This document shows, one piece after another, positions 1 to 23,154 of a stretch of DNA of 23,154 nucleotides (its first letter is position 1; each line of letters opens with the position of its first letter). A program made the position numbers and the translations under genes. The stretch comes from a virus. The notes under the pieces are model-generated. The model made no database searches. It was not told the origin of the DNA and was given only the letters and a program-made list of their open reading frames with translations. The DNA lies in IMG/VR virus record IMGVR_UViG_3300020404_000465, positions 1 to 23,154 of that record; one strand, 5' to 3'.

Positions 1-73
1 TGAGAAAAACCAACTTACATCTTTAATAACTTCATTGTATAATGAAGCATTAGATGAACATAATTATATATGA
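1..73 (+). CDS. 47: C-terminal end of gp47-like recombination nuclease subunit (partial)
   Basis: An open frame runs from the window edge to a TGA at 71-73 and encodes about 23 residues ending in EALDEHNYI. The stop overlaps the gp46 ATG as ATGA, the usual arrangement for translationally coupled subunits. In T4-like phages gene 47, the Mre11-like nuclease subunit, lies directly upstream of gene 46, so position suggests gp47. The visible residues are too few to prove this. The frame and the overlap are seen directly; the name is inference from gene order. Confidence 0.55.
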   Translation, partial: EKNQLTSLITSLYNEALDEHNYI

Positions 74-1785
74 TACACTTTAAGAAAGTTAAATGGAAGA
101 ATCTTCTTTCATCTGGTAATAAATTTACAACAATAGAATTAGATCGATCAGCAACAACACTTATTATAGGTGAGAATGGTGCTGGTAAATCAACTCTATT
201 AGATGCATTATGTTATGCATTATATGGTAAAGGGTTCCGTAATCTTAAGAAAGAACTTCTTGTAAATTCAATCAATGGAAAAGAAATGTTAGTAGAAGTA
301 GATTTCATGATTGGCAAAAAACAATATAAAGTAATTCGTGGAACTCGACCAAACAAATTCGAACTATATCTTGGAAACACAATGCTCAATCAAGATGCAA
401 GTGTACGAGATTATCAAGATCACTTAGAAAAGAATATACTCAAAATGAGTCATAGGTCTTTTACTCAAGTAGCAATTCTAGGGTCAGCAAACTTTACACC
501 TTTCATGCAATTAAAAGCAAGTGAGAGACGTAAACTTGTAGAGGACTTATTAGATATCTCTATCTTTAGTACTATGAGAGACATACTACGAAAGAAAGTA
601 TCATCACATAAAATTGATATTAAAGAGAACGAACATGAAATAGAAATTCTCGAAGAGAGAATCAATGGATTGACAGAGCAGATTAATGCTCTTCAAAAAA
701 ATCGTGATAAACAAATTCTTAAGTATGAATCAACCGTGAAAGAAACTGAAAATAATATTCAGACTTTAATGGAGACCATAGATGAAAAGACGAAAGATGT
801 GGTGGAGAAAGAATCCACTATCCAGAATAAAAATACAGTTGAAGATAGACTCAAACAAACTATTAACTTGGAGAAGCAACTCGAAACTGCTAGAAAGAAA
901 GCACTCGCAGATATTGAATTCTATGAGAACCACGACAACTGTCCAACATGTAAACAAGGACTAGATCATGAACATAAAGAGAAGTGCATACAGGAAAAGA
1001 CAGCAAAGGTCTCAGAGATCAAGAAGGCGGTTACAGAACTCGATGCGAAGATCAACGAACTTCATGACGAAATCGGACGAATCAATACCATTCAATCAGA
1101 AATCTTAGAGAAACAAAGAGAGATAGGACTATTACAAACAGAGATTACATCTAATCAAAAGTATATAAGTAAAGTTCAAGATCAAATAAATGATCTTACA
1201 AAAGCACAGATAGACAATAGTGCAAATGATAAACTAGCAACTAGTGAAGATGATCTAGATATCTTAGTTGCAAAGAAACAAGAACTCAAAGACAAAGAAC
1301 ATTACTTCAGTATCGCACAGATGTTATTACAAGATGCTGGTGTAAAACAAAAGATCATTAAACAATATGTACCTGTCATGAATAAACTTATTAATAAGTA
1401 TCTGGCAAATTTAGAATTCTATGTTGGGTTTGAACTTGATGAAGCATTTGAAGAAACAATCAAGTCTAGATTTAGAGATGTATTCAAATACGATAACTTC
1501 TCTCAAGGTGAAAAAATGAGAATTGATTTAGCATTACTATTCACATGGAGAGCAGTAGCAAGAATGAAGAACAGTGTAAATACTAACTTACTTATATTAG
1601 ATGAAGTATTTGATAGTTCTCTAGACACCCAGGGCACTGATGATTTTTTAAGACTGTTAAACACATTGACAGAAAAGACTAACGCATTTATAATAAGTCA
1701 TAAGGGCGATGCCTTGTACGACAAGTTTGATGAAGTAATTAAATTTGAAAAGTATAAAAACTTTAGTCGAATTTCGGTATCATAA
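70..1785 (+). CDS. 46: gp46-like recombination endonuclease subunit (Rad50/SbcC-type ATPase)
   Basis: ATPase subunit of the phage gp46/gp47 complex (Rad50/Mre11 type), which resects DNA ends for recombination-dependent replication. The 571 residues match the T4 gp46 length. The Walker A loop GENGAGKST is at residues 34-42. Two long coiled-coil stretches flank a zinc-hook CPTC at 291-294. The ABC signature FSQGEK is near 477-482, Walker B LLILDE ends at D511/E512, and a switch histidine (ISHKGD) is near 544. All ABC-type catalytic elements are present, so the protein should be active. It starts within the stop of the upstream frame and is followed directly by peptide deformylase. Family identity is very secure. 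Confidence 0.97.
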   Translation: MIHFKKVKWKNLLSSGNKFTTIELDRSATTLIIGENGAGKSTLLDALCYALYGKGFRNLKKELLVNSINGKEMLVEVDFMIGKKQYKVIRGTRPNKFELYLGNTMLNQDASVRDYQDHLEKNILKMSHRSFTQVAILGSANFTPFMQLKASERRKLVEDLLDISIFSTMRDILRKKVSSHKIDIKENEHEIEILEERINGLTEQINALQKNRDKQILKYESTVKETENNIQTLMETIDEKTKDVVEKESTIQNKNTVEDRLKQTINLEKQLETARKKALADIEFYENHDNCPTCKQGLDHEHKEKCIQEKTAKVSEIKKAVTELDAKINELHDEIGRINTIQSEILEKQREIGLLQTEITSNQKYISKVQDQINDLTKAQIDNSANDKLATSEDDLDILVAKKQELKDKEHYFSIAQMLLQDAGVKQKIIKQYVPVMNKLINKYLANLEFYVGFELDEAFEETIKSRFRDVFKYDNFSQGEKMRIDLALLFTWRAVARMKNSVNTNLLILDEVFDSSLDTQGTDDFLRLLNTLTEKTNAFIISHKGDALYDKFDEVIKFEKYKNFSRISVS

Positions 1786-1788
1786 ATA
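1781..1788 (+). promoter_or_regulatory. Late-promoter-like CATAAATA box before peptide deformylase
   Basis: CATAAATA overlaps the gp46 stop and lies five bases before the deformylase ATG. T4 late promoters carry TATAAATA as their only essential element, and related marine phages use similar boxes. No Shine-Dalgarno sequence is visible before this ATG. The same box with the same five-base spacing precedes the gene at 12053. Promoter activity is inference. Confidence 0.35.
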
Positions 1789-1793
1789 TAAGC

Positions 1794-2444
1794 ATGTACG
1801 AACTAGTAGAAGAAGCACATAAGGTATTAAGAGTACCACCTCCAGAATTTGATTTCGAGAATCCGCCTGAGGATCCAAAAGAGATCGAAAAGAATATGAT
1901 AGAAGCAATTGATAGATACGGTGGTCTTGGACTATCAGCAAATCAATGTGGATTACCATACAAAATGTTTGTTATGAGAACTGCTGATAAGGGTGTAGTT
2001 TCTTTTTGGAATCCAAAGTTATTAAAAGTATCTCAAGATACAGACAACATGAAAGAGGGTTGTCTATCTTTTCCAGATATCTATCTTATGATCAAGAGAT
2101 CGAAAGTCATAGAGTTTGAATATCAAGATACTGATGGAGAAAAAATAGTTCTTACATTAGAAGGAATGGCCTCTCGATGTGTTCAACATGAACTTGATCA
2201 CTTAAATGGTATACTGTTTCTACAAAGAGCATCACGTCTCAAGATAGAAAGAGCACTCAAGGCCAGACCAAAAGAAAAAAAGAAAAGAGAAGAGTATGAA
2301 AGAAGAATGCAAGTCGCAAGATATCTTGCCGATAGAGAGCAATCTAATGCCGATGCAGACGGAAGTGAAGATGCCATATCCTCCAAAGATGATACACAAC
2401 CTGTTGACTCCGGAAGAGGCGAAGAGTCTAATTCAGTTTCATAA
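1794..2444 (+). CDS. def: Peptide deformylase
   Basis: Removes the formyl group from the N-terminal methionine of new proteins. All three family motifs are intact: GLGLSANQ at residues 44-51, EGCLS at 88-92 with metal ligand C90, and HELDH at 132-136 with the two metal histidines and the catalytic glutamate. The catalytic domain ends near residue 160. A charged Lys/Arg/Glu-rich tail of about 50 residues follows; it is absent from short phage deformylases, and its end overlaps the next gene in another frame. Deformylase genes are common in marine T4-like phages, where they are thought to support fast protein synthesis during infection. No clear ribosome binding site is seen; a CATAAATA box lies just upstream. 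Confidence 0.95.
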   Translation: MYELVEEAHKVLRVPPPEFDFENPPEDPKEIEKNMIEAIDRYGGLGLSANQCGLPYKMFVMRTADKGVVSFWNPKLLKVSQDTDNMKEGCLSFPDIYLMIKRSKVIEFEYQDTDGEKIVLTLEGMASRCVQHELDHLNGILFLQRASRLKIERALKARPKEKKKREEYERRMQVARYLADREQSNADADGSEDAISSKDDTQPVDSGRGEESNSVS

Positions 2445-3057
2445 AGAACACCCGCATCTAATTAGAATAGGATCTCCAGACGAATACCAAGGAATAAGAT
2501 TTTGTCATATTAAATCACAGTGGGTACGTGATACTATAATGAGAGTCGTATACCATCTGATTGGTGAAATCAGAATGATGTCTGGTCAAGTCGTAGTACC
2601 AGAAATGGTAGGTATCAATGAATGGGGAATAGGGGGTGAACAGCACCCACACCTAGACATATACTCTAATCAAGAAATGGATTTGAATACACACCACGGC
2701 GAACCAGCACGTGAGTGGACATGTATTTTATATTTGAACGATGATCTCAAAGGTGGTGAGACTTACATACCAGAAGGTAAAGTAATGTGTCATGACAATG
2801 TTCAAAGAGAATACGATGCAGATTCATTCCCACCTCAAGCAACTAGTGGATTATTATTTCAAGGCATTTATATTCCACACGGTGTCGCAAAAGTGAGACG
2901 TAATAGTAGATATACAATATCACTATGGTTCTCATCTAATCTCAAAAAACAAATGCCAACTCACCCAATTGACCTTGAGTCCAACGAAGACTTATTCAGA
3001 CTTCATCTCAATGAAAAAGGTCCAACTTGGGAAACTCCAGAAAATAATCAAAATTAA
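2371..3057 (+). CDS. 2-oxoglutarate/Fe(II)-dependent oxygenase (prolyl 4-hydroxylase-like)
   Basis: Member of the 2OG-Fe(II) dioxygenase superfamily, which hydroxylates proteins or small molecules using oxygen and 2-oxoglutarate. With the ATG at 2371 (229 aa) the iron ligands are H94-x-D96 (HPHLD) and H170 (IPHGVAKV). R180 in RRNSRYTISLWF is the likely 2-oxoglutarate anchor. GGETYIPE lies between them, as in P4H-type phage enzymes. I chose 2371 because GGAAG lies just upstream; the frame is open further upstream (ATGs at 2296, 2347, 2353) and another ATG lies at 2389. Any choice overlaps the deformylase tail, by 74 bases here. Marine T4-like phages often carry such oxygenases; the substrate is unknown. 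Confidence 0.85.
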   Translation: MPYPPKMIHNLLTPEEAKSLIQFHKEHPHLIRIGSPDEYQGIRFCHIKSQWVRDTIMRVVYHLIGEIRMMSGQVVVPEMVGINEWGIGGEQHPHLDIYSNQEMDLNTHHGEPAREWTCILYLNDDLKGGETYIPEGKVMCHDNVQREYDADSFPPQATSGLLFQGIYIPHGVAKVRRNSRYTISLWFSSNLKKQMPTHPIDLESNEDLFRLHLNEKGPTWETPENNQN

Positions 3058-3060
3058 ACC

Positions 3061-3090
3061 TTGACAGTGACCCTCACTTTTTTGTATACT
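3061..3090 (+). promoter_or_regulatory. Promoter, TTGACA-N18-TATACT, copy 1
   Basis: TTGACA at 3061-3066 and TATACT at 3085-3090 are 18 bases apart, close to a consensus sigma70-type promoter. The spacer contains GTGACCCTCAC, which recurs in the copy at 3594 and, altered, in the copy at 6918. It drives the gene at 3116, whose AAAGGAG ribosome binding site is just upstream of its ATG. Confidence 0.75.
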
Positions 3091-3115
3091 AATACAGTAA
3101 CAAAAGGAGTGAGAA

Positions 3116-3313
3116 ATGAGCAATTTAATAAACGATAATATTAAAGAAAACATAGCAGAAGAAGTCTGCAATATGGCAGAGAAAGACATTTGGAATGTGA
3201 TCTTTGCAATTCAAAATGAATTTGGTATTGCTAATGTACCAAGTCCAGTAAATGGTAAAGAAGGATTCATCGATGCCTTGATTGAATTAAGATTTGACGA
3301 GGTGTGTAGATGA
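3116..3313 (+). CDS. Small hypothetical protein (65 aa)
   Basis: I do not recognise this protein. It has 65 residues, is mildly acidic and soluble-looking, and shows no Cys or His cluster and no membrane segment. It has a good ribosome binding site (AAAGGAG) and its own upstream promoter. Its TGA overlaps the next ATG, so the two genes are probably translated together. Coding is supported by the promoter, the ribosome binding site and the coupling rather than by similarity. Confidence 0.75.
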   Translation: MSNLINDNIKENIAEEVCNMAEKDIWNVIFAIQNEFGIANVPSPVNGKEGFIDALIELRFDEVCR

Positions 3314-3591
3314 GTTTAAAAGAATTATTTATTGGAGACTATGAACAGATTAGATATAAACAATCTGGTAGAGAGTATGAAGGTTACGTCAAAATTGTCA
3401 ACGACAATTTCATAGAAGCAAGAATGTGCGAATCAAATGGTTATGAGAAAGTTGGTTCTTGGTTCGATGCAATTATTTACAAACAATCTTTTAAAGGACT
3501 AGAAATGGAGTGGTGGTTCGATGGGCAAGGGTGTGATAACTCAGCAATCGGAGTCAGTGGTTGTTGGGAATCTATAGCAGATTTTATTTAA
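3310..3591 (+). CDS. Hypothetical protein (93 aa)
   Basis: I do not recognise this protein. It has 93 residues and is rich in aromatic residues (EMEWWFDGQG, GSWFDAIIY), with a beta-rich, compact look. It has three cysteines and no signal peptide or membrane segment. The start overlaps the stop of the preceding gene (ATGA), so the pair forms a two-gene unit under the promoter at 3061. It is followed almost at once by the second promoter copy. Confidence 0.75.
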   Translation: MSLKELFIGDYEQIRYKQSGREYEGYVKIVNDNFIEARMCESNGYEKVGSWFDAIIYKQSFKGLEMEWWFDGQGCDNSAIGVSGCWESIADFI

Positions 3592-3593
3592 CC

Positions 3594-3623
3594 TTGACAA
3601 TGACCCTCACTTTTTGATAGGAT
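3594..3623 (+). promoter_or_regulatory. Promoter-like element, copy 2 (weak -10)
   Basis: TTGACA at 3594-3599 is followed by a spacer nearly identical to copy 1 (ATGACCCTCACTTTTT). At the same 18-base distance there is only a poor -10, TAGGAT (3618-3623). Six bases separate it from the ATG at 3630. The AGGA inside this -10 could equally be the ribosome binding site of that gene, in which case the mRNA must start further upstream. Confidence 0.5.
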
Positions 3624-3629
3624 ATACAT

Positions 3630-5981
3630 ATGACAAATATTAAAGAAAACAAATCAAACCTAGCAAAACTTATGGCGACAGAGAATATTACTGTTGTTCA
3701 TAAGAAAATCCCTACAGCATATTTCGATGTAAAGAATCGTGTACTTGCTTGTCCTACTTTCAAAGAAGAAATGTCTAGTGAACTTTATGACTTGTTCATG
3801 GGTCATGAAGTTGGTCATGCTTTATACACACCTTATGAAGGACTTCATTCAACTCTTAAAGAGAACAGAACTCTTAAGGGTTATTTGAATGTTGTTGAAG
3901 ATGTTAGAATAGAAAGAAAGATCAGAGATAGATATCAAGGTCTCAGAAAATCATTCTTCAAAGCATACAATGAATTGATGGACAAAGATTTCTTCGGTAT
4001 CAAAACAAGAGACTTACAAGAACTTTCATTGATCGACAAGATCAATCTTATTACTAAGTGTGGTTCTAGAGTAGATATCAAATTGACAGATGAAGAACAA
4101 GTCTTCTTAGATATGGCAATGAAGTGTGAGACATGGAAAGATGTTGAACAAGTATCTAAAGCAATCTACGAATGGTCAAAAGAAAACGAGCAAAGAACAG
4201 AACAAGATGAGATGCTATCAAAAATGTTTTCTTCAGAGATAGATGAAGACGAACTTGATGATGAAGAGCAAGAAGATTTCGAATCTGGTGAGTCAGACTT
4301 CAACAATGATGATGAAGAGACTGAAGAAGAAGAGACTGAAGATCAAGGCAGTGAAGAAGATAGTATGCCAGATCTGGACGAAGAAGAGTGGGAAGATAAA
4401 GAAACATCTGAAGAAATGCAAACTGGCAGAAAAGGTGGTGTTGGACCTTCTAACTATCAAAGTGATGATGAAGATGGTGCCAGAGAATCTCTAACAGAAC
4501 ACAATGCACATAACAATGAAGATCAGTTCGTTGATGAAAATGCCTGTGTCAAAACTTTCTTCGATATCGACAATCACAAAGACGAGATCGATCAGATCAT
4601 TTACGATTACAAAAAAGTTCTTGCAGACTGGGACAAATGGTCAGTCCACACTGATACAAAAGATGATTATCAAAACGACTGGAACAAAAAAGCAAAAGCA
4701 TATTATCAGACTAAACCTAAACTAGTCATGAATTATTTGAAAGACAAGAACAAAAAAGTTATCAATCACATGGCAAAAGAATTCGAAATGAGACAGACTG
4801 CTATGAGATCATTGAAAGCAAGAACTGGTAAATCTGGTAAGTTAGATATGAATAGACTTGCCAAGTATCAGATCGTTGATGATATTTTCAAACAAGTTAC
4901 ATACTTACCTGATGGCAAGAATCATGGTGTCAATGTCATGCTTGACTGGTCAGGTTCTATCAATCAAGAAGTCAGAGATTTGATCGAGCAATCAATTATA
5001 CTTGCAGAGTTTTGCAGAAAAGTACAAATACCTTACAGAGTATACTTGTTCTCAGATTGTATGAAAGAAGATATACCTGATGATGAGTATTCATTCAGAA
5101 GTGGTGCAGGCAGACTGGTTGAGATGTTATCTAACGAACAGTCTGGCAGAGAACATGCTAAAGCAATGTACATTCTTTCAGCACTGTATTTCAACTTCTG
5201 GTCTGATAGCACTGACAGATGGTCAAAAGAAGAGAAGAGAAGAGAGTTCGAACAGGTTTGTGATTGTGATCTAGAATACGATTACTTCTACAGAGACATT
5301 TTCGGCCCTAGAAAATATCAACTTGGTGGGACACCTCTTAATCATACACTGATCGCAATGAGAAAACTTATTGCAGAATTCAACTATCAATACGGTATCG
5401 AGAAGTCAATACTTACTGTTATCACAGATGGTTATTCTCATAACTCAGATTGGTTATCAGAGACACCAGCAGAGCAAGAAGATATGAAATCTCAAACTGG
5501 TGGTGATAGTTACTGGGGATATAGAAGTAACTGGGAAAGATTTCTCAAAGACCCATACTCTGGAAAGTATCATGTTTTCAAATCAAGAAACGTAGAAAGT
5601 TATGATGGTTGGGACAAGACTGCAAACTTACTTGAGTGGATTTCTGCTGAGACTGGTTGCACGATCACTGGTTACTTTGTCTTCAGTAGAAAAGGCGAGT
5701 GCATCAACATGGTCAGAGATTTACCAGAAACAAATTGGGAAATGGACTTCAATGCACTTTGGAGAGATGTCAGAAAAACTGGTGTTACTCTAAAGACTAA
5801 AGGTTACAACAAACTCTTCTTAGTTTCTAATAACAACTTAGGGGCATCATCAGAAGACGAACTCTCAGAAGAACTTGAGGGTGCAAAGAAAGGTAGAATT
5901 CTAACTGCTTTCAAAAGAAATCAGAAGAACAAAACTACATCAAGATTCTTAACAAATGAATTTATAAAGGAGATCGCATAA
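3630..5981 (+). CDS. CobT-like metallopeptidase / VWA-domain protein
   Basis: A 783-residue multidomain protein. The N-terminal region has a gluzincin-like zinc site: HEVGH at residues 59-63 and a downstream VEDVRIE stretch (90-95) that could give the third ligand. Residues about 205-275 form a very acidic Glu/Asp linker. The C-terminal half is a von Willebrand A domain with a complete MIDAS: D439-W-S441-G-S443, T568 (GGTPL) and D600 (ITDGYS). The order (helical N-part, acidic linker, VWA) matches cobaltochelatase subunit CobT. The likely AAA+ partner is at 6990. No other cobalamin genes are present, so a MoxR/VWA remodelling machine with a protease or cofactor-insertion role is more plausible than B12 synthesis. 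The substrate is unknown. Confidence 0.85.
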   Translation: MTNIKENKSNLAKLMATENITVVHKKIPTAYFDVKNRVLACPTFKEEMSSELYDLFMGHEVGHALYTPYEGLHSTLKENRTLKGYLNVVEDVRIERKIRDRYQGLRKSFFKAYNELMDKDFFGIKTRDLQELSLIDKINLITKCGSRVDIKLTDEEQVFLDMAMKCETWKDVEQVSKAIYEWSKENEQRTEQDEMLSKMFSSEIDEDELDDEEQEDFESGESDFNNDDEETEEEETEDQGSEEDSMPDLDEEEWEDKETSEEMQTGRKGGVGPSNYQSDDEDGARESLTEHNAHNNEDQFVDENACVKTFFDIDNHKDEIDQIIYDYKKVLADWDKWSVHTDTKDDYQNDWNKKAKAYYQTKPKLVMNYLKDKNKKVINHMAKEFEMRQTAMRSLKARTGKSGKLDMNRLAKYQIVDDIFKQVTYLPDGKNHGVNVMLDWSGSINQEVRDLIEQSIILAEFCRKVQIPYRVYLFSDCMKEDIPDDEYSFRSGAGRLVEMLSNEQSGREHAKAMYILSALYFNFWSDSTDRWSKEEKRREFEQVCDCDLEYDYFYRDIFGPRKYQLGGTPLNHTLIAMRKLIAEFNYQYGIEKSILTVITDGYSHNSDWLSETPAEQEDMKSQTGGDSYWGYRSNWERFLKDPYSGKYHVFKSRNVESYDGWDKTANLLEWISAETGCTITGYFVFSRKGECINMVRDLPETNWEMDFNALWRDVRKTGVTLKTKGYNKLFLVSNNNLGASSEDELSEELEGAKKGRILTAFKRNQKNKTTSRFLTNEFIKEIA

Positions 5982-6214
5982 TGGATATAATTCAAACTAT
6001 GAACGTAGATAAATTTCAAGATGCTTTATACAACATCGGCGAAGGCCCATGTGTAAAGTTTGACTGTTCGAGGCACTCAGAATGTGCTGAAGAAAAAGTT
6101 GAATGCAAAGCATTTAGATACTGGGTCAATAACGATAGTTATTGGACTAAAAGAAAAGGTAAGAAAACATCTATCGATGTTGACTTGCAGAGATTACTTA
6201 AACCAATGGAGTAA
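5981..6214 (+). CDS. Small cysteine-rich protein (77 aa)
   Basis: A 77-residue protein starting at the last base of the CobT-like stop (TAATG), preceded by AAGGAG, so it is coupled to that gene. It has four cysteines at 24, 29, 35 and 42 plus H32 (CVKFDCSRHSEC), which could bind a zinc ion or an iron-sulfur cluster. The C-terminus is basic. I do not recognise a named family. Its place between the two partners of the AAA+/VWA pair suggests an accessory role there; that is inference. Confidence 0.7.
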   Translation: MDIIQTMNVDKFQDALYNIGEGPCVKFDCSRHSECAEEKVECKAFRYWVNNDSYWTKRKGKKTSIDVDLQRLLKPME

Positions 6215-6218
6215 AATT

Positions 6219-6914
6219 ATGTTAAGTATAAAAGAAAAAGCATTGATCGGAGACTTAACAAGAAAGTTTTCCTTCAATGAAGAAATTCTCGATAAGAGAG
6301 ATAAAGTCTTTGCACAATTCATGATGTCAAAAGAATCTGCTACTGGTCCTTCTAGAGAATGGGCGACTCTTAGCAAATGTGGTTTTGACAATTTAGAAGA
6401 CATGCATGGATATGACGGGTTCGATCCAGAGACGGAAAGAAACGTTGAAGTAAAATCTGAAAGTGTCAGAGGTACCAAAGTTGTAACTAAGTTACATGGT
6501 GGTATGTCCTGGGGCGGAAAGAAAAAAGAAACTTATGATAAGATTTTGAAAGAAAATCCAATCATAGTTGTATCTGGATTTAACGATGATGGCAAGTGTG
6601 TCTACATTGTAAAGTTCGATATGAAGGACTCTAGCATTAGAGACGAGATTGCTAAGGGCATGAAAGCAAGAAAATCTGGAAAAGAAACTGCTATCAAGGC
6701 CACATGGACATCGTTCAAAACTGCCGAGTCATTAGAAGTTGTTTATTATGAACCGAGATATGGCGATAACGTAGTCAGAGATTTCAAAACTATTCTTGAT
6801 ACTCAATGGACAGAGAAAAGAAAAGCAGAGATGTCCAAGTTAACAAGATCAGAGATGATTGACTTGATCGCACAGAAGTCTAAAGAAGAAGTGTTGGAGT
6901 TATTGTTAAAATAA
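6219..6914 (+). CDS. Hypothetical protein, possible PD-(D/E)XK nuclease fold
   Basis: A 231-residue protein. I chose the ATG at 6219, four bases after the preceding stop; the frame is open upstream to 6060 but that would overlap the Cys-rich gene. Residues 66-79 read D-G-F-D-P-E-T-E-R-N-V-E-V-K, with D66 or D69 and E77-V-K79 spaced like the catalytic core of restriction-type PD-(D/E)XK nucleases. A Gly/Lys-rich segment (GGMSWGGKKK) follows. The C-terminus is helical and charged. No family is firmly recognised, so the nuclease reading is a motif-level suggestion. Confidence 0.7.
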   Translation: MLSIKEKALIGDLTRKFSFNEEILDKRDKVFAQFMMSKESATGPSREWATLSKCGFDNLEDMHGYDGFDPETERNVEVKSESVRGTKVVTKLHGGMSWGGKKKETYDKILKENPIIVVSGFNDDGKCVYIVKFDMKDSSIRDEIAKGMKARKSGKETAIKATWTSFKTAESLEVVYYEPRYGDNVVRDFKTILDTQWTEKRKAEMSKLTRSEMIDLIAQKSKEEVLELLLK

Positions 6915-6917
6915 TGG

Positions 6918-6947
6918 TTGACAGTAACCCACACTTTTTAGTATACT
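6918..6947 (+). promoter_or_regulatory. Promoter, TTGACA-N18-TATACT, copy 3
   Basis: TTGACA at 6918-6923 and TATACT at 6942-6947 are separated by 18 bases. The spacer (GTAACCCACACTTTTT) is a diverged version of that in the copies at 3061 and 3594. The predicted start of transcription is near 6954, just before a 12-codon reading frame (6955-6993) and 36 bases before the CobS-like gene. Confidence 0.75.
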
Positions 6948-6954
6948 ATAAAAG

Positions 6955-6993
6955 ATGAGAAGATTAACTGTATTTTTAAAGGAGACTATATGA
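6955..6993 (+). CDS. Possible 12-codon leader peptide before the CobS-like gene
   Basis: ATG at 6955 opens a frame encoding MRRLTVFLKETI. It stops at 6991-6993, overlapping the ATG of the next gene (ATGA). The ATG lies within about one base of the predicted transcription start, so it would be read as a leaderless start. The frame also spans the AAAGGAG ribosome binding site of the next gene. It could couple or tune translation, or be chance. Confidence 0.25.
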   Translation: MRRLTVFLKETI

Positions 6994-8222
6994 GAGAATA
7001 CGTAGAATTAGATGGCAAGAAGTTCCATCTCACGCCCGATAGAGCAGAATTTCTATCAGAAGTCCAGGATAAATACCCTGGCAAAACTGTCTTAACGATA
7101 GAAGAGATTGATAATCTATCGCAAAGACCTTACTGGTTGAAGAAAAAAAGATACCCGTTTGCTAATGAGACAAACACTATCTTTGATCTAACACCGTTGT
7201 TGTCTGTAGCACATGCTCCAACGACTCCTAGACCCGTACCAACGACGCCACAGGTTGTTCCAATGAACGTATCAACTACGTCAAATATGCCAGTGGCCGC
7301 TCAAACTGAGACGATCAATGTTCTTGAAGATAACTTCAAGATTGTACCTGAGAAGATGTCAAACTATGTTCCGTTTGGTCACTTCAAAGATGTAAAGAAT
7401 ATTCTTAAGTCTAAGATATTCTTCCCTGTATTTGTTACTGGTCTTTCTGGTAATGGTAAAACACTTATGATCGAGCAAGTATGTGCTCAACTCAAGAGAG
7501 AATTATTCAGAGTCAATATCACAATCGAGACTGACGAAGATGATTTGATGGGTGGTCATACTCTTCAAAATGGTAACATAACTTTCAGAGAAGGTCCAGT
7601 TATCAAAGCAATGAGAAAAGGGGCAGTTCTTCTTCTTGACGAAGTTGATCTTGGTTCTAACAAACTCATGTGTCTACAATCAGTTCTTGAAGGTAAAGGT
7701 TATCTGATCAAGAAAACTGGTGAGTGGGTATCCCCAAAAGAAGGTTTCACAATTCTTGCTACTGCTAATACTAAAGGTCAAGGTTCTGAAGATGGCAAGT
7801 TCATCGGTACTCAGATCATGAACGAGGCAATGCTTGAAAGATTTGCGATTACAATGCAACAAGAATATCCTTCAGTTGCTATCGAGAAGAAAATACTTTC
7901 TAAAGAAATGGCACTGACCGGAGATGTCGATAAAGAGTTCTGTGAGAAACTTGTTGACTGGGCAGATATCATTAGAAGAACTTACTACGAAGGTGGTATC
8001 GATGATGTCATTACTACAAGAAGACTTGTTCACATTGTCAATGCATTCAGAATGTTCAAAGACAGAATGAAATCAATTGAGATGTGTATCTCTAGATTTG
8101 ATGAGGAAACTAGATCAGCAGTTATCGATCTTTACACTAAAGTCGATGCTGGTGTGAACTTAGAAAACCCTCTTGAAGAATCAGAGACTTCAGAGTATAA
8201 TGAATACGATGAGAATGTTTAA
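6990..8222 (+). CDS. cobS: CobS-like MoxR-family AAA+ ATPase
   Basis: AAA+ ATPase of 410 residues resembling cobaltochelatase CobS and the cobS gene of marine T4-like phages. Walker A GLSGNGKT is at 151-158 and Walker B VLLLDEVD at about 213-220 (D217, E218). A sensor-like ATANTKGQG follows, then LERFAI with a likely arginine finger. A low-complexity Pro/Thr linker (about residues 73-100) separates a small N-terminal domain from the ATPase. It has a strong AAAGGAG site. Such ATPases work with VWA partners, and the 3630 gene is the obvious one. Cobalamin synthesis itself is doubtful without other genes; remodelling of a protein target is the safer reading. Confidence 0.9.
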   Translation: MREYVELDGKKFHLTPDRAEFLSEVQDKYPGKTVLTIEEIDNLSQRPYWLKKKRYPFANETNTIFDLTPLLSVAHAPTTPRPVPTTPQVVPMNVSTTSNMPVAAQTETINVLEDNFKIVPEKMSNYVPFGHFKDVKNILKSKIFFPVFVTGLSGNGKTLMIEQVCAQLKRELFRVNITIETDEDDLMGGHTLQNGNITFREGPVIKAMRKGAVLLLDEVDLGSNKLMCLQSVLEGKGYLIKKTGEWVSPKEGFTILATANTKGQGSEDGKFIGTQIMNEAMLERFAITMQQEYPSVAIEKKILSKEMALTGDVDKEFCEKLVDWADIIRRTYYEGGIDDVITTRRLVHIVNAFRMFKDRMKSIEMCISRFDEETRSAVIDLYTKVDAGVNLENPLEESETSEYNEYDENV

Positions 8223-8496
8223 GAGTAAAATCAATTACAAATATAATGAGGACAAACTTATAAAAGAGTTTGCCTCTTATATTGACAATACTTATGATCA
8301 ACATTATTCACTCAACAAATACCAATCGACTGAGTTTATTATTGACTCTGGTCATGGTGAAGGTTTCTGTATCGGTAATATTATGAAATATGCACAACGA
8401 TACGGAAAGAAAGGTGGCAAGAATAGAGCAGACTTGTTAAAAGTTTTGCATTATGCCTTGTTTATGTTACATGTGCATGACAAAGGAGACTTATGA
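8209..8496 (+). CDS. DUF3310 family protein
   Basis: About 95 residues matching the DUF3310 family common in phages: HYS near the start, then ciGNIMKYAQRYGKKGG followed by NRADLLKVLHYALFML. The function of the family is unknown; the GNimKY and DL.K..HY blocks are its hallmarks. The start is uncertain: ATGs at 8173, 8200, 8209 and 8215 are all in frame, and all overlap the 3' end of the CobS-like gene. I chose 8209 to limit the overlap. Its stop overlaps the sliding clamp ATG (ATGA), linking it to the replication operon. Confidence 0.8.
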   Translation: MRMFKSKINYKYNEDKLIKEFASYIDNTYDQHYSLNKYQSTEFIIDSGHGEGFCIGNIMKYAQRYGKKGGKNRADLLKVLHYALFMLHVHDKGDL

Positions 8497-9158
8497 AAAT
8501 TAGTGAAGAAACTAGAAGTATCTTAAAGAACTTCGCAACGATAAATTCAGGTATCAAAGTTGAAAATGGCAATCAACTGAAGACTATCTCGAATATGAAA
8601 AATATACTAGCAGTAGCAAGTATACCAGAGACGTTTGATAAAACGTTTAGCATTTATAATCTAACAGAATTCTTGGGTGCAGTATCACTCATGGAAACAC
8701 CAGATTATGAATTCAATGATTCAGCAGTATCAATATCAGATAAAGATTCTGCAATGACATACTTTTATGCAAGTGAGGGCATGGTAACTTCTCCAGAGAA
8801 GATGATCACAATGCCTGATGCAGAAGTTAAAATTGATATGTCGTCTACACTTCTGACCGAATTACAAAAAGCGGCCAGTGTTCTTGGTGTAAACGATCTT
8901 GTACTTTCATCAGATGGTACAACAATCAAGTTAGATGTTACTGATAAAAAGAATGCAACTTCAAATACTTTCAGCAGAATAGTTGGTGAAGGTAATGGTG
9001 TTTCATTCTCTATGAACTTTAAGATCGAGAATCTCAAAGTCTTAGAAGGCAATTACGAAGTGTATGTATCTTCTAAAGGTATATCAAACTTTAAAAACAA
9101 AGATGTGGACTTAGAGTACTTCATCGCACTTGAACCAGACTCAAAATATAATGTCTAG
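8493..9158 (+). CDS. 45: Sliding clamp, DNA polymerase accessory protein gp45
   Basis: Trimeric clamp that tethers the phage polymerase to DNA and, in T4, also activates late transcription. The 221 residues compare with 228 in T4. The N-terminus (LKNFATINSGI) is nearly identical to T4 gp45, and the middle IYNLTEFLGAVSL and the C-terminal LEYFIALEPDS also align well with it. Ribosome binding site AAAGGAG lies just upstream of the ATG. It is first in the run 45-44-62-regA, as in T4. The stop lies inside a short inverted repeat (ATGTCT-AG-AGACAT, 9151-9164). Confidence 0.96.
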   Translation: MKISEETRSILKNFATINSGIKVENGNQLKTISNMKNILAVASIPETFDKTFSIYNLTEFLGAVSLMETPDYEFNDSAVSISDKDSAMTYFYASEGMVTSPEKMITMPDAEVKIDMSSTLLTELQKAASVLGVNDLVLSSDGTTIKLDVTDKKNATSNTFSRIVGEGNGVSFSMNFKIENLKVLEGNYEVYVSSKGISNFKNKDVDLEYFIALEPDSKYNV

Positions 9159-9281
9159 AGACATATATATTTCTTATAGTGTGATCAATGTGCCAGTCTC
9201 CGCATTGACCATGGGACTTGAACATCTCATCAGAAATCCTGGGGTTCAAGGCGATCATTCGGAGGGGTTTGATCTCTAATT
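9159..9281 (+). promoter_or_regulatory. Structured leader between gp45 and gp44
   Basis: This 123-base gap is unusually long for the operon and contains three inverted repeats. They are an 8-bp stem with an 8-base loop (9185-9208, one G-T pair), a 7-bp stem CTTGAAC/GTTCAAG (9217-9250), and GATCA/TGATC (9253-9274) whose loop holds the GGAGGGG ribosome binding site. That site is about 15 bases from the gp44 ATG, further than usual. A translational control region is plausible because gene 44 is a RegA target in T4. Folding was judged by eye. Confidence 0.4.
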
Positions 9282-10226
9282 ATGAATACAAACAATTTTT
9301 TATACGTAGAAAAGTATCGTCCTCAAACAATTGAAGACACAATCTTACCAGCAAATATCAAGAAGTCATTTCAAGAATTTGTATCTAACGGTGAAATACC
9401 AAATCTATTATTATCTGGTTCAGCAGGTGTTGGTAAAACAACAATTGCAAAAGCAGTATGTAATGAACTTGGTGCTGATTACATTGTTATCAATGGTTCA
9501 GATGAAGGTCGTTTGATCGATACACTCAGAACTAAAATCAAAAACTTTGCATCTACAGTATCACTATCTGGTGGTCCTAAAGTTGTAATTCTAGATGAAG
9601 CAGATTATATTAATGCCGACTCAGTTCAACCTGCATTGAGAAACTTCATAGAAGAGTTCTCTTCAAATTGTAGATTTATCTTTACTTGTAATTACAAGAA
9701 CAGAATCATACCAGCACTTCACTCTAGATGTACTGTTATAGATTTTAACATCACACCAGATGAGAAGCAAAGACTTGCATCAGTATTTCTAGCAAGACTT
9801 ATGTTGATCTGTGATGATGAAGGTATCAAGTATGAACAAAAAGTATTAGTTGAACTGATCTTAAAATTCTTCCCAGACTTTAGAAGATGTCTGAACGAAG
9901 TACAAAGATATGGTGCAAGTGGTGTAATTGATAGTGGACTTCTAGCAACATTGTCCGAAGAGAAACTCACACCATTAATTAATATGATTGCAGAAAAAGA
10001 TTGGAAAGGTATGCGAAAGTGGGTTGGTCAAAATTCAGATCAAGACTTCAATACCCTATTCAGAAAAATATTTAATGCACTTGAAACTAAGTTAGAACCA
10101 GCATCTATACCAGCAAGTGTTTTGATTATTGCAGACTATCAATACAAGTCTGCATTTGCAATGGATTCAGAAATCAATTTTGTTGCATGTCTTACAGAGA
10201 TTATGTCGGAGTGTAAATTCAAATAA
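9282..10226 (+). CDS. 44: Clamp loader large subunit gp44 (AAA+ ATPase)
   Basis: ATPase subunit that, with gp62, opens the gp45 clamp and loads it at primer ends. The length of 314 residues is close to T4 (319). The N-terminal VEKYRPQTIEDTILP is typical of clamp loaders. Walker A GSAGVGKTT is at 46-54, Walker B ILDEAD has D105/E106, and the SRC motif with the trans-acting arginine R149 is in ALHSRC at 146-150. All ATPase elements are intact. It follows a structured leader rather than being coupled directly to gp45. Its stop overlaps the ATG of a 40-codon frame. Confidence 0.97.
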   Translation: MNTNNFLYVEKYRPQTIEDTILPANIKKSFQEFVSNGEIPNLLLSGSAGVGKTTIAKAVCNELGADYIVINGSDEGRLIDTLRTKIKNFASTVSLSGGPKVVILDEADYINADSVQPALRNFIEEFSSNCRFIFTCNYKNRIIPALHSRCTVIDFNITPDEKQRLASVFLARLMLICDDEGIKYEQKVLVELILKFFPDFRRCLNEVQRYGASGVIDSGLLATLSEEKLTPLINMIAEKDWKGMRKWVGQNSDQDFNTLFRKIFNALETKLEPASIPASVLIIADYQYKSAFAMDSEINFVACLTEIMSECKFK

Positions 10227-10348
10227 TGGGTAAACTCAGACAATGGTTTCGTAATTGGTTTGACAGACAAATTGAAAAGTCATTTCAAAGACAAGCAGAT
10301 AAACAGTTTCTAAAATCAAAAAGGAGTAATAATGATGGGACAATATGA
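10226..10348 (+). CDS. Small basic protein (40 aa)
   Basis: A 40-codon frame starting on the last base of the gp44 stop (TAATG) and ending inside the next gene. The product is basic and amphipathic, with Trp and Phe (MGKLRQWFRNWFDRQIEKSF). I do not recognise it. The overlaps at both ends and the absence of a gap support coding, but the frame is short and no clear ribosome binding site is visible. Confidence 0.45.
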   Translation: MGKLRQWFRNWFDRQIEKSFQRQADKQFLKSKRSNNDGTI

Positions 10349-10631
10349 TTCGGCAGTTGAAAAACAAAGATTAATTTTATTAGCAGAAGAAAAGGCAAAT
10401 GAGATATTGCAGATTCATTCCCACAAACTTACTTCAATGTATTATGAAACAGAAGAATCAATCAAAGATCATGAACTCGGTGGTGTTATCGATACTAATT
10501 ATATGGATGGCAGAATCGAGAGAATGAGAGCAGACGGCACAAAGTATGTGCTAGTCGAAGGTAAGAAAGGTGAAGAACTTATTGCTGAAGTTGAAAAGCA
10601 TCTTACCGATTCAGGCGAAAGACTTGAGTAA
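10332..10631 (+). CDS. Hypothetical protein (99 aa)
   Basis: I do not recognise this protein. It has 99 residues, is helical and charged, and contains GGVIDTNYMDGRIERMRADGTKY in the middle, with no cysteine or membrane segment. The start is either 10332 or 10335 (two adjacent ATGs) behind AAAGGAG. It sits between gp44 and gp62, where T4 has no gene, and its end overlaps the start of gp62 by a few bases, suggesting coupling. Confidence 0.75.
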   Translation: MMGQYDSAVEKQRLILLAEEKANEILQIHSHKLTSMYYETEESIKDHELGGVIDTNYMDGRIERMRADGTKYVLVEGKKGEELIAEVEKHLTDSGERLE

Positions 10632-11034
10632 AAGAAATCCATTTGACTTTGTTAAGAATGTCAGTCATGACAAAGTCGATATTATGGTTGATGCCGTTGA
10701 AGAAAAGGCATATCAACCGTTCCTAACTAACAGGGCATTGTCCTACCACCAAGATGCAGTTTATCTAATTAACGAGATGAACTGTAATCACCAGTTGGAT
10801 AATCGTCTTCAGTATTCATTTTTAATAAATACTCTTAGAAAAAGAAGGCGATTTTCAAAATGGCAAAAACCTTACGAAAGTAAGAAACTAGATACAATTA
10901 AATCCTTTTACGGTGTATCGACTCAAAGAGCAAAAGAGTATCTTGAGTTATTAGATGATAAGCAGTACCGTGAATTGAAAGAAAGTATGAATTTTGGTGG
11001 CACAAACAATGGACGAACAGACACTAGTAAATAA
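10624..11034 (+). CDS. 62: Clamp loader small subunit gp62
   Basis: Partner of gp44 in the clamp loader. It is recognised by NPFDFVKNVSHDK near the N-terminus, then PFLTNRALSYHQDAVYLINEMN and LQYSFLINTLRKRRRFSKWQK, a pattern shared with gp62 of marine T4-like phages. The start is not certain. TTG at 10624, preceded by AGGCG, gives 136 residues and only a short overlap with the upstream gene. An ATG at 10570 would add 18 residues but overlap by 62 bases. The end overlaps the RegA start. T4 gp62 is longer (187 aa); the short form is normal for marine relatives. Confidence 0.9.
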   Translation: MSKRNPFDFVKNVSHDKVDIMVDAVEEKAYQPFLTNRALSYHQDAVYLINEMNCNHQLDNRLQYSFLINTLRKRRRFSKWQKPYESKKLDTIKSFYGVSTQRAKEYLELLDDKQYRELKESMNFGGTNNGRTDTSK

Positions 11035-11416
11035 TCTAGTCGAAATAAAATTTCAAGAAAAAGACGATTTTCTAAAGATAAGAGAAACTCTTACACGTAT
11101 TGGCGTCGCCAGTAGGAAAGATCAAGAACTCTTTCAATCATGTCATATATTACACAAAAAAGGCAAGTACTATATCGTACACTTCAAAGAACTATTCCAA
11201 TTAGATGGCAAAACTGCTAACATAGATGAGTCAGATATTGGACGTAGAAACTCTATTGTCGATCTATTAAGACAATGGAACTTAGTCGAAGTATTGAATC
11301 CACAACAAATAGTAGAACCCAGAGCACCCTTATCTCAGATCAAGATAGTATCTTTTAAAGATAAGAGTAACTGGAAACTCACTACAAAATACTCAATCGG
11401 CAACTCAAACAACTAA
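11009..11416 (+). CDS. regA: Translational repressor RegA
   Basis: RNA-binding protein that blocks ribosomes at the start sites of many early phage mRNAs, including clamp loader genes in T4. Recognised by KIRETLTRIGVASRKDQELFQSCHILHK followed by GKYYIVHFKELFQLDGK and a RRNSI..LL..WNLV segment, the core of the family. I chose ATG 11009 (135 residues); ATG 10994 adds five residues. It overlaps the gp62 3' end by 26 bases, as in the T4 order 62-regA. In T4 gene 43 follows directly; here about 11 kb of other genes intervene. Confidence 0.95.
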   Translation: MDEQTLVNNLVEIKFQEKDDFLKIRETLTRIGVASRKDQELFQSCHILHKKGKYYIVHFKELFQLDGKTANIDESDIGRRNSIVDLLRQWNLVEVLNPQQIVEPRAPLSQIKIVSFKDKSNWKLTTKYSIGNSNN

Positions 11417-11438
11417 ATAAAAGTCAGGAGGAAGCATT

Positions 11439-11645
11439 ATGTTTTCAGGTATAATAGACTTTGTTATGGGAATATGGAACCTCTTTATGATAGTTCCAAT
11501 AGTTATATCAATATGCTCGGTGATAGTATCATTAACACCGACCCCAAAAGACGATAAACTTTGGGCGAAAGTATATGTGTGGTTAGAAGTCTTTGCATTA
11601 GCAATAGGTAAAGCAAAAGATAAAAACCCTCTTTTAAATAAGTAG
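11439..11645 (+). CDS. Small membrane protein, holin-like
   Basis: A 68-residue protein with a strong ribosome binding site (AGGAGGAAG). Residues about 4-32 are a long hydrophobic segment (IVPIVISICSVIVSL). A TPTPKDDKLWAKVY motif follows, then a second moderately hydrophobic stretch (WLEVFALAIGKAKDK) and a short basic tail. Small phage membrane proteins with a TPKDD-type turn are often annotated as holin-like, but I cannot confirm function. The lysozyme of this window lies almost 10 kb away, which weakens a lysis-cassette argument. Confidence 0.75.
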   Translation: MFSGIIDFVMGIWNLFMIVPIVISICSVIVSLTPTPKDDKLWAKVYVWLEVFALAIGKAKDKNPLLNK

Positions 11646-11651
11646 CAATTG

Positions 11652-11660
11652 TGATATACT
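11652..11660 (+). promoter_or_regulatory. Extended -10 promoter TGATATACT
   Basis: TG-A-TATACT is an extended -10 element. No good -35 is visible 17 bases upstream, which extended -10 promoters can tolerate. It lies 32 bases before the ATG at 11692, and an AATAGGAG ribosome binding site is in between. The terminator at 11993 would close this as a one-gene transcript. Confidence 0.5.
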
Positions 11661-11691
11661 AGTCGTACTAATATTCGAATAGGAGTAAATT

Positions 11692-11967
11692 ATGGAATAT
11701 ATTATAGGATTGATTGTGTTGGCAGTAGTTGTCTATGCTTTCATTGGTAATAAAAGTGATACAGATTCAGTTAGTACAACTGTTTCTACTCCTGCACCAG
11801 TATCTGCTCCAGTGGCAGATGCCAACAAGAATGGAATAGTTTCAAAAGCAGAACTTAAGAAACTTACCAAAGTGCAGTTAGTTGAATATGCTGATAAAAA
11901 AGGACTTAAGATCAAAAGATCAGGTACTAAAGCATCAGTGATAAACGACATTCACACACAATTGTAA
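11692..11967 (+). CDS. Membrane-anchored protein with HeH/SAP-like C-terminal domain
   Basis: A 91-residue protein. Residues 2-19 form one transmembrane helix. A Ser/Thr/Pro/Ala linker (about 23-42) leads to a short domain at about 50-90: LKKLTKVQLVEYADKKGL, then KASVINDI. That domain resembles the helix-extension-helix (SAP/LEM/Rho-N type) fold, which usually binds nucleic acid. It might tether nucleic acid to the membrane, or act as a structural piece. It has its own extended -10 promoter and terminator. The membrane segment is clear; the domain call is by pattern only. Confidence 0.75.
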   Translation: MEYIIGLIVLAVVVYAFIGNKSDTDSVSTTVSTPAPVSAPVADANKNGIVSKAELKKLTKVQLVEYADKKGLKIKRSGTKASVINDIHTQL

Positions 11968-11992
11968 ACGTTTAAAACTTAAACAATTGACA

Positions 11993-12018
11993 AGGGACTC
12001 GGAAGAGTCCCTTTTTTT
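11993..12018 (+). terminator. Strong intrinsic terminator
   Basis: AGGGACTC (11993-12000), loop GGAA, and GAGTCCCT (12005-12012) form a perfect 8-bp stem followed by a run of T to 12018. It ends the 11692 transcript and isolates the curli-like cassette downstream from the replication operon. Confidence 0.93.
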
Positions 12019-12019
12019 A

Positions 12020-12034
12020 TGTGAATAGTTCACA
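12020..12034 (+). promoter_or_regulatory. TGTGA-N5-TCACA palindrome (operator candidate)
   Basis: TGTGAATAGTTCACA has two 6-bp arms (TGTGAA/TTCACA) around three bases. The half-sites equal the CRP half-site TGTGA, but the spacing is five rather than the six bases of a classical CRP site. It lies between the terminator and the first gene of the cassette that includes an adenylate cyclase. Operator function is inference. Confidence 0.4.
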
Positions 12035-12039
12035 AAAAG

Positions 12040-12047
12040 CATAAATA
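12040..12047 (+). promoter_or_regulatory. Late-promoter-like CATAAATA box before the curli-like cassette
   Basis: CATAAATA sits five bases before the ATG at 12053, in the same geometry as the box before peptide deformylase at 1781. It resembles the T4 late promoter TATAAATA. No ribosome binding site is visible, so a transcript from here would be leaderless or nearly so. Confidence 0.4.
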
Positions 12048-12052
12048 ATTGC

Positions 12053-12349
12053 ATGGAAGATTTGTTATTATTAATTGAAGAAGTGGGAATACCAATTGCT
12101 GGTTCGATAGTAATGGCATTTTTTATCTTCCTAACTCTACGTTACATCTTAGAAGGTGTAGCAGATGACGTGAAAACATTAACTGGTATGGTATCGATGT
12201 TGGAAGACAGGGCCAGAGTAATGAATAATGAAATTATCAAGATCGATTTACTAATATCTCAAGCACTTGAACTTCAACCAGATCTAGAACGAGTAGCAAG
12301 AAGTGAAAACTTCATTGAAGATGGTGGAATAGATGCTCGGAGAGATTAA
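12053..12349 (+). CDS. Membrane protein with C-terminal coiled coil, twin 1
   Basis: A 98-residue protein. One transmembrane helix spans about residues 11-33 (GIPIAGSIVMAFFIFLTLRY), followed by a helical, charged region likely to form a coiled coil (LTGMVSMLEDRARVMNNEI). It is similar in plan and in short motifs (xxxGxPIxxxxxMxxFI...Y...E) to the next gene, so the two are probably duplicates. It is the first gene after the terminator and the start of the curli-like cassette. Function unknown; small phage membrane proteins of this shape are often called holin-like without proof. Confidence 0.75.
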   Translation: MEDLLLLIEEVGIPIAGSIVMAFFIFLTLRYILEGVADDVKTLTGMVSMLEDRARVMNNEIIKIDLLISQALELQPDLERVARSENFIEDGGIDARRD

Positions 12350-12612
12350 TGGTAGACGAGTTAGTTAAGATAGTAAATGATTTTGGATTTCCTGTTGTTA
12401 TGGCATTAGGTATGGGTTACTTTATATACTTCATTTGGCAATATGTTACTGAAGAATTAGAACCCAAAATAGATAAGCAGAGAACCACTCTTATCAAACT
12501 GATCGATCAAATGCGAATGCTAGATCAAGATCAGATACGTCTTCAGCAAAAGTTGAATACAGTATTAGAAATTAGAAGGAACAGGAAACGTGAAAAGAAT
12601 AATAAGTCTTAG
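12349..12612 (+). CDS. Membrane protein with C-terminal coiled coil, twin 2
   Basis: An 87-residue protein starting on the last base of the upstream stop (TAATG), with GGAGAG nearby. A single transmembrane helix lies at about residues 12-34 (FGFPVVMALGMGYFIYFIWQ). A coiled-coil stretch follows (KIDKQRTTLIKLIDQMRML), and the tail is very basic (RRNRKREKNNKS). It has the same architecture as the gene at 12053. Its end overlaps the GTG start of the CsgF-like gene, which ties it to the curli-like operon. Function unknown. Confidence 0.75.
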   Translation: MVDELVKIVNDFGFPVVMALGMGYFIYFIWQYVTEELEPKIDKQRTTLIKLIDQMRMLDQDQIRLQQKLNTVLEIRRNRKREKNNKS

Positions 12613-13087
12613 TATAATATTATCACTGCCAATCATGGCAGATGAGATCAAATTTGGATTTAAGAATCCATCTTTCAGTGGCATTGGAACAGGTGCTCAC
12701 TATCTTACTATTGAGAACCAAGAGTTCTCTAGAAAAAAACAAATTGAAGATGCTCTCGAATCAGCACGAAAGGCCGCTGAACGAGAAGCAGAGAATACAA
12801 CCCTGGCAAAATTCATTAGAAACTTAGAATCAAGAATCTATGCTCAGTTTGCCAAACAATTAGTAGAATCAATGTTTGCAAATGACAACCCTGCAGGGTT
12901 TGGATCATTTGCTTTAGAAGGAAATATCATCACATGGGAAGTGATAACAGATGAATCTGGTGCAGAGTTTATCAGATTGACAGTTGTATCAGAAGATGGA
13001 ACTGAAACAGTGTTAGAGATCCCAGTTGGTACAGGGAACTTTGGACAAGACCCTGATACTGGTGGTGGTTCTGACGGAGGCGGATAA
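12590..13087 (+). CDS. csgF: CsgF-like curli assembly factor
   Basis: CsgF caps the CsgG outer-membrane channel and couples curlin nucleation to secretion. The gene starts at GTG 12590 behind AGGA. A signal peptide (MKRIISLSIILSLPIMA) is followed by KFGFKNPSFSG..GAHYL, matching the CsgF N-terminal F-R-N-P-x-F-G-G...GAFLLN block that inserts in the channel. A charged helical middle follows. The C-terminal beta part (NIITWEVITDESG.. TETVLEIPVG) matches the end of CsgF. The Gly/Asp-rich tail (GGGSDGGG) is extra, giving 165 residues against about 138 in E. coli. The TAATG overlap with csgG supports the pairing. Confidence 0.87.
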   Translation: MKRIISLSIILSLPIMADEIKFGFKNPSFSGIGTGAHYLTIENQEFSRKKQIEDALESARKAAEREAENTTLAKFIRNLESRIYAQFAKQLVESMFANDNPAGFGSFALEGNIITWEVITDESGAEFIRLTVVSEDGTETVLEIPVGTGNFGQDPDTGGGSDGGG

Positions 13088-14046
13088 TGCTCAGGTCAGT
13101 TCTCTTAGCAACAATGATTGTTCTCACAGGGTGTGCATCAGTGCCCAAATGGTCAGACAATCCAGCGGACTGTGCCTATGAAACAGGCAGATTTGAAGAG
13201 GGTTGGAAAAAAGATGTTGTAACTGGTATAGCAAAATCAGTAACAAGAAAATACATATGTGTAGAAAACCCAGAGGTTGTAAGACTTCCATCATATATTG
13301 ATCTATTAAATTTACCACCAGCAAAAGAACGACCAGTAGTTGCAGTATATAATTTTATAGACAAAACAGGACAAAGAAAATCAGTTGATAACATAGCATC
13401 TTTTTCTACAGCAGTAACACAGGGTGGTGTAGAAATGGTTATCGATGCATTAAAGACAGCAGGAAAAGGAACATGGTTTCGAGTTGTCGAAAGAAATGGT
13501 ATAGATGCATTAGTTAGAGAGAGACAAATTATAAGATCAGCACGTCAAGACTATGCTCGTTCTACGGGCGAAGAAGTCGAAGACGTACAACCACTTTTGT
13601 TTGCTGGCATAATAATAGAAGGTGGTGTAATTGGTTATGATTCCAATTTGATGACAGGTGGACGAGGCGCACGAACACTTGGAATTGGATATACGAAACA
13701 GTACAGGCAAGATGCAGTTACAGTTTCTATGAGAGCAGTTTCAGTTCTCACAGGTGAAGTTTTGTTAAACGTTCAGACTCGTAAGACGATTCTGAGTTAC
13801 GGATCAGGTGGAGATATTTTTAGATTCATCGAGCAAGGAACTCAGTTGGTAGAATACGAAGATGGAATTGGTAATAATGAATCGGTGACTTATGCTACGA
13901 GAACGGCAATTGAAGCGGCCGTTCTTGAATTAATCTACCAGGGACACGATAGAGGTTTCTGGGTTATCGAGGGAGATCATAGACACCCACACGGAAGTGA
14001 TGGGAAGAATGATAAACACCCTCTAGGAGAAAACGAAAATGAATAA
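13087..14046 (+). CDS. csgG: CsgG-like outer-membrane secretion channel lipoprotein
   Basis: CsgG is a nonameric lipoprotein pore that exports curlin subunits across the outer membrane. A lipoprotein signal with lipobox LTGC places the lipidated Cys at residue 16. Core family blocks follow: VAVYNFIDKTGQ, FSTAV, WFRVVERNGIDALVRERQIIR, IIIEGGVIGYDSN, GGRGARTLGIG, YRQDAVTVSMRAVSVLTGEVL, TRKTILSY and FRFIE, ending in DRGFWVI. The length of 319 residues exceeds E. coli (277) through an N-terminal insert and a His/Asp-rich tail. The curlin-like gene begins inside its 3' end. No CsgE or CsgD is seen in the window. Confidence 0.95.
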   Translation: MLRSVLLATMIVLTGCASVPKWSDNPADCAYETGRFEEGWKKDVVTGIAKSVTRKYICVENPEVVRLPSYIDLLNLPPAKERPVVAVYNFIDKTGQRKSVDNIASFSTAVTQGGVEMVIDALKTAGKGTWFRVVERNGIDALVRERQIIRSARQDYARSTGEEVEDVQPLLFAGIIIEGGVIGYDSNLMTGGRGARTLGIGYTKQYRQDAVTVSMRAVSVLTGEVLLNVQTRKTILSYGSGGDIFRFIEQGTQLVEYEDGIGNNESVTYATRTAIEAAVLELIYQGHDRGFWVIEGDHRHPHGSDGKNDKHPLGENENE

Positions 14047-14785
14047 AATACTTAGTTTAGTATTATTACTAATGTCGACAACATTTGTTTTCGCGGCGGC
14101 CACTGATGATAACGAAGTAAAAATAACCCAAGTCGGGGATACTTTAAAACTTTACATTGATCAGATAGGATTCGGTAACAAAGTAGGTGGAAATGATGCC
14201 TCAGGCGGAACATTATCATCTATGACACTTACTGGTTCAACACTAGATTTTAATATCGACTTAGTCGGTAATCAAAACTTATTGTACGGACCTTTCATAG
14301 CAGATAGTTATGATGTAATTCTAAATGTAACAGGAGACTCTAACGAGTTTGACTGGAATGTAGGTTCTAGTGGATCATCTGATTCAGGTGATATGAACTT
14401 TGTCATTACTGGTGATTCAAACACCTTTGATATTGATCAAGGTGCCACCGCATCAGCAGAATTCTTAAATGCAGATTTAGTATTGCAATCAGGTTCTTCA
14501 AGTAATGTCTTTGACATTGATTGGGAATCAGATAACATTGTTTGGAACTTAGATATAGATGGTTCTTCAAACAATATCAATACATTGCAGAACGATGGTG
14601 AACAAAGTCTAACTTTAACATTAGACGGTTCAAGTGCTGACGTGGATATCAATCAGTTATCAGGTACATGTGCGGCAGGTGCATCAAATGCCTGTTCATC
14701 GCCCAATGCGATTATAAACCTAGATGTCGATAGTGAAAATGCAGTCATTCAGATCAATCAAAAAGATTCTGCTAACGACTCTTAG
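14039..14785 (+). CDS. Secreted curlin-like repeat protein 1 (amyloid subunit candidate)
   Basis: Likely cargo of the CsgG-like channel. Signal peptide MNKILSLVLLLMSTTFVFA, then 229 residues rich in Asn, Asp, Ser, Gly and Gln. Strand-turn units recur about every 20-25 residues: ITQVGDTLKLYIDQIGFGN, NIDLVGNQN, VTGDSNEFDW, ITGDSNTFDIDQ, LQSGSSSNVFDID, LDIDGSSNNI, LTLDGSSADVDINQ. Curlin repeats are S-x5-Q-x-G-x-x-N-x5-Q; here the G-x-x-N core and the alternation are kept but Gln is often Asp. A Cys pair lies near the C-terminus (GTCAAGASNAC). It has a good ribosome binding site (TAGGAGA) inside csgG. Confidence 0.85.
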   Translation: MNKILSLVLLLMSTTFVFAAATDDNEVKITQVGDTLKLYIDQIGFGNKVGGNDASGGTLSSMTLTGSTLDFNIDLVGNQNLLYGPFIADSYDVILNVTGDSNEFDWNVGSSGSSDSGDMNFVITGDSNTFDIDQGATASAEFLNADLVLQSGSSSNVFDIDWESDNIVWNLDIDGSSNNINTLQNDGEQSLTLTLDGSSADVDINQLSGTCAAGASNACSSPNAIINLDVDSENAVIQINQKDSANDS

Positions 14786-15890
14786 TACTTTGTTAATCAG
14801 TGGGATTGTGTTAAGCAATCCCATTGGTGATATTGTAGAACAATCTGGTAATGGTTTCATCACCAGAGATAAAGAACAATTAGAAAATCCTGTAGGGACA
14901 GAGATTGTTCTTAAAGATGAAGCACAAACAGTCAATGGTAGAATGAAAATTGTCTTCTTAGACAATGAAGTTTTAGATATGACTGAACACACTTATGCTT
15001 ATATCGATGAAGCATATTATGATCCCAATCCAAACTTATCTAAAATGTCCATTAAAATGGTACAGGGTACAGCAAGATTTACATCTGGATTAGGTAATAG
15101 AATCAACAAAGCAAACGTAAACGTTTCAACACCAACTGCTCAGATATCAATTAAGGGTACAGATTTCACTACAACCGTAGATGAGATCGGAAGATCATTA
15201 GTGATCTTACTCCCAGATGAAGAGACAGGAGAATCAAGTGGCGAAATAGTAGTTTCAAATTTAGGTGGTGAAGTTACACTCAATCAACCATATCAAGCAA
15301 CTGTAGTTGCAACATTAGATACTGCACCAACTACAGCATTAACAATTAATAACATTACACCAAACATGATCGATAATATGTTTATTGTTAATCCACCACC
15401 TGAAGTAAGAGAACAATTAGAAGATGATTACAGAGATGATCAAGATCAAGATCAAGGTATTCTAGATGTAGACTTCTTAGAATTTAACGAACTCGAAGGT
15501 GATGCATTAGCAGACACTACAGAGGACTTATCTTTCTCAGAGTTGGACATAGACTTTCTTGATGTTGATTTCTTGACTGATCTCTTAGACGTAGTACCAG
15601 AATTAGAAAGAACAACAGTTCAACTTAGAGATGTGCAATCAGGATCTAGTGCAGTAGGAAATATAGATTTGATCGGAGCGGCCTTTGGATTCAATAAAGA
15701 CTCGCAGTATAATATTTTTATCAGAGACAATGAACTAATATTCTTTAGAGATGTTAATGGTCTCATAGAAATTATCATAGCAAGTGGCAACTCTGGTACT
15801 TTAGAAACAAATGTCGACAGTTATCAAGGTATAATAGAATTTGGTAGTGGAGACAAAGCAATTGAGATTGTGATCAATCAATCTAACTAA
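14739..15890 (+). CDS. FecR-domain exported protein
   Basis: An exported protein of about 383 residues. A signal peptide (SIKKILLTTLSTLLISGIVLS) is followed by a FecR domain: QSGNGFITRDKEQLENPVG, then L-x-D-x-x-x-V-N-G-R-M, MTEHTYAYIDE, a MVQGTARF strand and TPTAQISIKGTDF. A very acidic linker (about residues 220-275) precedes a beta-rich C-terminal part ending in INQSN. I chose ATG 14739 because it starts right at the signal peptide; ATG 14724 adds five residues. Both overlap the curlin-like gene. FecR domains are periplasmic sensors, and FecR genes often neighbour CHASE2 cyclase genes, as here. Confidence 0.85.
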   Translation: MQSFRSIKKILLTTLSTLLISGIVLSNPIGDIVEQSGNGFITRDKEQLENPVGTEIVLKDEAQTVNGRMKIVFLDNEVLDMTEHTYAYIDEAYYDPNPNLSKMSIKMVQGTARFTSGLGNRINKANVNVSTPTAQISIKGTDFTTTVDEIGRSLVILLPDEETGESSGEIVVSNLGGEVTLNQPYQATVVATLDTAPTTALTINNITPNMIDNMFIVNPPPEVREQLEDDYRDDQDQDQGILDVDFLEFNELEGDALADTTEDLSFSELDIDFLDVDFLTDLLDVVPELERTTVQLRDVQSGSSAVGNIDLIGAAFGFNKDSQYNIFIRDNELIFFRDVNGLIEIIIASGNSGTLETNVDSYQGIIEFGSGDKAIEIVINQSN

Positions 15891-15911
15891 ATATAACACG
15901 GAGGAAAATTT

Positions 15912-16058
15912 ATGCAATATTTAACAAAGTTTTTAGAATGGCATGAAGATTTGACCTACAAATGGTTAGAACGCCTACAGATAACTGAGTATCAAGCAAT
16001 GCTCATATCTTTTTTAGAAGGTGCTCTACTTACACTATTATTAGTATGGATTTTTTAA
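15912..16058 (+). CDS. Small membrane protein (48 aa)
   Basis: A 48-codon frame behind a strong ribosome binding site (GGAGGAAAA), between FecR and the second curlin-like gene. The N-terminal half is amphipathic with several Trp residues (LEWHEDLTYKWLERLQ). The C-terminal half is one transmembrane helix (MLISFLEGALLTLLLVWIF). Its end overlaps the next start by 13 bases, which suggests coupled translation. I do not recognise it. The strong ribosome binding site and the overlap make it likely real. Confidence 0.65.
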   Translation: MQYLTKFLEWHEDLTYKWLERLQITEYQAMLISFLEGALLTLLLVWIF

Positions 16059-16705
16059 AAAGAACATTTATTATAGGGGCATTTATTTTAATAAGTGCCC
16101 TCACTTTTGCCGATGACAATCACGTTCATGTAGAACAAGTCAATGGTGGTGATAACTTAACACTTAATGTTGAGCAAATAGGATATGGAAATCTTATTAG
16201 ATTCACTACTGATCACGGAAACAACACATTCAATCTCTCTCAAAAAGGTAATGGCAATACAATCTCATGGGTCCCTTGGTGGGGTTCTGGAGAAGCATGG
16301 GGCGGTGATGTTGACGGATCAAACAACACAATCAATATCGATCAAGACGGTGGATCAACATATGGTGCTCACGTCTTAGGCAATTACAATGAAGTCAATG
16401 TAGAACAAGACGGTACACACGAAACGTACCTAGATATTCATGCAAGTTATACAGAGACAAACATAGATCAAGATGGATCAGGCGACAAATACGCAAGAGT
16501 ATATTATTATGGTAGTACAAATAACTCAGAAGTAAACTTAATACAGAATGGTACAGGTACACACGGTGCTTACATTCAACTTCAAGGAAATTATTTAACT
16601 ACACTCAATCTCACTCAACAAGGTGCAACAGCACAATCTTATAATCTTACACAGAACTGTATGACAGTTGGTGGTTGCTCAGTCTCAGTTACACAGGGCA
16701 ACTAA
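16046..16705 (+). CDS. Secreted curlin-like repeat protein 2 (amyloid subunit candidate)
   Basis: The closer of the two to curlin. A signal peptide (MDFLKRTFIIGAFILISALTFA) precedes about 197 residues with repeated Q-x-G-x-x-N units: LNVEQIGYGNLI, FNLSQKGNGNTI, INIDQDGGS, VNVEQDGTHET, TNIDQDGSGDKY, VNLIQNGTGTHG, LNLTQQGATAQSYNLTQ. The spacing is about 20-24 residues, as in CsgA/CsgB. The mature N-terminus (DDNHVHVEQV...QIGYGN) closely matches that of the protein at 14039, so the two are related subunits. A C-terminal Cys pair (NCMTVGGC) recurs. Presumed to be secreted through CsgG and to form fibres; not shown here. Confidence 0.87.
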   Translation: MDFLKRTFIIGAFILISALTFADDNHVHVEQVNGGDNLTLNVEQIGYGNLIRFTTDHGNNTFNLSQKGNGNTISWVPWWGSGEAWGGDVDGSNNTINIDQDGGSTYGAHVLGNYNEVNVEQDGTHETYLDIHASYTETNIDQDGSGDKYARVYYYGSTNNSEVNLIQNGTGTHGAYIQLQGNYLTTLNLTQQGATAQSYNLTQNCMTVGGCSVSVTQGN

Positions 16706-16782
16706 TGTTACCTCAAAATAGATATAGAAAGTATAGACTTATGGAATGGAGAAAGGGATTGATTATAGATATCTATGTATAA
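16705..16782 (+). CDS. Possible 25-codon peptide before the cyclase
   Basis: ATG at 16705 overlaps the preceding stop (TAATG) and opens a 25-codon basic frame (MLPQNRYRKYRLMEWRKGLI...), which ends just after the cyclase ATG at 16775. It may couple translation of the cyclase to the curlin-like gene. It contains internal GGAGAAAGG-like sequence that could be the cyclase ribosome binding site. Weak evidence; it could be chance. Confidence 0.3.
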   Translation: MLPQNRYRKYRLMEWRKGLIIDIYV

Positions 16783-18613
16783 TTGGAAAACAGTTTTAGT
16801 TACAATCGGTCTATGTTTAGGATTAAAAATATGGAATCCATATTTCATAGAAAATATATCATGGTCATGGTTTGACTTCTTACATCAACAACAAGAGATT
16901 CAAAAAGTAGAAGACATTGTTCTAGTGGACATAGATGAAAAGTCCCTAGAAAAATATGGTCAATATCCTTGGCCGAGAGGAATTTATGGGGAGATATTAT
17001 TAAATACTGACCCAAGTTTGACACATGTTTTTGCAATTGGGTTTACTGAACCGGATCGTTTCCAACAAGACAATGATTTTGCGTTAGGACTAATCAATAG
17101 ATTGTCCGTCTTATCATCTCAACCAACTAATCAAAAAGGCACCGGGGCCGCACCTTTCGTCAAGACTACAACATTTGGTGGTGGACAGATAGAAGATTCT
17201 ATTTGGTCTTATGATGGGATCGCATCACCGGTTGAAGTTCTGCGTAACAATACTTATGGTGTTGGTGTTACAGTTGCTACACCTTCTCAGATGGGTACAG
17301 CAAACTTTGATGGAACAATTAGATCAGCACCACTTATCGTAAAAGCAAACGATGTTATATATCCATCTCTTGCTCTAGAGACACTCAGAGCATTATACGA
17401 TATGCCTAACTACAATACAAAAGTTACACCAGAAGTTGGAATAGAATGGATCAGAATGGGTAAAGCACCACCAATCGAGACTACTCCAACAAGTGATGTA
17501 ATGATCAGTTATTGGAACGAGTTTGATAGAATATCAGCAAGTGATCTTGAGACTGCTAATCTTACAAACAAGGTTCTAGTATGGGGTCTAACTGCTGAGG
17601 GATTGAATAATCCAATTTCAACCCCAGTGGGTGTATTATATCCTCATCAAGTTCAAGCAAACCTAATCCAAACCGTTCTGCAAGAAGTTCGAATACAACA
17701 ATCCTACTATCTTGAATTTCTCGAAGTTGTTCTTCTCTTGACAGTTTTGCTAGGAATATTGGGAGCGGTTTACATGCTTCCCACAACTGTTTCGGCGATA
17801 GTGAGTTTAGGTATTGTTGGACTTCAGTTGGGTGGTGGATTCTGGATTTGGACTTATGATTACGTTCTTTTCGATACTTTCTGGTCATCGATATCCTCCA
17901 TAATGGTATTTGGACATGCTTCTTTCAACAAATACTATATTACATATCAACTCAAAGAACAAATTAAGAAACAGTTCAAGATGTATTTATCTCCAGACAT
18001 GGTTGAGGAGTTGCAGAAAGACCCTAGCAAACTCAAGTTAGGTGGGGATAGAAAAGAGATGACTTTCTTATTCATGGACATCTGTGGATTTACTCCTGTT
18101 TCTGAACATTACAAAAACAAAGATGACCCAGAGGGTCTAGTCATACTTATTAATAAATATCTAGATACGATGACAAAAATTATACTAAGTCATGGTGGTA
18201 CCATTGATAAGTATATGGGTGATTGCATAATGGCATTTTGGAATGCTCCTTTGGATTGTGAAGATCATGCTCAGAAGGCAATTGATGCATCGAGAGAAAT
18301 ATCAGAGAAAGCAGATGAACTTATTAAAGAATATGAAGAACAAGGTCTTCCTAGGATTGATGTTGGTATCGGGATTAGTACAGGGGAATGTATTGTCGGA
18401 AACATGGGATCAGAACTTAGATTTGACTATTCCGTCATCGGAGATGCCGTCAACTTGGGTGCTAGACTCGAAGGACAAACTAGAAATTATGATGGGATTC
18501 GAGTGTTGCTATCGCAAAGAACTGCTGGACTCTGTCAAGCAGGACTATTTACTAGAGTCGATGATATCAAAGTCAAAGGAAAAGAAGAACTCGTTACAAT
18601 TTACACTATCTGA
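16775..18613 (+). CDS. Membrane adenylate cyclase with CHASE2 sensor domain
   Basis: A 612-residue class III nucleotidyl cyclase, probably making cAMP. An N-terminal membrane helix is followed by an extracytoplasmic CHASE2 domain (VEDIVLVDIDEKSLEKYGQY, PWPRGIYGEIL; to about residue 305). Two or three more membrane helices lie at about 312-385. The catalytic domain has metal ligands D435 (FMDICGFT) and D483 (DKYMGDC inside GTIDKYMGD), purine-specifying K479, and YSVIGDAVNLGARLE with transition-state N560 and R564. S553 sits where adenylate cyclases have Asp or Thr, so ATP is the likely substrate but not proven. All catalytic residues are present. FecR, its usual genomic neighbour, is two genes upstream. 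Confidence 0.93.
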   Translation: MYNWKTVLVTIGLCLGLKIWNPYFIENISWSWFDFLHQQQEIQKVEDIVLVDIDEKSLEKYGQYPWPRGIYGEILLNTDPSLTHVFAIGFTEPDRFQQDNDFALGLINRLSVLSSQPTNQKGTGAAPFVKTTTFGGGQIEDSIWSYDGIASPVEVLRNNTYGVGVTVATPSQMGTANFDGTIRSAPLIVKANDVIYPSLALETLRALYDMPNYNTKVTPEVGIEWIRMGKAPPIETTPTSDVMISYWNEFDRISASDLETANLTNKVLVWGLTAEGLNNPISTPVGVLYPHQVQANLIQTVLQEVRIQQSYYLEFLEVVLLLTVLLGILGAVYMLPTTVSAIVSLGIVGLQLGGGFWIWTYDYVLFDTFWSSISSIMVFGHASFNKYYITYQLKEQIKKQFKMYLSPDMVEELQKDPSKLKLGGDRKEMTFLFMDICGFTPVSEHYKNKDDPEGLVILINKYLDTMTKIILSHGGTIDKYMGDCIMAFWNAPLDCEDHAQKAIDASREISEKADELIKEYEEQGLPRIDVGIGISTGECIVGNMGSELRFDYSVIGDAVNLGARLEGQTRNYDGIRVLLSQRTAGLCQAGLFTRVDDIKVKGKEELVTIYTI

Positions 18614-18917
18614 ACCAATCACAAATGCTCAATGGATTACATTCGGCACTCTACAATTAGCAGACATCTATACAACCTATCGTGGACTTCAATATGATTG
18701 TGTTAAAGAATTAAATCCTATTATTGGAGAAAGACCATCAGTAGGTAAGATGATCTTTATCAAGACAGTAGTTCTCTCACCAGCAATTAGACATGATTTG
18801 AATAGAGAAGTAATATCAACAAAAACTATGGATCAAATGAACTTTCTAATGGGTTTAGTTGTGGGTAACAACTATAATGTCTGGAGAAAAGCAGACAAGT
18901 ATTGCAATAAATACTAA
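18561..18917 (+). CDS. Hypothetical membrane-associated protein (DUF5658-like)
   Basis: The frame is open from 18243, but most of that overlaps the cyclase. The plausible start is ATG 18561, giving 118 residues and a 53-base overlap. The core reads WITFGTLQLADIYTTYRGL, then DCVKELNPIIGERPS and MIFIKTVVLSPAI. This D-x-x-x-T-x-x-G-L...E-x-N-P-x-x-G pattern resembles DUF5658-type small membrane proteins and similar unknowns of marine phages. Hydrophobic stretches are short, so membrane association is likely but not certain. Function unknown. Confidence 0.65.
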   Translation: MISKSKEKKNSLQFTLSEPITNAQWITFGTLQLADIYTTYRGLQYDCVKELNPIIGERPSVGKMIFIKTVVLSPAIRHDLNREVISTKTMDQMNFLMGLVVGNNYNVWRKADKYCNKY

Positions 18918-18937
18918 CACTTAATTATGGAGAAATC

Positions 18938-19144
18938 ATGCCGGTAAAATATGGAAAAACATCTGTACAGATTGACAGAAACACAAAAAAGAAATCAATA
19001 GTTCATGACTATATGCATACTAAATCAAACTCAGAGTTGATCGAAGCATATAACAAACCAGTCAAACCTAAACTCAGACAGAAGGTCAAGAACGAGATAG
19101 TCAGAAGAAACAAAAAAGGTCTAGCAAATATTACATTTGCATGA
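18938..19144 (+). CDS. Small basic hypothetical protein (68 aa)
   Basis: A 68-residue, strongly basic protein (DRNTKKKSIVHDYMHTKS, KPKLRQKVKNEIVRRNKKG) with a GGAG ribosome binding site. It begins MPVKYGKTSVQIDRNT, a start I associate with small conserved proteins of marine T4-like phages but cannot name. It may bind nucleic acid. An AATAAATA box lies about 25 bases upstream, and a TGATATAAT -10 overlaps its stop codon. Confidence 0.75.
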   Translation: MPVKYGKTSVQIDRNTKKKSIVHDYMHTKSNSELIEAYNKPVKPKLRQKVKNEIVRRNKKGLANITFA

Positions 19145-19150
19145 TATAAT
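19142..19150 (+). promoter_or_regulatory. Extended -10 promoter TGATATAAT
   Basis: TG-A-TATAAT is a perfect extended -10 overlapping the stop of the 68-aa gene; no -35 is evident. It would start an RNA near 19157. The 5' part of that RNA forms a hairpin, GTAACA-ATAC-TGTTAC (19165-19180). ATGTAACAA occurs at 19163 and again at 19196. It leads to the 35-codon gene at 19266. Confidence 0.55.
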
Positions 19151-19265
19151 GACTAAATACATATGTAACAATACTGTTACGACCTTGCAACATTTATGTA
19201 ACAAGACTAAGTAGAGAAATCGAAGAGCAGTTACGGATAGTTGCGATACATTATAGGAGATAAAA

Positions 19266-19373
19266 ATGCATAGATTAGCATCATTGTCTGCCTACTACGC
19301 AGAAAGATTTCACTCATTGATGAAGTGTGGTAGACTTAACAAAGTAATCAAAATGGTGAACGTTCAAAAATAA
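19266..19373 (+). CDS. Small hypothetical protein (35 aa)
   Basis: A 35-codon frame with a good ribosome binding site (TAGGAGATAAAA) and the extended -10 promoter TGATATAAT some 115 bases upstream. The product (MHRLASLSAYYAERFHSLM, then KCGRLNKVIKMVNVQK) is basic and amphipathic, with one Cys. I do not recognise it. The ribosome binding site and promoter are better than expected by chance. Confidence 0.5.
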   Translation: MHRLASLSAYYAERFHSLMKCGRLNKVIKMVNVQK

Positions 19374-19396
19374 TTCAATTATTTTTAAAAAACCCC

Positions 19397-19435
19397 TTGA
19401 AAAATTGGTGGTTGAGCATATATAATATATAAATA
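19397..19435 (+). promoter_or_regulatory. Promoter(s) of the hsp20 leader: TTGAAA-N18-TATAAT and TATAAATA
   Basis: TTGAAA (19397-19402) and TATAAT (19421-19426) are 18 bases apart, and an exact T4 late consensus TATAAATA follows at 19428-19435. An early-type and a late-type promoter may overlap here. Either would produce an untranslated leader of nearly 400 bases ahead of hsp20. Confidence 0.6.
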
Positions 19436-19775
19436 CAAATGCTGAAAAAAGATAATTCTTTCTTCAAAAGTGCTCGGGTTGATAACAAACCAATTCATTG
19501 GTAGCAACAATCTTCAAAAGAGCACGGTTAGATAACTCTTTTCAAAGCACTAGAACTGATATAAGGGTAATCAGATCGTAAGTGAAGAAAACCTACTATT
19601 GAAGTTCGCCTTGTCGGCAGATAGGTTCACCGAGTAAGGGAGATCAGATCGTAAGTGAAGAAATCCTACTACTCATAGTACCACACAAAACCGATAAGTT
19701 TTAGTATGAACTGATTTGCTGACTTTTAATTGAAGTAATTCGATAAAGAGATACCAGCAGATCAGATCATACGCC
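19436..19775 (+). ncRNA. Structured, repeat-containing leader or small RNA
   Basis: No convincing gene lies in this stretch, but it is not featureless. A 26-base unit starting TCTTCAAAAG occurs at 19461-19486 and 19511-19536, exactly 50 bases apart. Its two cores, GTGCTC and GAGCAC, are reverse complements. ACCAA-TTCA-TTGGT (from about 19488) forms a hairpin between them. A second unit of 37 bases (with ATCAGATCGTAAGTGAAGAA) occurs at 19562-19598 and 19635-19671. Between those copies AACCTA (19590-19595) can pair with TAGGTT (19622-19627), enclosing GCC-TTGTC-GGC. It could be part of the hsp20 mRNA leader or a processed RNA. Function unknown. Confidence 0.5.
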
Positions 19776-19822
19776 CTAATTGCCCATAAGGGGATTAGAA
19801 ATAACTTGCTATTTAATAGGAG
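19776..19822 (+). promoter_or_regulatory. ROSE-like RNA thermometer before hsp20
   Basis: Two hairpins precede the hsp20 ATG. The first, 19776-19798, pairs CTAAT with ATTAG and CCC with GGG. The second pairs TTGCTAT (19806-19812) with ATAGGAG (19816-19822) around a three-base loop, burying the ribosome binding site. Its stem contains a G8-G20 opposition (19808 with 19820) flanked by U-A and C-G pairs. This is the UUGCU/AGGA arrangement that defines ROSE elements, which open on warming to let small heat-shock genes be translated. Structure inferred by eye. Confidence 0.6.
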
Positions 19823-19828
19823 AAACCA

Positions 19829-20239
19829 ATGACAGCAATAGATACATTTGGTCAATTCAGACCGTTCACAATAGGATTCGATAAACTCTTTTCAGACATG
19901 GAGAGGATATCTAATATCAACGACAACTTTCCACCATACAATGTGATTAAATCTTCAGAAGATACATATCTCATTGAACTTGCAGTTGCAGGGTTCAACA
20001 AAGAAGAACTCAATATTGAATATAAAGATTCAATACTAACTGTAACAGGTGATAATACTACACGTCAGGAACTAGACTTTGTACATAAAGGAATTTCAGA
20101 GAGAAGTTTCAAAAGATCATGGACACTTGGTGAACATGTTAAAGTTAAATCTGCATCAGTAGTTAATGGGTTGTTAGTTGTATCTCTTGAGAGAGAGATT
20201 CCTGAATCTGAGAAACCTCAGACAATCAAAATTAAGTAA
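19829..20239 (+). CDS. hsp20: Small heat-shock protein Hsp20 (IbpA-like)
   Basis: ATP-independent chaperone that holds unfolding proteins. The 136 residues carry an N-terminal arm (FRPFTIGFDKLFSDMERI) and an alpha-crystallin domain from about residue 36: PPYNVIKSSEDTYLIELAVAGF, LTVTGDN, and the class A ending VVNGLLVVSLEREIPE with PQTIKIK. Marine T4-like phages commonly carry such a gene. It is preceded by a ROSE-like hairpin over its AGGAG ribosome binding site and by a long leader, suggesting heat-controlled translation. Downstream comes a promoter-dyad region before peroxiredoxin. Confidence 0.95.
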   Translation: MTAIDTFGQFRPFTIGFDKLFSDMERISNINDNFPPYNVIKSSEDTYLIELAVAGFNKEELNIEYKDSILTVTGDNTTRQELDFVHKGISERSFKRSWTLGEHVKVKSASVVNGLLVVSLEREIPESEKPQTIKIK

Positions 20240-20246
20240 AACCCTA

Positions 20247-20285
20247 TTTACAGATACTCCTGTTTGTATTATAATAGGAGTATCT
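20247..20285 (+). promoter_or_regulatory. Promoter TTTACA-N17-TATAAT inside a 10-bp dyad
   Basis: TTTACA (20247-20252) and a perfect TATAAT (20270-20275) are 17 bases apart, a strong promoter for peroxiredoxin. AGATACTCCT (20252-20261) and AGGAGTATCT (20276-20285) form a perfect inverted repeat. Its left arm lies in the spacer and its right arm directly follows the -10. A repressor or activator bound here would control transcription. In RNA it could also form the 3' hairpin of the hsp20 mRNA, though no T run follows. Confidence 0.75.
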
Positions 20286-20307
20286 TAATTAATTAGGAGA
20301 TTTTATT

Positions 20308-20805
20308 ATGATAAACGTAGGTGAAAATTTACCAGACGTAAACATGCCAGTAAGAGTTGACGGAGATTTTGTTCTTCTCAATACTACTGAACAGTTTGCT
20401 GGTAAAAGAGTTGTAATCTTTGCACTACCGGGTGCATTCACGCCAACATGTTCATCATTTCAACTACCAGGATTTGAAACAATGTTTTCAAAGTTTCAAG
20501 AGAAAGGTATTGAAGAGGTGTACTGTTTATCTGTAAACGATTCATTTGTTATGAACTCATGGTTCGAGACACAGGGTGTACAGAATGTGAGACCACTACC
20601 AGATGGTAATGGTGAATTTACAGAACTTGTAGGTGCAAGTGTAAAGAAAGCAAACTTAGGTTTTGGTGTAAGATCATGGAGATATGCAATAGTTGTAAAC
20701 GACAATGTCGTTGAACATGTATTCGCAGAAGAAGGATTCGGTGATAACATCGATACTGATCCATATGAAGTATCAACACCAGAAAATGTTTTAGCAAACA
20801 TCTAA
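20308..20805 (+). CDS. Peroxiredoxin (Prx5-type)
   Basis: Thiol peroxidase that reduces hydrogen peroxide and organic peroxides. The 165 residues carry the active-site motif PGAFTPTCSS with peroxidatic C48. GFETMFSKFQEKGIEEVYCLSVNDSFVMNSW is typical of the Prx5/redoxin group, as is the late-domain RSWRYAIVV. A second cysteine near residue 73 could resolve the sulfenic acid or be incidental. It has its own strong promoter and a good AGGAG site, and is closed by a terminator, so it is a separately controlled single-gene unit. Peroxiredoxin is not a standard T4 core gene and looks like acquired stress protection. Confidence 0.94.
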   Translation: MINVGENLPDVNMPVRVDGDFVLLNTTEQFAGKRVVIFALPGAFTPTCSSFQLPGFETMFSKFQEKGIEEVYCLSVNDSFVMNSWFETQGVQNVRPLPDGNGEFTELVGASVKKANLGFGVRSWRYAIVVNDNVVEHVFAEEGFGDNIDTDPYEVSTPENVLANI

Positions 20806-20810
20806 ATATA

Positions 20811-20833
20811 AGGGCACCTAGAGTGCCCTACTT
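20811..20833 (+). terminator. Intrinsic terminator after peroxiredoxin
   Basis: AGGGCAC (20811-20817), loop CTAGA, and GTGCCCT (20823-20829) form a 7-bp GC-rich stem followed by ACTTTT. The next gene's ATG (20836) lies just after it, with no room for a ribosome binding site outside the stem. Confidence 0.8.
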
Positions 20834-20835
20834 TT

Positions 20836-21168
20836 ATGTCAAAATTATTCGGAACAATATACAGAGTCGTAGAGAACCCATTCGAGAAAGATGCGGGTAT
20901 AGAACTTATTGGTTCAGAATGGAAAGGATTAGTTTATCAGTATGGTGATGTACAGTTTGTTGAAGGTGAAAAACAAATTAACTTTCAAAGAAGTATAAGA
21001 AGATTGCCAGAAGACGTAGAAGAGACAGAGGAAAACATAGAAGAATTACTAAATAATAGTGATCTTAATCAATTGATGGGTGACATTCTCCTTGAATTAA
21101 TTGATGAACAATTAGAGAAAGACAAGTATGAACAGAGAGTTATTACAGGAACAGATCAAGAGACATGA
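20836..21168 (+). CDS. Conserved-looking hypothetical protein (110 aa)
   Basis: I do not recognise this 110-residue protein. The N-terminal part looks folded and beta-rich (LFGTIYRVVENPFEKDAGI, then GSEWKGLVYQYGDVQFVEG). The C-terminal part is acidic and helical (LPEDVEETEENIEELLNNS). It starts just behind the peroxiredoxin terminator without a visible ribosome binding site. Its last 41 bases overlap the lysozyme gene, so the two may be expressed together. No signal peptide or membrane helix. Confidence 0.75.
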   Translation: MSKLFGTIYRVVENPFEKDAGIELIGSEWKGLVYQYGDVQFVEGEKQINFQRSIRRLPEDVEETEENIEELLNNSDLNQLMGDILLELIDEQLEKDKYEQRVITGTDQET

Positions 21169-21586
21169 GGGCGAAGTCCTCGAAATCTATAAAGATTCTC
21201 TTGGTTATCTAACATTTGGAGTTGGACATCTCGTTAGAGAAGAAGACCCAGAATTCGGTGAACCAGAAGGAACACCAGTAAGTCAAGAACGAGTAGATGC
21301 AGTCTACGAGATTGACTTTGATAAACATGTTGAAGAAACAAAACATGTATGCCAAAACCACAATATAGACTTTGATAATCTTCATGAAGATATTCAACAC
21401 GTCTTAGTTAATATGTGTTTTAACTTAGGTGCAAATCGCCTAGGTAAATTTAGAAATATGCTTTATGCATGTTCAGTGAGTGATTGGGAAGAAATGGCAC
21501 GTCAAATGGAAGACAGCAGATGGTTCGGTCAAGTAGGTCGAAGATCAGTTGAATTACAGGAAATAGTGCTAAATGCAAAAAGTTAA
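21128..21586 (+). CDS. T4-type lysozyme (endolysin, GH24)
   Basis: Muramidase that cuts peptidoglycan for host lysis. The 152 residues compare with 164 in T4. The catalytic triad aligns with T4 E11-D20-T26: E14 in RHEGE, D23 in IYKDSLGY, T29 in YLTFGVGHL. The C-terminal WEEMARQMEDSRWFGQVGRRS matches the second lobe. There is no signal peptide, so a holin or similar pore is needed for export; the small membrane protein at 11439 is one candidate. It overlaps the upstream gene by 41 bases and the downstream gene by 14. Confidence 0.95.
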   Translation: MNRELLQEQIKRHEGEVLEIYKDSLGYLTFGVGHLVREEDPEFGEPEGTPVSQERVDAVYEIDFDKHVEETKHVCQNHNIDFDNLHEDIQHVLVNMCFNLGANRLGKFRNMLYACSVSDWEEMARQMEDSRWFGQVGRRSVELQEIVLNAKS

Positions 21587-21857
21587 ATGCATTCGTCTTA
21601 ACACAGGTGAAGTTATTATGGGGTTTGTTGAGAAACAATTTCTTGGCGACTATATAATAACTGAACCACAAATTATTCTCACAACAGCAGAGAATAATAA
21701 AATGGAAGTGAACTTTGCTCCATGGATACCATATGCAAAAGAGTATAAGTTCAAGATCAAACATCAAGTAATACAAACAGTGTTTGATCCAAAACCGCAA
21801 CTCGAAACTAATTTCAAAGTTGCAACAGGAAATAGAGGAATACGAGGACAAAAATGA
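21573..21857 (+). CDS. Hypothetical protein (94 aa), small beta-barrel-like
   Basis: A 94-residue protein that begins MQKVKCIRLNTGEVIMGFVE, continues ITEPQIILTT, and has a FAPWIPYAKEY block. This layout resembles a family of short phage proteins with an Sm-like beta fold (RLxTGExI...x..P..I.......APF.PY) that I know from marine T4-like genomes but cannot name. The Arg/Gly-rich end (GNRGIRGQK) may contact nucleic acid. It overlaps the lysozyme stop and ends in ATGA with the next gene. Confidence 0.75.
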   Translation: MQKVKCIRLNTGEVIMGFVEKQFLGDYIITEPQIILTTAENNKMEVNFAPWIPYAKEYKFKIKHQVIQTVFDPKPQLETNFKVATGNRGIRGQK

Positions 21858-22108
21858 GTCAGACACATTTAGATGCATATCGAGATAGCATTCAAAATCA
21901 TCTAGATATAGAAGCAGATGCAAATGACACTAATGATTACAGTACAATAAAATTTACTATTAGATTTTTAAAGACTCACGGTGATCATACAGATGATGCT
22001 AGAATTGATACACTGAATGGTATTTTAAATAGAGCAGAAGGTCAATCTATAGTCGAAGATGATGCAGAAGACTTCTCTACTGCAACAGTCCCAGTTGCCC
22101 CGGAGTAA
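21854..22108 (+). CDS. Hypothetical acidic protein (84 aa)
   Basis: I do not recognise this protein. It has 84 residues, rich in Asp (NHLDIEADANDTNDYSTIKF; VEDDAEDFSTATV), probably helical in the first two thirds with a flexible acidic tail. It has no cysteine, signal peptide or membrane segment. The ATGA overlap with the previous gene and the six-base gap to the next place it in a run of small early genes leading to gp43. Acidic small phage proteins can act as DNA mimics, but nothing here shows that. Confidence 0.7.
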   Translation: MSQTHLDAYRDSIQNHLDIEADANDTNDYSTIKFTIRFLKTHGDHTDDARIDTLNGILNRAEGQSIVEDDAEDFSTATVPVAPE

Positions 22109-22114
22109 ATTATT

Positions 22115-22348
22115 ATGGATTTTTCAAACAGAGTGCTAATGGCACAAATCAAACATGCTGATGCAATGATCGAGAAACATAAGATCAATGTTGAAGTACT
22201 AACTAAGAATGCAAGTGGTGTAGCAGATCACCCAGACATGATGCAGACAGTCGAAGATGAACTAAACAAGATAGGACATTGGGAAGAAATAAAGTCTGTA
22301 ATCAGAAAACATTTCGATTTCGAAGGCAAAAGAACATTGACAGAATAA
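22115..22348 (+). CDS. Hypothetical protein (77 aa)
   Basis: I do not recognise this 77-residue, soluble, helical protein (VLMAQIKHADAMIEKHKINV; DELNKIGHWEEIKSVIRKHF). It starts six bases after the preceding stop without a strong ribosome binding site, so it may depend on coupled translation. Its 3' end contains the TTGACA of the predicted gp43 promoter. Confidence 0.7.
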   Translation: MDFSNRVLMAQIKHADAMIEKHKINVEVLTKNASGVADHPDMMQTVEDELNKIGHWEEIKSVIRKHFDFEGKRTLTE

Positions 22349-22365
22349 TCCAACTGTAGTATACT
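22337..22365 (+). promoter_or_regulatory. Promoter of gp43, TTGACA-N17-TATACT
   Basis: TTGACA (22337-22342) and TATACT (22360-22365) are 17 bases apart, a near-consensus promoter. Six bases follow before the gp43 ATG at 22372, so transcription should begin at the A of the ATG. No Shine-Dalgarno sequence is present. It lacks the conserved spacer of the 3061 family. Confidence 0.75.
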
Positions 22366-22371
22366 TACAGT

Positions 22372-23148
22372 ATGGATTTCTACACTAATGTTTGTCGTAC
22401 AAGAGACAAAATTCTAGTTACCGGATATCAAGGTAACAAAAAGCAAAAACTACAGGTCAACTATCGACCCAAACACTTTGTACCTTCTAAGAAAGGTCAA
22501 ACACCATATAGATCACTTGATGGTCGATATCTAGAAGTTATCGAACTTAACTCTATGGGTGGGGCACGTAAGTTCAGAGAGAAGTATGATGGTGTTGAAG
22601 GGTTTGAGATACATGGTTATGACAGATATGTTTACACATATATCTCAGATAAATTTCAAGGCAACATCGACTGGGACTTCAACAAGATAAAAATTGCCAC
22701 ACTTGATATTGAGTGTGAATGTGAAGATGGTTTCCCAGACCCAATGATCGCATCTGAAAAAGTTAATGCACTATCAATCAAACCATTTCGTAAAGACACA
22801 ATTGTATTTGGTATTGGTCCATGGCAACATGACAGAACAGATGTAGTTTATGTTGAATGTAAAAATGAATTTGATCTATTACAACAGTTTATAAAGTATT
22901 GGCGAACAGAATCATTTGACGTGATTACTGGTTGGAATGTAAACAGTTTTGATATTACATATCTTTGTAATCGTATTGATCGTCTCATGGGCGAGAACGA
23001 ACATCGTAAACTATCTCCTTGGAATCAATCAAGTTGCAGAGAGTTTACAACTCAAGGTTATCAAAAGCAAATGGTATATGATCTACTTGGTGTCAATGTT
23101 ATTGACTATCTAGAACTATATCGTAAAAGAACATTCTCTAATCAATAA
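22372..23148 (+). CDS. 43: DNA polymerase gp43, N-terminal exonuclease part, ended by in-frame TAA
   Basis: Replicative B-family polymerase of T4 type, of which only 258 residues precede a stop; the family has about 800-900. An N-terminal domain is followed by the 3'-5' exonuclease: Exo I ATLDIECECEDGFPDP with the catalytic Asp-x-Glu, and Exo II ITGWNVNSFDITYLCNR. The protein then follows T4 through NVIDYLELYRKRTFSNQ (T4 ILDYLDLYKKFAFTN) and stops at TAA 23146-23148. Exo III and the whole polymerase domain are absent from the window. It is either a truncated or split polymerase, or an insertion or sequence error right at the stop. Predicted to be translated from a leaderless mRNA. Confidence 0.9.
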   Translation: MDFYTNVCRTRDKILVTGYQGNKKQKLQVNYRPKHFVPSKKGQTPYRSLDGRYLEVIELNSMGGARKFREKYDGVEGFEIHGYDRYVYTYISDKFQGNIDWDFNKIKIATLDIECECEDGFPDPMIASEKVNALSIKPFRKDTIVFGIGPWQHDRTDVVYVECKNEFDLLQQFIKYWRTESFDVITGWNVNSFDITYLCNRIDRLMGENEHRKLSPWNQSSCREFTTQGYQKQMVYDLLGVNVIDYLELYRKRTFSNQ

Positions 23149-23154
23149 TCTATC

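What the first reader, a model, noticed from the sequence alone, without database searches (positions are those of the whole stretch)
12590..16705. Phage-borne curli-like secretion module: CsgF, CsgG and two curlin-like proteins
Seen: adjacent genes with clear CsgF and CsgG family blocks, followed by two exported proteins with curlin-type Q-x-G-x-x-N or G-D-S-N repeats, all inside a T4-like genome. Known: CsgG is the outer-membrane channel and CsgF the cap of the type VIII (curli) secretion system in bacteria. I recall curli-type genes being noted in marine pelagic myophages but cannot check. Inference: the phage makes its infected host export amyloid-like fibres or open outer-membrane pores. 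Possible uses are blocking superinfection, clumping cells, trapping progeny or aiding release. CsgE and CsgD are missing, so the phage version is minimal.
Basis: partly seen in the sequence, partly recalled or inferred. Interest (0 to 1): 0.88.

Follow-up and report, generated by a model that had tools for sequence, protein, structure and literature searches.

The report
Marine phage curli-export and cyclase module
This ocean phage carries a compact gene set, apparently switched on late in infection, that should make an infected bacterium export amyloid-type (curli) fibres, coupled to a membrane sensor enzyme that makes cyclic AMP; the fibre genes were already published for such phages, but the sensor pairing and the late timing appear not to have been described.

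Summary
CsgF (12590-13087), CsgG (13087-14046) and two exported curlin-repeat proteins (14039-14785, 16046-16705) are real members of those families. The module is longer than reported: two small one-pass membrane proteins before csgF, a FecR-domain exported protein (14724-15890) and a 48-aa membrane ORF between the curlins, and a CHASE2-adenylate cyclase (16775-18613) after them. All 84 loci collected keep this order. It is not new: pelagimyophage csgF/csgG were reported in 2020, curlins, FecR and cyclase in 2022. My additions: (1) FecR plus CHASE2-cyclase is a sensor pair found side by side in bacteria, so FecR is better read as the cyclase's exported partner than as an iron regulator; (2) the 'histidine kinase' of the 2022 paper has no detectable kinase domain; (3) a terminator and a T4-type late promoter motif 13 nt before the first ATG make the operon probably late; (4) the cyclase keeps its catalytic residues, yet the phages tested and nearly all SAR11-like hosts lack a recognisable cAMP receptor; (5) the second curlin evolves fastest. 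Most likely the phage exports curli-type fibres late in infection, with FecR/CHASE2-cyclase reporting on envelope or fibre. The biological purpose remains open.

The parts
11992..12022 (+). intrinsic terminator that separates the module from the upstream replication genes
   Evidence: 9-bp stem, 5 G-C pairs, then T run; terminator-like hairpins visible in the same place in many relatives
12040..12047 (+). T4-type late promoter element CATAAATA, exactly 13 nt before the first ATG
   Evidence: 42 of 48 distinct upstream regions have [TC]ATAAATA within 45 nt of the start, 29 at exactly -13; background 1.9% of ORFs; NATAAATA at -13 before HTVC008M virion genes
12053..12349 (+). TM1: 98-aa one-pass membrane protein with a polar tail; first gene of the operon; no kinase domain
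   Evidence: one hydrophobic segment; no Pfam/NCBIfam kinase match; PHROG 18771
12349..12612 (+). TM2: 87-aa paralogue of TM1
   Evidence: same PHROG 18771; alignment A5
12590..13087 (+). CsgF
   Evidence: PF10614; N-terminal motif F-x-x-N-P-x-F kept; solved CsgF relatives
13087..14046 (+). CsgG outer-membrane lipoprotein channel, with an extra N-terminal stretch containing two cysteines
   Evidence: PF03783 6e-50; solved CsgG 2.6e-47; alignment A1
14039..14785 (+). Cur1: curlin-repeat protein with signal peptide, slowly evolving
14724..15890 (+). FecR-domain exported protein (true start probably ATG 14739, by comparison with relatives): signal sequence, FecR fold, low-confidence (probably disordered) linker, C-terminal beta domain ending in hxhxQ
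   Evidence: PF04773 3e-7; model; fold match to PupR signalling domain Z 15.8 and to an adhesin cell-surface anchoring domain Z 7.1; tail motif 52/52
15912..16058 (+). 48-aa one-pass membrane protein overlapping the start of Cur2
   Evidence: 50 related ORFs in the loci, between FecR and Cur2; hydrophobic C-terminal segment; no Pfam match; GGAGGA before the ATG
16046..16705 (+). Cur2: second curlin-repeat protein, fast evolving and variable in size
   Evidence: PF07012; solved curli fibres hit; dN/dS
16775..18613 (+). CHASE2-domain class III adenylate cyclase: extracytoplasmic CHASE2 sensor, cytoplasmic cyclase
   Evidence: CHASE2 1.8e-28, Guanylate_cyc 2.2e-17; catalytic D435, K479, D483, N560, R564 kept; solved cyclases

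Best explanation
The module is a complete minimal type VIII (curli) export unit run by a T4-like marine phage late in infection, joined to an envelope-sensing cyclase. Shown by sequence: CsgG channel with CsgF, two exported curlins, an exported FecR-fold protein, a CHASE2 cyclase with an intact active site, fixed gene order and a late-promoter motif. Inferred: Cur1 is the structural fibre subunit and Cur2 a variable outer subunit; both leave through CsgG and nucleate on CsgF. The FecR protein sits or is anchored in the periplasm and contacts CHASE2, and its curlin-like tail may join it to the fibre, so that fibre export or attachment changes cyclase activity and cytoplasmic cAMP. What reads the cAMP is unknown. 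Superinfection exclusion, or another change of the cell surface late in infection, seems to me the most likely purpose, with low certainty.
For: CsgF/CsgG/curlin membership. Conserved CsgG-binding CsgF peptide. Invariant order in 84/84 loci; searching from the cyclase instead of csgG, 44/44 loci with enough upstream DNA carry TM, CsgF, CsgG, curlin and FecR. FecR directly in front of CHASE2-cyclase in Microvirga (two loci) and Polaromonas; 65 of 67 alphaproteobacterial genomes with a phage-like FecR also have CHASE2, against 24 of 123 without. FecR fold resembles a cell-surface signalling domain. FecR tail hxhxQ in 52/52 phage copies plus 2 copies in podovirus-type contigs, 0 of 15 bacterial FecR proteins from the class search and 0 of 4 CHASE2-linked ones. 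Late promoter motif (NATAAATA as marine T4-like late motif, PMC2984593). Purifying selection. A FecR-CHASE2 sensor operon is tied to biofilm loss in Burkholderia (PMC5192318).
Against: No fibres have been observed: no clumping in Melnitz cultures (PMC9004378). No CsgE, so export would be inefficient or gated otherwise. No cNMP-binding protein in 9 phage records and none in 58 of 60 host-family genomes, so a cAMP signal has no known reader. The FecR C-terminal domain is not profile-related to curlins, so the tail motif may be mere beta-strand convergence. CHASE2-FecR contact is inferred from gene neighbourhood only.
Confidence: 0.6

Rival explanations
1. CsgG (with or without CsgF) is a pore for lysis timing or for uptake/leakage of molecules, and the fibre role is lost (proposed for Melnitz in PMC9004378, and in part in PMC7029224).
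For: CsgE absent; the late promoter motif fits a lysis-phase role; small membrane proteins lie in front of csgF, with only weak, non-significant holin/spanin-like PHROG hits.
Against: Two curlins, FecR and cyclase stay linked and are under purifying selection; the CsgF peptide that enters CsgG is conserved. The claim that Melnitz lacks curlins is at odds with its own record, which annotates two curlin-repeat proteins. The phage has its own endolysin-like gene.
Confidence: 0.15
2. FecR and cyclase form an iron-citrate type regulatory circuit that turns the curli genes on, as suggested in PMC9599517.
For: The FecR fold matches PupR and anti-sigma regulators.
Against: The protein looks exported and has no anti-sigma domain hit; none of the scanned genes of the module is a sigma factor or TonB-dependent receptor; the operon has its own late promoter motif; bacterial FecR relatives co-occur with CHASE2.
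Confidence: 0.07
3. The cyclase is an independent host-takeover or anti-competitor device (flooding the cell with cAMP) that merely travels with the curli genes.
For: No cAMP receptor and no class III cyclase of their own in most SAR11-like genomes, so signalling in the usual sense is hard to see.
Against: 44/44 linkage to csg genes; conserved extracytoplasmic CHASE2 sensor; FecR kept as its partner.
Confidence: 0.15

Closest known systems
Pelagiphage type VIII secretion module (PMC7029224; PMC9599517; HTVC008M, Melnitz)
   Same: Same genes in the same order: small proteins, CsgF, CsgG, curlin, FecR, curlin, cyclase
   Different: This record is another member (CsgG 44-48% identical to the cultured phages). 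CHASE2, promoters and the 48-aa ORF are not discussed in the 2022 text as searched
Bacterial curli operons (csgBAC/csgDEFG; alphaproteobacterial csgF-csgG-curlin)
   Same: CsgF, CsgG and curlin-repeat genes adjacent
   Different: Bacterial operons examined have no FecR, cyclase or TM1/TM2 next to csgG; phage has no CsgE
Bacterial FecR-CHASE2 sensor operons (Burkholderia BiofilmReg, PMC5192318; Microvirga L177, L178; Polaromonas L185)
   Same: Exported FecR-domain protein encoded beside a CHASE2 membrane sensor
   Different: Phage FecR ends in a curlin-like strand motif, and a curlin gene lies between the pair

Membership tests
Curli (type VIII) export system | CsgG lipoprotein channel | tested here: met
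   PF03783 6e-50; solved CsgG 2.6e-47; lipobox 52/52
Curli (type VIII) export system | CsgF with the CsgG-binding N-terminal peptide | tested here: met
   PF10614; NPxF motif in 44/45
Curli (type VIII) export system | exported curlin-repeat subunit(s) | tested here: met
   Cur2 profile vs solved curli fibres 2.6e-11; Cur1 family members hit PF07012 45/47
Curli (type VIII) export system | CsgE periplasmic gate (accessory; not essential according to PMC7029224) | tested here: not met
   0 of 10 phage records and 0 of 4 host-family genomes; E. coli control positive
Curli (type VIII) export system | amyloid fibre on the cell surface | not testable with these tools
   needs Congo red/ThT assays and electron microscopy
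FecR iron-citrate anti-sigma regulator | cytoplasmic anti-sigma domain before the FecR domain, with sigma factor and TonB receptor nearby | tested here: not met
   only a PF04773 hit behind an N-terminal signal-like segment; none of the scanned module genes is a sigma factor or receptor
FecR-CHASE2 sensor pair | exported FecR-domain protein encoded beside a CHASE2 sensor | tested here: met
   both in the module; bacterial pairs
Class III adenylate cyclase | two metal Asp, purine Lys, transition-state Asn/Arg | tested here: met
   D435, D483, K479, N560, R564; 41-42 of 42 phage copies per motif; S553 in the Asp/Thr position; activity and ATP specificity not tested
Histidine kinase (name given in PMC9599517 to the gene before csgF) | phosphoacceptor and ATPase domains | tested here: not met
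   87-98 aa in the window, no kinase domain in 22 members scanned
T4-type late promoter | NATAAATA in promoter position, shared with virion genes, absent before replication genes | tested here: met
   42/48 relatives; several virion genes yes, gp43/44/45/46/47/62 no; transcription itself not measured

The most novel reading that the evidence does not exclude
The phage installs a complete outside-in signalling loop in its host: a late-made amyloid fibre whose anchor protein (FecR fold with a curlin-type tail) is read by a CHASE2 cyclase, producing cAMP in cells that have neither a class III cyclase nor a known cAMP receptor, so the signal must be read by an unknown phage or host protein.
Probability: 0.25. 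Interest if true: 0.8.

Novelty: new member of a known kind. Interest (0 to 1): 0.5.

Why it matters
SAR11 cells are among the most abundant on Earth, and the SAR11-like genomes tested have no csgF of their own. A phage module that makes such cells export amyloid fibres late in infection could change cell aggregation and superinfection in the ocean. The FecR-CHASE2 reading turns an unexplained 'iron regulator plus cyclase' into a testable fibre-sensing hypothesis, and the late promoter narrows when it acts. The missing cAMP reader is a concrete open question.

Tried and rejected
FecR C-terminal domain as a curlin relative: not supported by profile comparison (about 1% probability); only the short tail motif stands. 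Cur1 profile against solved chains: no hit. FecR profile against solved chains by sequence: no meaningful hit. TM1/TM2 as kinase, holin or known family: no significant match. Curli with FecR/CHASE2 as one bacterial operon: not found in 70 bacterial csgG loci with up to 10 kb on each side (less in short contigs) nor in 6 wider alphaproteobacterial csg loci. DNA similarity search: only 4% of the region matched HTVC008M. The ORF 18243-18917 ('down1') overlaps the cyclase; its apparent conservation there may come from the cyclase, so it was not counted. The Salmonella phage record OR851715 hit is an unannotated, unverified 1.5-kb clone and was used only as a csgG sequence. Early/sigma-70 promoter scan: no clear excess over shuffles.
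Full report
WHAT IS THERE. The window is a 23-kb virus record from a T4-like phage: gp46, peptide deformylase, gp45, gp44, gp62, RegA and gp43 all match phage families. Between RegA and the polymerase lies a one-strand operon at about 12040-18613.

HOW SOLID. A scan of IMG/VR with the window's CsgG returned 116 relatives, of which 80 were kept. Together with HTVC008M, Melnitz, the window and an extract of the window itself, all 84 loci have every module gene they contain in the same order and strand, 50 with all eight. Some of these contigs are near-duplicates, so 84 is not a count of independent cases; 22 representatives remained after dereplication by cyclase. A second scan starting from the cyclase gave 44 of 44 loci with at least 6.5 kb upstream carrying TM, CsgF, CsgG, curlin and FecR; some of these contigs are the same as in the first scan. 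The module sits after regA-type genes in 48 loci and in another setting in 9. Two contigs binned in SAR11-family genomes also carry it; one of them also encodes a large DNA-packaging-like protein, in line with the podovirus transfer described in PMC9599517. All genes are under purifying selection.

WHAT IS KNOWN. PMC7029224 (2020) reported csgF, csgG and linked genes in pelagimyophages and proposed sibling capture. PMC9599517 (2022) identified curlins, FecR, a 'histidine kinase' and a cyclase in podo- and myophages, reported expression in metatranscriptomes, and proposed superinfection defence, sibling capture or import. PMC9004378 (2022) described Melnitz, said it lacked csgA/B and proposed a lysis role; its GenBank record nevertheless annotates two curlin-repeat proteins, a FecR protein and a cyclase. 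The module itself is therefore not new.

The cyclase carries a CHASE2 extracytoplasmic sensor domain, a term absent from the 2022 paper. In Microvirga two CHASE2-cyclase genes each follow a FecR gene, and in Polaromonas the two overlap; in Microvirga they lie away from the csg locus. The FecR model matches the PupR cell-surface signalling domain (Z 15.8, 2.4 A, 135 residues) and an adhesin 'cell surface anchoring domain' (5ix9, Z 7.1, 2.0 A, 73 residues). In a SAR11-family genome a FecR gene and a CHASE2-SpoIIE gene lie beside a two-partner-secretion adhesin. In Burkholderia a FecR-CHASE2 kinase operon was found through a biofilm-negative insertion in its response regulator (PMC5192318). I therefore read FecR as an exported partner of CHASE2 linked to surface structures, not as an iron regulator. 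This is inference from neighbourhood and fold.

All 52 distinct complete phage FecR proteins end in h-x-h-x-Q, as do 54/54 Cur1 and 40/44 Cur2; CsgF, CsgG and cyclase have none, and 0 of 15 bacterial FecR proteins do; shuffled tails give 7%. The phage sequences are related, so these are not 52 independent events. Profile comparison of the FecR C-terminal domain with the curlins is negative. The motif suggests, but does not show, docking to the fibre.

A terminator (11992-12022) is followed by CATAAATA at 12040, 13 nt before the first ATG. The motif alone is not rare in the window, but its position is: in relatives [TC]ATAAATA lies within 45 nt of the start in 42 of 48 distinct upstream regions, 29 at exactly -13, against 1.9% of other ORFs. 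HTVC008M shows NATAAATA at exactly -13 before tape measure, tube cap and end-protector genes and near portal and protease, and none before gp43-47 and gp62. NATAAATA is the reported late motif of marine T4-like phages (PMC2984593). With T4 geometry (my knowledge) the transcript would start at the ATG, that is, be leaderless; this is a prediction. HTVC008M itself has the motif before the gene upstream of TM1 and again before csgF rather than before TM1.

The cyclase keeps the catalytic residues; the Melnitz copy has Ser for the transition-state Asn. Nine phage records have no cNMP-binding domain. In 60 genomes of a family that I identified as SAR11-like by a 16S probe sequence recalled from memory (names are hidden), cNMP-binding domains occur in 2; class III cyclases occur in 2, both on contigs with this phage module; CsgF occurs only in the same 2. 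The host of the window's phage is itself inferred from its relatives.

Its dN exceeds that of Cur1 in most pairs (for example 0.63 against 0.024 for window and L006) and its size ranges from about 184 to 441 aa; the HTVC008M copy lies in the family where one member carries a PA14 domain (by its length and sequence I take that member to be HTVC008M). This fits an exposed, possibly binding, subunit. The 'histidine kinase' preceding csgF in the 2022 paper corresponds by position to TM1/TM2, which have no kinase domain.

MECHANISM AND RIVALS. Best supported: late export of curli-type fibres through CsgG/CsgF, anchored or monitored by FecR/CHASE2-cyclase (0.6). The conserved CsgF N-terminal motif argues against the idea that phage CsgF no longer pairs with CsgG. 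Rivals: pore for lysis or uptake (0.15), free-standing cyclase (0.15), iron-type circuit (0.07). The purpose of the fibre cannot be settled by sequence.

VERDICT. Real, well conserved and biologically interesting, but a member of a published phage module. New points are the sensor pairing, the late promoter, the missing cAMP reader, the FecR tail, and the correction of the kinase label.

Noticed in passing
L002, L311 (HTVC008M) and window 1781-1794: NATAAATA sits at exactly -13 from the ATG of several genes, including peptide deformylase in the window (CATAAATA at 1781), suggesting leaderless late mRNAs in these phages in general.
   Followed up: partly
L003 10826-12877: Melnitz cyclase has Ser where the transition-state Asn is expected, a diverged cyclase domain and a C-terminal extension, so it may be inactive or swapped.
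   Followed up: no
L221 6049-16001: A SAR11-family genome carries CHASE2-SpoIIE, an unknown exported protein, FecR, then a ShlB-type transporter and a TPS adhesin.
   Followed up: partly
L222, L223, L085-L091: Genome bins of SAR11-family and of assorted bacteria (labelled Synechococcus, Sphingobacteriales, Planctomycetaceae and others) contain contigs with this phage module: probably misbinned phage DNA.
   Followed up: partly
L002 10638-11963: HTVC008M second curlin appears to have an N-terminal PA14 domain, a possible sugar-binding head on a curlin.
   Followed up: no
window 18567-18917: Small ORF after the cyclase with a sub-threshold DUF5658 match.
   Followed up: no
window 13087-14046: Extra region between lipobox and channel domain of CsgG with two cysteines conserved in close relatives but absent in HTVC008M and Melnitz.
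   Followed up: no
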